A stretch of 40,161 nt of DNA from Armatimonadota bacterium (GTDB taxonomy: Bacteria > Armatimonadota > UBA5829): positions 1 to 40,161 of the forward strand of contig JARYME010000020.1 in the NCBI GenBank assembly GCA_029907315.1, given 5' to 3'. A model generated the notes under the pieces. The model was not told the origin of the DNA and ran no database searches. It saw only the letters and a list, made by a program, of their open reading frames with translations. Shown here one piece after another: positions 1 through 40,161 of this stretch (positions are counted from its first letter, which is position 1; the number at the start of each line of letters is the position of its first letter). Made by a program: the position numbers and the translations under genes.

Positions 1-1655
1 AGAGCTGTGTCTGACCCGCGCAGCCACCAGTTGTGCATCAGCTTGGTTATTGTCCAGCCCCAAGCAGCACCGTAGTTCCATCTCTTGTCCAGGCCGTACT
101 TGTAAGCTAGGTGTAGGTAGGCCCATACGGTTGAGATTGAGCCGACGGCAGCCGCCGCGATTAGAGCCCAGAACATCTTTTTTTGACTGGATTGGGTTGA
201 AGCCGCAAACTTCATTGCTTCCAGACCGATAGGCATCGGATGTGCTCGGTACGCACCGTGGAACGCGTGGAAGTAGCCCATTCCCAATATGTCTCCGTTT
301 GACAAGCGGCCTACGCCGAAAGTCGAGGTGATCAGATAATCCGGGGTAAAGGGCATATCGTGCACAGGCGGTCCCAGCTCAGCTCTGATCCGGGTTATGA
401 CGACCGCCAGCACAAAGTACAGAGCGAATGCTCCTAGTGCAAGCATGGGGGACATGCCTATCGCCTTCATGAACGCCGAAAGCAGAACCAAACCACCGAG
501 GGCACCAAAGACAGCGCTTCTGTAGGAAATTGGTTCCTGGGAGTCGTCTGCAGGACGCTTGCCTACCACTCTCATCAAGATGTCTTTCAGGTAACTGCGG
601 CTCGCCCAAATCAGCATCAGAAACAGGGCAATGGCGCCTCCTGCTTCCTGATGTCTGATGTATGGATCGTCGAATCCGACTTCCATTCCCATGATGCAAG
701 CCACGATCTTCTGCACTTTCCAAGTTAGATAGAAGAACCATACAGAAAAACACAGATCGGTGGGTAGTAGATAACCTATGCCGATAACAAACGGATAGAG
801 AGTATAAGGCAGCCAGCCTATAGCGCTCCACGGTTTTGTGGTTACGTTTTGCATCAGATTGTGGTCGCGCTCGGTCAGGTTAAATTGGGGAATCGCGGGC
901 CAATACACAGACAGGCCGTTGATCAATTCGATACCAAAACAGATGCCGAAACCTATCCAGAACAACCTGTTTCGCCAAATTTGTCCGGTCGGTTCGGTCA
1001 TCGCGAGAGGTAGTTGGACTATTGGGAATGTCAGCCGCTCGTGTTCCAGCCATTGCTTGCGAATGAGTGCATTCAGGCACATCATTGTCCACACCAGGAC
1101 GACGAAAAACCCGCACCAAGCAGCTCCCGGCACAATCCAAGCTAGCCAGTGTCGGTTGACGTAAAGGCTGGAGTCTCCCTCGTACAACGGCTTGATTATT
1201 TCAGGGTTCGAGACATGAAGCCAGCTGGGCAAAAAGGGAAGGAAAGTGCTGTTCCATGCTGGGTTGTTAACCACCGCACGGTATGGGTAGCTCATGAACG
1301 CTATTACAGTCGGCATCATGTCATGGCCTGCAAGAGCCGCAGCTATTGTTGTCATACTGTAAATGACCAACATCTCAGCGGTCGTAAACAGTACTCGATC
1401 CCGCAGCCGTTTGACCGCCGAATTGACCAATATCAACAGGCTCAAGATGAAAATCGTGTTGGCAAAAACGGCTATCACGGTGGGGTAGGGACCTTTATTC
1501 ACCTTTTCCATCGTGATAACCCAATAATTGTCAGGCGGGATCAACAACAGCCCAACCAAAAGCGCTCGAAGCCGTACGTCAGATGGTCTGAGCGTGTTGG
1601 TTTCTCCCTGCGAGACCTTACTGAGTTTATTCTCGTTCACCAAAGTGCCGTTCAC
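1..1655 (-). CDS. DUF6785/DUF6784-type multipass membrane protein, C-terminus cut by window edge
   Basis: The reverse strand stays open from a GTG at 1655 to base 1, about 551 codons, with in-frame stops only upstream of that GTG. AGGGG lies 7 bases before the GTG and decides the start. The protein begins with a short polar segment, then a hydrophobic helix (LRALLVGLLLIPPDNYW), and continues as many membrane segments separated by Trp-rich loops. The stretch QWLEHERLTFPIVQLPLAM, near residue 205, matches my memory of the DUF6785 family, large integral membrane proteins of unknown function common in Armatimonadota and Planctomycetota. A transporter role is plausible but not shown. The last visible residues are still inside a membrane-rich region, so perhaps 80 to 150 residues are missing. 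It is divergent from the gene at 1863. I am sure of the reading frame and moderately sure of the family. Confidence 0.8.
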   Translation of the reverse strand, partial: MNGTLVNENKLSKVSQGETNTLRPSDVRLRALLVGLLLIPPDNYWVITMEKVNKGPYPTVIAVFANTIFILSLLILVNSAVKRLRDRVLFTTAEMLVIYSMTTIAAALAGHDMMPTVIAFMSYPYRAVVNNPAWNSTFLPFLPSWLHVSNPEIIKPLYEGDSSLYVNRHWLAWIVPGAAWCGFFVVLVWTMMCLNALIRKQWLEHERLTFPIVQLPLAMTEPTGQIWRNRLFWIGFGICFGIELINGLSVYWPAIPQFNLTERDHNLMQNVTTKPWSAIGWLPYTLYPFVIGIGYLLPTDLCFSVWFFYLTWKVQKIVACIMGMEVGFDDPYIRHQEAGGAIALFLMLIWASRSYLKDILMRVVGKRPADDSQEPISYRSAVFGALGGLVLLSAFMKAIGMSPMLALGAFALYFVLAVVITRIRAELGPPVHDMPFTPDYLITSTFGVGRLSNGDILGMGYFHAFHGAYRAHPMPIGLEAMKFAASTQSSQKKMFWALIAAAAVGSISTVWAYLHLAYKYGLDKRWNYGAAWGWTITKLMHNWWLRGSDTA

Positions 1656-1862
1656 TGCTTACCCCTATGTCGAATACATCAACTTGCTTTTGGTATTCGG
1701 TGTAAAACCAGTCGCACATCTCTACGGTTAGCCGCACACGCGGTGCTTACCTTCCAATCTGGAGTGCATTCTCGGAAGCACCCTCGGATGCATAGACGTC
1801 CGGGCGCTTATGGTAACCTAGCAGGTATCTGCGGCCGAAACTTATAATAAGGAACTGGCGAT

Positions 1863-2474
1863 ATGGTATCCAAGAACGACAACGAGCTCGATGTGCCCAA
1901 AACGCAGTCGGCAAAAGAGGAAGAACTCCCCATCGGAATCGCACGTCTGCGTGAAGAGTGGCGCGCTGCCGGTTTGATTCAACAAGCTTCGGAAACAGAG
2001 GAGCAGGCGCAGCCTGTCGTCTTCTCGGAGACCGACGGAGGAATCGGCGTCGGCGATTACACCCTAACTTTGGAAGAAGTCCGAAACCGTCTTCCCCTGT
2101 CCGACGAAGCCATCGACCGTTTGATAGCATCCGGCGAATTGGATTCCGTGCTGGTAAAGTCAGCTGACGGTGCAGTGCGTCGGCTGATTAGTGAATCCTC
2201 GTTCAAGAGGTTCCTCGAGGATTCGTCCATCGATCCCGACGCCATGGCGCGCGCCGCCAAGGCTCTTGCCGATAGGTCTCTAGTAGAAGCTATAGAGGGC
2301 CTCAATGCGGCAGTGGAGGACCTCAGGAATAACCAGGCGAAGGTCTTGCAGCAAATGAAGGACATACTCCTGTTGGAGGTTCGCAATCTCAAGGAGCAAG
2401 ACCGAGACCTGGCTTCGTTCGTTTACGAATTGGCAGAAGAGATTCGTCGATTATTCCCCAAGAGGCGTAAGTAG
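1863..2474 (+). CDS. Hypothetical protein: helix-turn-helix-like segment plus coiled coil
   Basis: A 203-residue, acidic, soluble protein with no signal peptide or membrane helix. Residues about 67-120 (TLTLEEVRNRLPLSDEAIDR, then a basic RRLI stretch and a second helix) resemble the small MerR/excisionase-type winged helix found in DNA-binding adaptors. Residues about 135-195 are continuously helical with heptad-like Leu/Ile/Val spacing and predict a coiled coil, ending in a basic tail (FPKRRK). AAGGA at 1849-1853 precedes the ATG by 9 bases. A perfect TATAAT at 1843-1848 lies so close to the ribosome-binding site that I do not call it a promoter. The next gene begins 68 bases later in the same direction. 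I recognise no named family; DNA binding is inferred from the helix pattern only. Confidence 0.7.
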   Translation: MVSKNDNELDVPKTQSAKEEELPIGIARLREEWRAAGLIQQASETEEQAQPVVFSETDGGIGVGDYTLTLEEVRNRLPLSDEAIDRLIASGELDSVLVKSADGAVRRLISESSFKRFLEDSSIDPDAMARAAKALADRSLVEAIEGLNAAVEDLRNNQAKVLQQMKDILLLEVRNLKEQDRDLASFVYELAEEIRRLFPKRRK

Positions 2475-2542
2475 CCTCGGTTTGAACAACTCGAAAACCG
2501 CGATCTGTCACCGCTGTCGCGAAACAAAAGTAGGTGATCCAA

Positions 2543-3889
2543 GTGGAAAAGCACAAGAGCCTTTGGAAAACTCTGTTACTTATGGCGGTGGGTATCGGGC
2601 TTGTCCCACTGATTTTCAACGCATTGTTTGTTGGGGGCGCCAGTAGGCGCATTGAAGCTGAGCTCCAGCGCATCAAGGCTCGCGGTGAGCCTGTTTCCTG
2701 CGAAGAACTTGCTGGTCCTCCAGTGCCTGACGCGTGGAACGCTGCACTCGTGTATGAGCAGGCATTTAAATTGGTTAAGAGCCCGCCGACTTCGAATCAC
2801 GTTGAGTTCCTCGAAAACTTGTATGCCTCGTCCAGATGGCCGCTAAGTGATTCCAAGCAGCTAAGACGTGCATTGCAAGCGGTTACCGAACTTAGCCATC
2901 TGTTTGACCTGCTTGATCAGGCGTCTAAAAAGCCCTGTTGCCGATTCCAGGTGAACTGGTCAAACGGATTTGAAACGTTGTTTCCACATTACTCTTACCT
3001 CAGGCAGCTTGCCAAGGTGGCTTCCGCGGCAGCAGTGTTAAGCGCCCAAATAGGAGAGGCTGATTCGGCTGTAAGGTTTCTGAGATTGGCCCTATCAATG
3101 GAGGAATCTATCAGGGATGAACCGATCCTGATTGGTTTGTTAGTACGCAAAGCGATACTTTCCGTGGTCTTATCTGCCCTTCGGGAGACCTTGGATCTTG
3201 TCGATCTGACCGATGAGCAAGCTGAGGTGTTGTTCAACGAGCTGGGCAAGGTCGATTTGATGGGCGCGTATAAAAACGCGCTGATAGGAGAACGAGTATT
3301 CGGTTTGTGGGCGTTTGAGCAAGCGCGGGGAAACTTGACGGGTGTGCAAGGGCTTTTCAGCCCCGGAACAAGCCATAGCTTGTGGGCTGTAGCCAGCGGA
3401 GTTGTGTGGCATTATTGGTTTAGCAACGTGGACGAATGCGCCTATCTTGCCTTTATGCGTCGTCAGATCGACCTTGCGGATGTGCCTTATCGAGATATAA
3501 AAAAGAAAAAGGTTCACCTGCCGGATGAGACTGACATACCGCGCCATGCGTTGCTAACCCGAATGATCTCGATGTTGCCGACGAGGTTGGTGCTGATGCG
3601 CGACGGGAGAATAGCGGATATCGCAGTTGCGCAGGTTGCGCTTGCGGCTGAAGCATATAAAAGTCGTTTCGGTAGCTATCCTAGATCTATCCGAGAGCTG
3701 AAAATGAAGCTCGGATGGAAGTTGCCGGTCGATCCGTTCAGCGGCCTTGATCTGAGGTTTAAGCCGAAACGAAACGGCTATTTGGTATACAGCATAGGCG
3801 GAGATCTCAAAGATGACGGCGGCAAGCCTACGGCAGAGTCTCTGCGGTACGATTTGCCCGGCGACATTGTTTGGTCAAAAAGCGATTAA
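2543..3889 (+). CDS. Membrane-anchored hypothetical protein with pseudopilin-like C-terminal end
   Basis: A 448-residue protein. I place the start at GTG 2543 because AGGTG sits 6 bases before it; another in-frame GTG at 2534 has no good site. Residues 10-31 (LLLMAVGIGLVPLIFNALFV) form one N-terminal membrane anchor after a basic start, so the rest is probably exported. The middle is mostly helical and Leu/Ala-rich. The end, with AEAYKSRFGSYPRSIREL followed by VDPFSG and GGDLKDDGG, resembles the C-terminal part of GspG-type major pseudopilins and of uncharacterised proteins of Planctomycetota and Armatimonadota. No prepilin cleavage site is seen at the N-terminus, so it is not a classical pilin. 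It ends 17 bases before the oxidoreductase at 3907, which suggests one transcript. Function unknown. Confidence 0.75.
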   Translation: MEKHKSLWKTLLLMAVGIGLVPLIFNALFVGGASRRIEAELQRIKARGEPVSCEELAGPPVPDAWNAALVYEQAFKLVKSPPTSNHVEFLENLYASSRWPLSDSKQLRRALQAVTELSHLFDLLDQASKKPCCRFQVNWSNGFETLFPHYSYLRQLAKVASAAAVLSAQIGEADSAVRFLRLALSMEESIRDEPILIGLLVRKAILSVVLSALRETLDLVDLTDEQAEVLFNELGKVDLMGAYKNALIGERVFGLWAFEQARGNLTGVQGLFSPGTSHSLWAVASGVVWHYWFSNVDECAYLAFMRRQIDLADVPYRDIKKKKVHLPDETDIPRHALLTRMISMLPTRLVLMRDGRIADIAVAQVALAAEAYKSRFGSYPRSIRELKMKLGWKLPVDPFSGLDLRFKPKRNGYLVYSIGGDLKDDGGKPTAESLRYDLPGDIVWSKSD

Positions 3890-3906
3890 AAGGAGGATCT
3901 AGTAAC

Positions 3907-4887
3907 GTGGTCAGAGTCGGTTTGATCGGATGCGGCGGTATGGGCATGAACCTCGCACGTCATTGTCATTCGCTGGAGGATTCGAAGATAACAGCGGTTC
4001 ATGACAGGGATGAGAAGGCTCTAACGCGAGCAGCCGCCGAGTTTGGCGCCCAAGCCTATTCCTCGTATAAGAAACTCATCGCTTCGGACGTCGATGCGGT
4101 GATTGTGGCTACTCCAAACGATTCACATGCGCCCATAACGATCGCCGCAGCAAACGCAGGCAAACACGTATTCTGCGAGAAGCCGATGGCTCTGCGCGTA
4201 TCGGACTGCCGTGCTATGATAGACGCTGCCGAAAAAGCTGGAGTCAAACTGATGGTCGGCCACGTCTTGCGTTTGATTCCTGTGTTCTGGAAGACGAAGC
4301 AGATTATCGATTCGGGCATCTTAGGTAAGCCATTTGCAATTGCCGTGACTCGGCTGGGCGGACCGGACAGCTTGGCAGCCGGTTGGCGTGCTGCAAAGAA
4401 GCACGCGGGCGGCTATCTCTACGAGATTAATGTTCATGAACTTGATTATATGCGCTTTGTGATGGGTGAGCCTGAAACTGTTTTTGCAAGTACGGGACAC
4501 TTCACAGCATCACCTGTCGAGTTCGAGGACGTCGCGTTCGTGCACATCAAATACGCAGGTGGCGGCATTGGAACTCTGCACTGCGGTGGATCTTCAAGTA
4601 TCAAGAAATATGAGATGATGATACAGTGCACCGAAGGAACGATCGCGAACGGAGGCTTCGGCGGTCCTATCCGATACGCCAGATTCGGTGAGGAGCCTAC
4701 GGTGATTCAGGTTTCGGAGATAACCAAGGAAGATCCGTACCGCGAGGAGATAAGATGCTGGGTGGACGCAATAACAAAGAATACCCCACTACCCTTCGAC
4801 GGTTATGATGGTATGGCTGCGGTTCAAACAGCTGCCGCCGCCTACCGCTCTGCTCGTCTTGGGCGAGCGGTCAGATACCGTCGATGA
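3907..4887 (+). CDS. Gfo/Idh/MocA family NAD(P)-dependent oxidoreductase
   Basis: A 326-residue member of the glucose-fructose oxidoreductase / inositol dehydrogenase / MocA family, which oxidises or reduces sugars and cyclitols with NAD(P). The N-terminal Rossmann fold is clear: VGLIGCGGMG at residues 4-13, then an acidic residue after the second strand. The family signature CEKPMAL is near residue 97, and GGYLYEINVHELDYM near residue 172 supplies the conserved His of the active site. The GTG start at 3907 is set by a strong AGGAGG at 3891-3896; an in-frame ATG at 3871 would overlap the previous gene and lacks a site. It lies 17 bases after the membrane-anchored protein, so the two are probably co-transcribed. 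Its substrate cannot be read from the sequence. Confidence 0.92.
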   Translation: MVRVGLIGCGGMGMNLARHCHSLEDSKITAVHDRDEKALTRAAAEFGAQAYSSYKKLIASDVDAVIVATPNDSHAPITIAAANAGKHVFCEKPMALRVSDCRAMIDAAEKAGVKLMVGHVLRLIPVFWKTKQIIDSGILGKPFAIAVTRLGGPDSLAAGWRAAKKHAGGYLYEINVHELDYMRFVMGEPETVFASTGHFTASPVEFEDVAFVHIKYAGGGIGTLHCGGSSSIKKYEMMIQCTEGTIANGGFGGPIRYARFGEEPTVIQVSEITKEDPYREEIRCWVDAITKNTPLPFDGYDGMAAVQTAAAAYRSARLGRAVRYRR

Positions 4888-4952
4888 CCATGGAATGCCT
4901 GTCCACCCAGATCGAAATGGTGGCAGTCTTTATTGCTGCTTTGGCAGGACTT

Positions 4953-5240
4953 CTACCAGCGCTCGCGTCGGCCGCCGCTAAATCCGCCTCTACCTTGGCT
5001 GCGCCGCTCGGTGCGTTGTCGAGCCTCGTTCACCGTTATTGTGCGCCCGCCGACGTCCATCCCGTTTGTTGCTTCAATGGCGGCAGCTACGTTCTCTTCG
5101 GGAATGTCCACGAACCCAAAGCCCTTGCTGTGGATCAGTCGGATATCCTCGATGGGTCCGAAGGGCTCGAAGATTACGCGGATTTCCTCCTCAGTGCTGG
5201 TGTACGGCAGATTCCCGACGTACAGTGATTTGACAGCCAT
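4953..5240 (-). CDS. Small RRM-type RNA-binding protein
   Basis: A 95-residue protein made of one RNA recognition motif and a short Gly/Arg tail, the layout of the cold-inducible Rbp proteins of cyanobacteria and many other bacteria. RNP-2 is LYVGNL (residues 6-11) and RNP-1 is KGFGFVDI (39-46). The aromatic residues that stack on RNA bases (Tyr7, Phe41, Phe43) are present. The tail after residue 76 (RSQGRGGFSGGRRERW) is basic and flexible. I start at the ATG at 5240 because GAGAGG lies 8 bases upstream and the RRM begins at once; an ATG at 5291 would add 17 residues without a site. It is probably a post-transcriptional regulator or RNA chaperone. It converges on the oxidoreductase ending at 4887. 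Confidence 0.92.
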   Translation of the reverse strand: MAVKSLYVGNLPYTSTEEEIRVIFEPFGPIEDIRLIHSKGFGFVDIPEENVAAAIEATNGMDVGGRTITVNEARQRTERRSQGRGGFSGGRRERW

Positions 5241-5450
5241 TTCGCTCGCCTCTCTTTTGCTGGGATTCTGATCCCTCGTAATTTTCACCAACGGGGTCTC
5301 ACCTAACGTAGCTCGATCACTGGCTGGAGAGGCTCTTGCAGCTCATGGCCATGATCCCGCACGTCGAGACACCAACGTTGATTGATACGCGTGCAGTATA
5401 TACCAAATTCGCTTTTGCCGCAACAGGTTTTGAGACAGACTCTTGCTCGC

Positions 5451-6179
5451 TTACAGTTTGCGTATCTTGATGTTCTTATACCACACTTTGCCCCCATGAG
5501 CCTGCAGTCCTATATGGCCTTCGCGGGGCATGTCCTTGTACGCTGTGGCGAACTTGTTCCGCGTGCCGTCTAGGTTCTTGTGTGGTTCTGTGTATTTGTC
5601 TAAATTCATGGCAATTATGCGCTTGCCGTTCATGGTTATCTGTATGTAGGGTCCTCGGCATCGAATCACTACGGGATTCCACTCCAGCGCCGGTTTCATC
5701 GCGTTCTCGCTAGGCTCCAGAACGTCGTATATGGCACCGCAGTCGTGTTTGCCTGGTCGCTTTTTGCCTGCGCTGTCCAATACCTGCATCTCGATTCCAG
5801 TCTGCACGGGGTCCGAAAGTTTATCCCATCTGAAGAAGATACCGCTGTTGGTCCCGTGATCGACCATAAAATCGATCTTGAGCTCGAAATCGCCGAATCG
5901 TTCCTTCGTATAGAGATATCCGCCGCCCTGCTTGTTGTAGTGTATCGCGCCGTTGTCGACAACCCAACCCTTGCTGTTGGGTTCTGTGCAGCCCCAGCCG
6001 TTGAGCGTCTTGCCGTCAAACAATAGCTTCCAGCCGCTTGAAATTTCTTCGGGGGTCAATGTATTGTCTTTCGCGGCAGTATTACCGTTGTCCGGCACGC
6101 TGCAGCAGACTGCGCAAAAGGCACCGACCGCACTCACTAGAATAAGGCAAATTACGCTCAGCACTCGAAACACTCTCAC
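5451..6179 (-). CDS. Secreted DUF1080 (3-keto-disaccharide hydrolase-like) protein
   Basis: A 242-residue exported protein. Residues 1-24 are a signal peptide (basic start, then SVICLILVSAVGAF); Cys25-Cys26 might allow lipidation, but the lipobox is poor. The mature part is one DUF1080 domain, a concanavalin-like beta sandwich related to LamG and beta-glucanase folds: GWKLLFDGKTLNGWG opens it, FGDFELKIDFMV and NSGIFFRW sit in the middle, and IGLQAHGGKVWYKNIKIRKL closes it. Family members include enzymes acting on 3-keto-glucosides, which are made by Gfo/Idh-type dehydrogenases, so several of those nearby fit a sugar role. It is monocistronic in appearance and divergent from hemB. The start ATG follows GGAGGTTCG closely. 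The exact substrate is not readable. Confidence 0.92.
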   Translation of the reverse strand: MRVFRVLSVICLILVSAVGAFCAVCCSVPDNGNTAAKDNTLTPEEISSGWKLLFDGKTLNGWGCTEPNSKGWVVDNGAIHYNKQGGGYLYTKERFGDFELKIDFMVDHGTNSGIFFRWDKLSDPVQTGIEMQVLDSAGKKRPGKHDCGAIYDVLEPSENAMKPALEWNPVVIRCRGPYIQITMNGKRIIAMNLDKYTEPHKNLDGTRNKFATAYKDMPREGHIGLQAHGGKVWYKNIKIRKL

Positions 6180-6217
6180 GAACCTCCTTGTCTGACCGTT
6201 TTGCTGATTTGCGCTGC

Positions 6218-6246
6218 TTGAAATTGATACTCGACCCTACTAGTAT
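6218..6246 (+). promoter_or_regulatory. Predicted sigma-70-type promoter of hemB
   Basis: TTGAAA at 6218-6223 and TAGTAT at 6241-6246 are 17 bases apart, which puts the start of transcription near 6253 and leaves about 85 bases of leader before hemB. An overlapping TATATT at 6244 has poorer spacing. Read from the sequence only. Confidence 0.5.
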
Positions 6247-6337
6247 ATTCATAGAGCCCGAGAATTACGAGGCTTCTCTGAACAGACTCCTTCCACTGCC
6301 AACAAGAGAGATCCTTGGTCTCTGAAGAGGTGCTCCT

Positions 6338-7312
6338 ATGGCATACCCCATAAACCGGATGAGAAGATTGCGCAGATCTGATGCGCTTAGGCGAATGGTC
6401 CGAGAGAACTCTGTTGCCGTCGACAACTTGATATACCCGCTGTTTGTTGTTCACGGCATCGATGTCAAAGTCGAGATTCCTAGTATGCCCGGGGTTTATC
6501 ACTTCTCCACCGACACGCTTTGCACGGAAGCTGAACATATTGCCCGACTCGGTATACCTGCCGTTTTGCTTTTTGGAATACCGGCCGCCAAGGACGAGAA
6601 GGGTTCCGAAGCCTATGCACCTGATGGGATAGTACAGCGTGCAGTGAGAGCTTTGAAGAAAACAGTACCAGAGCTTGTAGTCGTCACAGATGTCTGTTTG
6701 TGTGAGTACACTTCCCACGGTCACTGCGGCATAGTCAAGGACGGAGAAGTAGTCAACGACGAGACCTTGGACCTCATAGCTCGAACCGCGCTGTCTCACG
6801 CGGAGGCTGGCGCCGATATTGTCGCTCCATCGGATATGATGGATGGCAGAGTCGGTGTCATACGTGACGCGTTGGACGAAAACGGTTTCACCGACGTGGC
6901 AATAATGTCCTACGCTGCCAAGTTCGCATCGAGCTTTTATGGCCCATTTAGAGATGCAGCCGGCTGTGCACCAAAGTTTGGCGACCGCTCGACGTATCAG
7001 ATGGATCCAGCGAACCGCCGCGAAGCCGCTCGGGAGATAGCGCTGGATGTAGACGAAGGCGCCGACATAATAATGGTCAAACCTGCGCTCGCGTACCTGG
7101 ATATCATTAGCGATGCGCGTGCTTCGGTGGATGTTCCCATCGCAGCATACAACGTCTCAGGCGAATACTGCATGGTCAAACTGGCTGCTGCTAAAGGGCT
7201 TGTAGATGAGAAACGAGTCGTCGTCGAGATTCTGACATCCATTCGTCGAGCCGGCGCCGACCTGATTATAACCTACCACGCGAAGGATTACGCTGCTTGG
7301 CAGCGCGAATAG
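6338..7312 (+). CDS. hemB: Porphobilinogen synthase (delta-aminolevulinic acid dehydratase)
   Basis: A 324-residue HemB of normal length. It joins two molecules of 5-aminolevulinate into porphobilinogen, the first shared step of tetrapyrrole (heme, siroheme, cobamide) synthesis in the cytosol. Both Schiff-base lysines are present: Lys195 in [15 protein letters not shown] and Lys248 in [13 protein letters not shown]. The metal site is the zinc type, with Cys120, Cys122 and Cys130 in [14 protein letters not shown]; Mg-dependent relatives have Asp/Ala-rich residues there. The ATG at 6338 has AGAGGTG about 7 bases upstream. No other heme gene is next to it: the convergent neighbour is a URO-D-like protein that lacks the HemE signature. 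It appears to be transcribed alone from the promoter at 6218. Confidence 0.98.
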
Positions 7313-7351
7313 TTGGGCGGTACTGCTTCGCTTCCGCGTGCGAGAAATATA

Positions 7352-8371
7352 CTATTTTCGGTAGGTGCCGAACTCAAGCCACGCTTCAAGCATCGTGCGA
7401 ACGTTCTCGAGTGGTACGTCGGGACCGATTTCGCCGTGACCGATCAAGCCTCCGCCGTAACTGCCCAGGCAGTCTATTACCTCTTTGATGTGGTCTCGGA
7501 TTTGCTGCTTGCTTCCGCGGGGAAGGATATGCTGGCGATCCAAGTCACTGCGGAAAGCTACCTTGCCTCCGAACTCTTTGGCAATGGCTCGTATATCCAT
7601 GATTGTATGCTGCACGTTCAGTACGTCGACGCCGATTTCGACAAGGTCGTGCAAGATTTCCCAAGTGAATCCATCTGTGTGGAAGTGGATGTGCTTGCCC
7701 GCGGCTTTCCCAGGCTCGAACATCTTGCGGTATGCCGGTTTGAAGAACTCTCGCCAGGTGTTTGGACTAATTATGAGTGCCACTTGGGTGCCCCAGTCGT
7801 CACTGTAGCTCATTCCGTCGATGTCAGTCTGCGCAGCCAACCTGGCATTTTCAACTGCCCATTCGACAAGCGCATCGCGCAGCGTGTATGCCTCGGGAGC
7901 ATTCATTGCCAAGTCGTACATTAGGGTCTCATATCCCCTCAACCACTGCATGCGCTCGAAAATGTTTGTTCCGAAGCCGAGCACATAATGCTCGTGACCT
8001 CCAGGTGCAGACAGTCTTCGCTGCAGGTTGTCCAGCTGCTCCTGAGCTATTACCGGCGGCAGCTTGTAAGTCGACCAGTTACTCCAGTCCTCAAGCGGAT
8101 GTCCGACGCAGATTCCATGAATACCATCGCAGTCGTTTTCCCAGACGCAGCCCCATTCGTCGACGTGTCGACCCTTACGATACGGACCAGGCAGCGCGTT
8201 CTTGTCAGGGATGGCGGGATTTGTGCCGAAGTCATCGGGGAACTCCTTCAGCAGTTCCACCAATCTCTCGCCGTGTACGAAGTATGCAGCGGGCAGTACG
8301 CCATGAAGTATCGGCACGCGGTCGGGATGTCCAAATTCGATTGCCCGGCGTACTCTTTCTCTACTTGTCAT
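7352..8371 (-). CDS. Uroporphyrinogen decarboxylase-like (URO-D superfamily) protein, probably not HemE
   Basis: A 339-residue protein of the URO-D barrel superfamily, which includes HemE and the corrinoid methyltransferases MtaA, MtbA and CmuA. I start at the ATG at 8371 because GGAGGAG lies just before it; the ATG at 8389 has no site. The N-terminus (SRERVRRAIEFGHPDRVPI) is typical of the non-heme branch. The HemE substrate-binding RQAGRY motif is absent. The C-terminal half has a His-rich stretch (GKHIHFHTDGFTWEILHDLV, around residue 230) where methyltransferases bind zinc, though the usual His-x-Cys is not seen. Such proteins are numerous in Armatimonadota, Planctomycetota and Lentisphaerota, mostly without known substrates. 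Its position beside hemB is probably chance: the two genes converge and do not share a transcript. Confidence 0.85.
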   Translation of the reverse strand: MTSRERVRRAIEFGHPDRVPILHGVLPAAYFVHGERLVELLKEFPDDFGTNPAIPDKNALPGPYRKGRHVDEWGCVWENDCDGIHGICVGHPLEDWSNWSTYKLPPVIAQEQLDNLQRRLSAPGGHEHYVLGFGTNIFERMQWLRGYETLMYDLAMNAPEAYTLRDALVEWAVENARLAAQTDIDGMSYSDDWGTQVALIISPNTWREFFKPAYRKMFEPGKAAGKHIHFHTDGFTWEILHDLVEIGVDVLNVQHTIMDIRAIAKEFGGKVAFRSDLDRQHILPRGSKQQIRDHIKEVIDCLGSYGGGLIGHGEIGPDVPLENVRTMLEAWLEFGTYRK

Positions 8372-8487
8372 CTGCTCCTCCGGATGCATAACTTAAGCTC
8401 GCAGTAGTCTCAACTGGTTTCTTCAGAGGACTCGCGCATTCCTGCAGGTGTTCCATCTCGTGTGTATTCCGTGGTTAAGTGATACTG

Positions 8488-8546
8488 AAAAAGAAAAGCC
8501 CCAGCCCTGGCGGGCTGGGGAGGAGAAAAGAGGGTGGGAAGGTTTG
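8488..8546 (-). ncRNA. Candidate small RNA A: C/U-rich 5' part and intrinsic terminator
   Basis: On the minus strand TATAAC (8553-8558) would start a transcript near 8546; the -35 is poor. The first 26 bases are C/U-rich and include TTTTCTCCT, complementary to a typical Shine-Dalgarno region. Then comes a 9-bp hairpin (CCCCAGCCC / GGGCTGGGG, loop of 4 at 8508-8511) and CTTTTCTTTTT, a standard intrinsic terminator. No minus-strand gene lies upstream that would need terminating. The same layout recurs at 27512-27584. The hairpin is certain; that it ends a real RNA is inference. Confidence 0.3.
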
Positions 8547-8660
8547 CTACTTGTTATACGACTTTGCGCGGCAAAATGTTCCCGCGTTGCGGCAAAGAAT
8601 TGCTACAGAAATTTGCTCCAAGCACGATTATTTGGCTGGTGGCAAATATGGCGTGTGCCG

Positions 8661-8690
8661 GTGACAGGTGTCCGGTCAATGTGTTAGAAT
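8661..8690 (+). promoter_or_regulatory. Predicted promoter giving a leaderless kdsB transcript
   Basis: GTGACA (8661-8666, five of six consensus bases) and TAGAAT (8685-8690) are separated by 18 bases. Transcription should start 7 to 8 bases later, at 8697-8698, exactly on the GTG start codon of kdsB, which has no ribosome-binding site. Confidence 0.55.
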
Positions 8691-8697
8691 CGTCACC

Positions 8698-9423
8698 GTG
8701 AACGCAGCTGTAGTAATCCCGGCGAGGATGGCGTCCACTCGGTTTCCCGGCAAGCCTCTCGCGGACATATGTGGCAAGCCCATGATTCAGTGGGTCTATG
8801 AGAGGGCATTACGTGCCAAGGGCATATCCGCGGTGGTTGTGGCCACGTGCGACACTGAGATAGCCGAAGCCGTGAGGCGCTTTGGTGGAGAAGTCGTAAT
8901 GACGTCGGACCGGTGTCGCTCTGGTACCGACCGGGTGGCTGAGGCAGCGGCATGTGTCGGCGCCGAAATCATTGTTAACGTGCAGGGAGACGAGCCGTTC
9001 ATAGAACCCTCGTTCATCGAGAAGTCGATCGAGCCGCTGCTTGTAGGCGAAGATACGATGACCAGCCTGATGTTTCGCATAACGGAGCCTCAGGCGCAGG
9101 ATCCCAATCTAGTCAAGGTCGTTGTTTCGCTGGACGGCCACGCGTTATATTTTTCGCGCGCGCCGATCCCCTATGTTCGCGAAAAGATGTCCACAGCGCT
9201 TTACGGTCACATTGGATTATATGCCTACACGAGGGATTTCTTACTTAGATTTGCTTCTTGGGAACCTACGCCTTTGGAGCTTACTGAGTCGCTGGAGCAG
9301 CTGCGTGTGCTTGAGCATGGCGGACGCATCAGGATGGTAGAGGTGGATGGCCAGCCACTGGGTGTTGACACCCCGTCGGATTTGGAGCAAGCAAGAAAGC
9401 ACGCTGCAAAGTTTTGTACTTAG
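8698..9423 (+). CDS. kdsB: 3-deoxy-manno-octulosonate cytidylyltransferase (CMP-KDO synthetase)
   Basis: A 241-residue KdsB of usual length. It activates KDO with CTP to give CMP-KDO, the donor used to build the LPS inner core. The nucleotide-binding start AAVVIPARMASTRFPGKPLA aligns with KdsB from the second residue. CRSGTDRVAEA and NVQGDEPFI are the other family blocks, and GVDTPSDLE lies near the end. I choose GTG 8698 since homology starts there; an upstream in-frame GTG (8668) would add ten unrelated residues. No Shine-Dalgarno sequence is present, and the promoter at 8661-8690 predicts a transcript starting on the GTG. kdsA follows after 35 bases, so the two form a KDO operon. Confidence 0.96.
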   Translation: MNAAVVIPARMASTRFPGKPLADICGKPMIQWVYERALRAKGISAVVVATCDTEIAEAVRRFGGEVVMTSDRCRSGTDRVAEAAACVGAEIIVNVQGDEPFIEPSFIEKSIEPLLVGEDTMTSLMFRITEPQAQDPNLVKVVVSLDGHALYFSRAPIPYVREKMSTALYGHIGLYAYTRDFLLRFASWEPTPLELTESLEQLRVLEHGGRIRMVEVDGQPLGVDTPSDLEQARKHAAKFCT

Positions 9424-9458
9424 ACACATTTACACTTCGGCAGGAGACATGAACGCCC

Positions 9459-10313
9459 ATGGCTACAGCTAGAGCAGGAAACGTCGAGTTTGGCGAGGGT
9501 AAACCGCTGGCTTTGATAGCGGGCCCTTGCGTAATCGAGTCTCTGGATCTTTGCCTTGAGGTAGGGCAGACGGTCATGGATATCGCTTCACGGCTTGGCG
9601 TCCCGTACATATTCAAGTCATCATACGACAAGGCAAACAGAACGTCGGTGCACTCCTTTCGAGGTCCGGGACTCGACAAAGGACTGGAAATCCTTGCTGA
9701 GGTCAAATCGAAGCTGCAGGTCCCGTTGTTGACTGACGTGCACGAGGTTTGGCAGGTCAAGCCCGCAAGTGAAGTTGTAGACATTCTGCAAATACCCGCT
9801 TTTCTGTGTCGACAGACCGATCTTATCGTCGCCGCTGCTCAAACTGGCAGGTGCGTCAATATAAAAAAGGGCCAATTCCAGGCGCCGTGGGACATGAAGA
9901 ACTCCATCGAAAAAGCGCGCAGCACCGGCAACGATAACATTTGTGTGACCGAACGCGGAGTGTCATTCGGCTACAATACGTTGGTGGTGGATATGACCAG
10001 CCTGCCTATACTGCGTTCTTTGGGATGTGCTGTGGTTTTCGACGCAACGCACTCCGTGCAAAGACCCGGTGGGCTGGGACAGTGTTCCGGTGGCGTGCGA
10101 GAGTTTATTCCGCACCTCGTCAGAGCGGCAGTAGCAGTGGGGATCGACGCCTTGTTTATGGAAGTTCATCCGCAGCCCGACAAGGCCTTGTGTGACGCAG
10201 CCAGCATGTTAAGTCTTGCTGAGCTGCCGGGCGTTTTGTCGGATGCGGTTGCAATTCGAGAGGCTCTCGAGAGGAATAGAGCAGAGAGGCCGACGCTGTA
10301 TCAGCAAGACTGA
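9459..10313 (+). CDS. kdsA: KDO-8-phosphate synthase, metal-dependent type
   Basis: A 284-residue KdsA. It condenses phosphoenolpyruvate with arabinose 5-phosphate to KDO 8-phosphate, the committed step of KDO synthesis in the cytosol. Visible blocks: [10 protein letters not shown] (19-28), [47 protein letters not shown] and [12 protein letters not shown]. Cys24 in AGPC marks the metal-requiring class (as in Aquifex); the E. coli metal-free enzyme has Asn there, and the HPxPDxAxxD end fits the metal class too. GGAG lies 12 bases before ATG 9459, and another out-of-frame ATG at 9449 opens an 8-codon frame between them. It is the second gene of the kdsB-kdsA pair; the phosphatase KdsC and epimerase KdsD are not in the window. 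Confidence 0.97.
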
Positions 10314-10386
10314 AGGCGTTTCGCAATTGTACGGCTAATCACAATAAGGCAGAAGCAAAAACCGAATTAAGTAAAGGAGTAGTGCA

Positions 10387-11379
10387 GTGGCTATGGACAA
10401 GGTTAGAGTCGGCATAATAGGAGTCGGAGGAATCGCGTACGGCCATATTCGGAACTTTCTCGCTTCACCGGATGCTGAGATCGTGGGTCTGGTGGACATA
10501 GACCCGGCGCGGCTGGAAAAGGCTGTTGAGAAGGTTCCTGAGCTGCAGGGCGTACCTACTTATAGCGACTACAGGGATATGATAAGCCGAGACGACATCG
10601 ACGCGGTGCAGATCAACACCCCTCACACCCTGCATTATCAGCAGATAATGGATTCACTCGATGCGGGTTTACATGTGCTAACCGAAAAGCCCATGGTGTG
10701 CACAACTCAACACGCCCGCGACATAATCAAGAAGCGCGATGAGACGGGCAAAGTCGTGATGATATCCTACCAGCGCCACTTCCAACCCCAGTACCGCTAT
10801 ATGAAGCGAGCGATCGAAAACGGCGAAATCGGCGAGGTTACCTATCTGTCTGCGCTTCAGTGTCAGGGTTGGAAAAAAGGAACAGCGGGCACTTGGCGCC
10901 AGATCCCAGAGCTGTCCGGCGGCGGCCAGTTGAACGATTCGGGCAGCCACTTGCTGGACATGGTCTTGTGGTTGACAGGCTTGACTGCTGAGAGCGTGTT
11001 TGCGTACATAGACAACTGCGGCACTCCTGTTGATATCAACTCGGCGTTGTCTCTCAAGTTTACCAATGGTGCCGAGGGAACCGTCAGCGTGGTTGGCGAT
11101 TCGGCTTGTCGCTGGTATGAAGACTTTACGATATGGGGTACCAAGGGCGTCCTATTCTACCGAAACGGCAAGCTGATTCACTGCAACGAAGCCGGCGAGA
11201 TGATCGAACCGACCGATCTACCTCCGGGAGGCAATCACGACCAGGGCTTCTGCGACGTCATTCTCGGGCGAGACAAGAACTGGGTGCCCGCAGAATGTGG
11301 TCTAAGAGTCATAGAACTTACCGAGGCTGCCTGGAGATCAGCCCAGATGGGCAAACCGTGCGAGGTCGCGTCACTCTAG
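10387..11379 (+). CDS. Gfo/Idh/MocA family oxidoreductase
   Basis: A 330-residue NAD(P)-dependent sugar dehydrogenase-like protein. The Rossmann motif VGIIGVGGIAYGH is at residues 7-19, with Asp near residue 37 at the end of the second strand, which favours NAD. The signature TEKPMVC is near residue 99. GGGQLNDSGSHLLDMVLWL near residue 177 gives the conserved His/Asp region of the active site. The GTG start is set by AGGAG at 10375-10379, 7 bases upstream; an ATG six bases further is an alternative. It follows kdsA after 73 bases and precedes another family member by 99 bases, so a transcript including the KDO genes is possible. Whether it acts on KDO-related sugars is unknown. Confidence 0.93.
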   Translation: MAMDKVRVGIIGVGGIAYGHIRNFLASPDAEIVGLVDIDPARLEKAVEKVPELQGVPTYSDYRDMISRDDIDAVQINTPHTLHYQQIMDSLDAGLHVLTEKPMVCTTQHARDIIKKRDETGKVVMISYQRHFQPQYRYMKRAIENGEIGEVTYLSALQCQGWKKGTAGTWRQIPELSGGGQLNDSGSHLLDMVLWLTGLTAESVFAYIDNCGTPVDINSALSLKFTNGAEGTVSVVGDSACRWYEDFTIWGTKGVLFYRNGKLIHCNEAGEMIEPTDLPPGGNHDQGFCDVILGRDKNWVPAECGLRVIELTEAAWRSAQMGKPCEVASL

Positions 11380-11478
11380 GCGGTTGCGGCAGCGATATTC
11401 TTGAGGGGTCGAGCCGGCGCAACGCAAACGATCGCCGTCTCTTCGGGCGTATTGAGTTTGTGCGTAGGGAGATAGAAG

Positions 11479-12447
11479 ATGCCGGTTAGGGTTGGTTTTG
11501 TCGGCGCGGGCGGCATAGCGAACGCGCACATGAACGTTCTGCAGCTTATCGAGGATGTGCAGATTACGTGCGTGTGCGACGTCGATAAGGACAGGGCCCA
11601 ATCTGCGGCTGCTCGGTTTGTGGCGAAAGCATACGCGGATTATCGCGAAATGCTTCATTCGGAGAAAATCGATGCGCTGTACGTTTGCGTGCCGCCTTAC
11701 GCGCATGAAGAGCAGGAGTTACTTGCCGCCCGCAAAGGTATTCACCTGTTCGTCGAAAAACCTGTAGCGCTTACGCTTGAGAAAGCCCGGCAAATCAGTG
11801 AAGCGATCAGCCAAAGTGGAATTGTGGCGGCAGTGGGATACCACTGGAGATACCAGTCGAACACCGACCGCGCACGGGAAATCCTATCTGATAGACAAAT
11901 TGGCATGGTGCTGGGGTATTGGATGGGCGGGTTTCCCGGGGTTTCCTGGTGGCGACGAATGGAACAGTCCGGTGGACAGATGGTCGAGCAAACTACCCAC
12001 ATATTCGACCTAGCCCGCTACCTTTGCGGCGAGATAGTGGAGGTCTACGCGGCTTACGCCAACAGGGATTCGAAACACATACCTGACTTTAACGTGTACG
12101 ACGTAGGGGCAGCCACGATCAAGTTTGCGAACGGGGCTATCGGATCGATGTCTAACACGTGCCTTCTCAGCGTGCCATACACTGTGGGACTGCACGTCAT
12201 AGCTCGGGACTTGATCGTCGAGATCCACGGTGATCTCAAGGTCATCCAGCCAGGCTATACCCAGATCTTCACCGGTGGCGTGAACGCAATGCAGGAGGAA
12301 AATCGTGCGTTTATCAAAGCTGTCAAGACCGGCGACCGCAGTGATATAAGGTCTACCTATGAAGATGCGGTGAAAACCTTGGCTGTTACGCTCGCGTGCA
12401 ACGAATCCGCCGCGGCCGGCAAACCAATCAAGGTGCCCGAGTTGTAA
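11479..12447 (+). CDS. Gfo/Idh/MocA family oxidoreductase (inositol dehydrogenase-like)
   Basis: A 322-residue protein of the same family as its upstream neighbour but clearly different in sequence. VGFVGAGGIANAH (residues 4-16) is the nucleotide-binding loop, VEKPVAL near residue 94 is the signature with the catalytic Lys, and SGGQMVEQTTHIFDLARYL near residue 165 carries the active-site His. The Gly-Gln-Met-Val-Glu-Gln form of that block is seen in the branch close to inositol 2-dehydrogenases, but that is only a hint of substrate. The ATG at 11479 has GGGAG about 7 bases before it. It is the fourth gene in the run that starts with kdsB. The acylphosphatase begins 50 bases after its stop. 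Confidence 0.93.
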   Translation: MPVRVGFVGAGGIANAHMNVLQLIEDVQITCVCDVDKDRAQSAAARFVAKAYADYREMLHSEKIDALYVCVPPYAHEEQELLAARKGIHLFVEKPVALTLEKARQISEAISQSGIVAAVGYHWRYQSNTDRAREILSDRQIGMVLGYWMGGFPGVSWWRRMEQSGGQMVEQTTHIFDLARYLCGEIVEVYAAYANRDSKHIPDFNVYDVGAATIKFANGAIGSMSNTCLLSVPYTVGLHVIARDLIVEIHGDLKVIQPGYTQIFTGGVNAMQEENRAFIKAVKTGDRSDIRSTYEDAVKTLAVTLACNESAAAGKPIKVPEL

Positions 12448-12497
12448 GGGTCAGTTCTCAGAGCCGACGACATCAGAACGAGGTTCCTGGGCGTCCC

Positions 12498-12794
12498 ATG
12501 AGAAGCGCTGATGACGAGAAGCGTCTGGTTGCAGTGGTTCAAGGCAGAGTTCAGGGAGTGGGCTTCAGGTATTTCGTCCTCGACAAGGCGCGAGATCTGC
12601 ATCTTACTGGTATTGTGAGAAACTTACGTAACGGCGACGTTGAGGTAATCGCCGAAGGCTCGCAGGGTGCGTTGGAAGCTCTTTTGGCTGCTCTGAAGGT
12701 AGGGCCGCGCGCTGCGCGGGTCGACAATGTCCACGCAGTGTGGCTCCCGGCTACGGGAGAATACAAAACCTTCTCCATTGCTCCTACCCGATAA
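12498..12794 (+). CDS. acyP: Acylphosphatase
   Basis: A 98-residue acylphosphatase, a small cytosolic enzyme that hydrolyses acyl phosphates such as carbamoyl phosphate and 1,3-bisphosphoglycerate. GRVQGVGFRYF contains the phosphate loop with catalytic Arg24, and GIVRNLRNGDVEVIAEG contains catalytic Asn42; both match the classic Arg/Asn pair. The length is normal once the start is put at ATG 12498; the frame is open further upstream but without homology. The ribosome-binding site is weak (GAGG about 15 bases away). It seems to be the last gene of the kdsB run; a weak hairpin CCTGG-TTTG-CCAGG followed by TTTT at 12808-12825 could terminate it. Confidence 0.93.
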   Translation: MRSADDEKRLVAVVQGRVQGVGFRYFVLDKARDLHLTGIVRNLRNGDVEVIAEGSQGALEALLAALKVGPRAARVDNVHAVWLPATGEYKTFSIAPTR

Positions 12795-12807
12795 CCGCTC
12801 TTTACTG

Positions 12808-12825
12808 CCTGGTTTGCCAGGTTTT
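12808..12825 (+). terminator. Possible weak terminator after acyP
   Basis: A 5-bp stem CCTGG / CCAGG with a 4-base loop is followed directly by TTTT, 14 bases after the acyP stop. The stem is short, so termination would be partial. Confidence 0.3.
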
Positions 12826-12950
12826 CCGCGCGACCAGCTGCAAGTTTTGAAAAAATACTGCTGGTTCTGAAACGATTCACCGAGTTAAGTAGTCTATATC
12901 TTCAGAATTGGCGCGATGCGCAGTATCGCTAAACTTGGTAAACTATTGCT

Positions 12951-13457
12951 ATGGACAAGCAATCGCTGGGCAAAACGTCTGCTCCGACAGAAGAAGCGTT
13001 TCGCTGCGCTGAGAATGTGATGGAGACTCTGCATCTTATGATGCGTATCATCGGCCGCGACGTGCGCAAGGAATATCCGCCTTCTCTCCCAGAGCACCAG
13101 TTTCGCACACTGATGGTGATAAAGCACCATGACAGGCTTTCTCTGTCAAGCGTAGCAGAGCGGTTGGGCACGACGCTTCCCGCGGTGTCCAAGGTTGTGG
13201 ATCAACTTGTGGAGCGCGGTTATGTTCAGCGTCAGACGTGTCTCGAAGACCGCCGCAAGTCGGTCCTCTCCTTGACGGAAGCCGGTGAGTCGGTGATAAA
13301 CGCGGCGAAGTTCCAGATGCACAGCAAGCTGGCTGAAAGGCTAGCGAGCCTGACAGAGCACGAATGTGCTGTGCTGGATTTGGCTATGAGCATTCTGCAC
13401 ACAGCGTTGAAAAGCAAGTCGCGCGGAGAAACGGATACTTGCGAGGACAAGAAATGA
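12951..13457 (+). CDS. MarR family transcriptional regulator of the efflux operon
   Basis: A 168-residue MarR-type repressor. Residues about 45-120 form the winged helix: LSLSSVAERLGTTLPAVSKV is the helix-turn-helix, and the wing carries the typical acidic-Arg-Arg motif (EDRRKSVLSLTEAG). The flanking helices make the dimer interface. There is no ribosome-binding site before ATG 12951. A -10-like TAAACT at 12939-12944 would start transcription on the ATG, giving a leaderless mRNA; the -35 is poor. TAAACT is repeated 9 bases upstream (12930), a possible operator half-site arrangement. Its stop overlaps the next start (ATGA), so it heads the TolC/MacA/ATPase/FtsX operon and probably represses it, lifting repression when it binds a toxic ligand. 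Confidence 0.93.
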   Translation: MDKQSLGKTSAPTEEAFRCAENVMETLHLMMRIIGRDVRKEYPPSLPEHQFRTLMVIKHHDRLSLSSVAERLGTTLPAVSKVVDQLVERGYVQRQTCLEDRRKSVLSLTEAGESVINAAKFQMHSKLAERLASLTEHECAVLDLAMSILHTALKSKSRGETDTCEDKK

Positions 13458-14749
13458 CTCCAAAATTTCGCTCTACGGCTTTCTTACTGCTTTGCATTTG
13501 TCTAAGCGTTCAGTGTTCACAGGCTCAGCAAGGTGAAACGAACAAGCGGTGGTCGCTGGAAGAATGCATCAATTCGGCGCTTCAAAACCAGGTAGATGTG
13601 CTGATAGCTCGGAATCAAGTCATTCGTGCGCAGGCTCAGTATTCGAAAGCGCTCAGCAATTATTTCCCGCAGGTCAGAGTTGAGAATATAGCGTTTACTG
13701 GCGGAAGCGCGAGTGGTGTTCTCAGTCAGACGACAACGGGTACCGCGGTATCCGTTGCACAGAACTTGTTTGACGGTGGGCTAAGAGAGGCGAGTGTTTC
13801 TGCTGCTCGCTACGGCGTTAGATCAAGCGAAGCTCAGCGTAAGCGAGTTGAGCAGACAATCGTCTACAACGTTACCCGGGCCTATTTTGAACTTTTGCGC
13901 GCGAAGCGCTTGGCTGAGGTTGCTCGGAAGAACGTTGAATACAACGAGGCACTTTTCAGCCAAGTGCAAGCCATGGTCGAGAAGGGAGAGGCGGCTGCCG
14001 TAGACTTGCTGCCGGTAAAGGCGCAGTTGGCAAACGCCAGAGTCAGCTTGGTGGCAGCTGAAAACCAGGTGCGAACTGCCGCTATTGAGCTCCAAAACCA
14101 GATGGGATTTGCGCCTCGCTCGGACTTCGACGTGGCTGAGCCGACTGCACCGGTTGAGTTTCAGGTGCAATCCCTAGATGCCTATATTTCTGCCGCACTG
14201 CAAATCAGGCCCGATGTACTGCAGCGCGCGGCAGACTTGCAGGCGGCTCGTGCCCAGCGTACTTCAGCAAGGATCTCTCTGTATCCCAGACCTTATGTTA
14301 CGGCGGAGTATCAGCACAGGGTGTCTGGCGGCTACAGGGAGAGCGCCTCTCAGATAATTGGTGGCTTTGTTTTTGATGTTTTCAACGGCGGAGCTAACCA
14401 GGCGGCTTACCGTGAGGCCGAAATACAGTTTCGCAACGCGCAGCTCGAAGCTCAGCAGATCGAGAAAGACATCAGAGCTGAGGTGGAGGAAGCCTATCTC
14501 AACCTGACAAGCGCAAAGGAGCGGCTTGTGGCAAGTGAGGTGAGTCTTGAGGCTGCGACCGAAAACTACGAGGCTCAGAAGGAGAGATATGCTCAGGGAT
14601 CTGGCACGACACTCGACATGCTGAATGCCGAAGTGCAACTCGTTACGGCCCAGACTGGTCAAGTTCAGGCTCAGTACGACTACTATGTGGCTATAGCCCA
14701 ACTGAAATACGCAACAGGTACGATCTGGGGAGGGAGAAATGAAAAGTGA
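13454..14749 (+). CDS. TolC-family outer-membrane efflux channel protein
   Basis: A 431-residue outer-membrane factor that forms the exit duct of a tripartite pump. Residues 1-24 are a signal peptide (FLLLCICLSVQCSQAQ). The mature chain begins with WSLEECINSALQNQVDVLIA, the usual first helix of the family, and has the internal duplication of TolC: helical coiled-coil stretches near residues 130-200 and 330-400 between strand segments. The near-repeated ending AEVQLVTAQTGQVQAQYDYYVAIAQLK is typical. ATG 13454 overlaps the MarR stop by 4 bases and has GAGGA 7 bases upstream. The gene overlaps the adaptor start by 11 bases. The name fits the family; the substrate is not known. Confidence 0.93.
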   Translation: MTPKFRSTAFLLLCICLSVQCSQAQQGETNKRWSLEECINSALQNQVDVLIARNQVIRAQAQYSKALSNYFPQVRVENIAFTGGSASGVLSQTTTGTAVSVAQNLFDGGLREASVSAARYGVRSSEAQRKRVEQTIVYNVTRAYFELLRAKRLAEVARKNVEYNEALFSQVQAMVEKGEAAAVDLLPVKAQLANARVSLVAAENQVRTAAIELQNQMGFAPRSDFDVAEPTAPVEFQVQSLDAYISAALQIRPDVLQRAADLQAARAQRTSARISLYPRPYVTAEYQHRVSGGYRESASQIIGGFVFDVFNGGANQAAYREAEIQFRNAQLEAQQIEKDIRAEVEEAYLNLTSAKERLVASEVSLEAATENYEAQKERYAQGSGTTLDMLNAEVQLVTAQTGQVQAQYDYYVAIAQLKYATGTIWGGRNEK

Positions 14750-16436
14750 CAAGACGCGACTGCGCAAATACGCAGGCATTGCGATCGTCTTGGTCATAAT
14801 ACTCGCAGCGGTCGGATTGGCAAAGAAAAACGGGGGCGCAAAGCCTATCATCCGCACGGATGTGGTGAAGCGCGGCACCGTAACGGTCAGCGTTTCGGCC
14901 AACGGCGTATTGCAACCTCTCACGACGGTGGAGGTCAGGTCGAATGTTGGAGGTCAGGTTGTCGAACTGACCATAGACGAAGGGGATTATGTGAAGGCCG
15001 GTCAACTCATAGCTCGTATTGATCCTTCGGACTCATTGACCCAGCTCCGACAAGCTCAGGCCGACCTCGCGAGCGCGCGGGCGCAAGTTGAACAAGCGAT
15101 GCAAGGATCGAGCATGCAACTGCTCCAAACGTCGGCGAGTATTGAGAGCGCTGAGCATGCTCTTGCCGCCAGCAAACAGCGCCTTGCTCAAGCAGAACAA
15201 GAGGCGAAGGCTCAGCCGAAGTTGACAGCCGAAGCCATCAGACAAGCGCAAAGCGCTCTTGAGGCAGCTGAAGCGAACTATGAGCAAGTGAAAAATGCAC
15301 TGGTTCCGCAAAAGATTGCTGCTGCAAAGGCCTCATACGATCAGGCACGTGCAGCTTTTGAGCAGGCTGAAAAGGAACTGAAACGTAAGAAAGCGTTACT
15401 CGAGAAAGGATTCGTTGCTCAGAGTCAGGTTGATGCCGCAGAGGAACAGTTTGCTGTCGCCAAGGCTCAGCTGGCCAGTGCTCAAAGCAAGCTCGATACT
15501 GTGAGGCAGGAGGCTGATCAAGATATCAAATCGGCAGAAGCCAAGGTTAGCCAAGCAAAAGCTGCCTATGAGGCTGCGCTGGCTAATCGAGTCCAGGATA
15601 CCATAAAGCAGCAGGAATTGGCTGCAGCCAGAGCTGCCGTCAAGCAAGCTCTCGCGACCTTAAAAGCGGCGAGAGCCAATGCATATCAGAACCAGATCAA
15701 GAAAGAGGAGATTCTCCGGGCTCAGGCGCAACTGGCAAGAGCTGAGGCTGCAGTGAAAAACGCGAAGACCCAACTCGGATACTGCACCATAACAGCGCCT
15801 CGCAGCGGAATCATTGTCAAGAAGTACGTCGAGAAGGGTTCGATCGTTACAGCGGGGCGTTCGGCGTTTGGAGGCGGAACGGGTGCGGGCATCACAATTG
15901 CAGAGATCGCCGACGTCAGTCGAATGCAGGTTCTTGTCGATGTTGACGAAACGGATATAGCTCGCATCCGTGTAGGTCAGGATGTGGATGTTACTTTCGA
16001 CGCTTTCCCCGGTGAGCACTTCAGGGGTAAGGTCATCAAGATTGCCCCGCAGGCTGTGGTCGAGCAAAACGTCACCACAATCCCTGTCACGGTGGAGCTT
16101 GAGCACGCCGACAGTAGGCTGAAGCCTGAGATGAACGCGACTTGTGAATTCATTATCATGCGCAAGCGAAACGTATTGTACGTGCCCAACGAAGCCGTCA
16201 AAGAGACCGACAGAGGGACTTTTGTAACAGTGCTCAAGAACGGCAAACAAGAAGAACGGCGAGTGCGTACTGGCGCGATGGGCGATGAGTACACAGAGAT
16301 CTTGAGCGGTCTCACCGAGGGCGAACGAATAGTGACGGCGGTAATCGAGCCGGTAACTCCTGCGACCGCCGTTCAGACGGGCGCCGGGCCTGGTGGAGGG
16401 CGTGGTATGCGCGGCGGTCCTCCCAGACCGTTCTAA
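14739..16436 (+). CDS. HlyD/MacA-family membrane-fusion adaptor with unusually long coiled-coil hairpin
   Basis: A 565-residue periplasmic adaptor linking the inner-membrane ABC transporter to the TolC channel. One N-terminal membrane anchor is at residues 12-28. The first half of the lipoyl-like domain ([20 protein letters not shown]) is near residue 66, and its second half ([19 protein letters not shown]) near residue 345. In between lie about 250 Ala/Gln/Glu/Lys-rich residues predicted as a coiled-coil hairpin, roughly twice that of E. coli MacA (371 residues in all). The beta-barrel and membrane-proximal domains follow, then a Gly-rich tail ([16 protein letters not shown]). The ATG at 14739 overlaps the previous gene. 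A longer hairpin suggests a wider periplasmic span, by inference. Confidence 0.93.
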
Positions 16437-17200
16437 TGGGGTATGGGGCGCTCTTCCAAATGAACAACACCATGATCCAAGTCAGCAATGTTCATAAGGT
16501 CTATCATCTTGGCAGCGTGTCGGTACACGCGCTGAAAGGCGTATCACTTAAAGTCAACCGCGGTGAGTTTGTAGCGATTATGGGGCCGTCCGGTTCAGGC
16601 AAATCTACGTTCATGAACATTTTGGGATGCCTAGACAAACCCACCGAGGGATCTTACGTACTGGACGGCGAGCAAGTTGCCGGGCTTGACGATGACGAGC
16701 TCGCGGCGATTCGCAACAAGAAGATTGGTTTCGTCTTCCAAACATTTAACCTCATTCCTCGTCGACCTGCTTTGCGCCAAGTAATGCTGCCTCTCATATA
16801 TGATCCTGAAGCGTCGGACATAGAGGAAAGAGCGAAGGCAGCCCTGGAGCGAGTTGGGTTGGCCGATAGGATGTACCACCGGCCAAACGAGCTTTCCGGT
16901 GGTCAGCAGCAGCGTGTGGCAATTGCCCGGGCGCTGATCAACAATCCGTCGCTTATACTTGGCGACGAGCCTACAGGCAACCTCGATACCCGTTCCAGCG
17001 AGGAGATAATGGCTATTTTTCAGGATCTCCACGCGGAGGGAAAGACAATTGTCATAGTCACACACGAAGAGGACATAGCTAGACATGCGGAACGGATTGT
17101 GCGGTTCCGCGACGGCCACATAGTATCGGATGAGCCGGTCAAAGAACGTCTTCACGCCCGCGATATCCTGCCGAACTTGCCTGTGGAGGAAGAAGAGTGA
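16436..17200 (+). CDS. MacB/LolD-type ABC transporter ATPase
   Basis: A 254-residue nucleotide-binding subunit. Walker A is GPSGSGKST (50-58), the Q-loop is FVFQTFNL, the signature is [15 protein letters not shown], Walker B is [12 protein letters not shown] and the switch His is in VTHEED. The ATP site is therefore complete. The [14 protein letters not shown] start and the GDEPTGNLD block are typical of the LolD/MacB branch, which powers mechanical transmission rather than transport across the membrane. The start could be ATG 16436 (overlapping the adaptor stop in TAATG), 16460 or 16472; none has a strong site, so coupling is likely. The following permease overlaps by 4 bases. E. coli MacB has this domain fused to the permease; here they are separate genes. 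Confidence 0.95.
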
Positions 17201-18411
17201 ATCTTCGAGAGAGCATAGCCGTTGCACTAGAGGGACTTGCTGCCAACAAAATGCGTTCGGCGCTTACTATGCTCGGTGTCATTATCGGTGTGGCAGCGGT
17301 GATAACGATGCTTGCCATAGCTCAAGGCGCGCGTGAGCGGATGATGGCTCAGATTCAGCAGATGGGGACCAATCTGCTCACTGTCTTTTCCGGGCAGACG
17401 CGGCGAGGTGCTGTGTTGGGCGGATTCGGCAGCCTGGAATCGCTCACGCTTGACGATGCTGAAGCGATCCTGAAAAAGTGTCCATCGGTGGCAAAGGTCG
17501 CACCGGAAACACGTGGCATGGCGCAAGTCAAATATCGAAACCGCAACACAAATTGCACCATCACGGGGGTTACTGAGGACTACGCAGAAGTTCGCAACTT
17601 CAAAATCGCGCAGGGCGTGTTCATAAAACGGAATGACGTTAAATCTGCTCGAAAAGTGGCTGTAATCGGACCAACTACTGCTCAGACTCTATTTGGGAGC
17701 GTCTCGCCAGTTGGCAAGGACATAAGTATTCGCGGGATGAGGTTCAGGGTCATCGGTATGACCGTGCCGAAAGGAGCGACAGGTTTTATGGACCCTGACG
17801 ACCAAATCTTCGTACCGATTACCACGGCGATGCGGCGATTGTTTGGCCTCCAATACGTGCGCAATATAAGTGTTCAAGCCAAGAGTATGGCTCTTATGAA
17901 CCAGGCATCCAACGAGGTTACTCAGTTGCTTCGAAAGCGCCACCGCATCCCGGAGGGCGGAGACGATGACTTCATAATACGCAACCAGGCGGAAATTATC
18001 GGCATGGCCAGCGAAACGTCCCGCGTGTTCACCTTGCTTTTGGCTAGCATAGCGAGCGTGTCGCTGTTGGTTGGCGGCATAGGTATTATGAACATTATGC
18101 TCGTGTCCGTTACCGAAAGAACCCGCGAGATCGGTATACGCATGGCGGTCGGGGCACGTCGTCGAGACATTCAGTGGCAGTTCTTGGTGGAGGCATTAGT
18201 ATTGTCACTAACCGGTGGCTTTGTTGGTATCGTATTGGGGATAATTCTTTCCCAAGTTTTGGGCCACGTGTCTCAGTGGAATCCCACTGTATCCCTGGGT
18301 TCCATTATCCTGTCGTTTGGTTTTGCTGCAGTGGTTGGTGCCTTCTTCGGATACTATCCGGCCAGAATGGCTTCCAGGCTCAGCCCTATTGATGCCTTAA
18401 GGTACGAGTAG
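17197..18411 (+). CDS. MacB-type FtsX-fold ABC transporter permease
   Basis: A 404-residue inner-membrane permease. It has the MacB core layout: one membrane helix near residues 18-42 ([20 protein letters not shown]), a large periplasmic MacB domain (about 45-275), then three helices near 280-305, 330-355 and 368-390. The family ends are intact: [20 protein letters not shown] and [14 protein letters not shown] between helices 2 and 3, and [16 protein letters not shown] at the C-terminus. The GTG at 17197 shares GTGA with the stop of the ATPase gene, so translation is probably coupled. It completes the tripartite pump with the adaptor and TolC-like protein. No clear terminator follows; the next gene converges on it. 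Confidence 0.95.
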
Positions 18412-18553
18412 TCTGCTGATGGTGCTGCGGTTGGCATAGCGGTTTGTTCCTAGTGTAGGATTCCAGGTCTGGAGCGGCCACTCTCTGAGTGATTCAGATT
18501 ATGGAGCAGGATCAGGCACAGACTGTTGCAACTGTTTCCTGCCTGGAGTGCCG

Positions 18554-21256
18554 TTAATCTTGGTAGGCCGGATGCAGCGTGACCGCAGAGGCTTCAATGT
18601 ACCGCTCGCCGTGTGTATGGGTCTTGATTATGCCACGCACGTCGACTCGTTCACCGACCTTTCTTCCGTGGTTCGGCAGATCAACCCGTATTCCACTTGT
18701 GCGATGTTCGGACTGGACATAGAAGAATCCATCGAACACCGCAGACACCACTGTGCGCGGCAAAACTATACCGGTTCCGTCGGGAAGCTGCTTGGCTTCG
18801 TGAATGTCGAAAGCGTGCTCCTTTGTACAGATGGCAACTAGGGGAAACGTGTCGTTGACGCAGTCTTCGATGTAATCGCGTTCGTAGAACCGCAATCCGG
18901 TGCCACCATGGCCCTGGCCGGTCAGTATGTCGATGTCTCCGTCGCGGTTCCAGTCTATTGCATCGGCTCCCGAAATCATCTGAACTGTGTAAGGCCTCAC
19001 GAGCACCACACCGTTTGTATCGTTAAACACCGGTTCCCCGACAACGTTTCCTACGTTGCGGTATAGCCTGATACTGTTCTCGAATTCTGCGGCGATAAAG
19101 TCCTTTTTACCGTCCCCGTCCCAATCGACAAACGAACCACAGTTCGGCCTGCTTGAATAGGTGATCACGTTGCCGTATCGGTCGGTAATCCACTTTGGGT
19201 AGTCAAGGACCGGCTGAGCGTCGGTGCCCACATTGCGATAGAACAGAAAACCTGACTCCCAAGACCTGTCCGCGCTTCGGGGCGGCCAGTTGTAGTTTTC
19301 AGAGTAGTTGCCTTGTCCGCAGATTGCGTGAATGACGTCTTTCTTCCCGTCGCCGTCCCAGTCACAAACCATAACGCTCGACCGTGCTGTTCCATCTATG
19401 GGTAGCTGAGCCGTATGACTTTGGTTCCACGCATAAAGCCTGACGCCGGGGGACAGCACAGGATTCGAATCCGAACCCACATTCAGATAAAGAAAGATCC
19501 AACCTCTTCCGTCTGCGACTAGCAAGTCCTTTCGCCCATCGTTGTTCCAGTCGCACACGTCCGTACGGGCGTAGCCGTCTCTAACCCGCCGCTCTTCTTC
19601 CCCGAGCACTTTGATGTATTCGTCACCGGCTTTCAAACGGACACCGTCCTCAAATAGCGGGAACAGTTGGTTTGTCGTGTTTCGATACAGCCACACAAAC
19701 CCGTCGGTATCGCTTGCGATCAAGTCTACACGTCCGTCGTTATCCCAATCGACTGCCCTCACACCGTTTTGCCTATTTGCATTGATCCTTTGGAACCCCT
19801 CTGTATACGGGCATCCGGACCAAGCATCCGCGATTTGAAACTTTGGGTGTGTGGGCGTCCCGACATTCTTGTACAGCCGGCCGTAAACTCTAGGGTCCCA
19901 GCCCCAGTGAGAACGCTCCCAGTATCGCCCCACTGCAAAATCAAGGAGGCCATCGCCGTCGAAGTCTGCAACCTTGATGCCGGGGCCCAAGTCCATGTAG
20001 CCACCTTCGTAAAAAGCGATAATTCGTCCCTCGGCGAGCAGTGGGCTCGTGCGCGTTCCTAAGTTTTCGAAGAGGTATATGCGGCCGTCCTCCATCCCGA
20101 CAAATAGATCCAAGTCTCCATCGGAGTCGATGTCTGCACAGTCCATCCTGGGTGACCACAATTGGATGGGGACCCCGTTTGCACACAAATATTGTCCATC
20201 CGCGAGTGCAATATTCGTGAGATTATTCGAATTCCCGATATTTTTGTAGAACGTTACAATACCGTCCTGTCCTGCCAGAATGTCCTTCCTTCCATCACCG
20301 TCCCAGTCAACTATGGTGACCGTAGTGGTTATGTAGTACCCTGATTGCGTAACAATGGGACCTCGGTCGATGAATGTAAGTGGACCGCCCTTCGGCGTCA
20401 CATTTTCATAGCGAACGACCTTTCCGGAATAGTTGTTGCTGGCAATGACGAAGTGTATGAACAAATCCTGGTCGCCGTCATTATCCCAGTCGTTCGCTTC
20501 GACCGACAACCAACTCCTGTTGTTGACATTCTCCTTTGGCAGTTCCCATAAAGCTCCTCCATTGGTCAAACGACCGCGTTCCACATACCTGTTTTGACCG
20601 ACGTTTTCCCAAACGTAAATGTAGGGTTCGGTGCCGCCTTTGAGCAGGTCGAGATCGCCGTCACCATCGATATCTGCAAACGTGTCATACCTATTGGCAG
20701 CAATTTCACGTCGTCCGTAATGCTGGCAGAACCAATCTCCGTCACCGACCAACCCCGGGTAGCGAGTCGGCCGACCTAAACCAGATTCGACTGTGTCGAA
20801 GTACACTGCATACGTGGTGTATGCACTGCTCGGCATGACGAAACTGAGAGTTATTGTGTCGATAGGGTAGTACTTGTCGACTCTGTGCGGCACCAAGAAC
20901 TTCTCGTAGCCCTGACGCGAGGGATCGAAAACCTTTGGCCAGCCCTCATTCGAATACGCTACGACCTCAATAGTTGAATCGTCGACTTTCCCAGGCGCGC
21001 CCATTGAGCGTAACATCCCCTGTAGATTCAGATCGACGCGTGTAGGCGAGTTGACTCTGCCGTCTCGAATCGGATCGACCTCCAGCAGCACGCGATAGTG
21101 CATCGGTGAAATCCACGGAAGTGAGGAGGCGCTTGGATCCGGCGTGCAAGCCGCGGGCTGGTTGACGGCGAGGGATGCGGCCCAGAGCAGGGTGTAGCCG
21201 ACTCGCAGAGTTTTCCTGCCTACTTTTAGCAAAAAGTTTTCGCTATTCGTCCTCAC
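18554..21256 (-). CDS. Secreted FG-GAP/VCBS-repeat protein with C-terminal OB-like domain
   Basis: A 900-residue exported protein. The GTG at 21256 overlaps the stop of the upstream gene as GTGA, and GAGGTAG lies before it, so translation is coupled; the frame is open further upstream but those residues belong to the neighbour. Residues 13-37 are a signal peptide ending near a Cys (AVNQPAAC), a possible lipidation site. I count ten calcium-binding FG-GAP motifs (DxDxDGxxD type, such as DIDGDGDLDLL and DWDGDGRKDIL) between about residues 190 and 780, enough for a seven-or-more-bladed beta propeller. The last 95 residues (FYVQSEHRTSGIRVDLP, then VGERVDVRG) look like an OB-fold domain. It is probably a cell-surface binding or adhesive protein. 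Confidence 0.92.
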   Translation of the reverse strand: MRTNSENFLLKVGRKTLRVGYTLLWAASLAVNQPAACTPDPSASSLPWISPMHYRVLLEVDPIRDGRVNSPTRVDLNLQGMLRSMGAPGKVDDSTIEVVAYSNEGWPKVFDPSRQGYEKFLVPHRVDKYYPIDTITLSFVMPSSAYTTYAVYFDTVESGLGRPTRYPGLVGDGDWFCQHYGRREIAANRYDTFADIDGDGDLDLLKGGTEPYIYVWENVGQNRYVERGRLTNGGALWELPKENVNNRSWLSVEANDWDNDGDQDLFIHFVIASNNYSGKVVRYENVTPKGGPLTFIDRGPIVTQSGYYITTTVTIVDWDGDGRKDILAGQDGIVTFYKNIGNSNNLTNIALADGQYLCANGVPIQLWSPRMDCADIDSDGDLDLFVGMEDGRIYLFENLGTRTSPLLAEGRIIAFYEGGYMDLGPGIKVADFDGDGLLDFAVGRYWERSHWGWDPRVYGRLYKNVGTPTHPKFQIADAWSGCPYTEGFQRINANRQNGVRAVDWDNDGRVDLIASDTDGFVWLYRNTTNQLFPLFEDGVRLKAGDEYIKVLGEEERRVRDGYARTDVCDWNNDGRKDLLVADGRGWIFLYLNVGSDSNPVLSPGVRLYAWNQSHTAQLPIDGTARSSVMVCDWDGDGKKDVIHAICGQGNYSENYNWPPRSADRSWESGFLFYRNVGTDAQPVLDYPKWITDRYGNVITYSSRPNCGSFVDWDGDGKKDFIAAEFENSIRLYRNVGNVVGEPVFNDTNGVVLVRPYTVQMISGADAIDWNRDGDIDILTGQGHGGTGLRFYERDYIEDCVNDTFPLVAICTKEHAFDIHEAKQLPDGTGIVLPRTVVSAVFDGFFYVQSEHRTSGIRVDLPNHGRKVGERVDVRGIIKTHTHGERYIEASAVTLHPAYQD

Positions 21257-22962
21257 GGGTTGACTACCTCTGTGTAAATGTAGAACCTCCGTTGCTCGAC
21301 AGATCCGTAGCGCATCTGTTGAGATGCTGTAAGCTGCTTGGCAAAGAAAACCCTGCAGGTGCCATCCTCGTTTACGATAACGCTGTCGACGTGCACCTGC
21401 GCAGTTGGATCGTATGCATTCCAATTAAGATCGCTCCCGGCAGGAGGATATGGGTGCAGCTCGACTTCACCCGGTTGTTTTGTCCACACCGTGCAGTCCG
21501 CACTAGTTGCTCTGAGAACGTGGTAGAACGGAGGAGAGGCGGACTGTCCCTGATACCACAGCTCGTAACCGCCTTTTCTGCGGATAACGACGGGGTTTCT
21601 GGCGCCCAGTTCGTCGAGAGAACCTGCTGGCCCCGTGTCTATGGCGACACCTTGCTTCTGCCAATGAATTCCGTCGGAACTCGAAGCACACAGTATCCGC
21701 CAGGTTTGTCCGTCGTAGCCTTCGTACCACATCCGATAGGTGTCCCCGATTTTGATTACAAAAGGCTGTGCTGCGCCTTTGCAGTCCGGTGAGTTCGGTT
21801 GCCCTACTCCTAGGACTGAACCCGCTCCTGCTTCACCGGGTACCTTCGTCCATTTGATTCCGTCGATGGACACTGCGTGACCTATCCTAAAGTTTATTTT
21901 GTTGCTTTTTCCGGTTGGTAGGTACTCCACATCTGAGTTCCAGCCCGTATACCACATTCTGTACGAGTTTGCGTCGCGAATAACGCAAGCTCCGAAAGCC
22001 CAGACAGAATCGAACACTTGTGACAGCTCTTCCGGGTTTAGAACAGCGCCTTCCGGAAATTGCGTGGAGTAGAGGACAGGTTCGTAGTCGTCTTGGCGAC
22101 GTGTCCAGTTGACGCCGTCGGTGGATTCAGCAATTCCTATTTGCCACAGGTCCCAAACGCTCTCGTTGCTTTGAGCTGCAGCTGAGCCAGTGTAGAACAT
22201 CCGGTACCGCCCAAGGGGTTCGTCGTAGATGACGAATGGGTAGAGTACGTTGTAGGCTTCCCAGCATGTCCATGGAACCATCGGCGAAAGCACGAGTGAG
22301 GCGGTGTAGGTTTGTACGGCCTCACCGTGCATATTGTCTATGTAAGTGTTGCTCCTTGTGAATAGTGTTCCCTGATTCCACTGGCCAACTGCGATAGTGT
22401 TGATCGATGTACCGGTTTTGTACAACCGCCCCTGAACTATGTGTGCTCCATCGACCCATACGTCCAGCATCGCTGACAAGAGGTCTATACCAATTCGAAT
22501 GTGATACCATCGCAGATTTGCCGTGTTATCAACGATTACATACTGAGTGGCCGGGTATAGAAGAATCTTGAACTGTCTGTGGGCAAAATAGAATCGTGTC
22601 AGCTCTTCGCCTTTTTCATTGAAAAACTTCACATAGCCAAGATTGGTACCCACGGGGGCCGAGCCATTTGTATCGGCTGCTGCGTCAAACTCCACAATGT
22701 GGGTGCCGCTTCCTGAATTGACGGGCAGCACGGCGTCTCCTGTGCCCCAGCTGAGATAATCTCCTTGTGCTGCTTTGCCAGATTTTGCAAAGGTGCTCTG
22801 AACTCGAACTGGCCCAGGAACGCCCGTCCAATCGCCTTGTCCAACCAGGTTTCCTTCGATGTACGCGTCAAAGTTCTCAGACAGCCAAACACTTGCTCTG
22901 GCTGGGTGCAGCAGCAAGCTGAAGAATGCACAGAGAGCGCAAGCCGCCGACCAACGACTCAT
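21253..22962 (-). CDS. Secreted beta-propeller glycosidase-like protein with LamG-like N-terminal domain
   Basis: A 569-residue exported protein. Residues 1-23 are a signal peptide (ACALCAFFSLLLHPARA). Residues about 27-225 are a beta-sandwich of the concanavalin/LamG kind (ENFDAYIEGNL, WYHIRIGIDLL, IDNMHGEA). Residues about 230-560 carry repeated blades with YRMFYTGS, YRMWYTGW, YRMWYEGY and YELWYQGQ, the pattern of five-bladed propeller glycosidases (GH32/43/62/68/130 group) and related uncharacterised proteins. Catalytic acids cannot be assigned safely, so hydrolysis is not certain. Its stop overlaps the start of the FG-GAP gene; both are probably made from one message and may act on the same extracellular glycan. 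Confidence 0.85.
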   Translation of the reverse strand: MSRWSAACALCAFFSLLLHPARASVWLSENFDAYIEGNLVGQGDWTGVPGPVRVQSTFAKSGKAAQGDYLSWGTGDAVLPVNSGSGTHIVEFDAAADTNGSAPVGTNLGYVKFFNEKGEELTRFYFAHRQFKILLYPATQYVIVDNTANLRWYHIRIGIDLLSAMLDVWVDGAHIVQGRLYKTGTSINTIAVGQWNQGTLFTRSNTYIDNMHGEAVQTYTASLVLSPMVPWTCWEAYNVLYPFVIYDEPLGRYRMFYTGSAAAQSNESVWDLWQIGIAESTDGVNWTRRQDDYEPVLYSTQFPEGAVLNPEELSQVFDSVWAFGACVIRDANSYRMWYTGWNSDVEYLPTGKSNKINFRIGHAVSIDGIKWTKVPGEAGAGSVLGVGQPNSPDCKGAAQPFVIKIGDTYRMWYEGYDGQTWRILCASSSDGIHWQKQGVAIDTGPAGSLDELGARNPVVIRRKGGYELWYQGQSASPPFYHVLRATSADCTVWTKQPGEVELHPYPPAGSDLNWNAYDPTAQVHVDSVIVNEDGTCRVFFAKQLTASQQMRYGSVEQRRFYIYTEVVNP

Positions 22963-23063
22963 ATGGGTGCTGTGCCTCCAACAGGAAAGTATGGCACAAA
23001 TGATTATACCATTGCCAGGCTACCACACAACAGCGGAGCCGGCAACTGGTAATTATTGCAGGT

Positions 23064-24842
23064 TTAACCGCCGATCAGCTGCTTGCGTACCCGAGCGTGG
23101 AAACTATCGAGGGTTTCACCTTCACTGATGTGAGTCATGCCGTATTTCTTACACTTCTCGACGAATGCATCGAGTTTGGCTGCGAGTTCATTCTCTCGCC
23201 CCTTGAACTCGTTTCGCAAAATCGGCTGCATCAGCTTGACATACTCGATCGACAGGCGCGCTTGCTGTACTCTGCTCAGGATCTCCGGGGAATCAGCGAC
23301 TGCTTCGGCTTTGTCGAACAGCGAGTCCGCCTCGGTGAGGATGTCCGGCGTCAAAAATGCATCAGTCGGCGCAGCCCATATCTTGACGTGGATGTTTTCC
23401 TTGGACACCTTGTCAAGAATTAGTTGAACATACTGCCATATATACTTTCCCGATGATCCGTAGTAGTCGTCGCAGAAACTTTTCATTACCGCGTCGGCAT
23501 CGATATCTGGATTCCAGGAGAGTTTGGAGAGCAAGTAAGCCCTCAGACAAGCTAATTCACCACCGCCACCTTTGGGGTAGCTGCCTTCCCAGAAAACGCC
23601 TTTGACGCCCATCTTCTTGTAGAGTCGCGCAGACGCTGCCAGCTGTCGGAAGTCCGGGAATGGGTTCAGATAGTGCGCGAAACTGGTGTTGTAGTGCCAT
23701 ATGTATAGCTGGTCCGTAATACTTGCCCAGCCTCGCAGGTTCTCGAGGAAGGCTTTGTTTTCGGGAGCGTCGCAGGATTCGTACGGATGTGCTTCACAGC
23801 AGAAGATTGGGCACAGTCTGACTCGCACGTTGTGCCTGGGTTTGGTGATCTTGGGCGGTTTCTCCGTCCACTGGTATGCAAGCGTATCTATCAGCTTGTC
23901 CGGATAGTGTTTTTCCACTTCCTCAGCGATGGCGTTACAGAACCGCAGCACAAGTCCGGCGGGACTTCCTTCCTCTTCTTCGATTGCTTTGCATCGTTCG
24001 CACTGGCAATTGTTGTACCAATCGTTTTGAGACACGGAGTAGAGCTTTGCTTCCGGGTGTTCTCGGATCCAGTTAAGGACCGTCTCAGTTGCTATTCTCA
24101 AAACATCAGGATTAGATAAGCAGAGCTGAGTTTGCTCACGGATCCGTTTCCCGTTAACCATCGAGAAGTATTCCGGGTGTGTATCCCAGTACTTCTCCAC
24201 CGGAACCAAGCTTGCGAAAGTATGGACAAACGGGTAGTAGGCAATTCCGCCGCCTCGCGAGGCATCCAGACCAGCGTTTGCGCTGTTCAGCTTCTGTTTG
24301 GCGGCGTACTCTTTATTCATTGCTTCGCGGATAAAAACATCGCGGTATTCGAATGCCGGCTTCTGGGCTATGTTCAAATCCGGCACGGTAATATTCGAGG
24401 TGCGAGGTACCTTTTCCACGGTCTGACTCAACCATCGGCATCCCAAAACATCTTCCAGGAATGTGTATACGCCGTACATCGTCCCGCGCAATCGACCGCC
24501 GGCTATGACAAGCCGACTTCCGACCGTGCGTATAACGAATGCCTCGTCTTGCAAGTACTCGTCTGGGATGCTGATTGCGAGCGATCGAGTGGCTTCTGAC
24601 TCGCCGAGCAAAATAGCTTTTTCTGGTGGATTGGGGGAGTCGGGTGCGTAAGGAATAACTGCACCTGAGATCTGCTGAATGTAGCGCTTCAGTTCGGCAG
24701 CTGCAAAATGTTCGGAGGGGCTTGCATTTCGCGAGAGCACGACTGAGTAATCAGTCTTGCCATTTTGAACCAGTTGGATACTCGCCCAGGGACCTTCAGC
24801 CGAAAGTACGGTGACAAGCGATACGGCTAAGATAGTTTTCAT
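23064..24842 (-). CDS. Secreted DUF4838 protein (glycoside hydrolase-like)
   Basis: A 592-residue exported protein. I use ATG 24842 since GGAGGCG lies about 8 bases upstream and a signal peptide starts at once (KTILAVSLVTVLSA). An N-terminal alpha/beta domain (AAAELKRYIQQISGA; GTMYGVYTFLEDVLGCRWL) resembles the non-catalytic first domain of GH20 and GH67-type enzymes. The DUF4838 barrel follows, with SVSQNDWYNNCQCERCKAIE near residue 270, rich in Cys, and LYIWHYNTSFAHYL further on. These proteins are common in saccharide-degrading Planctomycetota, Bacteroidota and Armatimonadota, but no activity is generally assigned. tRNA-Arg lies 49 bases upstream on the same strand, possibly sharing its promoter. 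Confidence 0.9.
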   Translation of the reverse strand: MKTILAVSLVTVLSAEGPWASIQLVQNGKTDYSVVLSRNASPSEHFAAAELKRYIQQISGAVIPYAPDSPNPPEKAILLGESEATRSLAISIPDEYLQDEAFVIRTVGSRLVIAGGRLRGTMYGVYTFLEDVLGCRWLSQTVEKVPRTSNITVPDLNIAQKPAFEYRDVFIREAMNKEYAAKQKLNSANAGLDASRGGGIAYYPFVHTFASLVPVEKYWDTHPEYFSMVNGKRIREQTQLCLSNPDVLRIATETVLNWIREHPEAKLYSVSQNDWYNNCQCERCKAIEEEEGSPAGLVLRFCNAIAEEVEKHYPDKLIDTLAYQWTEKPPKITKPRHNVRVRLCPIFCCEAHPYESCDAPENKAFLENLRGWASITDQLYIWHYNTSFAHYLNPFPDFRQLAASARLYKKMGVKGVFWEGSYPKGGGGELACLRAYLLSKLSWNPDIDADAVMKSFCDDYYGSSGKYIWQYVQLILDKVSKENIHVKIWAAPTDAFLTPDILTEADSLFDKAEAVADSPEILSRVQQARLSIEYVKLMQPILRNEFKGRENELAAKLDAFVEKCKKYGMTHISEGETLDSFHARVRKQLIGG

Positions 24843-24890
24843 TTGTGACGCCTCCGGAAAATTGCGGATCAAGCGACCCGTACAAAAATA

Positions 24891-24966
24891 TGGCGCACCC
24901 GGCGCGATTCGAACGCGCGGCCTTCTGCTCCGGAGGCAGACGCTCTATCCCCTGAGCTACGGGTGC
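24891..24966 (-). tRNA. tRNA-Arg (anticodon CCG)
   Basis: The minus strand folds as a complete 76-base tRNA with encoded CCA. The acceptor stem is GCACCCG / CGGGTGC with discriminator G. The D arm is GCTCAGGGGATAGAGC, the anticodon arm is TCTGC-CTCCGGA-GCAGA with anticodon CCG (reads CGG), and the T arm contains GTTCGAATC. A consensus promoter lies just upstream (24977-25004). No terminator separates it from the DUF4838 gene downstream, apart from a short TATTTTTG after the CCA. Confidence 0.97.
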
Positions 24967-24976
24967 ACACACTGCG

Positions 24977-25004
24977 ATTATACCACTCAGCATACCCTTG
25001 TCAA
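24977..25004 (-). promoter_or_regulatory. Consensus promoter of tRNA-Arg
   Basis: On the minus strand a perfect TTGACA (24999-25004) and a perfect TATAAT (24977-24982) are 16 bases apart. Transcription would start near 24970, four bases before the mature tRNA. Confidence 0.85.
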
Positions 25005-25277
25005 GTGCTGCTGACACGGTGCCATGTAGCGTATTGGTGTAAAGTGAAAAGTTGCAACGTATGGACTGGGGCGTTTTCTGCTAGCGTACGGAGCTATAAC
25101 AGAGAACTTCACGCTGAGAAGAACGCTTCAAACAAGCCGAACAAGAGGTTTGCGGAGAATTAACAAAACCGAGCAAACTGTGCAGTCGGGGGTTGAATGG
25201 TTGGAATCTGAAGCTCTAGTGAGTTTGAGATGGCAGATCGGGTTAACCTGAGCGCTATGAGTTACGTGTATTGCCAG
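25005..25277. other. Intergenic region between the tRNA promoter and the APH-like gene
   Basis: This stretch of 273 bases has no open frame with a ribosome-binding site, no strong hairpin and no recognisable RNA. It must contain whatever ends the minus-strand APH-like transcript, but I see no classical terminator. Confidence 0.5.
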
Positions 25278-26249
25278 TTAGGGGATTTCCGCTAGCTGTG
25301 CAAGAAGACGCATAGTTTGTATCTTGTAACGATGTGCCGACTGAGGATCTCTGTGTCGATAGTGCCTTATAACGATGTATTTCTGCACCTCATATGCCAA
25401 ATAGAATGCTCGTCTGATCAAGGCCTCCATCGACGTGTCTCGTTTTTGTCCATAGCCCTCCCAAAACGCAGGTTCTGAAATACCGCAGTAGTCTAGAACT
25501 GCGAACTCGATTTCCTTATCGCCCCAAAGCGCGCGGTCGAAGTCAAGAATCCCCGTGACCTTGTCGCCGTCAGCAACCAGAATGTTTTGCGCCCAGATAT
25601 CCATGTGCAGCAGACGTGATGTCACTGGCCGCTCGAAAACACTGCTGTACCGCTCAAGCAGACGTCGCATATGCCGTTCCTCGTCGGCATCGTAGTATCC
25701 CGCTTCCACCACGTCGTCGACAAGCTTGTTCCACATCACACGGAATGCGCTGACCCAATCGTTTTGGGGTTCCATGCAATGGTGTGCGCCCAGATATCCG
25801 TACTTGTCGGAAGTTATGCTGTGAATCTCGCGCAAATACGAGCCAACTTGATGAAGGATTCGATCCAGTTGCGGCCGGTTCACTCGGCACTGTGTTAAGG
25901 GTACTCCGGGAAGCTTCTCCATTATCAGGTAATCCCTGTCTATGTACTCGCGGGTGGCGTCGAACACAAATATCTCGGGAACGGGCACCGATGTTCGCCG
26001 CCTCACTATTTCGTGGATTTGAGGCTCCTGTGCCATCATCCCGCGTTCGTAAAAAACAAAACCTGCATCATCTGGTGGCGCGATTCTGAGCACGAGTGGG
26101 CGTTCGGCACCTTCGACAAAGTAGGTGGTGTTGAAATGCCCCGTAGGCACGCGCTCGAACCGAAGCTGTTCTGGGTGGGCACGAATGTGACGGGTTATAA
26201 GTTGCACGAGAATCTGGCGGTCGAAGTGGTTGTTCACAGTCATATTCAT
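25278..26249 (-). CDS. Aminoglycoside phosphotransferase-family (APH/choline kinase fold) kinase
   Basis: A 323-residue protein of the APH family, small-molecule kinases with the eukaryotic protein-kinase fold. The catalytic loop LLHMDIWAQNILV gives His215, Asp217 and Asn222 (HxDxxxxN). The metal-binding GILDFDRALWGD gives Asp236, in place of the protein-kinase DFG. The N-lobe has GHFNTTYFVEG as a nucleotide loop and LVLRIA with a basic residue in place of the usual Lys. Many APH-family genes have nothing to do with antibiotics, so resistance should not be assumed. The frame is closed by TAA six bases before ATG 26249, so this start is firm, yet it has no ribosome-binding site at normal distance. 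It is divergent from the DUF362 gene. Confidence 0.88.
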   Translation of the reverse strand: MNMTVNNHFDRQILVQLITRHIRAHPEQLRFERVPTGHFNTTYFVEGAERPLVLRIAPPDDAGFVFYERGMMAQEPQIHEIVRRRTSVPVPEIFVFDATREYIDRDYLIMEKLPGVPLTQCRVNRPQLDRILHQVGSYLREIHSITSDKYGYLGAHHCMEPQNDWVSAFRVMWNKLVDDVVEAGYYDADEERHMRRLLERYSSVFERPVTSRLLHMDIWAQNILVADGDKVTGILDFDRALWGDKEIEFAVLDYCGISEPAFWEGYGQKRDTSMEALIRRAFYLAYEVQKYIVIRHYRHRDPQSAHRYKIQTMRLLAQLAEIP

Positions 26250-26297
26250 TCGTTAAGCAGTGCTCGTTTCCTTGTCCTCCCTTACTGCGGACTGAGG

Positions 26298-26325
26298 TTG
26301 AAGCAGATGGGCTGCGTGGTATATC
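26298..26325 (+). promoter_or_regulatory. Predicted promoter giving a near-leaderless DUF362 transcript
   Basis: TTGAAG (26298-26303) and TATATC (26320-26325) are 16 bases apart. The expected start of transcription, 26332-26334, coincides with the ATG at 26334, which lacks a ribosome-binding site. Confidence 0.4.
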
Positions 26326-26333
26326 CTGTCCTT

Positions 26334-27512
26334 ATGTTGAGTGACCGCTCTGTCGTGGCAGTCGCGCGATGCCCCAGTTATGAGCCGGAGTCTGTTGCGG
26401 TTGCTGTGCGCACGGTTTTGGAACTCTCGGGTCTGCTCGATCGGCTCAAAGCGTGCCGGAAGATCCTTCTCAAACCCAATTTGCTTTCGCCGCGGATTCC
26501 GGAGGATGCCGTCACCACACATCCGAGCGTTGTGGAAGCGGTAGGTGTTACAGTTGCCCGGTTCTCCAGCGAAATTCTTATAGGCGACAGTCCCCCATTC
26601 GCTGGCGAGAACCCCAGCAGGTACGCGACACTGTTACAGAAAACCGGTATGTCGGATGTTGCGCATCGACTTGGTGCCAAGGTCGTGCGTTTCGAAGACC
26701 AGGTGGTACAAGTTGTCAACCCTGCGAGTAAGCTTTATCGAAGCTTCGAAGTTGGCTCTGTCGTCCGCGAAGTTGATGTCATCGTGAACATCGCCAAGCT
26801 CAAAAACCACGCCCTCACTCGAATCACTGGTGCCGTAAAAAACCTGTTCGGTTGCGTGCCGGGCATTAGGAAGGGCTTGTTTCACGTAAGGGCTGCAGAT
26901 GACAGAGAAGTCTTCGCTCAGATGCTTGTCGACTTGGCAGCTTCTATTGGGAACACCATTCACGTTATGGATGCGGTGATCGCCATGGAGGGCGAGGGTC
27001 CCAGTGCTGGTCAACCCCGACAAGTGGGCATTATCTTGGCTTCGGCGGATCCGATAGCGTTGGATGCGGTGGCGTCGACGATAGTGGGGTTTGAGCCAAT
27101 GTCGGTGGACACCACCAGGCTTGGTGATGCACAGGGGTTGGGATGCGGTCGGTTGGACTCAATAGAGGTGGTGGGTGCAAACATCGACGAGCTCCGCGTC
27201 AGCGGTTGGCTCCCCTCGTCGGGAACAAATGACTGGACTAGAATACCGGCCCCACTACGCAAGCTGCTGAAGCGTCAGCTTCTCGCGGTGCCTGTTTTTC
27301 GACGAGATCGCTGCATCGGTTGCGGCGACTGCGTGCAAATATGCGCTGCGAAGGCGCTGACCGTTGGCAGACCTCCTACTCTGGATGCGGCGAGGTGCAT
27401 CAGGTGCTATTGCTGCCATGAGATCTGCAGCAGCCGCGCCATCGACCTTCGGTACGGCACACTAGCCCGCTTGCTCGGAATTCACAGGTTGATGCTTCAC
27501 ACAGGGCAGTGA
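26334..27512 (+). CDS. DUF362 protein with C-terminal 2[4Fe-4S] ferredoxin domain
   Basis: A 392-residue cytosolic protein. Residues about 1-310 are a DUF362 domain: ILLKPNLLSP near residue 41, then THPSVVEAV, IVNIAKLKNHALTRITGAVK and GEGPSAGQPRQVGIILAS. The C-terminus is a bacterial ferredoxin with two sites, Cys327/330/333/337 in CIGCGDCVQIC and Cys355/358/361/365 in CIRCYCCHEIC, each able to hold a [4Fe-4S] cluster. The family's reaction is not established; electron transfer to an unknown partner is likely. The frame is open well upstream, but homology begins near ATG 26334, which has a promoter reading directly onto it. TTG 26337 is an alternative start. It is divergent from the APH-like gene. 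Confidence 0.9.
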   Translation: MLSDRSVVAVARCPSYEPESVAVAVRTVLELSGLLDRLKACRKILLKPNLLSPRIPEDAVTTHPSVVEAVGVTVARFSSEILIGDSPPFAGENPSRYATLLQKTGMSDVAHRLGAKVVRFEDQVVQVVNPASKLYRSFEVGSVVREVDVIVNIAKLKNHALTRITGAVKNLFGCVPGIRKGLFHVRAADDREVFAQMLVDLAASIGNTIHVMDAVIAMEGEGPSAGQPRQVGIILASADPIALDAVASTIVGFEPMSVDTTRLGDAQGLGCGRLDSIEVVGANIDELRVSGWLPSSGTNDWTRIPAPLRKLLKRQLLAVPVFRRDRCIGCGDCVQICAAKALTVGRPPTLDAARCIRCYCCHEICSSRAIDLRYGTLARLLGIHRLMLHTGQ

Positions 27513-27584
27513 GAAAGAAAAAGGGCTTGGCTTATCCTGCGTCCAGCCAAGCCCAGCAGAGGTAGTGAAAGGAGAAAAAGAAGC
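27512..27584 (-). ncRNA. Candidate small RNA B: same design as the element at 8488-8546
   Basis: On the minus strand TTGACA (27614-27619) and TACCAT (27591-27596), 17 bases apart, would start transcription near 27584. The first 30 bases are C/U-rich and contain TTTTTCTCCTTTC. A 10-bp perfect stem (GGGCTTGGCT / AGCCAAGCCC, 12-base loop) follows, then TTTTTCTTTCT, a normal intrinsic terminator. The 9-base TTTTCTCCT is shared with candidate A. There is no minus-strand gene upstream. The transcript would run antisense to the region just after the DUF362 stop codon. The hairpin and promoter-like boxes are seen; the RNA is inferred. Confidence 0.35.
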
Positions 27585-27859
27585 ACCGTAATGGTACTGG
27601 GTTTGCGACTGTTTGTCAATAGATAAATTAAAATTCGTGGCACCATATCTTTTTCCGCTTCCCACAAAATCAGACATCGCGCTTACGAGTAATCACACTA
27701 ACGATAGTTGTGACATTTTCTAAGGCCGGAGCACTTTGCCCGGCGCGTTTGCAGGCAGTTCGTCACTTCTAGTATAATAGAACGGTTCGGCGTGAACGTA
27801 GCAGTAAGAGCGCTTGTAGGCGCTGTTTAACGGCGGTTTTTGCACGTACGAGGAATACG
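27513..27859. other. Intergenic region between the DUF362 gene and recR
   Basis: This 347-base gap holds a hairpin at 27523-27554 with a minus-strand U-rich tail, a minus-strand promoter-like pair, a candidate small RNA (27512-27584), and the recR promoter at 27749-27778. The plus strand also has AGGAGAAAA at 27570, followed at 27591 by an 11-codon frame that I do not consider a gene. Confidence 0.6.
27749..27778 (+). promoter_or_regulatory. Predicted promoter of recR
   Basis: TTGCAG (27749-27754) and a perfect TATAAT (27773-27778) are 18 bases apart, giving a transcript start near 27785 and a leader of about 75 bases. A small hairpin AGCGC-TTGTAG-GCGCT follows in the leader. Confidence 0.55.
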
Positions 27860-28465
27860 ATGCAACTTGCAAAGCCCCTCGCCAGGCTCGTCGCGGAGCT
27901 TGAGAAGCTCCCGGGGGTAGGGCCGAAATCAGCCCAGAGACTCGCATTTCACATCCTTCGCGTTTCGGAAGACGAAGCACGTGCCCTGGCAGAGGCGATA
28001 CTTGACGTAAAGGAGCGAATCCGAACTTGCCCGGTCTGTTTCAACTTTACAGACCAGGAACTCTGCGAGATCTGCACGGATCCCAAACGCGATCGTTCGC
28101 TGTTGTGCGTGGTAGCTGAGCCCAGAGACGTTGTGGCTATGGAAAAAACCAACGAGTACAGGGGGCTCTACCACGTTCTGGGCGGAGTAATCTCGCCTAT
28201 GGACGGCATAGGTCCAGATGCTCTGAGAATTCGAGAACTTTTTGCTCGCTTGTCTGAGGGAACGGTTCGCGAGGTCATTCTGGCTACCAATCCGACTATT
28301 GAAGGCGATACAACAGCCATGTACATTGCGCGCGAGATACGCAGCGCGTTTGGCAACAAAGTGCGCGTTACCCGCATTGCGCATGGAATGCCTGTGGGAT
28401 CGGACATGGATTACGCAGACCAGGCTACGCTAATCCAGGCGCTGCAGTGGCGCCGGGAAATCTAA
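27860..28465 (+). CDS. recR: Recombination mediator protein RecR
   Basis: A 201-residue RecR of exactly the usual length. With RecO and RecF it loads RecA onto gapped single-stranded DNA for repair. Visible parts: an N-terminal helix-hairpin-helix (KLPGVGPKSAQRLAFHIL), a zinc finger formed by Cys57, Cys60, Cys69 and Cys72 (TCPVCFNF and CEIC), a Toprim domain from about residue 80 (LLCVVAEPRDVVAMEKTNEY; GVISPMDGIGPD; ATNPTIEGDTTAMYI), and the Walker B-like end (ARGMPVG-type, here AHGMPVGSDMDYAD). ATG 27860 has GAGG at 7 bases. In many bacteria recR follows dnaX and ybaB; neither is present, so the gene stands alone here. Confidence 0.97.
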   Translation: MQLAKPLARLVAELEKLPGVGPKSAQRLAFHILRVSEDEARALAEAILDVKERIRTCPVCFNFTDQELCEICTDPKRDRSLLCVVAEPRDVVAMEKTNEYRGLYHVLGGVISPMDGIGPDALRIRELFARLSEGTVREVILATNPTIEGDTTAMYIAREIRSAFGNKVRVTRIAHGMPVGSDMDYADQATLIQALQWRREI

Positions 28466-28475
28466 CAACACCTGT

Positions 28476-28530
28476 CGAATGTTGCAAGCTGAATGGGGCT
28501 AGGGGAGGCCTACTCGGCTTCCAGCATTCG
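28476..28530 (+). other. Stem-loop in the recR-nifJ gap
   Basis: CGAATGTTG (28476-28484) can pair with CAGCATTCG (28522-28530) as nine pairs including a G-U, with a G-rich interior. It ends 13 bases before the nifJ ribosome-binding site. There is no U run, so it may be a leader structure or a poor terminator of recR. Confidence 0.35.
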
Positions 28531-28553
28531 GCAGCCAAGAAAGGGAGGCGCTT

Positions 28554-31500
28554 ATGGCACGAAGAATGGAGAGCTACGACGGCAATTCGGCGGTTGCCCA
28601 CGTGGCTCACGCTACAAATGAAGTAATCGCCATATATCCGATCACACCGAGTTCGCCGATGGGCGAAGAAGCCGACGAGAAGTCGGCGCGCGGTGAGAAA
28701 AACATCTGGGGCACTGTTCCTACTGTTACCGAGATGCAGAGCGAGGGCGGTGCAGCTGGCGCCGTGCACGGGGCTTTGGCAACCGGGGCACTGGCAACTA
28801 CCTTCACAGCCTCGCAGGGCTTGCTTCTTATGATCCCCAATATGTACAAAATCGCAGGCGAATTGCTGCCGACCGTATTCCATGTGTCGGCGCGCAGCCT
28901 GGCTTGCCACGCGCTTTCGATCTTTGGGGATCACAGCGATGTAATGGCTTGCCGCCAGACTGGATGGGCGATGTTGTGTTCTGGAAGTGTCCAGGAATGC
29001 ATGGACTTTGCTCTGATTGCCCAGCAGGCTACTCTGGCGAGCCGCGTCCCGTTCTTGCACTTCTTCGACGGGTTCCGCACCAGCCACGAAGTTCAGAAAA
29101 TTGAAGAGCTCACATTCGACGACATGCGCGCCATGATTGATGAGGAGCTTGTCGCCGCGCATCGCCAGCGTGCCCTGACCCCGGATCGTCCGATGATCTG
29201 CGGAACTGCCCAGAACCCGGACACCTACTTCCAAGGTCGCGAAAGAGCGAACAAGCTGTATCTCGAGACGCCCAGGATAGTCCAGGAGACCATGGACAAG
29301 TTTGCCAAAATTGTCGGGCGACAGTACAAGCTGTTCGATTACGTAGGTGCTCCGGATGCAGAGAAGGTTCTCGTGCTGATGGGTTCCGGAGCGGAGACCG
29401 TGCACGAGACGGTCGACTACCTGTGTGCTCGAGGCGAGAAAGTCGGCGTGGTGAAGGTCAGGCTCTACAGGCCCTTCAGCGTTCAGGATTTTGTTGCAGC
29501 ACTACCGGCGACCGTGAAGAAGATAGCGGTTCTCGACAGAACCAAAGAGCCCGGAACTCTGGGCGAGCCGCTGTACCTTGATGTGGTCGCCGCTGTTGAG
29601 GAGAGCCTTGCAAAGGGCACGGCGCCCTTCAAAGAAATGCCTCTGATTGTCGGCGGTAGGTACGGTTTGGGTTCTAAGGAGTTCACGCCTGCGATGGTTA
29701 AAGGCGTGCTGGACAATCTGGACGCAAAAGAGCCTCTGAACCACTTCGCAGTCGGAGTGGAAGACGACGTCACTGGCAACTACATAAAGTACGATCCCTC
29801 GTTTTCTACGGCCGACAAGGAAACCTATCGGGCTGTTTTCTACGGGTTGGGTTCCGACGGAACCGTGTCTGCTAACAAGAACTCTATCAAGATCATAGGA
29901 GACGCTACCGACAACTACGCCCAGGGTTACTTCGTCTACGACTCCAAGAAAGCCGGTTCGTTGACGATATCGCACTTGCGATTTGGGAAGAAACCGATCA
30001 GAAGCGAATATCTGATCGACAGGGCAAACTTCGTCGCATGCCACAACCCGAGCTTCCTTGAGAAGTACGACATGTTGTCGAACCTGGAAGAGGGCGGTAC
30101 GTTCCTGTTGACCTCGCAGTATGGACCGGACGAGGTTTGGGATACGCTGCCTCAAGAGGTTCAGCAGCAGATCATCGACAAGAAAGCCAAGTTCTATGTA
30201 ATCGACGCTATCGACATCGCTCGCGAGATTGGTCTCGGGCCTAGGATCAACGTCATAATGCAGACTGCCTTCTTCAAGATAAGCGGTATTCTGCCGATTG
30301 ACGAGGCGGTCAGACTCATCAAAGAGGCGATCAAGAAGAGTTATGGTCGCTACGGCGAAAAGGTAGTCGAGATGAACTACAAGGCGGTCGATACAGCTCT
30401 GGAGAGGATTTACGAGGTCAAGTACCCCGACCGAGTAACCAGCAAGATAAAGATGCCGCCCGTCGTAAGCGACGACGCGCCTGAGTTTGTGAAAGAGGTC
30501 ACCGCCGAGCTTATCGCTATGCGCGGCGATCGTTTGCCGGTTAGCAAGTTCCCGCTGGACGGTAAGTACCCGACGGGCACTGCTGCATTTGAGAAGCGCA
30601 ACATAGCAGTCGAGATTCCGGAGTGGATTCCTGAAGCTTGTCTGCAGTGCGGACTTTGCTCTCTTTACTGCCCTCACGCCGCTATCCGCATCAAGGCTTA
30701 CGACGCGGATCTGCTCAAGAACGCGCCGCCAACGTTCAAGAGTGTTGACGGCAAGGGCAAGCTGGCCGGAAAGAAGTTCACCGTTCAGGTGGCACCTGAA
30801 GACTGCACTGGTTGCGGCGTGTGTGTCGTGAACTGCCCTGGAAAGGAGAAGAATGCCCAGGGCGAACCGACTGGCAGGAAAGCTATCAACATGGTTCCTC
30901 AGCCGCCGATAAGGCTCCGCGAAAGGGAGAATTGGAACTTCTTCCTATCGTTGCCTGATACGGATCCGTCGCTTTTCAACCCTGCAACAGTGCAGGGCAG
31001 CCAGTTGCTCCCGGCGTTATTTGAGTTCTCCGGTGCGTGTGCTGGCTGCGGCGAGACGCCCTATGTAAAGCTGGTTTCGCAGCTATTTGGTGACCGGGCG
31101 ATCATAGCCAACGCCACCGGCTGCTCCTCGATCTACGGAGGCAATTTGCCGACCACGCCCTATTGCAAGCGCAAGGATGGTCTTGGTCCCGCATGGAGCA
31201 ACAGCCTGTTTGAAGATAATGCCGAATTCGGCTTCGGCTTCAGGCTGACCATAGACAAACTTAATCAATTTGCGCTGGAGCTGCTGGATCAGGCGGTTGC
31301 GGAGTGCAACGTATCTCGCGAGTTGGCTGAGGCGATCAAGAACGCCGACCAATCCACCAATGAGGGCATCGAGGCGCAGCGTGCTCGCGTCAAAGAGCTC
31401 AAGGATGCACTCAGTAAGTGCTCTTGCGAGATTTGCCGCAGACTCCTGGCTGTTGCGGACTATCTTGTGAAAAAGTCGGTTTGGATTGTCGGCGGCGACG

Positions 31501-32165
31501 GTTGGGCTTACGATATCGGCTACGGCGGGTTGGACCACGTCATAGCGATGGGCAAGAACGTCAACCTGCTGGTGTTGGATACCGAAGTATACTCGAACAC
31601 CGGCGGTCAGATGTCCAAGTCTACGCCGAGAGGGTCGACGGCCAAGTTCGCAGCGGGTGGCAAACCGACAGTCAAAAAGGATCTCGGAATGATGGCGATG
31701 TCCTATGGCAACGTGTACGTTGCCTCGGTGTCACTTGCCAATCCTGCTCATTTGGTGAGGACTCTAGTCGAGGCCGAAGCTTATGACGGCCCGTCGCTGA
31801 TCATCTGCTATGCTCACTGCATCGCCCACGGTATCGATACCACGTACGGTATCGAGGAGCAGAAGAAGGCAATCAACTGCGGCCACTGGCTGCTTTACAG
31901 GTACAATCCTGCCCTTGCCGCGAAGGGCGAGAATCCTCTGAAGTTGGACTCCAAACCGCCAACCATTCCGTTTGAGGAGTATGCAATGGGGGAAAACCGC
32001 TTCCGTGTGTTGAAGAAGATAAATCCGGAAGCGGCGGCGAGATACGTCGAGTTGGCCCAAAAGGACATCGAACGGCGCTATGCACTCTACAAGCATCTGT
32101 CTGAGATGCCTTGGAATGGTGTGGAGTCATTGACCGACGCAGCGAAAGAGGAAGCGAAAGTCTAG
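28554..32165 (+). CDS. nifJ: Pyruvate:ferredoxin (flavodoxin) oxidoreductase, single-chain
   Basis: A 1203-residue PFOR, complete and of standard length. It oxidises pyruvate with CoA to acetyl-CoA and CO2, giving electrons to ferredoxin or flavodoxin; it is cytosolic and oxygen-sensitive. Pyruvate/TPP domain: IYPITPSS at residues 27-34 (Thr31) and SARSLACHALSIFGDHSDV. The gamma domain and two ferredoxin-like clusters are at CLQCGLCSLYCP (about 697) and CTGCGVCVVNCP (about 750). The proximal cluster begins at CAGCGETPY (about 828), with another Cys in NATGCSSIYGG. The TPP motif is GDGWAYDIGYGG (about 981). GGGAGG precedes the ATG by 7 bases. A terminator follows, so the DHOD-like neighbour may be separately expressed. 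Confidence 0.98.
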   Translation: MARRMESYDGNSAVAHVAHATNEVIAIYPITPSSPMGEEADEKSARGEKNIWGTVPTVTEMQSEGGAAGAVHGALATGALATTFTASQGLLLMIPNMYKIAGELLPTVFHVSARSLACHALSIFGDHSDVMACRQTGWAMLCSGSVQECMDFALIAQQATLASRVPFLHFFDGFRTSHEVQKIEELTFDDMRAMIDEELVAAHRQRALTPDRPMICGTAQNPDTYFQGRERANKLYLETPRIVQETMDKFAKIVGRQYKLFDYVGAPDAEKVLVLMGSGAETVHETVDYLCARGEKVGVVKVRLYRPFSVQDFVAALPATVKKIAVLDRTKEPGTLGEPLYLDVVAAVEESLAKGTAPFKEMPLIVGGRYGLGSKEFTPAMVKGVLDNLDAKEPLNHFAVGVEDDVTGNYIKYDPSFSTADKETYRAVFYGLGSDGTVSANKNSIKIIGDATDNYAQGYFVYDSKKAGSLTISHLRFGKKPIRSEYLIDRANFVACHNPSFLEKYDMLSNLEEGGTFLLTSQYGPDEVWDTLPQEVQQQIIDKKAKFYVIDAIDIAREIGLGPRINVIMQTAFFKISGILPIDEAVRLIKEAIKKSYGRYGEKVVEMNYKAVDTALERIYEVKYPDRVTSKIKMPPVVSDDAPEFVKEVTAELIAMRGDRLPVSKFPLDGKYPTGTAAFEKRNIAVEIPEWIPEACLQCGLCSLYCPHAAIRIKAYDADLLKNAPPTFKSVDGKGKLAGKKFTVQVAPEDCTGCGVCVVNCPGKEKNAQGEPTGRKAINMVPQPPIRLRERENWNFFLSLPDTDPSLFNPATVQGSQLLPALFEFSGACAGCGETPYVKLVSQLFGDRAIIANATGCSSIYGGNLPTTPYCKRKDGLGPAWSNSLFEDNAEFGFGFRLTIDKLNQFALELLDQAVAECNVSRELAEAIKNADQSTNEGIEAQRARVKELKDALSKCSCEICRRLLAVADYLVKKSVWIVGGDGWAYDIGYGGLDHVIAMGKNVNLLVLDTEVYSNTGGQMSKSTPRGSTAKFAAGGKPTVKKDLGMMAMSYGNVYVASVSLANPAHLVRTLVEAEAYDGPSLIICYAHCIAHGIDTTYGIEEQKKAINCGHWLLYRYNPALAAKGENPLKLDSKPPTIPFEEYAMGENRFRVLKKINPEAAARYVELAQKDIERRYALYKHLSEMPWNGVESLTDAAKEEAKV

Positions 32166-32194
32166 CAGATCTTCGCTCCAGAGCTGGTGTGTAG

Positions 32195-32234
32195 GGCGCG
32201 GCCTTGCTTCGGCATGACCGCGCCTTTTCTTATT
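32195..32234 (+). terminator. Intrinsic terminator of nifJ
   Basis: GGCGCGG (32195-32201) pairs with CCGCGCC (32218-32224), loop of 16 bases, followed by TTTTCTTATT, starting 30 bases after the nifJ stop. Confidence 0.8.
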
Positions 32235-32336
32235 GCTCTTGAGTCATGTGGCCCCGGTTTCTTTTGCGCATTGCAGGGGTAAGATTTGCTTAACCCAAAG
32301 CATGGGATTTTTCCTTCGAGGAAGGTGCAAAACGCC

Positions 32337-33317
32337 GTGGCAGATTTGACAACAACTTTCGTCGGTTTGAACTTGCGGAGTCCTGTGATCATTGGTGCCT
32401 GTCCCGTCTCTAGACGGGTGGAAAGCATACAGGCAGCTGAAGAGGCAGGAGCGGGCGCTATTGTAATCTACTCCCTGTTCCAAGAACAAATCGAGCTGGA
32501 AACAAAGGAGGTAGACGAGGCTCTTGCCGTCGGTTCCGAGAGCTATCCAGAAGCTCTTACGTACTTCCCTAAGCTTGAGCACGCAGGACCGAGAGAACAC
32601 GTTATGTGGGTGGAAAAGACGCGGAAGTGCGTGAAGTTTCCGCTGATTGGAAGTCTCAATGCATATTCTGTCGGTAGTTGGGTTCATTATGCGAAGCAGC
32701 TGGAGTCCGCGGGCTGCGACGCGTTGGAGCTCAATCTCTACGCTGTTCAAACTGATCCCCAGAAGACTGCAAGTGTGGTGGAGCAGGAAGCTCTTGACGT
32801 CATTGCATCGGTTAAGGATGCTGTATCTATTCCAGTCGCAGTGAAATTGAGCCCGTTTTATACGGCGCTGGCGAATTTTGCCAGCAGAGTCGTAGAAGCA
32901 GGAGCAGATGGGCTAGTGTTGTTCAACAGGTTTTATCAGCCCGTGATAGACGTCCAAACCGAATCTCTGTCCGTTACTATTAACTACAGCACTCCTGAAG
33001 AACAGCGTCTTCCTATGCGGTGGATTGCTATACTTTCCGCTCAACTGGATGTGGACTTCTGTGCAAGCACAGGGGTTCATTCGGGCGAAGATGCAGCCGC
33101 TTATATTCTTGCGGGCGCCAAAGCGGTACAAACGGCATCTCACGTGCTCAAGAACGGTGTCCAAGCAATCGGTCGTATCAATTCGGAACTGTCTGAGTGG
33201 ATGGACTCCAAAGGGTATAGTTGTGTAAAAGATTTCCAAGGAAAGCTTAACTCGCGTTCTGTTTCGGATCCATTCGTGTTCGAAAGGGCTCACTACATCA
33301 ATGCGCTACTGTCTTAG
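32337..33317 (+). CDS. Dihydroorotate dehydrogenase-like FMN protein
   Basis: A 326-residue TIM-barrel protein of the DHOD-like group that often lies beside nifJ. GTG 32337 is chosen because GGAAGGTG is 9-10 bases upstream and homology (ADLTTTFVGLNLRSPVII) begins there. The core blocks are present: SPVIIGACPVSR, ALELNLYAVQTDP, IPVAVKLSPFY, and GAKAVQTASHVLKNG for phosphate binding by FMN. True PyrD has an ELNLSCPN-type block with an active-site Cys or Ser loop; here that position is ELNLYAVQTDP, as in the paralogue group, so I do not call it PyrD. Its reaction is unknown; electron exchange with ferredoxin is a guess from the neighbour. A perfect hairpin follows the stop. Confidence 0.88.
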   Translation: MADLTTTFVGLNLRSPVIIGACPVSRRVESIQAAEEAGAGAIVIYSLFQEQIELETKEVDEALAVGSESYPEALTYFPKLEHAGPREHVMWVEKTRKCVKFPLIGSLNAYSVGSWVHYAKQLESAGCDALELNLYAVQTDPQKTASVVEQEALDVIASVKDAVSIPVAVKLSPFYTALANFASRVVEAGADGLVLFNRFYQPVIDVQTESLSVTINYSTPEEQRLPMRWIAILSAQLDVDFCASTGVHSGEDAAAYILAGAKAVQTASHVLKNGVQAIGRINSELSEWMDSKGYSCVKDFQGKLNSRSVSDPFVFERAHYINALLS

Positions 33318-33333
33318 GCCACGCGCAAAATAA

Positions 33334-33362
33334 CAAGGCTGGGTGTCTTACACCCAGCCTTG
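33334..33362 (-). terminator. Hairpin between convergent genes, intrinsic terminator for the minus gene
   Basis: CAAGGCTGGGTGT and ACACCCAGCCTTG form a perfect 13-bp stem with a 3-base loop. In the minus direction it is followed by TTATTTTG, so it terminates the PEP-CTERM-like gene. In the plus direction there is no U run, yet the stem directly follows the DHOD-like gene and may act there too. Confidence 0.75.
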
Positions 33363-33382
33363 CGGGCAAACGCTTTAATCCG

Positions 33383-34327
33383 CTATCCAGCTCCTAACCG
33401 CTTTCTCAGCCTGCCGACAACCGTAAGCCCGAGAGGTGCCAGCCACAAAGCCGAAGCTTCAGGTATTGGAGGAGCAGGCAACTCGCATGTGTTTTCGAAG
33501 CTGCCCAGTATCAGATCGTTGCCGCAGTCCGGGCGCCAAGAAGCGCGGAAGGCAAATCGGTTAGGCTGCATCTCGAGAGAGGACCAAGGTACAGCTACCT
33601 CGTATGCGTAGACTGCAAACCCTTGGAGTGTTACGCCTGTGTCCCAGAATGAAACCTGTGCATTCCCAGGCATTCTTGTGCCGCTTCCGGCTCGGAAAAA
33701 CGCGTAGGCGTTTTCTGAATAGGGCGGCAGGGTGTGGTTGTCAACGTGATCCCACTGAGGATTCTTTTCAATGCTGCCAATCGTTCCAGCGTCCCTAGCG
33801 TTGATCGCATCTGTTCCACCTTCCGCTTTGTGAATCTGAAACCACGGCTGCGAAGGTCCCGGGTCAACTGTGCCCCAGAATAGGCCGCCCAGCCGAAGTC
33901 CAACCCCGTAAGTATCTGATCCTACATCGATTTTCAAGTCTCCCGGTCCGAACATCCTGTTGCCGTAACCCAAATTAGCTGCCCCTGTGCCAGTCCAAGG
34001 CATGCCTGTTACGATTAGGAACCTGGCATTCTCTGCTTCCGGCCTGAAGAAAAGAGCCATAGCGTCGAACTTCCGGTGGATATCACCATAACCTAAACCC
34101 GGAGACGCCGGTTCGTGCGCAGTGCTCCAGACACCGTTGACTTTAGTGTACTTGTAGCTTCCGAGAACATACCTGACGTTCTCAGCGACGCTGTCGAAGA
34201 CCAACTGCTCCATCCCCTCGCGCACTTCTTTGGATACGGTTATCCCAAACGAATTTGCGAGGCACGGTGAGCAACCGACCACTGCCGTCAGCAGCAGTGC
34301 AAGGGTCAACTTGATTTTGTTATTCAA
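33383..34327 (-). CDS. Secreted protein with PEP-CTERM-like C-terminal sorting signal
   Basis: A 314-residue exported protein. The TTG at 34327 is the start because GGAGG lies 8 bases upstream and a signal peptide follows directly (IKLTLALLLTAVVGCSPCLA). The mature part is beta-rich, with FDAMALFFRPEAENARFLIV, YGVGLRLGGLFWGTV and YAYEVAVPWSSLEM, the last like a carbohydrate-binding or DOMON-type module; I do not recognise a named domain. The end, PPIPEASALWLAPLGLTVVG then RLRKRLGAG, has the PEP-CTERM plan: Pro-Glu-Ala in place of Pro-Glu-Pro, one membrane helix, and an Arg-rich tail. Exosortase should cleave this for surface display, but none is in the window. Confidence 0.85.
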   Translation of the reverse strand: MNNKIKLTLALLLTAVVGCSPCLANSFGITVSKEVREGMEQLVFDSVAENVRYVLGSYKYTKVNGVWSTAHEPASPGLGYGDIHRKFDAMALFFRPEAENARFLIVTGMPWTGTGAANLGYGNRMFGPGDLKIDVGSDTYGVGLRLGGLFWGTVDPGPSQPWFQIHKAEGGTDAINARDAGTIGSIEKNPQWDHVDNHTLPPYSENAYAFFRAGSGTRMPGNAQVSFWDTGVTLQGFAVYAYEVAVPWSSLEMQPNRFAFRASWRPDCGNDLILGSFENTCELPAPPIPEASALWLAPLGLTVVGRLRKRLGAG

Positions 34328-34508
34328 GGCCTTTTCCTCCCGTTGTTTTCGTAAAATTGATTACCTTCAAGAGACCTTTAAGCAAGATGAGTGCCAGTAG
34401 ACCTGTGGCAAATACCTGGGTCCAAAACACGCGATGGTGCCTGAGGGGAAGAACCATTCGCCTGTGAACCTTTCTAACCATTCAAGCTCTGGTCGAACAA
34501 ACCGACGC

Positions 34509-34538
34509 TTGACCGGTTGCCAATCGACTGGCTATGAT
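34509..34538 (+). promoter_or_regulatory. Predicted promoter upstream of the class III aminotransferase
   Basis: TTGACC (34509-34514) and TATGAT (34533-34538) are 18 bases apart, with the transcript start near 34545. The leader to the ATG would be about 140 bases. Confidence 0.55.
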
Positions 34539-34541
34539 TAA

Positions 34542-34569
34542 GCCGCTCTGTGCACCAGAGCGGCCTTTT
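34542..34569 (+). promoter_or_regulatory. 5' hairpin with short U run at the start of the aminotransferase leader
   Basis: GCCGCTCTG (34542-34550) pairs perfectly with CAGAGCGGC (34556-34564), 5-base loop, followed by C and TTTT. It has terminator shape but lies within about 25 bases of the predicted transcript start, so a 5' stability hairpin or a terminator for an unrecognised transcript are both possible. Confidence 0.5.
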
Positions 34570-34682
34570 GGGGCTCGAGGTCGAGATGTGTACACGAGTG
34601 GCGGACGCGCTGACAAGTTGACGGGTAGACCAGCTATCACGCTTCGGTTGTCGTCCGGCACTGTTACTTTGTGGAGGCGAAA

Positions 34683-35960
34683 ATGGAGATGAAAGCGCGT
34701 GACATTGAACAGTTGAGGGACGAGGTTCTAGAGAAATATCGCCGCTATGTGAACCCTGGAATTGCTGCGCTTCTTTCTTTTAGCGGTTTGGATATTCCCG
34801 AAGATAGAGCGGAAGGCTGTTACATTTACGACGCTTCGGGACGCAAATTCCTGGACTGCGTCGGCGGCTACGGCGCGTTCAGTCTAGGGCACCTGCATCC
34901 CAGAGTGGTCGAGGCTGTAAAACGCCAGTTGGAGAAAGAGGCTCTCAAGAGTCACTACTTCTTGTCCACGGAGTTGGCTGACGCTTGCGAGCTGCTAGCG
35001 AGCATACTCCCGGGAGAGATCAATTACTCATTCTTCTGCAACTCAGGCACTGAGGCCGTCGAAGGCGCTCTAAAGGCTGCGCGCATACACACGCGGCGTC
35101 CGGAGTTCATTGGGGCGATCAATGGATTCCACGGCAAAACGTTCGGCAGCTTATCCGTATCAGGCCGAGACGTATACAAAAAGGACTTTCACCCCCTGCT
35201 TCCTGAAACCAAACGGGTTCCTTTTGGCGACGCTGATGCCCTCGCCGAAGCGATAAGCGAGCGCACAGCAGCAGTCATTCTGGAAGTAGTCCAAGGAGAA
35301 GGAGGTGTGATCGTAGCACCAGATGACTATTTCCCCAAGGTGCGCGAGATTTGCGATCGCGCTGGTGCCTTGCTGATACTCGACGAAGTCCGCACTTGTC
35401 TGGGTCGTACTGGTAAGATGTTTGCATCAGAACACTACGGTATCATCCCAGACATAGTGACGATGGCGAAAGCTTTGGGCGGAGGCGTGATGCCCGTAGG
35501 CGCGTTTTCGTCCAGAGAGGACGTATGGAACTCGCTCTTCGGTTCAAATCCCTATCTGCATTCGACGACTTTCGGTGGTAACCCGCTTGCGTGCGCCGCT
35601 GCAATAGCCGCGATCAAAACTACTATTGAGGAAGGCTTGGTTGAACGTTCAGCGCGCTTGGGAGAAAAACTACTTCAGAATTTGCATTCCCTTAAAAGCA
35701 CTCATCCGGATATGATTAAGGACGTTCGCGGCAAGGGATTGCTTGCCGGAATAGAATTCTTCGAAGAAGACGTGGCACTCTTGGTCATTGCAGGATGCGG
35801 TAAACGAGACCTCCTGCTTGCATACAGCCTGAATAATCCAAGGGTTATTCGCATCGAACCACCGCTTATTATCGAAGACTCCGAACTAGACCGAGCCGTC
35901 AACATAATAGAGGAGTCCATCGAAGAAACCGCGCAGCTGGTCCAAAGCGTTTCTTCGTAA
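34683..35960 (+). CDS. Class III (ornithine/putrescine/acetylornithine-type) PLP aminotransferase
   Basis: A 425-residue aminotransferase. ATG 34683 is chosen for GGAGG 5 bases upstream. SFFCNSGTEAVEGALKAAR is the PLP-phosphate region, GFHGKTFGSLSVSG and VQGEGGV are family blocks, and Lys263 in MAKALGGGVMP is the Schiff-base lysine. Most relatives have DEVQTGxGRTG before the lysine; here it reads DEVRTCLGRTG, with Arg237 replacing the Gln that contacts the PLP ring oxygen and Cys239 replacing Gly. Basic residues there occur in the racemase branch (DEVK), so the substrate may not be ornithine or putrescine. It has its own promoter and a 140-base leader, and serS begins 194 bases after the stop. 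Confidence 0.9.
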   Translation: MEMKARDIEQLRDEVLEKYRRYVNPGIAALLSFSGLDIPEDRAEGCYIYDASGRKFLDCVGGYGAFSLGHLHPRVVEAVKRQLEKEALKSHYFLSTELADACELLASILPGEINYSFFCNSGTEAVEGALKAARIHTRRPEFIGAINGFHGKTFGSLSVSGRDVYKKDFHPLLPETKRVPFGDADALAEAISERTAAVILEVVQGEGGVIVAPDDYFPKVREICDRAGALLILDEVRTCLGRTGKMFASEHYGIIPDIVTMAKALGGGVMPVGAFSSREDVWNSLFGSNPYLHSTTFGGNPLACAAAIAAIKTTIEEGLVERSARLGEKLLQNLHSLKSTHPDMIKDVRGKGLLAGIEFFEEDVALLVIAGCGKRDLLLAYSLNNPRVIRIEPPLIIEDSELDRAVNIIEESIEETAQLVQSVSS

Positions 35961-36085
35961 CCTCGCTCTGCGCGCGGCGGGCAGTCTACACCTTACTGCG
36001 AGATTGGTTGGTTCAGCGGAAATCTCTTTGCTGTGGATTCTGCCGATTGCTTCTCGTTTTGTCCGACGCGCGCAGCCTGTTCTTC

Positions 36086-36115
36086 TTGACCGTGCCCTGA
36101 GAGCTTGCTTATAAT
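36086..36115 (+). promoter_or_regulatory. Predicted promoter of serS
   Basis: TTGACC (36086-36091) and a perfect TATAAT (36110-36115) are 18 bases apart; transcript start near 36122, leader about 33 bases. Confidence 0.65.
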
Positions 36116-36154
36116 AACCGCCGTACGACAATCGACGAAAGAGAGCTGCCTGGA

Positions 36155-37429
36155 ATGTTGGATGCCAAGTTTGTAAGAGCTGAACCTGAAAAAGTTAGAC
36201 AAGGCTTGATATACAAGAATGCCGATCCAGCTTTGCTTGACGAGTTCCTGCGTTTGGACGAAAGGCGGAGAGCGCTCCTAGTTCAGGTGGAGCAGCTGAA
36301 GGCAGAGCGGAATGCGCGCTCCGAAGAGATAGCTCGGATGAAAAGAGAGAAAAAAGACGTGTCAGCTGAAATAGAGCAGATGCGACAGGTTAGCCAGCGA
36401 ATAAAGGAGTTGGATGCCGAGCTTGACGAGATCGAGCGCAATCTGACCAATGTTCTCATGAACATTCCGAATCTGCCGCACGAAACTACTCCGCTTTGCA
36501 AGGATGAGTCTGGGAACAAAATCCTGCGCTACGAAGGCGAACCGCGCAAGTTCAATTTTGATCCGGTACCTCACTGGGAACTTGCGACCGCTTTGGATAT
36601 CATTGACTTTGAGCGCGGTAGCAAGATCGCCGGCAGCGGGTTCGTCCTCTACAAGGGTTTGGGTGCCAAACTCGAGCGAGCACTTATCAACTGGATGCTT
36701 GATGTGCATACTCAGGAACACGGTTACACGGAGGTTTTTCCGCCCTTCTTGGTCAACCGCAGGGCTATGACCGGCACCGGCCAACTGCCCAAGTTCGAGT
36801 TTGATATGTATCACACCGACAAGGATGATGACCTATTCTTAGATCCGACCGCCGAAGTTCCTGTGACCAACATCTACATGGACGAGATCCTTGATGCCAA
36901 GGACTTGCCCATATACCTCACGGCTTATACGGCGTGTTTTAGACGCGAAGCTGGTGCAGCCGGCAAGGAGACTAGGGGCCTCTTACGAGTACATCAGTTT
37001 GATAAGGTAGAGTTGGTTAAGTTCTGCACACCGGAGACATCCTACGACGAACACGAAAAACTGCTGGCGGATGCCGAGGACATCCTGCGCCGCTTGAAAC
37101 TACCCTATCGGGTTGTTCTTCTTTGCTCTGGCGATATCAGTTTTGCAGCAGCCAAGTGCTACGATCTCGAGCTCTATGCGCCAGGCGTAGACAAATGGTT
37201 GGAAGTCTCCAGTTGTTCCAACTTTGAAGCTTTTCAAGCTCGGCGAGCCAACATACGCTACAGGCCAGAACCAGGTGCTAAGCCCGAGTTCGTGCACACA
37301 CTAAACGCTTCTGGCGTTGCGCTTCCACGCTTGGTTGTCTCCCTCTTGGAGAACTACCAGAGGGAAGACGGCACTGTAGAAGTGCCAGAAGTGCTGCGGC
37401 CGTACGTCGGGACCGACCTCATAGCTTAG
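36155..37429 (+). CDS. serS: Seryl-tRNA synthetase
   Basis: A 424-residue class II synthetase that charges tRNA-Ser (and tRNA-Sec where present) with serine. Residues about 28-105 form the long antiparallel coiled-coil arm that grips the tRNA variable arm (VEQLKAERNARSEEIARM and onward). The catalytic domain has motif 2 at CFRREAGAAGKETRGLLRVH and motif 3 at LNASGVALPRLVVSLLENYQ, with PTAEVPVTN near residue 230 for serine recognition. The length is typical. AGAGAG lies upstream of ATG 36155, about 11 bases away. No T-box is seen in the short leader. The stop is 9 bases from the end of the convergent oxidoreductase gene. Confidence 0.98.
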   Translation: MLDAKFVRAEPEKVRQGLIYKNADPALLDEFLRLDERRRALLVQVEQLKAERNARSEEIARMKREKKDVSAEIEQMRQVSQRIKELDAELDEIERNLTNVLMNIPNLPHETTPLCKDESGNKILRYEGEPRKFNFDPVPHWELATALDIIDFERGSKIAGSGFVLYKGLGAKLERALINWMLDVHTQEHGYTEVFPPFLVNRRAMTGTGQLPKFEFDMYHTDKDDDLFLDPTAEVPVTNIYMDEILDAKDLPIYLTAYTACFRREAGAAGKETRGLLRVHQFDKVELVKFCTPETSYDEHEKLLADAEDILRRLKLPYRVVLLCSGDISFAAAKCYDLELYAPGVDKWLEVSSCSNFEAFQARRANIRYRPEPGAKPEFVHTLNASGVALPRLVVSLLENYQREDGTVEVPEVLRPYVGTDLIA

Positions 37430-37438
37430 CGCAGCCTG

Positions 37439-38449
37439 CTAGGCTATTTCTACGCCTTTACCCGTCCGCGCCGATTCATAGATGGCATCCAGAATCAGTT
37501 GGATGTGAAGACCATGTTCGCCGGTGGCGATGGGCGTTTTTTTCTCTCGAATACATTCCACGAAGTGAAGGATCTCCATCTCGTGTCCTGAGACATTAGG
37601 ATGCTGGATAATTAAATCGGCGCTGTTGCCGTTGACGTCCTTATAGATCCGAAGCGGGTCGAATTCGGCTCCGCCTTTGGTGCCGACAAGCTGCGTGTAG
37701 ATAACCTCGCGCTGGATATGAGAGTGCCAACTAGCTTCTACGAAAACGGTCGCGCCGTTTTCCAGCTTGACCATACCAGTAGCCAGATCTTCCACATCGT
37801 AAGTGCCTCCACGTTGACGCGCCAGGTCCGGACCGAACTTTGCGTAGGTGCTGCCTACTACGTAGACAGGCTTGGGATTTCCCATAAGCCAGAGTGTCAG
37901 ATCAAGCACGTGGACTCCGAGGTCGATCAGTGGTCCCCCACCGGACATGGCTTTCGTAGTGAACCATCCACCCATGCCTGGGATTCCCTTACGGCGGAGC
38001 CAGCCGGTTTTCGCGTAGTAGATTTCGCCGAGTTCTCCGGTTTCGATGCATTTCTTCAGAAGCTGGGTATCACCCCTGAATCGATTGTTGAATGCCATCA
38101 TAAAGATCGTACCGGCTTTCTTTGCCGCTTCAACCATTGCTCTGCCTTCGTCCGCGTTGGTAGCTAAAGGTTTTTCGCAAATGACATGCTTGCCTGCTTC
38201 GAAAGCGGCTATTGCTACCGGTGCGTGGAGCGCGTTCGGCGTGCACACGCTCACCGCGTCGATCTCCGGATCTTGCATCATCTCGCGGTAGTCGGTGTAG
38301 ACATCCGGCACGCCGAACTCTTCAGCTGTCTTCCGAAGACGCTCCTCATTAATGTCGCAGAGTGCTTTTATCTCGACATCGGGACACTTCTTGTAACCTG
38401 CTGCGTGTAGTCGTCCGATTCCGACACCCACTATTCCGACTTTTATCAT
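37439..38449 (-). CDS. Gfo/Idh/MocA family oxidoreductase
   Basis: A 336-residue NAD(P)-dependent dehydrogenase-like protein, the fourth of its family in the window. VGIVGVGIGRLHAAGY (residues 4-19) is the nucleotide loop, with Asp in ALCDINEER favouring NAD. CEKPLAT near residue 92 is the signature with its Lys, and SGGGPLIDLGVHVLDLTLWL near residue 170 supplies the conserved Asp and His. I use ATG 38449 because homology begins there and GGGG lies about 10 bases before it; an ATG 30 bases earlier adds only a basic stretch. The gene stands alone on the minus strand between serS and purA. Substrate unknown. Confidence 0.93.
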   Translation of the reverse strand: MIKVGIVGVGIGRLHAAGYKKCPDVEIKALCDINEERLRKTAEEFGVPDVYTDYREMMQDPEIDAVSVCTPNALHAPVAIAAFEAGKHVICEKPLATNADEGRAMVEAAKKAGTIFMMAFNNRFRGDTQLLKKCIETGELGEIYYAKTGWLRRKGIPGMGGWFTTKAMSGGGPLIDLGVHVLDLTLWLMGNPKPVYVVGSTYAKFGPDLARQRGGTYDVEDLATGMVKLENGATVFVEASWHSHIQREVIYTQLVGTKGGAEFDPLRIYKDVNGNSADLIIQHPNVSGHEMEILHFVECIREKKTPIATGEHGLHIQLILDAIYESARTGKGVEIA

Positions 38450-38623
38450 TGCTAAACCCCATTTCAAGCGAGAATGCACCTCAGCTCAGTTTGAGCCGAG
38501 CCAGCGGACATTCTAGCACGTGGCTTAGGCGTTCTGCAATGGACGAGCGTGCTTCTTAGAAGTGCCTGCCAGCTGCGCGCTGCAAATTATCGGGGGCAAT
38601 CGGAGTGCTAGATTCGAGAGGAT

Positions 38624-38652
38624 TTGACAGGCGAAACTGGTTCTGATAGATT
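38624..38652 (+). promoter_or_regulatory. Predicted promoter of purA
   Basis: A perfect TTGACA (38624-38629) and TAGATT (38647-38652) are 17 bases apart. The transcript should start near 38659, giving a leader of about 53 bases that opens with a hairpin. Confidence 0.65.
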
Positions 38653-38663
38653 GTTGTCGGCAT

Positions 38664-38689
38664 CCCGGCAAGGATTATTCTTTGCCGGG
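38664..38689 (+). promoter_or_regulatory. 5' hairpin in the purA leader
   Basis: CCCGGCAAGG (38664-38673) pairs with CTTTGCCGGG (38680-38689), ten pairs with one G-U, loop of 6. It begins about 5 bases after the predicted transcript start and ends 11 bases before the GGGGGA ribosome-binding site. Confidence 0.5.
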
Positions 38690-38711
38690 AGTAAGTTTGC
38701 GGGGGATTTGA

Positions 38712-40007
38712 ATGTCCATAGTTGTTGTTGTTGGGATGCAATGGGGAGACGAAGCCAAGGGCAAAGTGGTGGATTACCTCGCCCAAGACGCCGACTACGT
38801 TGTTCGTTACAACGGCGGCAATAATGCCGGCCATACTGTCGTGGTCGGTGATGAAGTCTTCAAGTTCCACACTGTGCCAGTCGGCGTACTGAACGAGGGT
38901 GTCACTGCCGTTATAACGGATGGCGTCGTATTCGACCCAAGCGTGTTCGTTGGGGAGCTGGAAGGGCTGCGAAAAAGGGGCATAACCGCCGAACGTATCA
39001 AGATCTCCGGCAATGCGCATGTGATAATGCCCTATCACAGATTACTCGATAAGCTAGAGGAGCAAGCTAAAGGCAACGACAAGATCGGAACAACGGGCAG
39101 GGGCATAGGTCCGTGCTATGCCGACAAGATGTCGCGCACCGGCATACGTATTTGGGACTTGGTCGATACGGAGCGGTTTCGCACTCGACTCGCACAGTGT
39201 CTCGAGCAAAAGAACAAGATCATAACCTCCATCTACGGGGCTGAGCCTTTGGACGAAACGGCTGTCTATGAAGAATATTCGCGTTACGCAGAACAAATCC
39301 GCCCTTACATTTGCGATACAACAACTGTTCTTGCCGAAGCAGCCCGCGAGTGTGCCAACATCGTTTTCGAGGGCGCTCACGGTTCACTCCTTGACATAGA
39401 CCACGGTACTTATCCCTATGTAACAAGTTCCCACTGTGTTTCTGGCGGTGCGTGCATTGGAACGGGTATAGGGCCTACCGAAATAGATCGTGTGATAGGT
39501 GTTGCCAAGGCATATACCACCAGAGTAGGTGCTGGACCATGTCCTACTGAGCTTAGGGACGAGATCGGAGATCGCATACGCGAGCGAGGCAGGGAGTACG
39601 GCACTACTACAGGTAGACCCAGGCGCTGTGGGTGGTTTGATGCAGTCGCAGTGAGATATGCTGCCCGGGTGAACGGGGTATCTTCTATAGCTCTGACGTT
39701 GCTCGATGTCCTATCGGGCTTTGATACGGTCAAGATATGTGTGGCTTACTCGATAGATGGGAAGGAAACCGACGAATTTACTACGGACGTCGACGCGCTT
39801 TGGAGGGCAGTCCCGGTTTACGAGGAGCTTCCTGGATGGAAGGAAGAGATCAGTGACGCGCGTATTTTTGATGACTTGCCGCCGGCAGCGCGGCGCTATG
39901 TCGAGCGGATAAGCAAACTCGTCGGCGTGCCAGTATGTCTTGTGGGTGTAGGTCCACGCCGCGACCAGACTATCGTTCTGGACGGCGAAATGCTTCAAAT
40001 GTCTTAG
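38712..40007 (+). CDS. purA: Adenylosuccinate synthetase
   Basis: A 431-residue PurA of standard length. It joins IMP and aspartate with GTP to give adenylosuccinate, the first step from IMP to AMP. Key blocks: [16 protein letters not shown] (7-22), [12 protein letters not shown] with the catalytic His41 region, [50 protein letters not shown] and [13 protein letters not shown]. The phosphate loop usually reads GDEGKGK; here residue 15 is Ala (codon GCC). The catalytic Asp13 and Lys16 remain, so I expect activity. GGGGGA lies 6 bases before ATG 38712. The gene has its own promoter; xylA starts 31 bases after the stop. Confidence 0.97.
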
Positions 40008-40038
40008 CCGCAGCACGAAGGGAGGCGCAAGGCACACT

Positions 40039-40161
40039 ATGAAAGAGTTCTTTCCAAACGTTCCGAAGATCACCTACGAAGGACCGGATTCTAAGAACCC
40101 GTTTGCATTCAAGCACTACAATCCTAACGAAGTAGTGCTGGGCAAGACCATGGCGGAACAT
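40039..40161 (+). CDS. xylA: Xylose isomerase, N-terminal 41 residues (cut by window edge)
   Basis: The visible start, [20 protein letters not shown] followed by [18 protein letters not shown], matches the N-terminus of class II xylose isomerases, which convert D-xylose to D-xylulose. The catalytic His and metal ligands lie beyond the edge. ATG 40039 has AAGG about 7 bases before it and GGGAGG further upstream (40020-40024 region). It lies 31 bases after purA and may share its transcript. Pentose use fits the sugar-related genes elsewhere in the window. Confidence 0.9.

Follow-up and report, generated by a model that had tools for sequence, protein, structure and literature searches.

A conserved minus-strand gene for a predicted C/U-rich small RNA in an order of Armatimonadota

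Among the described systems closest to the locus studied here are the alphaproteobacterial RNAs AbcR1/2 (alpha-r15) and NfeR1, in which unpaired CUCCUCCC/UUCCCCUC anti-Shine–Dalgarno (anti-SD) motifs block the ribosome-binding sites of numerous mRNAs for transport and metabolism; these are short, regulated small RNAs (sRNAs) that include differently regulated copies (PMC8844928). In Listeria, the multicopy, envelope stress-induced sRNAs LhrC1-5 bind Hfq and pair with SD regions through CU-rich unpaired motifs (PMC4132741). For the Armatimonadota, a phylum with few cultured members, we found no description of regulatory small RNAs in the literature searched.

We analyzed an intergenic element on the minus strand of a 40,161-nt stretch of DNA from an Armatimonadota bacterium, hereafter the window. 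The element is flanked by a convergent gene for a DUF362 plus 4Fe-4S protein (26013-27512, plus strand; Pfam PF04015, E 4e-53) and by recR as its divergent upstream neighbor (27860-28465, plus strand; Pfam RecR_HhH and Toprim_4). An initial annotation had read from this region a minus-strand promoter-like pair, a C/U-rich segment, a perfect 10-bp hairpin with a T-rich tail, and no gene upstream, and we find all of these as described: recR lies on the plus strand, and a minus-strand gene is absent upstream. The −35 box TTGACA (27614-27619) and the −10 box TACCAT (27591-27596) are 17 nt apart, and the segment CTTCTTTTTCTCCTTTCACTACCT stands between TACCAT and the hairpin on the minus strand (27619-27514). 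With its start placed 5 to 7 nt past the −10 box, the predicted transcript, termed family A, would be about 70 nt long, and a held-out covariance-model match supports its extent (27514-27586, minus strand). Its single-stranded C/U-rich core CUUCUUUUUCUCCUUUC (27567-27583), which in the window reads CTTCTTTTTCTCCTTTC from 27583 to 27567, is complementary to AAAGGAG plus an A-rich spacer. Folding predictions give the 5′ 27 nt a mean unpaired probability of 0.95 and the CUCC motif a value of 1.00, and CUCCUUU, the complement of the SD sequence, lies within this predicted-unpaired core. Farther downstream, the arms GGGCTTGGCT and AGCCAAGCCC (27554-27545 with 27532-27523) form the perfect 10-bp stem of a terminator hairpin with a 12-nt loop (27523-27554), followed by the U-rich tail TTTTTCTTT (27514-27522), T-rich from 27522.

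Within the window alone, promoter-like matches (11 versus 10.9 expected) and terminator-like matches (21 versus 20.3) occur at chance level, so a single-sequence view is no proof and the reality of the element rests on conservation. A covariance model of 71 positions (R1), built from six relatives with the window copy held out, matches that copy at 27517-27588 with 70.8 bits (E 1e-15). BLASTN of the region against 15 genomes of its family gave matches in seven, its own genome included, and every one of these loci carries the −35 box, the −10 box, the C/U core, the CTTGGCT hairpin, and the T-tract. Across the order, family A gives one strong match per genome (51-97 bits) in 11 of 19 genomes belonging to three families, with a strong match absent from the remaining eight; none occurs in the other nine genomes of the class or outside the order in a 251-genome Armatimonadota sample. 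When 84,980 species genomes were scanned by pattern, independently of the covariance-model search, the family A unit was recovered only in six metagenome-assembled genomes of this group (JAJFUS010000033, JAKPFN010000007, JAUSGG010000011, JAUSEB010000342, DJHI01000075 (UBA5829), and JACPPP010000301), and the unit is absent from the remaining matches of that scan. Five of the six records are labeled Armatimonadota or Armatimonadetes, and JAJFUS is labeled "bacterium."

Over the 11 loci, mean pairwise identity is 0.34 in the upstream flank, 0.95 in the −35 box (TTGACA or TTGACT in all 11 orthologs), 0.49 in the spacer, and 0.57 in the −10 box, which in most orthologs is TATAAT or near it. Within the transcript, identity is 0.71 in the start region, 0.83 in the core, 0.60 in the remaining single strand, 0.97 in the 5′ arm of the stem, 0.63 in the loop, and 0.80 in the 3′ arm, before falling to 0.30 in the downstream flank. 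Promoter, core, and hairpin are therefore conserved, whereas the flanks stand at background identity (0.30-0.34), and the contrast between the core and these flanks, in a segment predicted to be unpaired, is that of an sRNA seed. A candidate palindrome for repressor binding that spans the −10 box (CTGGTA-N4-TACCAG in G012) was rejected, as its arms showed no covariation beyond permutation (2746 of 10,000).

All 110 pair cells of the hairpin are standard across the 11 sequences. The changes that occur are one-sided, mostly to wobble pairs, with no two-sided compensatory change among these sequences, so the 5′ arm sequence itself seems constrained. This arm, GGGCUUGGCU, is also more conserved than its partner, which is unusual for a plain terminator, and it may serve a further function in pairing or binding.

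The genes around the element change while the unit persists. At most family-f1 loci it is convergent to the DUF362 gene with variable 5′ neighbors, and in G012 the downstream gene differs as well; in family f2 it lies near an isocitrate/isopropylmalate dehydrogenase gene or response-regulator-like genes, and in family f3 near a xylose-isomerase-like gene. Because the neighbors differ between families, family A behaves as a free-standing gene. The element might instead be an intrinsic terminator that shields the 3′ end of the DUF362 gene from antisense transcription and yields no functional RNA, as its position directly past the DUF362 stop codon at most f1 loci would allow. We consider this very unlikely, since the −35 box and the C/U core are about as conserved as the hairpin and since other genes adjoin the element in G012, f2, and f3.

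The T-tract and the −35/−10 boxes both indicate the minus-strand orientation, and the alternative raised in the initial annotation, a hairpin read from the plus strand, is not supported: the plus strand has no T-tract, and the conserved promoter reads the opposite way. These points also weigh against a plus-strand 5′ leader of the recR transcript, formed by the hairpin and then AAAGGAGAAAAAG. Although recR begins about 270 nt downstream on that strand and AGGAG resembles an SD sequence, no start codon of any gene stands at SD spacing and recR does not adjoin the element in most relatives, making a leader highly improbable. Coding capacity offers little more. A very short leaderless peptide (GTG CTT CTT TTT CTC ...) would have a hydrophobic stretch, VLLFLLSLPL, in G000 (the window's own genome), G002, and G013, but 1-nt indels in the T-run break the frame in G011 and G016, an in-frame stop follows 10 codons in G010, and the f3 frames differ. 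With no consistent reading frame across the family A loci, we regard such a peptide as scarcely credible. What recurs in 11 genomes is a −35 box, a −10 box, a hairpin, and a U-tract in the absence of a consistent ORF, the sequence pattern of an sRNA gene. Sequence and conservation together support the promoter, the predicted-unpaired C/U-rich 5′ segment, and the hairpin with its U-tract as one unit across the order, and the stand-alone minus-strand small-RNA gene first proposed from the window very probably exists.

The initial annotation had treated this element as the second copy of a family whose other member lies at 8488-8549 on the minus strand. The two elements do have a C/U-rich block, TTTTCTCCT, in common, but R1 misses the 8488 element, and the invariant segments and promoter types differ, so that the one-family interpretation does not hold. 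The 8488 element, which we term family B, comprises UAGCAAACCUUCCCACCCUCUUUUCUCC, a hairpin (8499-8520), and a U-tail, with invariant columns in relatives: 27 columns are invariant in 13 aligned copies from eight genomes, and the hairpin sequence varies. Of the 19 genomes of the order, 14 carry family B, each with one to four copies that are often arranged in tandem; elsewhere in the 251-genome phylum sample the family is absent. Its putative promoter, with sequence boxes GGAAC-N17-CGT (8558-8582, minus strand), is of the ECF-sigma type, whereas that of family A is of the housekeeping type (TTGACA/TATAAT). GGAAC-N17-CGTA boxes, which have the form of ECF-sigma promoters, also precede family B copies in the relatives whose upstream stretch was compared. 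By sequence, families A and B thus appear as separately conserved families that have a common design and the TTTTCTCCT block. The string GGAGAAAA was rejected as a family mark on its own: it occurs at 44 sites in the genome versus 38 in a reversed control, and of 30 sites inspected, the two elements of the window were the only ones next to such a hairpin.

Weaker R1 matches (33-35 bits) belong to a further family, C (CAUCUUCUUCUCCUUUCACCUCCUUUCC), which in G010 and G013 is followed in tandem, about 160 bp away, by a variant, D. Both carry UCACCUCCUUU or UCUCCUCCUUU behind ECF-type boxes, with UCACCUCCUUU in family C. UCACCUCCUUU is the sequence at the 16S rRNA 3′ end, and the strings UCACCUCCUUU and UCUCCUCCUUU copy or nearly copy this tail. 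Scanning for ECF-type boxes before TCTCCT revealed families E and F. Family E (GGAACAUCCCUUUCUCUCCUUUCUUUCCGACC plus a GC-rich hairpin) occurs in the window's own genome (G000:C125, about 15181-15235, minus strand) and in its two congeners, G001 and G002, each time behind the same ECF-type promoter. Family F (...CGCTTGCGACTCTTTTCTCCTTTCTGA...) is a longer conserved transcript-like element behind ECF-type boxes in f2 and f3; G013 has a related element. The scan also gave single cases; because nonrecurrent matches are near the control level, we count only recurrent sequences. The expectation of a lineage-wide set of such RNAs therefore stands insofar as families B to F populate the order, and fails insofar as family A itself is single-copy. 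Family A is one of a set of C/U-rich sRNAs in the order that are alike by design rather than by sequence family, the majority preceded by an ECF-type promoter. It is doubtful that families A to F make up a coordinated layer of several anti-SD sRNA families distinct in sequence, with most under one ECF-type sigma factor (GGAAC-N17-CGTA) and family C bearing the 16S-tail copy; if they do, envelope stress would lower the translation of whole mRNA classes via RNAs that mimic the ribosomal anti-SD sequence.

How might family A act? Hfq is encoded in 16 of the 19 genomes of the order, including that of the window (PF17209 above the cut-off). We propose that the housekeeping-type promoter would drive minus-strand transcription of the ~70-nt RNA, that the Hfq of the lineage would bind it through the U-rich tail and the U-rich single-stranded segment, and that the segment UUUUUCUCCUUUCACUACCU would pair with the SD sequence and A-rich spacer (AAAGGAGAAAA) of specific mRNAs, blocking 30S binding. 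Taken as a whole, a stand-alone minus-strand gene for a ~70-nt trans-acting, probably Hfq-assisted sRNA that pairs with SD regions is the likely explanation; the trans-acting SD-pairing mechanism, considered separately, is reasonably probable from composition and analogy.

We compared duplex energies at 305 start regions predicted in about 440 kb of the window's genome with those of dinucleotide shuffles. Shuffles paired with the start regions as well as the real segment did in 10 of 60 cases for family A, 46 of 60 for B, and 31 of 60 for E. Pairing by A is no better than that of shuffled C/U-rich sequences, and the case for anti-SD action is therefore one of composition and analogy rather than of a significant test; the SD-complementary single-stranded segment of the initial annotation stands, its anti-SD function being putative. 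The RNA might instead act as a sponge or bind a protein, for example titrating Hfq or some other protein, without pairing with mRNA. Such a role would accommodate this result, together with the C/U-rich unstructured segment and the unusually conserved 5′ arm of the hairpin. The strongly conserved 17-nt core exceeds the needs of composition-driven protein binding and contains the SD complement CUCCUUU, and on balance we think a sponge unlikely.

Returning to SD pairing by family A, the core is far more conserved than a generic C/U tract would require, from which we infer specific targets. Target searches identified no conserved target. Signal-like genes pair better with A (Mann–Whitney p 0.006), but a closely similar bias appears with shuffles and with the 16S tail. 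All four start-region matches outside sRNA genes in a 20-mer scan, which are nearly fully complementary, encode signal-peptide-like proteins, as do two of seven start-region matches in a 16-mer scan; mRNAs of exported proteins may be among the targets, although this is only a hint. The 16-mer scan also showed close complementarity between the A core and a start region in G017 (TTAGTGAAAGGGGAAATACATG), whose gene was judged csrA-like from visual inspection of its N-terminus. From this complementarity, that gene is a possible target that would link the sRNA to CsrA control.

At the gathering threshold, Rfam 15 finds only a tRNA in the window and leaves family A unmatched. The nearest model, suhB/MmgR (RF00519), aligns weakly on the minus strand at chance level (17.9 bits versus a gathering score of 41). 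For the 8488 element, the nearest is NsiR1 (RF02399), at 22.3 bits versus 39, with mainly the terminator hairpin aligning. NsiR1 copies are arranged in tandem, and the two are alike in being short RNAs with tandem copies and an unpaired 5′ part. Family A resembles AbcR1/2 and NfeR1 as a short RNA with an unpaired C/U motif against the SD sequence, but NfeR1 is 115 nt long, AbcR1/2 have more than one hairpin, and both belong to another phylum, whereas family A has ~70 nt, one hairpin, and another motif. With LhrC1-5 and other UCCC-motif sRNAs (RsaE and FsrA), it has in common a CU-rich unpaired SD-complementary motif; the LhrC RNAs are 111 to 114 nt long, use UCCC, and are under two-component control, whereas family A is shorter, carries CUCCUUU, and showed no sequence relation to them. 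Family A, a single-copy sRNA whose seed is strongly conserved, and its sister families with ECF-type promoters offer a concrete entry point to riboregulation in Armatimonadota and suggest that one lineage can give rise to several C/U-rich anti-SD sRNA families that differ in sequence. Family A is a new RNA family within a known kind, probably that of the C/U-rich anti-SD sRNAs.
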